Source: a virus
Strand: one strand, 5' to 3'
Length of the DNA: 28,177 nucleotides
Virus record (IMG/VR): IMGVR_UViG_3300049846_002978
Coordinates: 1-28,177 of that record
The notes under the pieces were generated by a model, which was given only the letters and a program-made list of their open reading frames with translations, searched no databases and was not told the origin of the DNA. Positions within the stretch are counted from its first letter, which is position 1. Every line of letters starts with the position of its first letter. Shown piece after piece: positions 1 through 28,177 of the stretch. The translations under genes and the position numbers were made by a program.

Positions 1-615
1 CTTTCTTATGAAAGCAGCTAAAGCTACCCAGAGAGGATCTGCTCCCGGAATAAGAAGCTGGTTAGCTTTGGTAGCACCTATTCCAGGTAAACCTGGTAAG
101 TTATCTGTAGGGTCTCCTACAAGTACCTGCATATACAGATTCCTCTGAGCTTCTTCAGGAGCAATTACATACATAGTTTTCTTTTTGTAGTTGTAATGGT
201 TCCCGGGAATCTGGTCAAGATCTTTGTCTATGTGACAAATTACAGGAGCATGAATTCTAAAAGCTTTTTCTGTCATGCTTACTGCATCTTCAGCTTCCAT
301 TCCTTCTACTTTATCAAACTTCCAGTAACGTATTAACCTGTGTTCAATTACAGGTCCCCAGGTGGCAAGCCAGGCATTAGTTCCTTTTTGTCTGTTGGCT
401 TTATAGTCCGGATTAGCAAGATGTCTGAAAGTAGGTTGATATCCTTTGAGAAAACCTACATACTCTGTGGCAGCTGTTGCTTGAAGAATGTTGTGTACAA
501 ACTGATCTGTTTTATCAATCACAGTGTTGTAACCAACATAATCATGTTCCAGCTCTTTTACATCCCAGCCAAGGATATACACCATGCTGTCTGCATCAAT
601 AATAGCTTTGCTCAT
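1..615 (-). CDS. 5'-3' exonuclease / flap endonuclease (partial, C-terminus beyond window)
   Basis: The first 205 codons are present and the gene runs off the low-coordinate edge. The start is an ATG at 615 that overlaps the stop of the upstream 50-aa gene as ATGA. The order of motifs is that of the FEN superfamily (T5 D15, T4 RNase H, Pol I N-terminal domain): an N-terminal metal-binding DADSMVY, a basic PDYKANRQK segment, the acidic pair in EGMEAEDAV, DKDLDQIPG, and the GDPTDNLPGLPGIG helix-three-turn-helix DNA-binding loop. Family role: removal of RNA primers and 5' flaps during replication. The DNA polymerase at 13865-16063 has no 5' nuclease domain, so this protein probably supplies that activity. 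Family assignment is strong; the missing end cannot be judged. Confidence 0.9.
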   Translation of the reverse strand, partial: MSKAIIDADSMVYILGWDVKELEHDYVGYNTVIDKTDQFVHNILQATAATEYVGFLKGYQPTFRHLANPDYKANRQKGTNAWLATWGPVIEHRLIRYWKFDKVEGMEAEDAVSMTEKAFRIHAPVICHIDKDLDQIPGNHYNYKKKTMYVIAPEEAQRNLYMQVLVGDPTDNLPGLPGIGATKANQLLIPGADPLWVALAAFIRK

Positions 616-764
616 GTGAATTTTTCAATAAGGTTTCGTAAAACTTCCAGTTTAATTAAAGCTTTTTCATGAGCGAGCCTTGATTTTAAAGTCATTTTAC
701 TGAGCTCTACACTATTCATAGCCCACCTGACTTCATTGAGAAGTGTAAGAATATATTGTTTCAT
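612..764 (-). CDS. Small helical hypothetical protein (50 aa)
   Basis: This short gene starts with ATG at 764 and ends in a TGA that overlaps the ATG of the flap nuclease gene, suggesting translational coupling. The product (MKQYILTLLNEVRWAM...) is basic and probably entirely alpha-helical, with no cysteine motif or membrane segment. A weak AACCT element lies just upstream of the start. I do not recognise the family. Gene status rests on the exact 4-base overlap, full use of the space and the good fit to the neighbouring gene layout. Confidence 0.6.
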   Translation of the reverse strand: MKQYILTLLNEVRWAMNSVELSKMTLKSRLAHEKALIKLEVLRNLIEKFT

Positions 765-773
765 GTGTTGAGG

Positions 774-1013
774 TTAAAGGTTTTCGGTTAAAATACTGGA
801 GTAACTGGTAAGCTGGTCATCTCTCATTTTCTCTTCAATGAGATCCCGCATTTCTTCATCTGTAAGATCCCGGGGAACAATAGAACATTCAGTACCAGCT
901 TCAAACACCTGATACAGAAGTTCTTTAAGTTCATCGTTTTCTAATAAGTGCTGTACCTGAGGTTGATTCTTAATCAGCCATTTATCAAGTTCTCTTCTGA
1001 TCTCAATCTTCAT
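774..1013 (-). CDS. Acidic hypothetical protein (79 aa)
   Basis: The start is an ATG at 1013 inside the last 11 bases of the upstream membrane-protein gene. The product is acidic and predicted helical, with a central DLTDEEMRDLIEEKMRDD segment rich in Asp and Glu. No signal peptide, membrane segment or metal site is visible. It sits in a run of small overlapping genes leading to the flap nuclease. Function unknown. Confidence 0.6.
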   Translation of the reverse strand: MKIEIRRELDKWLIKNQPQVQHLLENDELKELLYQVFEAGTECSIVPRDLTDEEMRDLIEEKMRDDQLTSYSSILTENL

Positions 1014-1125
1014 AGTCTTTGGATTTTTTCTCCGAAATACCAGCTCCGGAAGCTATGATTAGCCAGGTTATAATGGCTGCTACAGCCAATCCTCCTGAAA
1101 TGTATAAGACAGTTAAAATGTTCAT
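1003..1125 (-). CDS. Single-pass membrane protein (40 aa)
   Basis: The start ATG at 1125 overlaps the TGA of the upstream 243-aa gene as ATGA, and the stop overlaps the next gene by 11 bases. Residues about 2-27 form one hydrophobic helix (ILTVLYISGGLAVAAIITWLI), followed by a short charged tail ending SKDYED. That predicts an inner-membrane peptide with a small cytoplasmic tail. The TAACCC sequence upstream of the start is a weak version of the AACCTTAA element. Function unknown; it is one of several very small membrane proteins in the window. Confidence 0.6.
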   Translation of the reverse strand: MNILTVLYISGGLAVAAIITWLIIASGAGISEKKSKDYED

Positions 1126-1853
1126 GATGGTTGGGTTAGTGATGAGATAAATTTAAAAAACTTTTTCTTATAAACTCTAAGATGAGTTTTGATTTTAGAA
1201 AAAATTGCTGGCCAGAAATCAGTAAAATTTCTGCTTTTTTCCCAACCTCCATTCCAATGCCGGTAAATATAAAACCAATCTCCGTCAGGAGACAGAAACA
1301 CATTAATTTTATCCAGATACTCATATTCATAACCTAGAGTATTATGGTAATAATTCAGTAAAGCATTCCATAAAGCTTCTTCTCCTTCTGCTACCAGGAT
1401 ATCAAAATACTTTTTGGCATTTAAAGTAGAGCCGTCATAGAAACAAGGGTCATTATTTAAAAACTCGCATCCCCGGATTTCAGGATCCCTGATTATATTG
1501 GGAAAGTCCAATTCTTCTTCCAGTCCTGGAACATCTAAAGAAGGTATTTTTATTTTCTTCTTTTCCACTTTTAAAATTGATTGTGTAGGAGTTTGTCCTT
1601 CCCACAAAGGAACTCTGGAATGATATCCAATATCTGCTGGCATAGGTTCTATTAAAAACCTATGTACTTTCTCCATACTGTTTTCTTCTCCTCTTATAGA
1701 AGGAAGTTGCCAGTTAGTGTGCAGTACAAACTGAACTGTACCTACTTTACCAGAAAGCAGAAATCTCATCTCTACTCCATGGATTCCATAGTTCTTTTTG
1801 GGATCAGGATCTCTTCTGTCCCAAGCAGGTGAAAAAACTAATTCTCTTTTCAT
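1122..1853 (-). CDS. Conserved-type phage hypothetical protein (243 aa)
   Basis: A soluble protein of 243 residues with no signal peptide. The middle (about residues 75-175) carries MPADIGYHSRVPLWEGQ, GCEFLNNDPCFYDGS and a segment around EGEEALWNALLNYYH. I associate this arrangement (YHS...EGQ..., then Cys...PC.YDGS...) from memory with a widespread phage and prophage hypothetical family, but I cannot name a function. The C-terminal 40 residues are basic and aromatic, possibly a nucleic-acid contact. The gene starts 17 bases after a terminator hairpin and 6 bases after a TTTAACCTTA element, so it is probably first in its unit. Confidence 0.75.
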   Translation of the reverse strand: MKRELVFSPAWDRRDPDPKKNYGIHGVEMRFLLSGKVGTVQFVLHTNWQLPSIRGEENSMEKVHRFLIEPMPADIGYHSRVPLWEGQTPTQSILKVEKKKIKIPSLDVPGLEEELDFPNIIRDPEIRGCEFLNNDPCFYDGSTLNAKKYFDILVAEGEEALWNALLNYYHNTLGYEYEYLDKINVFLSPDGDWFYIYRHWNGGWEKSRNFTDFWPAIFSKIKTHLRVYKKKFFKFISSLTQPS

Positions 1854-1859
1854 GTTGAG

Positions 1860-1869
1860 TAAGGTTAAA
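1860..1869 (-). promoter_or_regulatory. AACCTTAA-type element before the 243-aa gene
   Basis: Read on the minus strand the site is TTTAACCTTA, ending 6 bases before the ATG at 1853. It lies between a terminator hairpin and the start codon, so it must act very close to initiation. Confidence 0.5.
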
Positions 1870-1870
1870 T

Positions 1871-1897
1871 AAAAAGGGCTTATAGAAAGCCCTTTTT
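1871..1897 (-). terminator. Intrinsic terminator after the ParB-domain gene
   Basis: The minus strand forms an 11-bp stem AAAAAGGGCTT / AAGCCCTTTTT with a 5-base loop, and the stem ends in a T-run. It lies 10 bases beyond the stop of the ParB-domain gene. The A-run on the other side means it could also work in the opposite direction. Confidence 0.8.
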
Positions 1898-1906
1898 AAA
1901 ATACAT

Positions 1907-2629
1907 TTAGATTTTATTTCCCCGGGTGCGGTAATTGTAAATTTCCTTTAACAGATCATAGTACTCTTCCACAGTAGTACACCCTACCAGTTTTCGGGAC
2001 TGAAAACGTAATTTATGTAAAAGAAACTCATGCTGAAAACCTTTTTCACTAGCTAGTTGCAAGTAAGCAACTACAAAATTGGTTTGCTTAAAATAGTTAA
2101 AGAACTCTTTGAAGTCATACAGGTTTTTAGCTATTGCATTAGCCTGTGCCCATTTGGTAACAGTGAAAGTACCTTCTTGAAAAAGTTTGTGAACTGTTTT
2201 CTTGTTTTCTTTTCCTACACCTCTTAACAACAGAAGGTTGGTGTTATGAGTAAAACCATAAAGATCCTGGAATTCCTTATACTTGATATAGTGTTCATTT
2301 CCCATATCACAATACATCTTTACAAAGTCACTGGGATTCCAGTTTTTCTGGTTGGTATTCAAAATAGGAATTTCTTCTTCTCCCCAGCCTTTATGAATAA
2401 TGTACAGGATAGGTAATTTCAATTCTCTCCAGGCTGTAAAACGATATTGTCCATCTATGATCTCAAAGTTTTCATTGACATCAATAGGTTTTTCCAACGC
2501 TTTTTCCTGAATACTTCTTTTAAGATCTTCTAAATGTGGGGTTCTTATGTCCCTGTTTGAACTTAAGATTTTGAATTTGTCATAATCTGTAGTACTGTAA
2601 ACTGTGTTGATAGCCTTGTCAGTTGCCAT
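1907..2629 (-). CDS. ParB-like N-terminal domain protein
   Basis: The 240-aa product has a ParB/Sulfiredoxin-type domain in its first 80 residues: SSNRDIRTPHLEDLKRSI (substrate-loop region) followed by IIDGQYRFTAWRELKLPI, matching the phage form I-D-G-Q-x-R. ParB-fold domains bind or hydrolyse nucleotides and may act in segregation, transcription control or nicking. The rest (residues 90-240) is helical with basic patches and could bind DNA, but no helix-turn-helix is certain. Terminators lie on both sides, so this is probably a one-gene unit, preceded by an AACCTTAA element. Domain assignment is good; the specific role is unknown. Confidence 0.8.
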   Translation of the reverse strand: MATDKAINTVYSTTDYDKFKILSSNRDIRTPHLEDLKRSIQEKALEKPIDVNENFEIIDGQYRFTAWRELKLPILYIIHKGWGEEEIPILNTNQKNWNPSDFVKMYCDMGNEHYIKYKEFQDLYGFTHNTNLLLLRGVGKENKKTVHKLFQEGTFTVTKWAQANAIAKNLYDFKEFFNYFKQTNFVVAYLQLASEKGFQHEFLLHKLRFQSRKLVGCTTVEEYYDLLKEIYNYRTRGNKI

Positions 2630-2645
2630 AATGATTTTAAATTTT

Positions 2646-2655
2646 TTAAGGTTAA
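2646..2655 (-). promoter_or_regulatory. AACCTTAA element before the ParB-domain gene
   Basis: The minus strand reads TTAACCTTAA, 16 bases before the ATG at 2629 and downstream of the terminator at 2676-2700. Confidence 0.5.
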
Positions 2656-2671
2656 TGATTGAAGTGTTAAA

Positions 2672-2700
2672 TAAAAAGGGGACTTATAAAAAGTCCCCTT
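2672..2700 (-). terminator. Intrinsic terminator after the resolvase-like gene
   Basis: The minus strand has a 10-bp stem AAGGGGACTT / AAGTCCCCTT with a 5-base loop, followed by a T-rich tract. It lies 24 bases past the stop of the nuclease gene. Confidence 0.8.
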
Positions 2701-2724
2701 AGTAATATGGAGTAGAGTAGTGTA

Positions 2725-3090
2725 TTATGTTTTTAAGCTTTTGGCAATATTAAGTTTCTCCAGGAGAATGTAGAAATCCTCTTTCTTGAGAACTATATAA
2801 TCACCTTCTGTAATAAATCTTGACTTGGATTTTTTGGTCTTGCGATGTACCAGGATGTTGATTTGAGAGTTACCCGGCATCTCTGACAGAATCTTATGGT
2901 AATTAGGTATTAGCTTCATGTTTTTGCATTGAAACTGATACCCGGGAGTATTACAAATGTCTACTCCTTTATCATCCATGTTTTTAGATTCTGCTCTTGA
3001 TGTAACAGCTTCAGGAAAGCCCAGGATTTTTAATTCCTGCACTATTTGTCTTTCAAAATTATGACCTGCTGTTCTGTTTCTGGAACTCAT
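2725..3090 (-). CDS. PD-(D/E)xK nuclease, Holliday-junction-resolvase-like
   Basis: This 121-aa protein has the size and layout of small archaeal/phage Hjc-type resolvases. The N-terminal helix GHNFERQIVQEL carries the first acidic residue (E13). SRAESKNMDDKGVDI holds the second metal ligand (D44), and QFQCK (Q54, K56) is the Q-x-K form of the catalytic lysine strand. Such enzymes cut branched DNA formed in recombination or replication. It forms its own unit, with terminators before and after. Family fold is confident; a related structure-specific or mismatch nuclease is possible. Confidence 0.8.
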   Translation of the reverse strand: MSSRNRTAGHNFERQIVQELKILGFPEAVTSRAESKNMDDKGVDICNTPGYQFQCKNMKLIPNYHKILSEMPGNSQINILVHRKTKKSKSRFITEGDYIVLKKEDFYILLEKLNIAKSLKT

Positions 3091-3109
3091 AGTTGTAAGT
3101 GTTTTGGTC

Positions 3110-3140
3110 CAAAAAGAAAACCAGTTAGTAGATAACTGGC
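3110..3140 (-). terminator. Intrinsic terminator after the VWA gene
   Basis: The minus strand has a 7-bp stem CCAGTTA / TAACTGG with a 5-base loop, followed directly by TTTTCTTTTT. It ends the MoxR-VWA transcription unit. Confidence 0.75.
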
Positions 3141-3211
3141 TCTTGTTTTATAACCTCTCAATTCACATCATGAAACTCAAATTACCAAATTAAAAATATA
3201 AATTCCAAATC

Positions 3212-4579
3212 TTAATGTGCCAGCACAAAAGCATTTTGTTCATTGTACTTGATACACTGGTGGTTAGCTAAGTATTGTTTACCTACATCAGAATGCCTGA
3301 AAGATTCAAAACTGGCTCCCAGAATACCTACAAAAAACACATTGGGACTGTACACACTGATACTATCCTGCATGTCTGTAATAACTACACTGGGCCTGTC
3401 TGTTTCTTCTACCTGGCGGATTACTCTATCAATATCAGTTCCACCAGTAACTCTCATTCTGGCAATGTCTGCTTTATCCGTAAGCTTTTTGTGTACTCTG
3501 CTTTCAAAAGGATATACATCTTCTACATGTCCCAGGTTCTTAAGTTTAATAGCTGTTATTTTAGCAAGATCTATTCCTCTTAAGGTATCAGAGCTATTGC
3601 CTTTTTTACTCATGTTATACATTCTGGAATCCATGGATCCTGAGATGTCTATGAAGATATCAAACTTCATGTGATATTTCCTTTCATGAGTAACTACATC
3701 TTCCAGACCAACAGCTCTTAACTGCGGGATTAAAAACTCTACTCCCTGTAAGTCATCAATCACATCAGCTTCCAGAAACTCTAACTGAGTTTCTGTGTAC
3801 TTAGTGGAGAAATAACTTTCAGAAAGTTTTAAGGTGTTCTTGACAAAACTGGAAACAGTGGTTTCATCTAAACTGATATGTTCCAAAGCTTCTGTATAGT
3901 CCATGAACTCTTTAATGTCTCCCAGGGAAAAATCTCCCATGCCTTTATCACAGCCAAGATCTCCGGTAGTTTCTCCGGTTTTCTCAGTGTCTTTGATTCT
4001 CTGGTCAGCTTCCTGCTGAGCTTTTTCCATAGCCTGGTCCAGCTTCTGATTACCTTTTTGGTTGCCTTGCATTTTGCGCAACATCTTTTCTATACCAGAC
4101 TGTCCTTTTCCACTTTTACCTTCCCCATCCTGAGGAGCAGGTCCCTGTGGATTTTCCTGTTGATACATTAACAACAACTGCTTCAGGATTTCACTGCTGT
4201 AGATATAGCTGTTAAAAGGATTGTTTTGAGTTACAGTTTTGGTATAATACCCGGTAGCCCTGTTCATCAGGAAATCAAACAGCCACTGATTACTTTCATC
4301 AGTTACTCCAAGTTCAATACTTTCAGTAGGAGTTTCATTGATGTTGTAAGTATCATACATCATGTACTTGGGAAATATTTTTTCTACTGCTTCCTCAAGC
4401 TGTTCCCTGTTCATGCCATTGTAAGGACCCATGTTTTTTTCTTTGACAAAATCTTCTATGTCATCCAGCAACAGTCCATACAAGTCTTTTTTGTCCCAGT
4501 AAGAGAGCTTGGGATTAACAAGCTCTCTTTCTGACACATTAAAGACGGAGTTAAAATCATACGAGAATTTTTTAGCCAT
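3212..4579 (-). CDS. VWA-domain protein, partner of MoxR-type ATPase
   Basis: The 455-aa product has a helical N-terminal half, a hydrophilic linker rich in Gln, Gly and Lys (about 140-215), and a C-terminal von Willebrand factor A domain. All three parts of the MIDAS metal site are visible: DISGS at 311-315, the Thr of GGTD at 381, and the Asp of VITDMQD at 402. The layout resembles CoxE/CobT-like VWA proteins, which bind targets and work with AAA+ MoxR/CobS ATPases. The gene directly upstream (4597-5718) encodes such an ATPase, so the two probably form one complex. The target is unknown; it could be a replication, repair or assembly complex. Confidence 0.88.
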   Translation of the reverse strand: MAKKFSYDFNSVFNVSERELVNPKLSYWDKKDLYGLLLDDIEDFVKEKNMGPYNGMNREQLEEAVEKIFPKYMMYDTYNINETPTESIELGVTDESNQWLFDFLMNRATGYYTKTVTQNNPFNSYIYSSEILKQLLLMYQQENPQGPAPQDGEGKSGKGQSGIEKMLRKMQGNQKGNQKLDQAMEKAQQEADQRIKDTEKTGETTGDLGCDKGMGDFSLGDIKEFMDYTEALEHISLDETTVSSFVKNTLKLSESYFSTKYTETQLEFLEADVIDDLQGVEFLIPQLRAVGLEDVVTHERKYHMKFDIFIDISGSMDSRMYNMSKKGNSSDTLRGIDLAKITAIKLKNLGHVEDVYPFESRVHKKLTDKADIARMRVTGGTDIDRVIRQVEETDRPSVVITDMQDSISVYSPNVFFVGILGASFESFRHSDVGKQYLANHQCIKYNEQNAFVLAH

Positions 4580-4596
4580 CTTACTTTAATTTAGAA

Positions 4597-5718
4597 TTAA
4601 GGATTTACTGCCTGCGCATTCCAGTTGGTTTTGGTACCGGAATCACTCATGGCTTTTGAAATGTTATCATTTCCTGCATTGTACACCGGATGCTTAGCCA
4701 ATACTTTGTTCAGTTCTTTGGCCAGGTCTTCCATATCAGCTTTGGTAACAGATTCCAAAGTAGAAGCGGCTTGTGCTGCCTTCTTGATATCTTCAATCTG
4801 ATTCAGGATCTGATCATAGTTTTGCAAAGAATTGATGTAATCAATTTTGTTTCTGATGTTGGAAATTTCTGCAGGCTCCAGCTTTTGAGCAAGAGCTTTT
4901 GCTTTTTCAGGCCCAATCAGAACTTCACAAGCTTTGATCGTAGACTTCTTGGCTGCAATTTCAAACACATAACTGATAGCAGCAATTACCCGGGGAACAT
5001 AGGACAAGCTTCTGTCTGAAAGAGTATCATAAGCAACTTCCAGAAAAGCTCTGAGAATATCAGGATTTAACTGGTTGTTAATAAAATCTTCAATGTCTTT
5101 CTGATCAGGCAGGTTAATTTCAACAGGAGCTTTAGTGCCTTTGCTGTAATACTGCAACATCTGGGTTTTGGTCAGCCTGGAAACATTGTGCTTGATTACA
5201 AATCTGTCCCAGAAAGGATTGTTGGCTTCTTCCTTTGGAATGACGTTACAGCTTGCGCAGAATAATTCCCATGGACAGTAAATTTTATCCTGGCCATTGA
5301 ACAGCATCTTTTCATTCATGACACCCAGCATAGAGTTTCTTAAGCCTGGGTTAGCTTTATCAACTTCATTGATGAGAATCATTTTAGCTTTGGAGATAGG
5401 AGAATTCAGCTCATACTTTGGAATCAAAGCTTTCCCTGCAGCATCCATTCCAGGGGCAAGTAATTTCTCCATGTCCACTCTGCCCTTAATTTCTGCAGGT
5501 CTGGTACCTTCATCTGTTTCCAGAATGAAAGTGCTGTGCAGTGCATCTACAGGATTGTTGTTATGCAATCCCATACTATAATCTAACAGAACTCTGGTCT
5601 TTCCAACTCCTGGAGGACCTACTAATAAAACAGGATAGCCTGTAGCATGACCTACAGCTAAGATTTTGAAAGTTTCACCTCTACCAAGAAGTCCGGTTTT
5701 AATGTTAATTTTTTTCAT
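4597..5718 (-). CDS. MoxR/CobS-type AAA+ ATPase
   Basis: A 373-aa AAA+ protein. Walker A is GPPGVGKT at residues 34-41; Walker B is MILINEVDKAN around 113-123 with E118 and D120; the sensor-1 strand ends in ASCN near 155-158; the Arg finger is probably R172 in FWDRF. The EVDKAN box and the GRVDMEK insert fit the MoxR/CobS group, ATP-driven remodelling machines paired with VWA proteins. The C-terminal 80 residues are helical and end in a flexible tail. A TAACCTTTCT element sits 7 bases before the ATG. The VWA gene follows after 17 bases, so they are probably co-transcribed. Confidence 0.9.
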   Translation of the reverse strand: MKKINIKTGLLGRGETFKILAVGHATGYPVLLVGPPGVGKTRVLLDYSMGLHNNNPVDALHSTFILETDEGTRPAEIKGRVDMEKLLAPGMDAAGKALIPKYELNSPISKAKMILINEVDKANPGLRNSMLGVMNEKMLFNGQDKIYCPWELFCASCNVIPKEEANNPFWDRFVIKHNVSRLTKTQMLQYYSKGTKAPVEINLPDQKDIEDFINNQLNPDILRAFLEVAYDTLSDRSLSYVPRVIAAISYVFEIAAKKSTIKACEVLIGPEKAKALAQKLEPAEISNIRNKIDYINSLQNYDQILNQIEDIKKAAQAASTLESVTKADMEDLAKELNKVLAKHPVYNAGNDNISKAMSDSGTKTNWNAQAVNP

Positions 5719-5725
5719 GTTTAAA

Positions 5726-5737
5726 GAAAGGTTATAA
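5726..5737 (-). promoter_or_regulatory. AACCTT element before the MoxR-type gene
   Basis: The minus strand reads ATTATAACCTTTC, 7 bases before the ATG at 5718. This is a partial match lacking the trailing AA. Confidence 0.4.
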
Positions 5738-5746
5738 TTTGGATTT

Positions 5747-6061
5747 TTATCTGTTACTTAAAATGCGTTCTGTTAGTTTGTATTCCCACTGTTTGATCTC
5801 ATCTAATTTTAAGACATCGCTTACAGTGGTAGAAGCGCTGTTTTCATACCTGGCTTTCAGATCTCTTACCATAAGTAACAAGTCTTCCAGCTCAGGCACT
5901 GTCAGCAAAGCATACCTGTTAGGTTTCTTTGCATCCAATAAAGCCTTAGCACAATCCTGTACTACTTCATAAATCTGTTTCCGGTATTCATTTACATCAG
6001 TTCCTGGAACTGGAGTGTAGGTTTTGATTAATTCATCAATTTTTGCGTCAATGGTGTTCAT
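5747..6061 (-). CDS. Helical hypothetical protein (104 aa)
   Basis: I take the ATG at 6061 because it forms an exact ATGA overlap with the primase stop; the open frame continues to 6160 but only inside primase coding sequence. The product is all-helical and charged, with KQIYEVVQDCAKALLDAKK and LTVPELEDLLLMVRDLKARYE as likely helices. No catalytic motif is seen. Its position between the primase and the MoxR-type ATPase, coupled to primase translation, suggests a role with one of them, but that is inference. Confidence 0.65.
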   Translation of the reverse strand: MNTIDAKIDELIKTYTPVPGTDVNEYRKQIYEVVQDCAKALLDAKKPNRYALLTVPELEDLLLMVRDLKARYENSASTTVSDVLKLDEIKQWEYKLTERILSNR

Positions 6062-7068
6062 ACATGTGTGAGTTGCAACATAAGTTCGTAAGCTTCTTGT
6101 GGTCCATACTTCTTTATAAAGTCTGAAATGTCTTTTACATCTTCTTCTTTGGGAATCCATAGTTTTTCAAAAGGATATTTAGCAGCACCTTTTACACCAG
6201 CATTATCACAGTCAAAAAGCATTTTTATACTCTTATACTTTGATTTCAAATCATTCTGAATAGCTTGTGTGATGAGGATGTTCTCTCCTTTGGGAGCTAT
6301 AGCTTCATATCCCAGTAGTCTTAGCACCATTACATCTTTGGTAGATTTAGTGATGATCAGTAATTCCCTGGAAGCATTTCTTCTGACTAATTGATACAGA
6401 CCTTCTACATAGTTACTGGGAAAGTTATTGGCAAACTTGTGCTCAATACTTCCGGGAGTGTAAACCTTGAAGAACTTTCCTATTCTGTAACTGAAAGCCA
6501 GATCTGTCAGGGTTTTTATTCCTAAATCCCCTACCAGACTACTAACTTCTTTTACATTATACTCTTCAAGGATTTCCGGAGTAATGTAATACTGGTCCCA
6601 GAACTGTCTCCCTTCTGCAGTAAATTCCTTTTTGGCAATGACATCTTTAAAGCCAAATTTGCTTTTACTTTTTCTTTCTGCAGGTAGGAATTGTTTTTTA
6701 GATAGTTCTCCGATGGAATTACCTATCAAGCCCAGTCCAAAATCTTTACAGATTTTATTGCAAGCTTGTGTTAAGTTCTTTAAACCATACAACTCCTGAA
6801 CAAAGTCAAATATATCTCCCCCCTTTTCTCCTTTACCATGGTCATAGAATTTCAACTTACCACTTCTGCCTTCATAAATAACAAAACTAGGAAGTGAATC
6901 TGGCTGATCTTTGGCAGGATCCCTGAGAGGAGATAAAATGACCTGATTGATATACACATCTGTATTCAAATAATAACTGAACAGTGTGTAGTCATCAACC
7001 AGGTCAAGTATTTCATCCTTGCCAGGAAAGTAGTTGGTCTTAAGACTATCCAACACATCCTGACTCAT
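6058..7068 (-). CDS. DnaG-like primase with TOPRIM domain, zinc-free N-terminus
   Basis: The 336-aa protein follows phage DnaG-like primases. Residues 45-95 match the CHC2 zinc-binding fold in outline (SPLRD, LPSFVIYE, KLKFYDHGKGEKGGDIFDFV), but the cysteine and histidine ligands are absent. The TOPRIM domain spans about 234-320: LLIITKSTKDVM replaces the usual acidic EG..D start, FDCDNAG (D286, D288) is the DxD metal motif, and DISDF (D313) is the third acidic site. Family role: RNA primers for lagging-strand synthesis, with the helicase at 9589-10656. Loss of zinc ligands is known in phage primases; missing the first glutamate makes true primase activity less certain. Confidence 0.8.
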   Translation of the reverse strand: MSQDVLDSLKTNYFPGKDEILDLVDDYTLFSYYLNTDVYINQVILSPLRDPAKDQPDSLPSFVIYEGRSGKLKFYDHGKGEKGGDIFDFVQELYGLKNLTQACNKICKDFGLGLIGNSIGELSKKQFLPAERKSKSKFGFKDVIAKKEFTAEGRQFWDQYYITPEILEEYNVKEVSSLVGDLGIKTLTDLAFSYRIGKFFKVYTPGSIEHKFANNFPSNYVEGLYQLVRRNASRELLIITKSTKDVMVLRLLGYEAIAPKGENILITQAIQNDLKSKYKSIKMLFDCDNAGVKGAAKYPFEKLWIPKEEDVKDISDFIKKYGPQEAYELMLQLTHV

Positions 7069-7078
7069 TGTTCAGTTA

Positions 7079-7795
7079 TTATTTTACACCAAACAAGTTA
7101 GCCACTGCTTCTGCTTCTGCAGCATTGCCACCACCGGCTTCACCTGCTGCTGGTGTAGGATCTGAAAGGTCTGTTCCTGAAGGTTGTCCTTCTGGATCTC
7201 CTTTTCTGTATCCCATTTCCCAGGCACTGAACTTCAGCTTGGAAGCTGTCTTAGGAATGCTCATTGGTTCAATGAAAGGTACAAAGCGTGGAATGGTTGG
7301 GAAGTTTTTGTCCTTGGAAGTTCTGAGCAACTTCATTCTCCAGGCTTGTGGGCTGGCCAGGAAAGGAGTAATTTCTCTCACAAACTGATCCACAAAGTTT
7401 GTGTACACTCTGTCTACTACTGTTTTACGCATTAAAGGATCCAGCAAAGCATCCATGAATGCATTGTTGTCAGCAAAGTTCAATCCATTGGTAATGTCCC
7501 ATTTGTAATTTGCCATGGGCTTGTACTGTTCCAGAATGTGGTTCAGCTGACTCTTGAGCACATTGATCTTATTTACAAGATCCTGCACAATCAGGGCATC
7601 AGAATCCAATCTGTCATCTGGCTTAATGGGCCACATGTAAAACCCGGTTTCATTTTCACTGGCAGTGCTGCCATTGGACAACATGTCAAGAATATCAGCT
7701 CCACCTCCCTGACGGAGAGTGAGCACTAAAGTTCCCTGATCATTTTTTACTGCGTTGATTAAACGCAAGTCTTCTTGAATACCTACTTGAATCAT
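7079..7795 (-). CDS. Replication-module protein with disordered tail and C-terminal LF motif
   Basis: The 238-aa product is not recognised. Residues 1-190 look globular, with a strand-rich start (LRLINAVKNDQGTLVLTLRQ) and a helical middle. Residues 195-225 are a low-complexity Gly/Ala/Pro/Glu linker, ending in a short tail AEAVANLFGVK. The next gene upstream encodes a protein ending with a similar tail. A flexible linker with a terminal aromatic motif recalls the partner-binding tails of single-stranded DNA-binding proteins, and its place between the primase and Sak4-like genes fits that, but no OB-fold can be proved by eye. Confidence 0.65.
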   Translation of the reverse strand: MIQVGIQEDLRLINAVKNDQGTLVLTLRQGGGADILDMLSNGSTASENETGFYMWPIKPDDRLDSDALIVQDLVNKINVLKSQLNHILEQYKPMANYKWDITNGLNFADNNAFMDALLDPLMRKTVVDRVYTNFVDQFVREITPFLASPQAWRMKLLRTSKDKNFPTIPRFVPFIEPMSIPKTASKLKFSAWEMGYRKGDPEGQPSGTDLSDPTPAAGEAGGGNAAEAEAVANLFGVK

Positions 7796-7851
7796 AGTTT
7801 TAAATTTAAAATTGGTTTTACTTTATTTATCTGACTTTACTTTTTACTTGA

Positions 7852-8538
7852 TTAATTGAACAGTGCAGCTGCTGCAGATTCTGCTTTTGCAGGTACAGGC
7901 TGTGGTACTTCCTCTGCCGGAGTTACAATAGACACAGGAAAAATCTGGATGTTTTCTCTCCTTACATAAGTAGGCTTTCCTGCATCCTTACCTCTTTCTA
8001 CCACCTTTGGAATGTGATAAATACCGGTAGGGGATACATGTAAAGGAGCTTCTGTCACGATCTTCAGGTCCACATAAGTTTTGTTCCCAAAGATGTTTTC
8101 TGTTTCCGGATTATCCAAATAGACTTTGCTTAAAGCATCAATCAAAGTTTGTCCGGCAGCTGTTTTCTGATTTAAAACACTGGACTTAGGAACATTGCCA
8201 TCATACCTTACCTGGCTGAAAAGATCAACCTTGTCTGCATGTTTGCTTACCAAAGCCACACATACAAACGGCACTGCATTTTTACTGGTGTTGTTGTACT
8301 GTGCCCAATCAGAAGATACAAACACATCATAACCATTAGCTACCAATACAGAATCTTTGTTCTGAAACTCCAGTTTGTGAGCTTCTACCAAATCCTTGCT
8401 GGGATAAATGGATCCATCAGCAAACAGTCTCAAATGTGCTCCAGGTGCCGGAGTTTTTTCAGGGGTTGCAGATGCAGGGGCTTTTTCAATTTCTTTCAGC
8501 TCCATTGTTTTAAGGAAGTCAAATGTGATTTTTTTCAT
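7852..8538 (-). CDS. Replication-module protein with LF tail; ssDNA-binding candidate
   Basis: The 228-aa product starts MKKITFDFLKTMELKE, then a Pro/Ala-rich stretch. Residues 30-190 hold a probable beta-rich core: LRLFADGSIYPSKDLVEAHKLEF, GYDVFVSSDW, KVDLFSQVRYDG and TYVDLKIVTEAPL. A Pro/Ala/Glu-rich tail ends AESAAAALFN, close to the tail of the neighbour at 7079-7795. Its position next to a Sak4-like recombinase gene is where phages often carry a single-stranded DNA-binding or annealing protein. That is context only; the fold and function are not established. Confidence 0.65.
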   Translation of the reverse strand: MKKITFDFLKTMELKEIEKAPASATPEKTPAPGAHLRLFADGSIYPSKDLVEAHKLEFQNKDSVLVANGYDVFVSSDWAQYNNTSKNAVPFVCVALVSKHADKVDLFSQVRYDGNVPKSSVLNQKTAAGQTLIDALSKVYLDNPETENIFGNKTYVDLKIVTEAPLHVSPTGIYHIPKVVERGKDAGKPTYVRRENIQIFPVSIVTPAEEVPQPVPAKAESAAAALFN

Positions 8539-8576
8539 GTACTTAGAGATTTACGATTTAATTTTTAATTGTTTTT

Positions 8577-9311
8577 TTAAGTTAAACTTACAGGGGAAGT
8601 TGCTGGTTGAGGAGTTTTCTTAAACCTGAATTCATCAATGCGGTTAACAATAGCCAGCATGTTGTTGTCTACGAAATCCTCTTTAAACATTCCCATAGGA
8701 GTCTTGGCAAGATACTTACCATCATTATGTGTCTGAAACTTGAAACTTAAACTGCCATTGGAATTAAATACCCGGCTATGGAATACATAAGTAAAGTAGC
8801 TTGGAAGTTTAATGGTGTTATCCAGAAGTTTTCCAGCTGTTTGTAATCCAATAGTACCATTGTCCTTGATCTCTGTGTGACCAATGATGATCACTGTAAG
8901 ATCCTCTCTCATTGCCTGAATATGCTTGGTAGTGATTGCAAACATATCAGCTCCAAACTTATTCCACTTGCCCCAGTCATCTGTCTTGATAAAAGCATCA
9001 TCCATCATCCTGTCATTCATGAAGTGTGTTAAGTCTTCAAGAACAATGTACTTGATTTTAGGATTTGCATTGATTGCCACCAGATGTTCTAATACTCCAG
9101 GCTCTTCTTTAGGATCTGTGGAAACCTTCTTTCTGATCTTCAGGCAGGTTATAAGGTTGCCTTTAGCCACAGAATAATCATCCATTGCACCTTCCCAGGG
9201 AAGATCCTTACTGTTGGGACTTATGATAACAGTTTCCTTTGGCGGTAAACTGAAAAGAGAACTGCTCTTTCCAGTGCCCATGTCTCCGACTACTAAGATT
9301 GCTTTTGCCAT
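8577..9311 (-). CDS. Sak4/AAA_24-like RecA-fold ATPase (recombination)
   Basis: A 244-aa single-domain P-loop ATPase. Walker A is GDMGTGKSS (residues 9-17); Walker B is KYIVLEDLTHF with E92 and D93; VIIIGHTEIKD fits the strand ending in a sensor residue. Length and the TGKSSS/LEDLTHF style match the AAA_24 phage nucleotide-binding family that includes Sak4, a short RecA/Rad51-like protein linked to single-strand annealing and often next to a single-strand binding protein. The neighbours at 7852-8538 and 7079-7795 are candidates for that partner. ATPase class is firm; recombinase function is inferred. Confidence 0.82.
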   Translation of the reverse strand: MAKAILVVGDMGTGKSSSLFSLPPKETVIISPNSKDLPWEGAMDDYSVAKGNLITCLKIRKKVSTDPKEEPGVLEHLVAINANPKIKYIVLEDLTHFMNDRMMDDAFIKTDDWGKWNKFGADMFAITTKHIQAMREDLTVIIIGHTEIKDNGTIGLQTAGKLLDNTIKLPSYFTYVFHSRVFNSNGSLSFKFQTHNDGKYLAKTPMGMFKEDFVDNNMLAIVNRIDEFRFKKTPQPATSPVSLT

Positions 9312-9331
9312 ATTTAGTTTTTAAATTATTT

Positions 9332-9556
9332 TTATTTTTCTGTCAAGAGTTTTATGCAGGCATCTTCAGACGCTGCTAATTTTTCAACTTCTTCCTTCAC
9401 CCTCTCTCTCTTGGTTCTTTGAATGCTCAGGTAACCCTGAAAACATTTTTCACTTTCACAAACAAGCATTGTGTAGTCTCCTGCCAGCCACTCATGACTA
9501 ATAGGAGTTTGACAAACACAACACTTTGGATTTTCTATGAACTGTCCATGTAACAC
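9332..9556 (-). CDS. Small zinc-finger protein, start probably disrupted at a 7-A run
   Basis: The open frame runs from a GTG at 9556 to the stop at 9332 (74 aa). It has a zinc site CCVCQTP...CESEKCF (C-x2-C, then C-x4-C about 18 residues later) and a charged helical tail. The GTG start has no properly spaced ribosome site. An ATG at 9573 would read MAKK and then enter this frame only after a -1 shift, or one extra A, at the run of seven A's (9562-9568), giving MAKKRKVLHGQF. Likely explanations are a homopolymer sequencing error or a real slip or mutation. Role unknown; it sits between the helicase and Sak4-like genes. Confidence 0.6.
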   Translation of the reverse strand: MLHGQFIENPKCCVCQTPISHEWLAGDYTMLVCESEKCFQGYLSIQRTKRERVKEEVEKLAASEDACIKLLTEK

Positions 9557-9588
9557 CTTCCTTTTTTTGCCATAACATAGTTTAGAGT

Positions 9589-10656
9589 TTATTGATAATC
9601 GTTATAAGTTTCCATACCCATTTTGAAAAGTTCTGCTCTGGGAAGTTCTTTCAGTTTACCTCTTCCACCTGCAAAGTGCATGGCTTTAACCAGGTATTCC
9701 ATACCATCTCTGTTTTTCATAAGATGAATACTTCTGAAAGAACTTGGCATCTTGGTGATATCATATCCTGCATAGTCCTGAAGATCATACTTCACCGGAT
9801 TAAATACACCTAATGCCACATTACAATCCTGTCCCAGGTTACCAGTATCTTTAAAGTCTTCCAGTATAGGAGCAAGATCCAGCTTGCCACTATGAGCAAG
9901 TTTTAATCTTTCTATTCCTGATAAACCTTTATTAAACTGGCAAACCATCACAGGAGTATAATTGAACATGTTTCTGAGTTCAATCATGTACTCAGATAAC
10001 TTATCAATGTTCTGCTTGGTATCGTAACCTCTTTCTTTCTTGGTAAGACCAACGTGATCCACTATGATAATAACATACTCATCAGGATTGTTGGGAGTGT
10101 AGCCGGACCTGCGTTTTCCCGGAGATCCATCTGGATGTATATAATTTTCATAATGAATAGTACCATGCTGTTCAGCATATTTGTTAACTGTGTTTCTGAT
10201 ACCAGTAGGGTTTTCAGGATCCTGGACAAACGTAATATGGTCAAAAAGCTCATCCATATACTGATCCACCTCTACTACTTTTTTATAAACTTCATCAGAA
10301 ATTCTGTTCTTGGTACCTTTGGACAGGATGTTACTGCTGTCTACTACTAATCCGTAATCATTGAATAATTTGTAAGCAGTCCACTTGGCTCTCTTGGCCA
10401 TGTAACTGATTTCAAAGGAATAATAAAACCATTTGGCTTTAACTACTCCATCCCTTTTTTTGTAGAAAAAATAAGGTGAGAGAATAAAGTTGTCATCGAC
10501 AAAAGCTGATTTACCAGCTCCCGGCATACCTCCTACTGCATAGTAAGTACCTCTTTGGGTATTGTATAAGTAATCATTAAATGATTCAAAACAATTATAC
10601 AATCCTTCATTGCCGCCTAATCTCCCTCTGTCTACATACTCAAGGAATTTACTCAT
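9589..10656 (-). CDS. DnaB-like replicative helicase (ATPase domain only)
   Basis: The 355-aa protein matches the RecA-like C-terminal domain of DnaB/gp4-type helicases. Walker A is GGMPGAGKS (42-50), an acidic switch is in YSFEIS near E82, Walker B is VIIIVDHVGL (D200), the sensor strand MVCQFNK has Q240, and MKNRDG (313-318) matches the DnaB K-x-R-x-G arginine-finger region. It lacks the N-terminal primase-interacting domain and is shorter than cellular DnaB (about 450-470 aa). Its ATG overlaps the stop of the 168-aa gene upstream as ATGA. Predicted to unwind the fork as a ring; it could alternatively be a DnaB-like recombination ATPase. Confidence 0.85.
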   Translation of the reverse strand: MSKFLEYVDRGRLGGNEGLYNCFESFNDYLYNTQRGTYYAVGGMPGAGKSAFVDDNFILSPYFFYKKRDGVVKAKWFYYSFEISYMAKRAKWTAYKLFNDYGLVVDSSNILSKGTKNRISDEVYKKVVEVDQYMDELFDHITFVQDPENPTGIRNTVNKYAEQHGTIHYENYIHPDGSPGKRRSGYTPNNPDEYVIIIVDHVGLTKKERGYDTKQNIDKLSEYMIELRNMFNYTPVMVCQFNKGLSGIERLKLAHSGKLDLAPILEDFKDTGNLGQDCNVALGVFNPVKYDLQDYAGYDITKMPSSFRSIHLMKNRDGMEYLVKAMHFAGGRGKLKELPRAELFKMGMETYNDYQ

Positions 10657-11159
10657 ACGAATCTTTGGTTGATAGCTTGAGTATTTTCTTTAAACTTGGC
10701 TCCCAGGTTTGGGTTAGTGATGTATGATTCTAATAAGCTGTTTCCATTCTTATCAATAAAATAATCACTGCATGCCATAAAAGCATAGTTTTCTTTCTTC
10801 TTGGTAGCTATGTATCTTTCAGTAGCATCCAGAATCTGTTGTTCTGTTACTTTGGGATTTTTGTTAAGAAATACAGTTAACTTTTTAGTGAGTGACATAG
10901 GTCCTTGCCTGACAGGTCTTCCTCCGGACATAATTTTTTCAGGCCAAAGCTTTTGATACAAAGGAGCTAAGACTTTTGCTCTTTGATGATTAGTGCTTGT
11001 AGTAGCAGGAGCATTCTTTCCCAGGTAAGTATAAAGCTGCCCATTTAGTTGTATGATACCTGTAACAGGATCTTCAACAAGAACCTGGGTATTAAGTAAC
11101 ACTTGAACATGCAAGATAGCGGAAGAAATTTCCTCTTGGGAAGTTAAGGGTTCAAACAT
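10653..11159 (-). CDS. Hypothetical protein, possible helicase accessory factor
   Basis: The 168-aa product has a basic central region (NHQRAKVLAPLYQKLWPEK, GGRPVRQGPMSLTKKL) and a helical C-terminal module: VTEQQILDATERYIATKKKENY, then ACSDYFIDKNGNSLLESYI. This ATE-x-YI ... YFI.K ... S.L pattern occurs, from memory, in phage proteins near replication genes. The stop overlaps the helicase start as ATGA, so the two are translated together, which suggests a loader or adaptor for the helicase. No ATPase motif is seen, so a DnaC-type loader is excluded. Function is inferred from position only. Confidence 0.65.
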   Translation of the reverse strand: MFEPLTSQEEISSAILHVQVLLNTQVLVEDPVTGIIQLNGQLYTYLGKNAPATTSTNHQRAKVLAPLYQKLWPEKIMSGGRPVRQGPMSLTKKLTVFLNKNPKVTEQQILDATERYIATKKKENYAFMACSDYFIDKNGNSLLESYITNPNLGAKFKENTQAINQRFV

Positions 11160-11201
11160 AATGTGTGAGAGTTAAAAGTAAGCTAAAATAGTAAAAAACT
11201 A

Positions 11202-11771
11202 TCAGACATTCCAATCAAAATGCCGAAGAAAAAATCCTAATTTTTCCATTTGATGTTGAATGTCCAGACAAAAATTCAAGGAAGGTTTTCCTGTATAATA
11301 CTCTCTTTCTGTACCTAACATATTCTTGTAATTCAGATCCACAGAACTTATTAAAGAGTAGTTAGGACAATACAGCTCAGGATTGTTGATTACTTCAGGA
11401 CCAGTTTTAAAGATAGTAGGGTTGCTTATTCTTCCCACATCTACCAGGAAAGAGTAATAGCCATTGGTAGCATAAGTCCAGGCATGATTGTAGTCATCTC
11501 TGACCAGGGGCTCTCTGAAAATTCCTTCTTTGACTGTGATTTCAAACTTTCCTTTTGTAAAAGGATTGCTCTGGTGGGCTCCAGAACTATTTAACAGAAT
11601 GTCCAGGCAATACCCGGCTATTAAAGCCGTCTGATTACAGGAATTGTAATGCCATTGTTCAAACAGGCTTTTATTAGCTTGCAAAAAATAAGCCGGGACT
11701 ATTCTTAATCCCAGCAGGTTAAGCATGTGTTTCAATCTAAACAGTGCTTTTGGATTTGGTGATGTTGTCAT
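11202..11771 (-). CDS. Transglutaminase-like (Cys-His-Asp) protein
   Basis: The 189-aa product carries, in the right order and with plausible spacing, a candidate triad of the transglutaminase/papain-like fold: C45 in NSCNQTALIAGY at the start of a helix, H96 in YNHAWTYA, and D111 in YYSFLVDVGR. Members of this group act as cysteine proteases, transglutaminases or amide hydrolases; some are inactive. The ATG at 11771 overlaps the upstream gene by 35 bases; an internal ATG at 11726 would avoid the overlap and keep the triad. Its place among replication genes is unusual. Moderately confident in the fold, not in a substrate. Confidence 0.55.
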   Translation of the reverse strand: MTTSPNPKALFRLKHMLNLLGLRIVPAYFLQANKSLFEQWHYNSCNQTALIAGYCLDILLNSSGAHQSNPFTKGKFEITVKEGIFREPLVRDDYNHAWTYATNGYYSFLVDVGRISNPTIFKTGPEVINNPELYCPNYSLISSVDLNYKNMLGTEREYYTGKPSLNFCLDIQHQMEKLGFFLRHFDWNV

Positions 11772-11955
11772 CTAAGAGATTGTTTAAGCGTGAAAAAGTT
11801 CTGAAAAGTTCTAAATCTGTTATCTTGTCCTGCTCCAGGATTTTCAAAACATCTGCAGTTTTTATTACTGTGATTTCCTTGTTGTCCTGAAGAACTTCAA
11901 AAGACTTGGCAATAATCTGGGCTTCCAGGGATACCGTAGTTTTCTTTTTACTCAT
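11737..11955 (-). CDS. Small helical hypothetical protein (72 aa)
   Basis: The product is Lys-rich and probably all-helical (VSLEAQIIAKSFEVLQDN, VLKILEQDKITDLELF). No metal or membrane motif is visible. It starts 9 bases after the helicase stop, and its end overlaps the first possible start of the transglutaminase-like gene by 35 bases. Function unknown. Confidence 0.6.
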   Translation of the reverse strand: MSKKKTTVSLEAQIIAKSFEVLQDNKEITVIKTADVLKILEQDKITDLELFRTFSRLNNLLDDNITKSKSTV

Positions 11956-11964
11956 ACAGTTGAT

Positions 11965-13104
11965 TTACAAACCATGATTTAAAAGTTGAGAACTTGAGAT
12001 GTAATTGATTTTTGTAGCATCAAATCCCAGCATGGCTTTTTTTACCCAGACAGAATCCTGGGTACCTAAAGCTTCCAGGATAATTACCTGACCTACTTTG
12101 CCAGCATCCTGATTCTTTCTTACAAGTCTTCCCACTTTTTGAATAGTGTGTAACTTGTCTGATTGAACTTGCATAAGAATAGCATAATCCAGTTCAGGAA
12201 TGTTTACTCCTTCAGCTACAGATTGTACTACAGAGAGCCTGTTGATTTTACCTTCACAAAAGGCTTTGTAATCCACATCAGAGCTTTTAGAGTGAAACCT
12301 GTGTGCACATACTATGTTGGCATGATCAATACTTCCACAGAAAATAATAATCTTTTTGTCCTGAGGCAGCAACTCCAGCACTTTCTGAGTAAGCTCTAAC
12401 TTGGAGGGCAGGTTGTAGATAAATCTCATCCTGTCAATTTTCCTGAACTTGATGAGCTGCTGATTTTGACTATACATAGCTTGCCTGGCCATCTGATCTT
12501 TATAGATGTATCCTTGCAGCTCTGTAGTATAAAACTTCTTGAGCTTAGTGCCTGCCTCTACAGTTTTCTTCTGATTGTCCAGTGGAAACTGGATTATCCG
12601 GATATTATAATCTGCTACCAGGTCATCAGCTACTGCGTCATCTAAAGTGTACCTGATAGTGTTAGATCTCTCAATACCCAGGTCTTCCAGCAATAATTTT
12701 TTCTGTTTTGAAACTGTAGCAGATAGCGCTATTACTTTACCGGTACCTACAAAGGCTTTGATAAAAGGCTGACTTCTCTCAGTTACCCTGTGAGCTTCAT
12801 CTAAAATGATATCATTGTTTCCGGCAGGAAGTTTATGCGCTGAGGCATAACACAACACATCAATCTTTTCCAGGAAATCTTTATATCCCCATTTAACAAT
12901 TTCATCTTTCCAGGTTTGCACTAAAGGTTTTTTAGGGACCAGAATAGTCCATCGGGTTCCGGTATTCTCAGCTAAATCAATAGCCATTTTAGTTTTACCT
13001 GAACCTGTAGCTGCCTGAATAAGAACTTTATTATTGTGGGAAGTATAAGCTTCCAGGACCTCCTTAAATAAGGAAGCCCTGGCACTTAGTTCGGTGTCTA
13101 ACAT
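11965..13104 (-). CDS. SF2 DEAH-box helicase, UvsW-like
   Basis: The 379-aa protein has a full SF2 set: motif I ATGSGKT (32-38), a motif Ia-like region around LVPKKPLVQTW (56-65), motif II DEAH (102-105), motif III SAT (128-130), motif IV region IIIFCGS (252-258), motif V AEGVNIPELD (297-306), and motif VI QKVGRLVRK (322-330). Size and domain order resemble phage UvsW-type helicases, which remodel branched DNA and R-loops in recombination-dependent replication. The stop of the upstream 245-aa gene lies one base before the ATG, so the two are in one unit. Helicase class is sure; UvsW equivalence is inferred. Confidence 0.9.
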   Translation of the reverse strand: MLDTELSARASLFKEVLEAYTSHNNKVLIQAATGSGKTKMAIDLAENTGTRWTILVPKKPLVQTWKDEIVKWGYKDFLEKIDVLCYASAHKLPAGNNDIILDEAHRVTERSQPFIKAFVGTGKVIALSATVSKQKKLLLEDLGIERSNTIRYTLDDAVADDLVADYNIRIIQFPLDNQKKTVEAGTKLKKFYTTELQGYIYKDQMARQAMYSQNQQLIKFRKIDRMRFIYNLPSKLELTQKVLELLPQDKKIIIFCGSIDHANIVCAHRFHSKSSDVDYKAFCEGKINRLSVVQSVAEGVNIPELDYAILMQVQSDKLHTIQKVGRLVRKNQDAGKVGQVIILEALGTQDSVWVKKAMLGFDATKINYISSSQLLNHGL

Positions 13105-13105
13105 A

Positions 13106-13843
13106 TTAAAAGCGTTTAGTCCTGTCGCAACTTAAAAGTAACTGTGTCAGCGGATCCTTAAGACTTTCTAACTCTTGAAGAATAATTTTTTCCAAAGGTT
13201 CCACAGGATGATTTTCTACTTGTTTTCTTGTAGACTCGTTAGAGATTTTAACTTCTCCGTTTAAATCTATGGTTACTCCGGCATCTTCCAGATGGTTTAT
13301 CAGCAGATTTAATTTATTGACTACAGTTGTTTTATTAACAATAGTCTCTGCAATTTCCAGGTTTTCCAGGTTAGGTCTTAGCTCTTCCAGTTTTTTACTT
13401 ACTCTTTCTTGGACAATCTGCATGTCTACTGTAGGTACAAGTAAGTCTCTTATAAAAGATCCAACTGCAGTTCCGTATAAAGCAATTTGTTCTCTGTCTT
13501 TTTCATCAGAAAAAGCTTCTGTCAGTTCTTCTTCTAATTCCCTTTTTTCTTTTTCAGTAAGAGCAACATTCTGTTGAATATGTTCTGCCCTGAAAAATCT
13601 TTCAATAGTTCCAATAAACAAAGGACCATACTGAATCAGGTCTTTTAAAGAAGTTTCTGAAGCTCCTCTGATAGCCAGAAATTCTTTGAATTTTTCCTGT
13701 ACTGGCTGGATATCTTTCTGCCAGGTGTCAGGATTGTACAAAGAATACTGAGCCATAACTTTAAGAAATTGCAGTATCCCTGAAATGTTACTGGTTACTG
13801 TGTTGATTTTACTTTGAACTGTTGAAGGTTGTACTGTATTCAT
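13106..13843 (-). CDS. Helical hypothetical protein (245 aa)
   Basis: The product is almost all helical and charged, with a likely coiled coil around LTEKEKRELEEELTEAFSD (about residue 95) and another near VVNKLNLLINHLEDAG. No catalytic motif is seen. It is preceded by a strong TAAACCTTAA element 7 bases before the ATG and is followed after one base by the SF2 helicase, so it may work with it. Function unknown. Confidence 0.7.
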   Translation of the reverse strand: MNTVQPSTVQSKINTVTSNISGILQFLKVMAQYSLYNPDTWQKDIQPVQEKFKEFLAIRGASETSLKDLIQYGPLFIGTIERFFRAEHIQQNVALTEKEKRELEEELTEAFSDEKDREQIALYGTAVGSFIRDLLVPTVDMQIVQERVSKKLEELRPNLENLEIAETIVNKTTVVNKLNLLINHLEDAGVTIDLNGEVKISNESTRKQVENHPVEPLEKIILQELESLKDPLTQLLLSCDRTKRF

Positions 13844-13850
13844 AATGTGT

Positions 13851-13860
13851 TTAAGGTTTA
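13851..13860 (-). promoter_or_regulatory. AACCTTAA element before the 245-aa gene
   Basis: The minus strand reads TAAACCTTAA, 7 bases before the ATG at 13843, in the short gap after the DNA polymerase gene. Confidence 0.5.
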
Positions 13861-13864
13861 ATTT

Positions 13865-16063
13865 TTATTTTGTCCATGTTTCCCCGCAATGCATATCAGC
13901 TTTCATTCTGACAGCAGGAATTAAATACTTGTTGGCTGTTCTGGTCATCAGTTTGACAAACACTTCCGGCAACCATGGATTGTACTTCTTGTTAAATTTG
14001 ATCACCAGTTCATCATGCACCTGCATGAGAATTACTGCATCTAATTTGTACAAGTCAATAAATCGCTGAATAATTACCATAGACTCACAAAGCATGTCTG
14101 CCTGGGTGCCTTGGATTCTGCAGTTTCTGGCTCCGCCCTCTACATCTTTCCTTTCCATAAAGGTCATTTCCCTGTCCTCCTGCTTGGCCTTCAGGACGGG
14201 ATAAAACCATCTCCGGGATTTGGTCCTGTCATTATGCACTACATAGCCTTGCCTCAAAGCTGTTTTTACAGCTGCAGTCACCATTTTAATAGTGTCCGGG
14301 ACTTCTTCTATAATAGTGTCAATGGCTATCTGGCCCTCTTTTTCAGACACATTCAGGGTTTCCCCTGCTTTAGGAGCTTTCAGGCCATAAATAGTACCAA
14401 ACAGCATGGGCTTATACTCTGTGCGCTTATCCTTATTCTGCTCTTTGGAGATCACATCTGCAGAGGTCCAGGGAAGCTTTCTGTGTTTGTAGATAGCTTG
14501 CCAGCCTTTATTGGCAAAGTGACTGTGCATGTCTCCCTGTGACAAATTCAGCAGGTTTAAATCATTGGCCAGAGAGCACATAGTCACCAACTCAGCTCCT
14601 GAAAGGTCAATAGTAGCGATGTCATAGCCGGGATCTGTGCCAAAGCACTCCCTCAGTTCAGTGTCAGCAATGATCTGCTGGGAATTAAACTTGGGAGGTA
14701 CTGCATCACTGTCTCCGCTGGCCAGCCTGCCAGTAGCTACTGTGCCCTGCTTGTAACTGGTGTGGTATTTACCGGTAACCGGGTGCTTGTATTTGCTCAG
14801 GAAGCTTAAACCAAAGCTGTTAACGTGCTTGGTATAGCCCATGTACTTGTCAAAGGTTTCCATCAACGCATACAGAGGATTTCCCTTGTTCTTTAACAGC
14901 CACTTTTCCCGGGAAGCTCTTCCCAGACTAGGCTTAAACTTCTTGGTTTTCTGGTCTTTTACCAAAGGCATGGGTTTACATTTCAAAGCTTCCAGCAAAC
15001 TCACTACCTGATCTGTAGAACTCCACTTGAGATCCTCCTGCGCCTGCAGCTCTGTACTTTTAACTGCAGCTTCATCCAGGTCTTTAAGGATTTTATCAAC
15101 AGCTTCTACAGAAAGCTTATAAGCTTTCAGGTGAGTTTTATTCTCAGCTTCATACTTGGAAATCAAATTTCTGACTTTAGCAAGTCTGTCCTGAGATTTA
15201 GCTACCCGGTTTACATTACTTTCCAGCGCTTTTTTCAATGGCTTGTTTAAAGCTATGAGATCCAGGTTGGGATAATGAGTTTTTACCCAGATGTTCATCA
15301 TCTCTTCCAGAGCCTTCATAGTCTGTTCTGCCTGCTGAGCCAGAGCTGCAAACTTAGGTTCATTGATAACCAGTCCTTCAAGCTGAGCTTTGGCCAGGAT
15401 TCTGATAAGAGGAAAATGTATCTGTTTAATATAAAACTGAAGCTCAAAACTGTCAATAAGAACTGCTTGTCTTTTCTTCAGCTCTGCCAGCAAAAGAGTA
15501 TCTGCCTGATTGTACAGCACATGTTTAAGCTCATGAGTGTTGTAAGTTGCACTGAAATCAGCTCTCACATCTTTGTTCATATCTTCAGGAATAGCAAAAC
15601 CTCTTCTGAGCAATGTATCCACAATGTTGAACCTGATATCTTCTGCACCCTGAAAGAGTTTCTGTTCTGCCAGCATAGTACAGTAAATGTTCCTGATATC
15701 ACATTTGTGTCTCTGAAACCAAAGGATTTCAAACAAAGCATTGTGAGCTATTATGCTCTTTTTATGCAGATCCATACCTGCAAGCATAATAGTAACAGGA
15801 ATGCTGATGTTATCAAAAGTGATAACAGTATTCCCTACCTGAAGGGTAGTAAGTACAATGTTACCACAATAAGGATCCACACTGGTGGTTTCAATATCCA
15901 GGCTGATATCTTCAGGAGCATTTTTAAGAAAAGTTTTAGCGGCTTCAATACTGGCTTTCTCTGAAAGCACCGTAAATGTTTCATTAACTCTCCCAAGAGT
16001 CTGAAACTCCTTTTCCATGTACTTATAGAAGGGGTTACGGGTAATGAAAAGCCTGTTTAGCAT
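13865..16063 (-). CDS. Family A DNA polymerase with 3'-5' exonuclease
   Basis: At 732 aa this is a T7-size family A polymerase with no 5' nuclease domain. Proofreading residues: D56-x-E58 in SLDIET, AHNALFE (Exo II, with E112 where Asp is usual), and YNQAD (Exo III, D188). Polymerase residues: TGRLAS at 444-449, motif A TIDLSGAEL (D486, E491), motif B R547-x3-K551-x3-F555-x3-Y559-G, and motif C QVHDE (681-685). F555 at the sugar-sensing position is like E. coli Pol I rather than T7. A charged helical insertion (about 280-345) may bind a partner. It is the main replicative polymerase here. The ATG follows the stop of the 243-aa gene by one base. Confidence 0.96.
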   Translation of the reverse strand: MLNRLFITRNPFYKYMEKEFQTLGRVNETFTVLSEKASIEAAKTFLKNAPEDISLDIETTSVDPYCGNIVLTTLQVGNTVITFDNISIPVTIMLAGMDLHKKSIIAHNALFEILWFQRHKCDIRNIYCTMLAEQKLFQGAEDIRFNIVDTLLRRGFAIPEDMNKDVRADFSATYNTHELKHVLYNQADTLLLAELKKRQAVLIDSFELQFYIKQIHFPLIRILAKAQLEGLVINEPKFAALAQQAEQTMKALEEMMNIWVKTHYPNLDLIALNKPLKKALESNVNRVAKSQDRLAKVRNLISKYEAENKTHLKAYKLSVEAVDKILKDLDEAAVKSTELQAQEDLKWSSTDQVVSLLEALKCKPMPLVKDQKTKKFKPSLGRASREKWLLKNKGNPLYALMETFDKYMGYTKHVNSFGLSFLSKYKHPVTGKYHTSYKQGTVATGRLASGDSDAVPPKFNSQQIIADTELRECFGTDPGYDIATIDLSGAELVTMCSLANDLNLLNLSQGDMHSHFANKGWQAIYKHRKLPWTSADVISKEQNKDKRTEYKPMLFGTIYGLKAPKAGETLNVSEKEGQIAIDTIIEEVPDTIKMVTAAVKTALRQGYVVHNDRTKSRRWFYPVLKAKQEDREMTFMERKDVEGGARNCRIQGTQADMLCESMVIIQRFIDLYKLDAVILMQVHDELVIKFNKKYNPWLPEVFVKLMTRTANKYLIPAVRMKADMHCGETWTK

Positions 16064-16064
16064 A

Positions 16065-16796
16065 TTATTGCAAATAAGGTAAAGCTGTTTTTACATATTC
16101 TATAGCAGTAGCTACATTAAAATCAAAAGGAGCCTTGGAAGCCATTTTCTTTTCTTCTTCAGGATCCAATGGTTTAAACATAGCAAAGTGATCTCCATAG
16201 ATGTTTTGAGACCCGCTATCCAGCACTTGTTTCTCAACTAATATTTTATGTTCAAAGAGTTTGTAAATTTCTGTGCACTTGCAAACAGAAGTAAGCTGTC
16301 CATTAACTTCTCCGGGAAGTTGGTGATCTAAAATTATCCTGGTCTCTTTCATTTCAGGATTTTGATTTACCCGGTGTTTCATTTTCCTCAGGAGCTGTTC
16401 ATCAGTAAGCTCATTTTTAAATGGTATGCTATCTTTGTCTGTGGACATTTGACTTACCCAGGCTTCTACTGCTGTAGTCACTTGTATAATCTTTCTTCCC
16501 TTCTTTAAGAAGCGTTGAATAGTGTGCTTTACTCCCTTCAGGCAATACAGTTTTTCATTTTCATTGGCAGGAAAAAACTGAGTACTGGCAGCTTTCAGGT
16601 CATCAAACAAAATAAATACAAAGAATGGCAATGGAGGCATTTTCTCTGGTTCCAGATTTTCATTCTCAACAAATTTCTCATACCTCATAGTAAGAATTTC
16701 CTGAACCTGATCTACGATATTCTTTTCAAAAACTTCTACACTTTCAAAAGGAATTTCGGTTTCATGAAACTCAAGGGCAATGTGTTGTCTACTCAT
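16065..16796 (-). CDS. Hypothetical protein upstream of DNA polymerase (243 aa)
   Basis: A soluble acidic protein of mixed structure, not recognised. Features include a hydrophobic strand PPLPFFVFILFDDL (about 54-67), a basic helix TIQRFLKKGRKIIQV, a Cys pair CKC near the middle, and an acidic Lys/Glu segment near the end. It ends one base before the polymerase start and begins 8 bases inside the upstream 64-aa gene, so it belongs to the same unit as the polymerase. Function unknown. Confidence 0.7.
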   Translation of the reverse strand: MSRQHIALEFHETEIPFESVEVFEKNIVDQVQEILTMRYEKFVENENLEPEKMPPLPFFVFILFDDLKAASTQFFPANENEKLYCLKGVKHTIQRFLKKGRKIIQVTTAVEAWVSQMSTDKDSIPFKNELTDEQLLRKMKHRVNQNPEMKETRIILDHQLPGEVNGQLTSVCKCTEIYKLFEHKILVEKQVLDSGSQNIYGDHFAMFKPLDPEEEKKMASKAPFDFNVATAIEYVKTALPYLQ

Positions 16797-16983
16797 ATTC
16801 TTCAGGGTTAATAGGTTCTGTAGTTGTTAATCTTTTTATGGTTTCGTCAATAAGTTTAAGCACTGTGCCTGTATCCAGGACAGTCTCTTTAGTAAAATAC
16901 TTTTTTGTAGTAATTACCAGTTGTTGTAGTACCAGCAATGCCAGCTGATCTCTTTCTTCCTGTGTAAGATGTTCCAGCCTCAT
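16789..16983 (-). CDS. Small helical hypothetical protein (64 aa)
   Basis: The product is helical and charged (LTQEERDQLALLVLQQLVITTKK). Its ATG at 16983 overlaps the upstream TGA as ATGA, and its end overlaps the 243-aa gene by 8 bases. It links the small genes near the structured region to the polymerase operon. Function unknown. Confidence 0.6.
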   Translation of the reverse strand: MRLEHLTQEERDQLALLVLQQLVITTKKYFTKETVLDTGTVLKLIDETIKRLTTTEPINPEEYE

Positions 16984-17222
16984 ACATCATACGCAACTGT
17001 TTCAGGATTTCCGGGAACCAGGCTTTCATTGGGAAATAGTTTATCCACAATAAAAGAAACTGCTTTGGCATCTCCTTCAATAGAAACAGTATCCAGTTCC
17101 TGTTCTTCTTCAAAAGGAATAAGCAGGTTAAATGCATGTGGAATCTCAGCAACCTGTCTGAGTTTTGGGTTGCCGGTGTCTCTGGGAGTGTGTACATAGA
17201 TGTACATTTTAACATGATTCAT
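16980..17222 (-). CDS. Small hypothetical protein (80 aa)
   Basis: I choose the ATG at 17222 (MNHVKMYIYVHT...). The frame is open up to 17303, but an AACCTT element lies just 7 bases before 17222. The product is probably a small alpha/beta protein with strand-like MYIYVHTP and FNLLIPFE. It ends with an ATGA overlap into the next gene. It is the first gene after the structured non-coding stretch and may be controlled by it. Function unknown. Confidence 0.6.
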   Translation of the reverse strand: MNHVKMYIYVHTPRDTGNPKLRQVAEIPHAFNLLIPFEEEQELDTVSIEGDAKAVSFIVDKLFPNESLVPGNPETVAYDV

Positions 17223-17229
17223 GATTGAG

Positions 17230-17238
17230 AAGGTTAAA
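17230..17238 (-). promoter_or_regulatory. AACCTT element before the 80-aa gene
   Basis: The minus strand reads TTTAACCTTCTC, 7 bases before the ATG at 17222. It follows the structured region and is the nearest initiation signal to the polymerase operon. Confidence 0.45.
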
Positions 17239-17391
17239 GTTAGAAAATCAAAGTAAAATTGCAAGCTGTCTCTTGACTGGTGACATAAACAGGGTCCAGA
17301 CATTTTTTAAACTTCATTAATTTTATGAAATCAACTTTTTAGCAAAGTAGTTTCCATCCCTGATGCCTGCAATTGTACTTTTACAATGGTT

Positions 17392-17412
17392 GCTGAGCTT
17401 GACCCACTCAGC
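17392..17412 (-). repeat. Twin stem-loop copy 1 (loop TGGGTCAAG)
   Basis: On the minus strand this is a 6-bp stem GCTGAG/CTCAGC closing the 9-base loop TGGGTCAAG. The loop is identical to copy 2 but the stem sequence differs. Confidence 0.7.
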
Positions 17413-17497
17413 GGGAGATTACTTGTCTGCCTACCACCCGTAATAAAATACATTACTACGGTTGGTGGCATACAGGGCAATTCAGGGTTTAAGATTT

Positions 17498-17518
17498 GTC
17501 AGGCTTGACCCACCTGAC
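17498..17518 (-). repeat. Twin stem-loop copy 2 (loop TGGGTCAAG)
   Basis: On the minus strand this is a 6-bp stem GTCAGG/CCTGAC closing the same 9-base loop as copy 1, whose centre is 106 bases away. Confidence 0.7.
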
Positions 17519-17579
17519 TTGAGATGACTTCCTAGGATATGGTGAAACCATGGAGCTAGTTTAATCATTCAGGTTTCCC

Positions 17580-17795
17580 TTAAACAACTATCACATGTTC
17601 AGTATTCAGAACAATTCTTTGAGTATTGGTTTTACATTTGGAACTGAGAATCCTACCTCTTTGCAAGGTAACTACTGCCTGGGAATTATGAAAAGCTTTA
17701 AGAACAGCTTCTCCCTGTACCATAGCAGATTTGATTTGTACTACTGTGTTCAGATACTGAGCACGTTTTTCTGAATGAACTTTTGAAAGTAACAT
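17580..17795 (-). CDS. Small hypothetical protein (71 aa)
   Basis: A basic protein with a helical first half and strand-like segments AVVTLQRGRIL and IVLNTEHVIVV. No known motif. A weak ATCCTTA element lies upstream of the ATG at 17795. It is the last gene before the structured non-coding stretch. Function unknown. Confidence 0.55.
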   Translation of the reverse strand: MLLSKVHSEKRAQYLNTVVQIKSAMVQGEAVLKAFHNSQAVVTLQRGRILSSKCKTNTQRIVLNTEHVIVV

Positions 17796-17820
17796 AGTTG
17801 TAAGGATTAGATTAAAAAAA

Positions 17821-18006
17821 TTATTTAAGGTTAACTAGAAAACTTCTGTATTTGATTGCGGGTTTGTTTTCATGCTCTTCTGCTTTTTTCTTTACTGCTT
17901 CCAGGATATGTAGTAGTTTTTGATCACTTCTGAAATATAGCTGCAGATTTTGCTGAGCTGTTTTGGCCTCCTGGTATTTTTCATACACCTCTTTATAAGA
18001 GTCCAT
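17821..18006 (-). CDS. Small helical hypothetical protein (61 aa)
   Basis: Strongly helical and charged (YEKYQEAKTAQQNLQLYF, HILEAVKKKAEEHENK). Its start lies inside the last 14 bases of the upstream 118-aa gene, so it is translated in the same unit. Function unknown. Confidence 0.6.
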   Translation of the reverse strand: MDSYKEVYEKYQEAKTAQQNLQLYFRSDQKLLHILEAVKKKAEEHENKPAIKYRSFLVNLK

Positions 18007-18349
18007 GTAGCTGTTTTAGTTTTAGTTGAGCAATGATTCTGAGCACTCTCTTAGCAGCATTTTCTTTGTTCAGTGCCTGAAGGTAAATGTATTTACTGTT
18101 TTGCTGCACTTTAGAATGAATGATATTATGTGACAACTTGGGATTGATAGGATGGTCTGTAATTTCTACTTCTGTTGTAGTTTTAACAGGAACAATAGTT
18201 CCTTTTTCAGGGTCCCAGGCAAAGATCTGATGTCCTCTGACTTTTCTTTCTGATTTCTTCAGACTATATTCATGTGGTACCGGGATCTCAATCTTGGTAA
18301 CTTTTTCCAGCTGATTAAGCTCATGTACGGGATTTATTTCCTTTTCCAT
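17993..18349 (-). CDS. Basic hypothetical protein (118 aa)
   Basis: A basic protein with a strand-rich middle (RKVRGHQIFAWDPEKGTIVPV) and a C-terminal helix with ALNKENAAKRVLRI. It overlaps the WGR gene upstream by 16 bases and the 61-aa gene downstream by 14. It could be a nucleic-acid-binding partner of the WGR protein, but no motif proves this. Confidence 0.6.
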   Translation of the reverse strand: MEKEINPVHELNQLEKVTKIEIPVPHEYSLKKSERKVRGHQIFAWDPEKGTIVPVKTTTEVEITDHPINPKLSHNIIHSKVQQNSKYIYLQALNKENAAKRVLRIIAQLKLKQLHGLL

Positions 18350-18777
18350 GCGGGAGTTGTTTTTAGGAGTTGATTAAATGATTCAAATTTTATCCTGGCT
18401 TCTTCTGTATTTACCTTATTAGGTTTAGGTGGAGCTTCAACAGATTCTTTAGAATAAATAGGTCCAATAGATAAAGCTCTTTTTATATCCTGCACAGTAG
18501 TCCCGGGTTCTGGCTCATATCCTTTGTTAATTTTTTGTTGAAATACTTTAGTAGCTGCTCTGATTGCGTCTGCAGTGCTGCTGTATTTGGTTTTCATACC
18601 AGTTCCTAAAGTACCTATTCTGCCATAACAGGTTTCTACTGTTCCATCAATGTCAATAAATACCCTGTAAAACTTATAAGAGTTTCCATCTGTGCAGATC
18701 AGTTTAATCTGAGCTTCCCTGTACAAAGGAGAAAGCTGTAAGTCTCTTCCAAGAGGAGTTTTTGCATTACCACTCAT
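18334..18777 (-). CDS. WGR-domain protein
   Basis: The ATG at 18777 (MSGNAKTPLG) is chosen; a TTG 9 bases upstream is the only extension. Residues about 20-90 form a WGR domain: an aromatic strand NSYKFYRVFIDIDG, the hallmark CYGRIGTLGTG (YGRIG for W-G-R-x-G), and a helix STADAIRAATKVFQQKINKGYEP. WGR domains occur in PARP1-3 and in bacterial MolR-like proteins, where they contact DNA ends or partners. No ADP-ribosyltransferase domain is attached. The start overlaps the end of the YkgJ-type gene by 11 bases, so they are co-translated. Domain call is good, role unknown. Confidence 0.82.
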   Translation of the reverse strand: MSGNAKTPLGRDLQLSPLYREAQIKLICTDGNSYKFYRVFIDIDGTVETCYGRIGTLGTGMKTKYSSTADAIRAATKVFQQKINKGYEPEPGTTVQDIKRALSIGPIYSKESVEAPPKPNKVNTEEARIKFESFNQLLKTTPAWKRK

Positions 18778-19369
18778 AATCTGCAATGTTTTTAACTGAA
18801 TTAAATGTGTCAGGCTCTCTCATTATAGGATAAAACTGAATAGCTTCAAATATTACAGCTCTGGGCTGACTTACAAATACTTTGCCCTGCTCTATGTTCT
18901 GCTGGTGACACTCTTCAGGATCAGTTCCTCTGGCTGCTCCATGATTACGGCATACCATAGGCCGGTGCTCATAAATCTGACATCTTCCGTCTTTCAACAT
19001 GATGCAGGCTTTATCTGCAAAGCTGAGTTTAGTGTACTCTGTGGCTCTTTGTTTAGCCTGTCTTTCTTTATCAATTTCATACCTGGTAGCATTTTCTTTA
19101 ATGTACTGGGCTTCTGAAGGAGTCATGAATATTTCTGAATGACAACAGAAAGAACATTGCTGCCTTCCACATTGTAACTCATCTTCGAACTTAGCTTTTT
19201 CCTGCAGAAAATCCAGCTGTACATGTAATGCTCTGATTAAAGTAGGTCCATGCAGATGTCCTGCTGGAGTTCTAGTATGAATTGTCATCATGTTCTTCTG
19301 TAACTCTTCAAAATGCTCTTCTATAAAAGCATCTTTGATTTTAGGTACTGTTCTTTCTGTAAGTTTCAT
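18767..19369 (-). CDS. YkgJ-type cysteine-cluster protein
   Basis: I take the ATG at 19369, which overlaps the upstream stop as ATGA; the frame is open to 19480. The 200-aa product has the cysteine pattern of the YkgJ (CxxCxxCC) family: C67, C72, C75, C76 in CGRQQCSFCC, then C122, and CQIYEHRPMVCR (C130, C140), plus C154-H155. The family is thought to bind zinc or an iron-sulfur cluster; its reaction is not well known. Finding it in a phage-like cluster beside a WGR protein is notable. A modification or oxidoreductase role is possible but unproven. Confidence 0.85.
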   Translation of the reverse strand: MKLTERTVPKIKDAFIEEHFEELQKNMMTIHTRTPAGHLHGPTLIRALHVQLDFLQEKAKFEDELQCGRQQCSFCCHSEIFMTPSEAQYIKENATRYEIDKERQAKQRATEYTKLSFADKACIMLKDGRCQIYEHRPMVCRNHGAARGTDPEECHQQNIEQGKVFVSQPRAVIFEAIQFYPIMREPDTFNSVKNIADYEW

Positions 19370-19659
19370 TGCCGGGTAATGTTTGAAGGAAATACTCTTT
19401 CTTTTAATTTCTGAACATCTTGTTGCATTTCTCTGTAGATTACAGTCTTTATGCGTCCAATGAAAATAAAGCTGATGCAAATAAGGACTATAGCATGCCA
19501 GAATCTTTGTCTCCTGGCCCTGCTTTTACCTTTACGCACTACCTGTCCTGTAAGCTTGTCAAACACTTCATCAGAACTGTCAGTTATAGTAATCATGTAG
19601 ACTAATATGATAGTAATAAACAGGTCAAGACCTAATGAGAAATAATCATAAGTTTCCAT
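19366..19659 (-). CDS. Two-pass membrane protein (97 aa)
   Basis: Two hydrophobic helices, residues about 8-26 (LGLDLFITIILVYMITIT) and 54-71 (HAIVLICISFIFIGRI), are joined by a basic loop KGKSRARRQRF, which is expected to stay in the cytoplasm. A charged amphipathic tail follows. Its stop overlaps the YkgJ-type gene as ATGA. A TTAACCC variant of the upstream element is present. Function unknown; it might anchor the next protein to the membrane, but this is only a guess from coupling. Confidence 0.65.
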   Translation of the reverse strand: METYDYFSLGLDLFITIILVYMITITDSSDEVFDKLTGQVVRKGKSRARRQRFWHAIVLICISFIFIGRIKTVIYREMQQDVQKLKERVFPSNITRQ

Positions 19660-19681
19660 AGTTGTTTGGGTTAAGTATTAA

Positions 19682-19891
19682 TTACAGTTTTGCAAAAGCA
19701 AAGTAAATATCAAAGCTCCAGTGCCACCAGCCAAATTGTAGGATGCCTATCAGGACATCTTCAGCTTTAGTGTCTTCGTCTTCAATAATAGTTAATACCA
19801 ATCCGGGGAGTAATAGCTTTTGAGGGTCATCTTCTGCAGCATTGGTTGCAAACCTGATTACTACAGGAACGTAAATCTTTAAGGCTTTCAT
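19682..19891 (-). CDS. Small hypothetical protein (69 aa)
   Basis: A small protein with strand-like IYVPVVIRFATN, an acidic IIEDEDTKAED segment and an aromatic end FGWWHWSFDIYFAF. It is hydrophobic near the C-terminus but has no clear membrane helix. A clear AAAACCTTAA element is 6 bases before the start. Function unknown. Confidence 0.55.
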   Translation of the reverse strand: MKALKIYVPVVIRFATNAAEDDPQKLLLPGLVLTIIEDEDTKAEDVLIGILQFGWWHWSFDIYFAFAKL

Positions 19892-19897
19892 TTGTAT

Positions 19898-19906
19898 TTA
19901 AGGTTT
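19898..19906 (-). promoter_or_regulatory. AACCTTAA element before the 69-aa gene
   Basis: The minus strand reads AAACCTTAA, 6 bases before the ATG at 19891. It includes the stop codon of the upstream gene, so here it cannot be a promoter well separated from the previous gene. Confidence 0.45.
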
Positions 19907-20110
19907 TATGTCAATCTCACTCACAAGAACTTCAGCTTCACTGAGTCCTTTGTTATACCTGATCACAATAGGAGTTTCTTTATCAAAGTAATGTTTTACC
20001 GGCTCTATGTAAGAGATGTTATAATCATTACCAGGTATTGCATTGGGATCTTTCCAGACTAGGTTTTTACCTGAAGCAATAGCTTCTCTGAGTTCTTTGA
20101 GAGTTTTCAT
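19898..20110 (-). CDS. Small hypothetical protein (70 aa)
   Basis: It opens MKTLKELREAIASGKNLVWKD, a helix then a Trp strand, followed by GNDYNISYIEPV and a strand-rich end. I associate this layout from memory with small phage proteins of unknown function. Its TAA is part of the upstream element of the next gene. Confidence 0.6.
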   Translation of the reverse strand: MKTLKELREAIASGKNLVWKDPNAIPGNDYNISYIEPVKHYFDKETPIVIRYNKGLSEAEVLVSEIDIKP

Positions 20111-20124
20111 GAGAAATAAAGTTA

Positions 20125-20622
20125 TTAATTAGGTTTAACATAGTCAAGATTATTCCTGACAGTTCCTTCTGGTGTAGCATACCATTGCCAGTTGAATAAA
20201 GGATCCTGGGAAGTATCTGGCCAGGTATGTAAAGCCATTACTGCATCTGAAGGATCCTCATAACACCACTTACCTAAGTAAGAACCGTCTTTGAAATCCA
20301 GTCCCCAGAGAAGATCATAGGTCTTTGTATTAGGATCATACCAGATACCACAAATACCTCTGCCAGGTATTAGTTTATAATCCAAGAATCCTTCCAGCTT
20401 CATATAAGCTTTTAAACTATTAGGAAGTAAAGCAGAAGTGTTCTCTCCTACTATTTTCAAAGCTTCCAATCTGTCTTCAGCTTCAAATGGACCATACACA
20501 TCAGCTACCATTCCAGCAGGACCTTGTTCTTCTGGTGTAGGCCAGCTGGTATCATCAATGTATCTTTTAGCTTGCAAGGATCCATTCTTATGAAGGTATC
20601 CCCACCATAGTAATTTAGTCAT
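20125..20622 (-). CDS. Conserved-type phage hypothetical protein (165 aa)
   Basis: The N-terminal module LLWWGYLHKNGSLQAKRYIDD with GPFEAEDRLEALKIVGE matches, from memory, a common phage protein type (W-x-GY-x-H-x-NG-x-LQ-x-KRY ... GPFEA). The second half is Trp- and Asp-rich (LLWGLDFKDGSYLGKWCYEDPSDAV). No catalytic motif is visible. It is the first gene after a tRNA-like element, with an AACCTTAA element 4 bases before its ATG. Function unknown. Confidence 0.7.
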   Translation of the reverse strand: MTKLLWWGYLHKNGSLQAKRYIDDTSWPTPEEQGPAGMVADVYGPFEAEDRLEALKIVGENTSALLPNSLKAYMKLEGFLDYKLIPGRGICGIWYDPNTKTYDLLWGLDFKDGSYLGKWCYEDPSDAVMALHTWPDTSQDPLFNWQWYATPEGTVRNNLDYVKPN

Positions 20623-20626
20623 TGTA

Positions 20627-20635
20627 TTAAGGTTT
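20627..20635 (-). promoter_or_regulatory. AACCTTAA element between tRNA-like element and the 165-aa gene
   Basis: The minus strand reads AAACCTTAA, 4 bases before the ATG at 20622 and 2 bases after the tRNA-like acceptor stem. Confidence 0.45.
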
Positions 20636-20637
20636 TG

Positions 20638-20701
20638 AGACCAGTGGGGGAATCGAACCCCCCTATAATTTTTAATGAAACTATAGACTCCGGTACTGGT
20701 A
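20638..20701 (-). tRNA. tRNA-like element with no normal D-arm
   Basis: The minus strand has a perfect T-arm (GGGGG, loop TTCGATT, CCCCC; 20646-20662) and an acceptor stem of six pairs ACCAGT/ACTGGT with a T-C mismatch at the first position. Between acceptor and T-arm are only 32 bases, against about 41 expected. These are a short linker ACCGGAGT and an 8-9-bp hairpin CTATAGTT/AATTATAG with a 6-8 base loop containing CATTAA. No standard D-arm or 5+7 anticodon arm can be drawn, so I give no anticodon. It may be a decayed tRNA, an unusual armless tRNA, or a tRNA mimic. CCA is not encoded. Confidence 0.5.
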
Positions 20702-20706
20702 CAGGT

Positions 20707-22002
20707 TTAGAACTTAGTTGGTGAAATAACAGAACCATTCTCCATTTCAATTTCCACAGCTACCCAGGGTAACTTGTGAAACTCAGCTGTAGGCATTTTG
20801 GAGTAATTAGCAAGAATACCATATTTAAGAGGGATATCTTGCATAGGACGCTGTTCTTGTATTAAACTAGAGGTTGTAACATCTATGGTATATACATGCA
20901 CATCCCCATCAAGTTGCAGTGTTTGTGGATTGTAGAGTGTGTTGTAACCATTACTTCCCCTGAAAAGCAAAAACACATTTTCTTTCAGTTTTAAAAACAA
21001 ATCTGAAGAATTAAAACTGGGATAGCGATTACTATAAAAGTTTTCATCCTTATTTTTGCTAATAAAAGCTTTAAAACCTGAAGGATACTCTTTTACATGA
21101 ACTGCTTTCATTTTTCTACAAGGATATCTGTAATCTTTATAAGCTGTTACTTGTTTTGGAATATCCACAGGATGTTTTTTATAGTCAACAGGAGCAGAAA
21201 GAAAGTTTTTAGGAGATTTGTAAGTTTCCCATCCATACTGACCTCCTATAAAATCATCTGATTCTATTATATCTGCTCTTCTAAAAATATGTTCTTTGAC
21301 AGTAAATAAACTTTTTCTCGTGGTTCTGTAGTCTGAATGATCAGTCACATTGCTGACAGATGTCAAAGATTCCTGTCCCATATAATAGTAAGGCTCCAAA
21401 TTACCATAGTTGTGTCTTTTCATATAAACTTCTCCCGGTATAAAATTAACTACACCAGGACTGTCTATTAACTGAGTGTAAACTACAGATTTATCATAGG
21501 ATTTACTCTGATAAGGAATCAGGCACATGTGGTCATTATAAACAGGCCAACCAAATACAAACTCTCCCTGAAGATACCCTCCTTTGGAAATGTTAATTTC
21601 TCTCATCAAACGTGTAACTTTTTGTACAGGCATGTTGAACTTAAATCCTTCAGGAGACAAGATCTGTAATTCTCCTTTGTAATAATCATGGTTTTCCAGG
21701 AGAATGCGATAACCTTCTTTGGGAGTATTCTCAAAAGTTTCTTTATAAGCTTCTATTTCATCTTCAGCTTTATTGCAGAACCTGTCAAGAAAAGTTTTTT
21801 CTCGTTTTAGTTTCTTGGAATGAGGTATGACATAGGTTAAAAAAGCTCCCCGGTAGTCAGGCACATACTCTTTCTGATCTTCCGGGGAAAGGCTTTTGTT
21901 TTCTTCTTCTATGTGCATCCTACGTTGTTCCTCATCCTTTGCATGCTTTTCTTCTGTTTGCCAGAAAGCAGCAAGCACTTTTTTAGGAATGTAGGCTTCC
22001 AT
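20707..22002 (-). CDS. Large hypothetical protein (431 aa)
   Basis: The longest gene without a recognised family in the high-coordinate half. It has a charged helical start (TEEKHAKDEEQRRMHIEEENKS), then many Tyr/Phe-rich strand segments (GYLQGEFVFGWPVYNDHM, YGNLEPYYYMG) and an SNVTDHSDYRTTRKS stretch. No nucleotide-binding, metal or membrane motif was found. Only one base separates it from the 265-aa gene upstream, so they share a transcript. A structural or DNA-handling role is equally possible. Confidence 0.75.
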   Translation of the reverse strand: MEAYIPKKVLAAFWQTEEKHAKDEEQRRMHIEEENKSLSPEDQKEYVPDYRGAFLTYVIPHSKKLKREKTFLDRFCNKAEDEIEAYKETFENTPKEGYRILLENHDYYKGELQILSPEGFKFNMPVQKVTRLMREINISKGGYLQGEFVFGWPVYNDHMCLIPYQSKSYDKSVVYTQLIDSPGVVNFIPGEVYMKRHNYGNLEPYYYMGQESLTSVSNVTDHSDYRTTRKSLFTVKEHIFRRADIIESDDFIGGQYGWETYKSPKNFLSAPVDYKKHPVDIPKQVTAYKDYRYPCRKMKAVHVKEYPSGFKAFISKNKDENFYSNRYPSFNSSDLFLKLKENVFLLFRGSNGYNTLYNPQTLQLDGDVHVYTIDVTTSSLIQEQRPMQDIPLKYGILANYSKMPTAEFHKLPWVAVEIEMENGSVISPTKF

Positions 22003-22003
22003 A

Positions 22004-22801
22004 TTAAGCTAACAGTTTAACTCCTTTAGCAGCTTCTGTGATACTGTTCAATAAAGCTTTGCCAGCTTCATCACTGCCCAATACTTCTTTAATCATGGCA
22101 GCTTTGGCCCTTGGCTGATTTCTGCAGAATAAATCATACTCTGTGATCATTTCTGACAACAAAGAAGAAGTTTCAGTATATTGCTTAGCAGCTTCTTCCA
22201 CAGTCTTATACTCAGCCAGTTTCTTTACAGCTTCATCATCTACCCTTTGTTCAGCTGCAGTAACTGTAAGGTTCATGTTATCCCGGCAAGCTAAAGGTTC
22301 TCCCTGGAATAGTGAATTTGCTTTTACAAATTGTTTACCAATCAAAGAAATAGAGATTTTGTAAGAAGCCTTACTTGGAATATAAATATTCACAGCAGCC
22401 GATTTCTGAGATTTAATGTAAGTGCTACCAGCTGCACCTCCAGAACTGTTTTTGATAGGATCACTGGAGAACTGTACAAAAGGTATTGAAACAGCAGAAC
22501 TGTCCAGTTTAAGTTCAAAGCTCTTTTCTCCATTACCAAAGTTATTGGCTATAGTTTTGGCTTCTTTGTTGAAAGCCTCCAGGAGGATATCCCGGCATTT
22601 GTCAGTAAGTACTTTCTGCAGCTTGTCAAAAGTGTCTTTCTCTGCCTGTTGTTTGTTCTGAAGCTTAGCAATGGTTTCTTCCATTACTTCTTTCCGGCCT
22701 TCCAGGATCAGGAGCATGAGATCTTCCTTCTTCAGGTTAAAATCAACTCCACGTTGTACATTGCCTTCCATGTTGGGGATGTTCTTACTTCCGTTTTTCA
22801 T
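22004..22801 (-). CDS. Hypothetical protein with N-terminal coiled coil (265 aa)
   Basis: Residues about 22-80 are a likely coiled coil (EGRKEVMEETIAKLQNKQQ, DTFDKLQKVLTDK). A strand-rich middle follows (ELKLDSSAVSIPFVQF, AAVNIYIPSKASYKISISL), then a helical C-terminal third. No catalytic motif. One base before the 431-aa gene, so probably co-expressed with it. A loose AACTCTTAA sequence is 16-24 bases upstream. Function unknown. Confidence 0.7.
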   Translation of the reverse strand: MKNGSKNIPNMEGNVQRGVDFNLKKEDLMLLILEGRKEVMEETIAKLQNKQQAEKDTFDKLQKVLTDKCRDILLEAFNKEAKTIANNFGNGEKSFELKLDSSAVSIPFVQFSSDPIKNSSGGAAGSTYIKSQKSAAVNIYIPSKASYKISISLIGKQFVKANSLFQGEPLACRDNMNLTVTAAEQRVDDEAVKKLAEYKTVEEAAKQYTETSSLLSEMITEYDLFCRNQPRAKAAMIKEVLGSDEAGKALLNSITEAAKGVKLLA

Positions 22802-22849
22802 GACTTGTTTTTGTTTAAGAGTTATTAATTAATTTTTAGAAAATTAGAT

Positions 22850-23014
22850 TTAGTGATTAAAAGGTTCATCGTCATACTCTTTATCTCTGTTCTGTTTATC
22901 AATGTTGCCGGTGACAATCATCACTAAGGCAATTGACAACAAAAGCAACAAAGCAATTGCTCCTACTCCCAGGAGTATAGCTTTTCCGGGATTGCTAATT
23001 ATTAGGTCTTCCAT
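22850..23014 (-). CDS. Single-pass membrane protein (54 aa)
   Basis: The ATG at 23014 lies 20 bases inside the end of the coiled-coil gene. Residues 12-35 form one strongly hydrophobic helix (AILLGVGAIALLLLLSIAL), followed by an acidic, hydrophilic tail ending in DDEPFNH. Predicted as a membrane peptide with its charged tail in the cytoplasm. Function unknown. Confidence 0.65.
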   Translation of the reverse strand: MEDLIISNPGKAILLGVGAIALLLLLSIALVMIVTGNIDKQNRDKEYDDEPFNH

Positions 23015-23633
23015 GGAGTTTTACAAATAAGTAATACCAAAATGATTTTTTAATTTTAAGCTCATGCAGTTCATCTCCTGTTTTTTTAATTACAGCTTCA
23101 CGGTCAGCAATTTCTTTTTCAAGAATTTTATTCAACAGCTCTTTCTTTTCCAACTCAGCCTTCAAATCTTCAACCTCTTTATCTTTATTGGATTTTTCAG
23201 TGCCTGCAGTTTTTAAAGCTGCCTGAAGTTCAATAATCTGTTGCTGATCTTTAACTGCTATGTCTTTTTGTTTTTGAATAGCTTCCTGCAGCTTAGTCAT
23301 TTCTGTTTTAACATCCTCCTCCACTTCCTGGCGAAGAATGCTTTTAACTTCATTCAAGCCTTTGTACTTCACAGAAATTTCTTCATACCTGGAATCTTTA
23401 ACCCATCTGCTGTTACCCCAGGAATTATCTACATACCTGTTGTATTCTTTACGCTCTTCAATAACGATCTTTACTTCTTTGGATTTTTCTTCCAACTCAG
23501 CAGCTAATTTTTTTAAGTTTGCATGGTCTGATCTCATTTTATCCAGCTCATGAAGATCCACTGTTACTTTTCCTGAAATGTTAGGACCTGATATTTGATC
23601 TGCAGATCTTGCAGGTAAATTGTCTTTTGACAT
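22995..23633 (-). CDS. Coiled-coil protein with aromatic C-terminus (212 aa)
   Basis: Residues about 28-195 are almost continuous coiled coil, rich in Lys and Glu (LDELDKMRSDHANLKKLAAEL-type heptads), interrupted by a short Trp segment SWGNSRWVKDSRYEE. The C-terminus has an aromatic patch SFWYYLFVKLHGRPN, which may contact membrane or protein. The gene overlaps a small membrane-protein gene, so they might act together. A clear TAACCTTAA element is 5 bases before the ATG. Function unknown; a scaffold or spanin-like role is not supported by a signal peptide. Confidence 0.7.
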   Translation of the reverse strand: MSKDNLPARSADQISGPNISGKVTVDLHELDKMRSDHANLKKLAAELEEKSKEVKIVIEERKEYNRYVDNSWGNSRWVKDSRYEEISVKYKGLNEVKSILRQEVEEDVKTEMTKLQEAIQKQKDIAVKDQQQIIELQAALKTAGTEKSNKDKEVEDLKAELEKKELLNKILEKEIADREAVIKKTGDELHELKIKKSFWYYLFVKLHGRPNN

Positions 23634-23638
23634 AATGT

Positions 23639-23647
23639 TTAAGGTTA
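23639..23647 (-). promoter_or_regulatory. AACCTTAA element before the coiled-coil gene
   Basis: The minus strand reads TAACCTTAA, 5 bases before the ATG at 23633. Confidence 0.5.
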
Positions 23648-23659
23648 TTTTACAATTAT

Positions 23660-23911
23660 TTATTTTTTTAAACTGTTATACCATTCAATCCCCCTGCACA
23701 ATGCGTCAAAGGCTTCGGTGATTGATTTGAGAACTATTGTTTGTGAAATTGTCCAACAATATTGAGCGTGTGGGGCATCCAAATCATAATTTGAAAACTT
23801 TAAATCCCGGAACTTCACCCATGCTGACATGAGACAATCATAGGAATCTGAGTATGGTGCTGCTGAATCAGGAACATCCATAAATTCTGCAACTATTTCA
23901 TTCTTTGTCAT
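23660..23911 (-). CDS. Small conserved-type phage protein (83 aa)
   Basis: The layout IVAEFMDVP ... YDCLMSAWVKF ... SITEAFDALCRGIEWYNSLKK matches, from memory, a very common small protein of phages and prophages of Bacteroidota and others (AEFM ... W-x-x-LM ... helix ending WYN). Its function is unknown. The ATG forms an ATGA overlap with a possible 24-codon reading frame upstream. Helical, soluble, with three Cys but no metal pattern. Confidence 0.7.
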   Translation of the reverse strand: MTKNEIVAEFMDVPDSAAPYSDSYDCLMSAWVKFRDLKFSNYDLDAPHAQYCWTISQTIVLKSITEAFDALCRGIEWYNSLKK

Positions 23912-23982
23912 CTGGTGTATTGGTTTAAGGTATAACCACTTGTGATAAATGTAACAAGGACTATTCCGTTGTAATCAGTCAT
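23908..23982 (-). CDS. Possible 24-residue leader peptide
   Basis: The reading frame from the ATG at 23982 (MTDYNGIVLVTF...) starts within the end of the 283-aa gene and its TGA overlaps the ATG of the 83-aa gene as ATGA. Coupling at both ends suits a translated leader, but so short a frame may arise by chance and an AACCTTAA-like element lies inside it. Low confidence. Confidence 0.25.
   Translation of the reverse strand: MTDYNGIVLVTFITSGYTLNQYTR
23925..23933 (-). promoter_or_regulatory. ACCTTAA element before the 83-aa gene
   Basis: The minus strand reads ATACCTTAAACC, 13 bases before the ATG at 23911; one base differs from the common AACCTTAA form. Confidence 0.4.
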
Positions 23983-24826
23983 GGCTTCCATAGGTTTCGT
24001 TGTAGTATTGCTCTGCATGATTTTTAATCCATTCCTTATCTTGTTCAGTTACAGATTCACCTTCTTCTATTGCACCATGATCTACACAAGCAACATGGAA
24101 ATCAATAATCTGCTGACGTTCTTTTAGTAAACCAACTTCTTCAGTTATTAAAATTGCCATTTGAAACGCTTTATCAAATCCTCTGACAAATTTAGGATGA
24201 AATCCAAAAGCAGGGAAATTCTCTTTTGCGTCTTGCATTTTTAAAATAACCTCCTGCATTGCAGTCTTTTGTTTTGCGTTACTCATCTCTTGTTGCTTTG
24301 GTTTTGATCCTCTTACAATTAAGCTTTCACCAAGTATTCTTATTTCATCTGCAGTAAGCTGCCTGAGTGCGTTAACAAGAAAGTGATTAATCCTTTCATT
24401 ACCCTTGAACTGAGATGCATCTAATGAATTATAGATACAATCACATTCTGTATGGGCAACACAGTTACAAAGTTGTACTTTCTCCTTCGGCACAAGGATG
24501 GCGTATTCACACTCAGGAAGTTTACTGCCATATAGTGGGTGACGCACATCTTCCTCAACCCTCACCTCATAGCCATCGGGGATAGGTCTTACCTCACCTT
24601 TTTTCATCCATACCATTAACTCAGATTTATATTCAATAGGGATACCATCAGGCTTAAAATAACGACCCTGTTTGATGGCTTGTTGGAGTGATTGATGATA
24701 CATATCTCTGGTGCGTTGACAAACAGAGCAATCACATTTGCCGACTTGCCTTATTCCAAAATCAGAGGGTGCATTAAAAGCTTTCAGACCCTTGTCATCC
24801 AGCCATAGGTGTGTAAATGTTTTCAT
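23975..24826 (-). CDS. Cys-rich hypothetical protein (283 aa)
   Basis: Two cysteine groups are visible: CDCSVC near residue 31-36, and CNCVAHTECDC near 119-129. Together they could form one or two zinc sites. The last third is helical (EEVGLLKERQQIIDFHVACVDHG) and ends KNHAEQYYNETYGSHD, a phage-style ending of unknown function. Its ATG overlaps the upstream stop as ATGA. Not recognised; a zinc-binding regulatory role is only a guess. Confidence 0.7.
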   Translation of the reverse strand: MKTFTHLWLDDKGLKAFNAPSDFGIRQVGKCDCSVCQRTRDMYHQSLQQAIKQGRYFKPDGIPIEYKSELMVWMKKGEVRPIPDGYEVRVEEDVRHPLYGSKLPECEYAILVPKEKVQLCNCVAHTECDCIYNSLDASQFKGNERINHFLVNALRQLTADEIRILGESLIVRGSKPKQQEMSNAKQKTAMQEVILKMQDAKENFPAFGFHPKFVRGFDKAFQMAILITEEVGLLKERQQIIDFHVACVDHGAIEEGESVTEQDKEWIKNHAEQYYNETYGSHD

Positions 24827-25059
24827 TCTTTAATATGGTAAACAGGTTTTTGAATTACTTCCAGTTCAGGACAACCTTCTCTTGCTTTATCCAATTGAAT
24901 AGCAAGTACAATAACACTAACAGCTAACAGAAAGGTTATTATAAACAGCAACATGCTATATAATACTTTAACTGATTCAGCCTCAGTGAAGAGAATTTTA
25001 ATGAAGGCAATAAATGCAACAGTAAAAACTACAGTTACAATTCCAATTTGTATCCACAT
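24823..25059 (-). CDS. Two-pass membrane protein (78 aa)
   Basis: Two hydrophobic helices, about residues 5-27 (GIVTVVFTVAFIAFIKIL) and 32-54 (VLYSMLLFIITFLLAVSVIVLAI), are followed by a charged tail with a single Cys. Short loop between the helices suggests a hairpin in the membrane. Directly follows a tRNA-like element. Function unknown. Confidence 0.65.
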   Translation of the reverse strand: MWIQIGIVTVVFTVAFIAFIKILFTEAESVKVLYSMLLFIITFLLAVSVIVLAIQLDKAREGCPELEVIQKPVYHIKE

Positions 25060-25080
25060 ACTAAATTAAATTTAAGTTTG

Positions 25081-25167
25081 AAACCAGAGTGGGACTCGAA
25101 CCCACATTTCCTTGAAGTAAGGATGCTACCCGAAGCAGTATTTATTCCTGCTTACATCATCTGGTTT
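25081..25167 (-). tRNA. tRNA-like element with abnormal D and anticodon arms
   Basis: The minus strand has a perfect T-arm (GTGGG, loop TTCGAGT, CCCAC; 25089-25105) and an 8-bp acceptor stem AAACCAGA/TCTGGTTT. GGGTAGCATC resembles the 3' half of a D-arm and could pair as GATG/CATC, but the D-loop would hold an extra hairpin (AAGCAG/CTGCTT, 25133-25153). The anticodon arm TCCTT/AAGGA (25109-25123) has only a 5-base loop. From CATC to the T-stem are 16 bases, about 7 fewer than normal. It may be a decayed tRNA or a tRNA mimic. No anticodon assigned; CCA not encoded. Confidence 0.5.
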
Positions 25168-25171
25168 GCCA

Positions 25172-25477
25172 TTATTTGTTGAAAGCTTCTAGTCTTTCAG
25201 TGTGTTTGCATGTAGGATAACTTGAACATGCCCAGAATTCCTGATTGGTATTCTTGTTTGTTCTAATCACTAATACAGATCCACACAACCTGCACACAGG
25301 GTTACCGGGATATTTCTTTTTATAGTATTCGGCTTTAGATAATCTATGGTTATGCCCGTTTTTTAGTTTCTCCAGGCTATCCACAGCATCCCTTTTAACT
25401 TCAGGATTACTGTATTCTTTCAGGAAAGTGATTTTCTTTTTCCACTTATCCAATTCACTGAACAGGTTCTCTTCCAT
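25172..25477 (-). CDS. Topoisomerase-type zinc-ribbon protein (101 aa)
   Basis: I take the ATG at 25477 (MEENLF...), 2 bases after the stop of the upstream membrane-protein gene; the frame extends to a TTG at 25516. A helical charged half is followed by a C-terminal zinc ribbon CRLCGSVLVIRT...FWACSSYPTCKHT, in the style of the C-terminal ribbons of type IA topoisomerases (C-x2-C ... F-x-x-C-x-x-YP-x-C). No topoisomerase catalytic domain is present. It may bind single-stranded DNA. Function otherwise unknown. Confidence 0.75.
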   Translation of the reverse strand: MEENLFSELDKWKKKITFLKEYSNPEVKRDAVDSLEKLKNGHNHRLSKAEYYKKKYPGNPVCRLCGSVLVIRTNKNTNQEFWACSSYPTCKHTERLEAFNK

Positions 25478-25479
25478 AA

Positions 25480-25638
25480 CTAATGGGTATCTATCCAACT
25501 TAACAATTCTCCACAAGCTTCACCGGTGGCTATAAAATGCGCCTTAAACCTGAAAGACATCAGTAAGTAAGGCCACATGATAATATAACTTAACAGGAAC
25601 ACCAGTCCTGCTAAGATTAATGCCAAAAAGTATTTCAT
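25480..25638 (-). CDS. Single-pass membrane protein (52 aa)
   Basis: From the ATG at 25638, residues 2-26 form one hydrophobic helix (FLALILAGLVFLLSYIIMW), followed by a short basic segment FRFKAH and a small soluble tail. It begins 1 base before the upstream stop region and ends 2 bases before the zinc-ribbon gene. Function unknown. Confidence 0.6.
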   Translation of the reverse strand: MKYFLALILAGLVFLLSYIIMWPYLLMSFRFKAHFIATGEACGELLSWIDTH

Positions 25639-25639
25639 G

Positions 25640-25873
25640 TTAGTTTAAAGTTTCATGCAATAAGTTGTTATACATGATCAATTCTCTTTTCAGGCGCTGG
25701 TTCTCTTCTCTCATTTCTTCAAGGATATAAAACAAGAAGAAGATAATGCTTAACAGGAAGCAAGCTGCTCCGGTGATAGCATAGTTAGTGTTGATCTCAT
25801 CAATAGCAATGTACCAGTTGTAGATACAAGTAACAATCAACACAAAAAACATGATGGCGTTAATTAATTTCAT
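25640..25873 (-). CDS. Two-pass membrane protein (77 aa)
   Basis: Helices at about residues 5-23 (NAIMFFVLIVTCIYNWYI) and 31-51 (AITGAACFLLSIIFFLFYIL), then a Glu/Arg-rich helical tail that could form a coiled coil (EEMREENQRLKRELIMYNN). Immediately followed by the 52-aa membrane protein gene. Function unknown. Confidence 0.65.
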   Translation of the reverse strand: MKLINAIMFFVLIVTCIYNWYIAIDEINTNYAITGAACFLLSIIFFLFYILEEMREENQRLKRELIMYNNLLHETLN

Positions 25874-25893
25874 TTGCTTAAGGGATTTAAGTT

Positions 25894-26208
25894 TTAATTA
25901 TGAATAGTACATTTTACACCGGCATTACAAGCGGGACAGATATATTCTACCGGCAAATCTTCCTGTTTAAGTCCACGTTGCTCAGCTTCTGACACAGATA
26001 AGTAACCTAATTTTACCAGCTCTGCCCTGCTGATTAGTTTATCAGGTTCTAGTTCAGGTGCTGGTATTTCACCTATCATTACCTCACCTCCCGGGTTAAT
26101 ACCCAGGAGATGAGTTTTATCAAGAGCAGTGTATTTGCTTGTAGCCTGCACATTGCAGCATCCTACATTTACACCATCAATTACAAAGGACAACCAATAC
26201 CATTTCAT
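25894..26208 (-). CDS. Conserved-type phage protein with C-terminal Cys cluster (104 aa)
   Basis: The N-terminal block KWYWLSFVIDGVNVGCCNVQA ... TALDKTHLLGINPGGEVMIGEIP is, from memory, typical of a small phage protein family (WYW-x-SF ... GINPGGE) of unknown function. The C-terminus adds a possible zinc site CPACNAGVKCTIH (C-x2-C-x5-C-x2-H). It overlaps no gene upstream but follows the 72-aa membrane-protein gene after 4 bases. Confidence 0.7.
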   Translation of the reverse strand: MKWYWLSFVIDGVNVGCCNVQATSKYTALDKTHLLGINPGGEVMIGEIPAPELEPDKLISRAELVKLGYLSVSEAEQRGLKQEDLPVEYICPACNAGVKCTIHN

Positions 26209-26212
26209 GATA

Positions 26213-26431
26213 TTACCAGTTACGTCTCCAGGATGCCCTCATTTCATTGTACTGTCGGATCTTAGCCTTCAGGCTGAAGTTCTCACCAATGATGTAAAAG
26301 GCTACAGCAATGCAGCCTAGCCCAAAGGCAATCATCATGAGATCTGAGTTACTATCAATTACAGCCAGTGGAGCCACTACTATAGTGGCCATGATAAAGG
26401 CTGAGGATATCATATACATCAATGTTTTCAT
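26213..26431 (-). CDS. Two-pass membrane protein (72 aa)
   Basis: Two hydrophobic helices, about 4-22 (MYMISSAFIMATIVVAPLAV) and 30-50 (LMMIAFGLGCIAVAFYIIGE), then a basic tail ending RASWRRNW. It could also carry an uncleaved signal anchor. It lies in a run of small membrane-protein genes. Function unknown. Confidence 0.65.
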   Translation of the reverse strand: MKTLMYMISSAFIMATIVVAPLAVIDSNSDLMMIAFGLGCIAVAFYIIGENFSLKAKIRQYNEMRASWRRNW

Positions 26432-26439
26432 GGTAATTG

Positions 26440-26745
26440 TTAGTTAAATGTTGGACCTGTTTCCAATGCAATCCGTGCTTCTTCTTCAGCTTTCTCTGCC
26501 TGTGCCCTGAAGTCTAAGGACAATACATCAGCAAATACAGTGGATGCCTGGTAGAGCACATCAATAGCAGACCCTGTTGTCGTGATTCCGGATTCTTCTA
26601 CTTGATACCCTTTGGTATTAACCTGATTGGCCCTGAGCTTAGCAATCACTTCAGGAATGAGTTGCTCTGGCACAGCTAATTTGATTGTACCAACGAAATA
26701 GCTTTTCTGATCAGCTATCTTAACAGTGAGAATTACTTTTTTCAT
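26440..26745 (-). CDS. Hypothetical protein (101 aa)
   Basis: Strand-rich first third (KKVILTVKIADQKSYFVGTIKLAVP), then helices; ends with an acidic helix AQAEKAEEEARIALE. No motif recognised. A clear TATAACCTTAA element is 12 bases before the ATG, and a terminator ends the gene unit just upstream, so this is probably the first gene of a unit running into the membrane-protein genes. Confidence 0.6.
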   Translation of the reverse strand: MKKVILTVKIADQKSYFVGTIKLAVPEQLIPEVIAKLRANQVNTKGYQVEESGITTTGSAIDVLYQASTVFADVLSLDFRAQAEKAEEEARIALETGPTFN

Positions 26746-26757
26746 GATTAAAAATGT

Positions 26758-26767
26758 TTAAGGTTAT
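26758..26767 (-). promoter_or_regulatory. AACCTTAA element before the 101-aa gene
   Basis: The minus strand reads ATAACCTTAA, 12 bases before the ATG at 26745 and just after a terminator. Confidence 0.5.
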
Positions 26768-26799
26768 AATTATTTACTAGAAAACTAATTAACTCTAGG

Positions 26800-26838
26800 G
26801 AAAAATACAAGAGAACAGAATAATCTATCCTCTTGTAT
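26800..26838 (-). terminator. Intrinsic terminator after the 106-aa gene
   Basis: The minus strand has a 9-bp stem ATACAAGAG / CTCTTGTAT with a 16-base loop, followed by a run of five T's. It lies 7 bases past the gene stop. Confidence 0.7.
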
Positions 26839-26844
26839 AGTAAG

Positions 26845-27165
26845 TCAGGCTTTTACAAACTCTGGTCTTACTGGATCTCCCAGTTGATAAGTGAGCCATC
26901 GCACACTTACTTCCTGAAATCCCATACCTTTTACTAAATGACAGCGTAAATTCACAAGATCTTCAGCGCTTGCAATGATATCACCTACAGAGGTAGATCT
27001 TACATTCAAGGCAGCGTATTCATCATTGAAATCATTCTGGCTGAGGTGCCAGGCTTCTTCCAAACTCACAGCTTCTATCTCAGCAACTCTTTTATACTCA
27101 AACTGAGCAGGCTGGCAGAAAGAATTCATCTTGCCTTCCAGGGGATGATAGATGTTATATTTCAT
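26845..27165 (-). CDS. Conserved-type phage hypothetical protein (106 aa)
   Basis: The segment VAEIEAVSLEEAWHLSQNDFNDEYAALNVRSTSVGDII is, from memory, typical of a small phage protein family (SQND ... Y ... RS-x-SVGD). It may be a small regulatory or accessory protein, with no known reaction. A TTAACCTTAA element is 9 bases before the ATG, and the gene ends at a terminator. Confidence 0.7.
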   Translation of the reverse strand: MKYNIYHPLEGKMNSFCQPAQFEYKRVAEIEAVSLEEAWHLSQNDFNDEYAALNVRSTSVGDIIASAEDLVNLRCHLVKGMGFQEVSVRWLTYQLGDPVRPEFVKA

Positions 27166-27174
27166 AGTCAGGGT

Positions 27175-27184
27175 TTAAGGTTAA
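27175..27184 (-). promoter_or_regulatory. AACCTTAA element before the 106-aa gene
   Basis: The minus strand reads TTAACCTTAA, 9 bases before the ATG at 27165. It contains the stop codon of the upstream gene. Confidence 0.5.
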
Positions 27185-27582
27185 AGACATTGTTTATGAA
27201 TTGATACCAGCTTCTTGATTCTATCTTCCATTCTCACAGCCCTGAATGGTGATGTCTGAACAGAGTATCCTGCTTCTTTCATTGATATAATCATTGGAAG
27301 AGGACAGAATACTATATCTACTTCACCAGTGTGCCATAAGTTTCTCCAGTAATGCACTTTATCCCACACTGTAACAGGTATTTTGAATTCTAATTCAATA
27401 TCTCCATTACCAAGATCTTTTTCAATGAAGTTAATAGCTAGTGCATTAGCCTCTTCATCGGACACTGCTGGCAATACTGACCCATCTTCAAATGTGAATG
27501 GATGTGGTGAAGAGAAGTTAGCAACTCTCTTACCATTGGTGAGTGTTATTATTACATCACCGGTGATTATTCTTGGCTGCAT
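27181..27582 (-). CDS. Conserved-type phage hypothetical protein (133 aa)
   Basis: The N-terminal half contains FSSPHPFTFEDGSVLPAVSDEEA, and the C-terminal half VDIVFCPLPMIISMKEAG ... FRAVRMEDRI. I associate both blocks from memory with a family of small phage proteins of unknown function. It is soluble, with no membrane or metal motif. An AAACCTTAA element is 11 bases before the ATG. Confidence 0.7.
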   Translation of the reverse strand: MQPRIITGDVIITLTNGKRVANFSSPHPFTFEDGSVLPAVSDEEANALAINFIEKDLGNGDIELEFKIPVTVWDKVHYWRNLWHTGEVDIVFCPLPMIISMKEAGYSVQTSPFRAVRMEDRIKKLVSIHKQCL

Positions 27583-27593
27583 AGTTGTTGTTG

Positions 27594-27604
27594 TTAAGGT
27601 TTAA
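27594..27604 (-). promoter_or_regulatory. AACCTTAA element before the 133-aa gene
   Basis: The minus strand reads TTAAACCTTAA, 11 bases before the ATG at 27582. Confidence 0.5.
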
Positions 27605-27617
27605 TTCTCTCTGCAAT

Positions 27618-27710
27618 TCAGTGTAACTGCTTACCCTTGAGAAGTAAGTTGTGATGCATTAAATTAAAACTGGAGAACTGAGTTACTATATTGTATAGGC
27701 CAATGGCCAT
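27618..27710 (-). CDS. Possible 30-residue peptide
   Basis: A short reading frame MAIGLYNIVTQF... starts 4 bases after the stop of the zinc-ribbon gene and fills most of a 130-base gap that otherwise has no gene. It has no recognisable feature and could be chance; if not translated, the gap holds only a short GGCC-AAT-GGCC inverted repeat and a CTTAC/GTAAG pair. Confidence 0.25.
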   Translation of the reverse strand: MAIGLYNIVTQFSSFNLMHHNLLLKGKQLH

Positions 27711-27714
27711 GATC

Positions 27715-27951
27715 TTACTGACCATGACCACATTCAGGACATTCTTGCCAATTCCCTTCATAACTGCCACAATGAGGACAACCTGTTTCTACAGGCTCAT
27801 CTACATAAACCTGAAGCTCATTCTTCATAGATCTTTCAAGCTCTTCCTGTTGCTCTAGCTCTTTATAAGCCAGATCTATCTCAACTTCAATTTGCTTCAT
27901 TTCAATCTCAGCTTCAATAAACTGATCAACATTACGTAGATTTAGATTCAA
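27715..27951 (-). CDS. Coiled-coil / zinc-ribbon protein (up to 78 aa)
   Basis: A helical, Glu-rich first half (AEIEMKQIEVEIDLAYKELE) is followed by a C-terminal zinc ribbon CPHCGSYEGNWQECPECG (two C-P-x-C-G knuckles). The frame opens with a TTG at 27951, overlapping the upstream gene by 20 bases; the first ATG is at 27900. Which start is used is uncertain. Function unknown; small zinc-ribbon proteins of this kind often act as adaptors. Confidence 0.65.
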   Translation of the reverse strand: MNLNLRNVDQFIEAEIEMKQIEVEIDLAYKELEQQEELERSMKNELQVYVDEPVETGCPHCGSYEGNWQECPECGHGQ

Positions 27952-28171
27952 GTAATGCTAATCTGTCATCTGGTGTTACAGCCAGCGCTTTTTCATATTG
28001 GCTCTCACCAAACATAGATAATTCCAGGAAATACATGCAACTAAAGGATTTTACTTCAGTGTAGTCAATGATATCCTGTAACTGATGCTTGCACACAGTA
28101 CTTTCAACAAATAACCTTGCTCCATCAATATAATGAAACAAGGTATTGCCAATTCTTCCTACTAATCTCAT
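27932..28171 (-). CDS. Small hypothetical protein (79 aa)
   Basis: Begins at the ATG at 28171, close to the window edge, so its upstream signals are not visible. Strand-like start (LVGRIGNTLFHYIDGARLFVE) and helical end (ESQYEKALAVTPDDRLALLE). No motif recognised. Confidence 0.55.
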   Translation of the reverse strand: MRLVGRIGNTLFHYIDGARLFVESTVCKHQLQDIIDYTEVKSFSCMYFLELSMFGESQYEKALAVTPDDRLALLESKST

Positions 28172-28177
28172 GATTTA

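Follow-up and report, generated by a model that had tools for sequence, protein, structure and literature searches.

Two neighbouring genes of a phage related to crAss-like phages encode proteins, designated A and B, which differ in their main domains and end in similar short hydrophobic tails. The explanation that best accounts for the data as a whole, with an estimated probability of about 0.55, is that A, a putative single-stranded DNA-binding protein (SSB), and its companion B dock by this shared tail motif on a protein of the replication core. The DNA analyzed, hereafter the window, is the whole of a 28,177-nucleotide stretch from IMG/VR record IMGVR_UViG_3300049846_002978, and is a portion of the replication region of the phage. 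Docking tails of the SSB type are already known, as in the SSB-Sak4 system of phage HK620.

Organization of the locus and of the two tails

The genes follow each other, on the minus strand, in the order DnaB-like helicase, a 74-aa protein, Sak4-like ATPase, B, A and primase; coordinates and main features are reported in Table 1. The best phage matches of the primase, among those listed, are crAss-like primases, with an identity of 34% or less. The ORF at positions 5747-6160, as listed, overlaps the end of the primase gene; its real start is probably further in, because the versions found in relatives (105-110 aa) begin directly past the primase stop. The window also contains a MoxR-type ATPase (PF20030) and a 455-aa protein without Pfam match (3212-5718), which are found side by side in relatives too, a WGR-domain protein (PF05406, E 7.3e-12) at 18334-18786, and a tRNA-Arg (TCG) gene at 25080-25166.

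Table 1. Position of the replication genes of the window and of the segments distinguished within proteins A and B.
Feature	Position	Strand	Details
Protein A, putative SSB-like (ssDNA-binding)	7079..7795	-	238 aa, ends GGGNAAEAEAVANLFGVK; AEAVANLFGVK tail
A tail motif VANLFG, residues 231-236	7088..7105	-	[AVI]xx[LIV][FL][GP], 7/7 relatives
A variable linker, about residues 197-228	7112..7207	-	pLDDT <50 from 217
Protein B, companion	7852..8538	-	228 aa, ends VPQPVPAKAESAAAALFN
B tail AESAAAALFN, residues 219-228	7855..7884	-	profile: LF, IF or IL near the end, 5/7 relatives
B variable Pro/Ala/Glu linker, residues 206-218	7885..7923	-	length varies after invariant RRE
B folded core, residues 33-205	7924..8442	-	mean pairwise identity 0.47 (seven relatives); predicted strands and helices
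B N-terminal conserved peptide MKKITFDFLKTMELKEIE (MKKITFDFL...), residues 1-18	8485..8538	-	pLDDT <50
Sak4-like ATPase, candidate receptor	8577..9311	-	PHROG 2872, E 4.8e-44
DNA primase, candidate receptor	6058..7068	-	PHROG 12622, E 1e-29
DnaB-like helicase, candidate receptor	9589..10656	-	PF03796
Family A DNA polymerase, candidate receptor	13865..16063	-	PF00476, E 1.2e-41

A first-pass annotation of the sequence had described two ORFs with main domains of different appearance, each continued by a flexible linker up to a terminal AEAVANLFGVK or AESAAAALFN, and all these features were recovered. Both ORFs and their tails are present on the minus strand at the positions it had given; the segments preceding the tails are of low complexity, with AlphaFold2 pLDDT values below 50 (residues 208-228 of B, 217-228 and 230-238 of A); no sequence similarity is detectable between the main domains of A and B (HHalign probability 0.3).

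The significance of the likeness between the two tails was evaluated within the window. Aligned locally with BLOSUM62, the C-terminal 14 residues of the two proteins score 19, a value reached by 18% of shuffles (p 0.18), and the notion that the likeness is significant from the window by itself was rejected. The A/B pair is absent from the 8 best-scoring tail pairs listed for the 46 window proteins, and unrelated pairs score higher; an end formed by [LIVM][FWY] followed by up to 6 residues is found in 4 of the 46 proteins, A and B being among these. An origin of the two proteins from a common duplication was also rejected at the DNA level, no duplication being found between the two tails, and no trace of it is seen in the profiles compared by HHalign. 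The shuffling result is in keeping with an alternative in which A and B have separate motifs for separate partners, their likeness being a coincidence of short hydrophobic ends on Ala/Glu-rich linkers. Since similarity in the window alone is not significant, the case for a common motif must rest on relatives.

Tail conservation in the window clade and in other lineages

Scans of IMG/VR produced a clade of seven divergent members, namely the window, L003, L005, L013, L018, L103 and L105. Near-identical loci were counted once, L003 standing for L001, L002 and L004, and L013 for L011 and L012; copies of the same contig that had been fetched again were likewise counted once, and L112 was left out of the reading. 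The order B, A, primase is found in all seven loci, with A always directly before the primase gene, and a Sak4-like ATPase precedes B in six of them.

The seven A tails (VANLFG, VDKLFP, VDELFG, VEDLFG, VEEVFG, IDNVFG and AADILG) all fit the pattern [AVI]xx[LIV][FL][GP]. B ends in AAALFN, AAAIFG, ASKLFS, AEALFG, EEILN or NDILG, and in L105 without a clear motif; its tail resembles that of A in five of the seven members, the resemblance being weak in L018 (EEILNI) and absent in L105. Linkers extend for 33 to 72 residues beyond an invariant RRE in B and for 36-54 residues beyond the last conserved block in A (seven relatives). Conservation of the tails in divergent relatives, combined with linkers that vary in length and sequence, is what characterizes short docking motifs. 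Homologues without the conserved tail, named by the first-pass annotation as evidence against its docking-tail idea, were found for B (L018 and L105) and not among the seven A proteins; overall, the idea is partly supported.

A flexible tail that terminates in LF also recalls the QLxLF motif by which proteins bind sliding clamps, and the tails might be clamp-binding motifs of this xxLF kind. The clamp-binding motif has Gln at position 1, and this residue is lacking at that place from every motif window of both proteins; no clamp family was detected by Pfam among 30 proteins of the window, which is a fragment and leaves room for a host clamp. Clamp binding is considered very improbable.

In a further test, a six-residue profile was built from the A tails only, so that B plays no part in the definition of the motif, and was scored over the last 18 residues of all other ORFs of at least 70 aa from the same loci. 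In five of the seven phages, 0 to 2 of the 91 other ORFs score as high as B; the exceptions are L018, where 15 of 91 do so, and L105, with 39 of 91. By the Mann-Whitney test, the p-values are 2.9e-5 for the A profile on B tails and 2.9e-6 for the B profile on A tails, figures which are indicative only and overstate independence, because the rows are homologous to each other.

Further lineages were collected from a scan with the MoxR neighbour and from annotated phages, 80 of the 167 related viral-contig stretches found with MoxR being kept. Pair tests were performed without L021, L031, L079, L096 and L117, because a second protein of this kind was not identified there. Lineage 2 is composed of eight loci, L095 having been excluded for scores identical to those of L092, and carries, between ATPase and primase, two proteins which are unrelated to B and A according to HHalign. 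The first ends in DWM, DWS, DWA, EWAG or EWMEN in six of the eight loci, whereas DWL followed by a few residues closes the second in all eight. Profile tests on these tails gave p-values of 1.2e-4 and 2e-6 with a padded C-terminus, where padding was added for all lineages and was decided after the unpadded outcome was known. The first test had failed when unpadded (p 0.23), because motifs lying so close to the C-terminus, at the final residue or adjacent to it, cannot be placed without padding. Lineage 3 comprises two phages only (L022 and L118), in which both proteins, X and Y, have tails containing [DN]F[DN] or FDF (p 0.024 both ways). In L022, the end of the DnaB-like helicase (L022:4901-5995), NFNFALE, also resembles the tails of X and Y.

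The A profiles of the window clade, lineage 2 and lineage 3 each assign the top score to the B tails of their own lineage. Own-lineage means are 5.3, 4.9 and 6.9, as compared with at most 2.1 when the B tails come from either of the other two lineages; by chance, such lineage-specific matching is one of six possible orders.

One group departs from this pattern and another is ambiguous. In lineage 4, 40 of 41 closed ORFs of the SSB-like protein have a DW, NW, EW or SW form at their end; the small protein preceding it carries a conserved end of its own, mostly of the FDTFEIID type and unlike the SDW of the SSB (41 pairs), which is possibly a separate docking motif. In the same lineage (e.g. L134, L138 and L148), an SSB-like tail, either DVPF or SVPF, is also seen on the primase, in 16 of 33 closed ORFs. 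In Steigviridae both tails are of a P-aromatic type (e.g. EMPFKD and TPWG), and the A profile scores 2.8 on its own neighbour versus 3.9 on lineage 2, so that the own pair is not the best. As far as these comparisons go, the sharing of a tail across the pair appears to repeat in two other lineages and to fail in a fourth.

The different conserved tail of the second protein in lineage 4, together with the two B tails out of seven which do not fit in the window clade, is what a coincidental likeness would produce. Against coincidence stand two lineages in which the profile of either protein places the tails of the other well ahead of unrelated ORFs, and the lineage-specific matching seen in three; on balance it is held to be unlikely. 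The presence, in related phages, of other tails on an equivalent pair suggests that both proteins dock on the same part of the replication apparatus.

Identity of proteins A and B

On the basis of predicted fold, profile and gene position, A is probably the ssDNA-binding protein of this phage, because it resembles proteins of Suoliviridae which end in D/G-LPF, a docking tail of the SSB type. The AlphaFold2 model of A, obtained from a five-sequence alignment (mean pLDDT 71.1), was compared by Foldseek with predicted viral structures. It matched a 197-aa protein of cr131_1 (probability 1.00, E 1.2e-4) and a 203-aa protein of cr1_1 (probability 1.00, E 1.7e-3), entries which were assigned to genes of these phages by organism and length only; the following row had a probability of 0.10. 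The match of the folds is moderate (TM 0.45/0.53). In both phages, a protein of matching length sits between a RecA-like ATPase and the primase, i.e. in the very position of A, and when the seven A sequences were compared by HHalign with six Suoliviridae proteins encoded at this place, the probability was 85 (P 6e-6, 88 columns).

In all six Suoliviridae loci the A-like protein comes directly after the ATPase and upstream of the primase; in cr10_1 (L116), two intervening genes, annotated as porphyrin biosynthesis and CbbQ/NirQ/NorQ-type, separate it from the latter. The six aligned proteins have diverged linkers and share an LPF end, preceded by D in five of them. When the complete cr1_1 genome was scanned, in two pieces, no six-frame ORF of at least 50 aa other than this protein showed a P-[FW] end of the form searched. 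The family therefore shares with A predicted fold, profile, gene position and the arrangement of a linker followed by a short C-terminal tail, and differs from it in the tail itself (D/G-LPF versus AxxLFG), in its size of about 200 aa and in having no B-like neighbour annotated. It matches 33 records, which are annotated as "hypothetical protein" wherever an annotation is given among the matches listed. A and B had both been described as unrecognised proteins: this holds for B, while A turns out to belong to a family present in the sampled Suoliviridae beside the ATPase and upstream of the primase. The parallel drawn with SSB tails in the same annotation was apt, since it is these relatives of A that have the D/G-LPF tail.

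The Suoliviridae loci also bear on the possibility that the tails act within the pair. The tail of A could fold back on its own ssDNA-binding face, and that of B could mimic it and thereby modulate A. B adjoins A throughout the window clade, and SSB C-terminal tails can inhibit DNA binding, as stated in a section of a review (PMC9917605). In the six Suoliviridae loci, however, the LPF tail is retained without any protein between ATPase and SSB-like protein, and an action limited to the pair is regarded as quite unlikely.

OB-fold ssDNA binders are among the PDB rows retrieved by the model of A, all of them weak matches (Z below 5): PrgE (Z 4.4, rmsd 4.5, 102-106 residues aligned), Cdc13 OB4 (Z 3.2) and POT1 (Z 2.1), with unrelated folds reaching similar Z values. 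No Foldseek match of the model to PDB had an E below 0.001, and a sequence search of solved structures with A9 and A8 gave no match of weight. Judging from its model, A may have an OB fold. Neither A nor B matches a curated SSB family, or any family with a match of weight, in PHROGs, Pfam and NCBIfam; the annotated SSB of Shewanella phage 3/49, used as a positive control, gave a match to PHROG 743 with an E of 5.5e-46. No match was found for either protein by tblastn against annotated phages.

The combination of a disordered linker with a conserved short tail, a feature of SSBs, is present in A, where the motif is found in 7 of 7 members and the linker is variable. The canonical acidic tail ending in P-F is found in neither protein of the window (ANLFGVK in A, AAALFN in B) and occurs in the Suoliviridae relatives only. 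In E. coli the SSB C-terminus is DDDIPF, as quoted in a passage of PMC5928155. A and B share with bacterial SSBs the disordered linker and the short conserved hydrophobic end, and differ from them in having no acidic run, no P-F end and a core without sequence match to SSB families. In the portion available of a comparison of crAss-like phages (PMC7886860), primase, two helicases and ATPase are given as highly conserved replication genes and the term SSB is absent; a "putative ssb" is annotated in p-crAssphage, according to an extract of PMC6962324.

The AlphaFold2 model of B has a beta-rich core (mean pLDDT 70.7). Foldseek comparison with PDB gave no match of weight, no row reached a Z of 2, and no relatives were found in GTDB genomes; B appears to be without known relatives beyond its own group. 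A relationship with the first protein of lineage 2 (B2) or with X of lineage 3 was unsupported by HHalign; these two are weakly alike (probability 29, P 6e-4). The N-terminal peptide of B has an identity of 0.53, versus 0.23 in the variable stretch which follows it and precedes the core; it is a possible second short motif, so that B may have one at each end.

Candidate receptors and a proposed docking model

Primase, helicase and Sak4-like ATPase had been proposed as possible common partners of the two tails by the first-pass annotation. If the ATPase were the receptor, the tails would dock on it as in HK620, aiding its loading on A-coated ssDNA. Removal of the last six residues of HK620 SSB reduces Sak4 recombineering tenfold and abolishes Sak4 binding to SSB-coated ssDNA, as described in the part of PMC5928155 considered here; the published receptor is Sak4 itself, a precedent in favour of the ATPase. 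The HK620 system is like the window in that the Sak4 gene adjoins the SSB gene and a short C-terminal tail is needed for the interaction (same source, same part), and ATPase and B genes adjoin in 6 of 7 relatives. It is unlike the window in consisting, according to the same text, of one SSB ending in NDYPPF, as against two proteins with a common tail that has no P-F.

A second difference is that, in the window clade, the ATPase seems exchangeable without loss of the tails, as seen in one contig. In the primase tree, the L005 locus is nested within the window clade (100/98), and its ATPase (L005:3-560, contig IMGVR_UViG_3300005544_000371) groups with those of Suoliviridae (100/100), having 43% identity to the cr1_1 protein (E 1e-55), with the other members of the clade on the Sak4 side of the ATPase tree. 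Both LF tails (ASKLFS and VDELFG) are retained in L005, and therefore did not change along with the ATPase. No second L005-like contig was found and the ATPase fragment lies at the contig end, so that an assembly artefact or chimera is possible. DW-type tails, in turn, are carried by SSB-like proteins beside Sak4-type ATPases in lineage 2 and beside another ATPase type in lineage 4.

Because L005 keeps its LF tails, and because tail type is independent of ATPase type in lineages 2 and 4 and in Suoliviridae, the Sak4-like ATPase appears to be the weakest of the three receptors proposed. Docking on it in the manner of HK620 does not look likely; the comparisons speak against the ATPase as sole receptor, and primase, polymerase or helicase would be more likely.

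In phage T7, the C-terminal tails of the SSB gp2.5 and of the helicase-primase gp4, both acidic with a terminal Phe, target the same polymerase. T7 and the window are alike in having two replication proteins of one phage with C-terminal tails. The A and B tails differ in being amphipathic, with LF set back 1-3 residues from the end in the window, and B is no helicase or primase by any match found. By analogy with T7, the VPF ends of lineage 4 primases would make the polymerase a candidate receptor.

Both A and B combine a folded core with a flexible linker, whose length varies, and with a short hydrophobic motif at the C-terminus, [AVI]xx[LIV][FL][GPN], which in A occupies the place of the SSB-type LPF tail of its Suoliviridae relatives. 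In the docking model favoured here, A would coat ssDNA. Both tails would dock in one groove or pocket, presumably common to the two, of a replication-core protein. The flexible linkers would allow many A molecules to reach this pocket, A-coated ssDNA and B would thereby be held at the fork, and B would bring a second activity to the same place.

For crAss-like phages carrying this gene, which is "hypothetical" among the records listed, a likely SSB can now be named. The variety of tails on equivalent proteins suggests that docking codes have switched repeatedly, and makes these phages a test case for the joint change of short docking tails and their receptor. A more general proposal, advanced tentatively and rated as doubtful, is that in crAss-related phages one pocket of the replication core recruits two unrelated proteins, an SSB and a companion, by a common C-terminal peptide, and that the specificity of this pocket has switched repeatedly (LPF, PWF, DWL, LFG, [DN]F[DN]), taking both clients together wherever a companion exists. 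If this were true, the co-switching tails would constitute a natural series of orthogonal docking codes.
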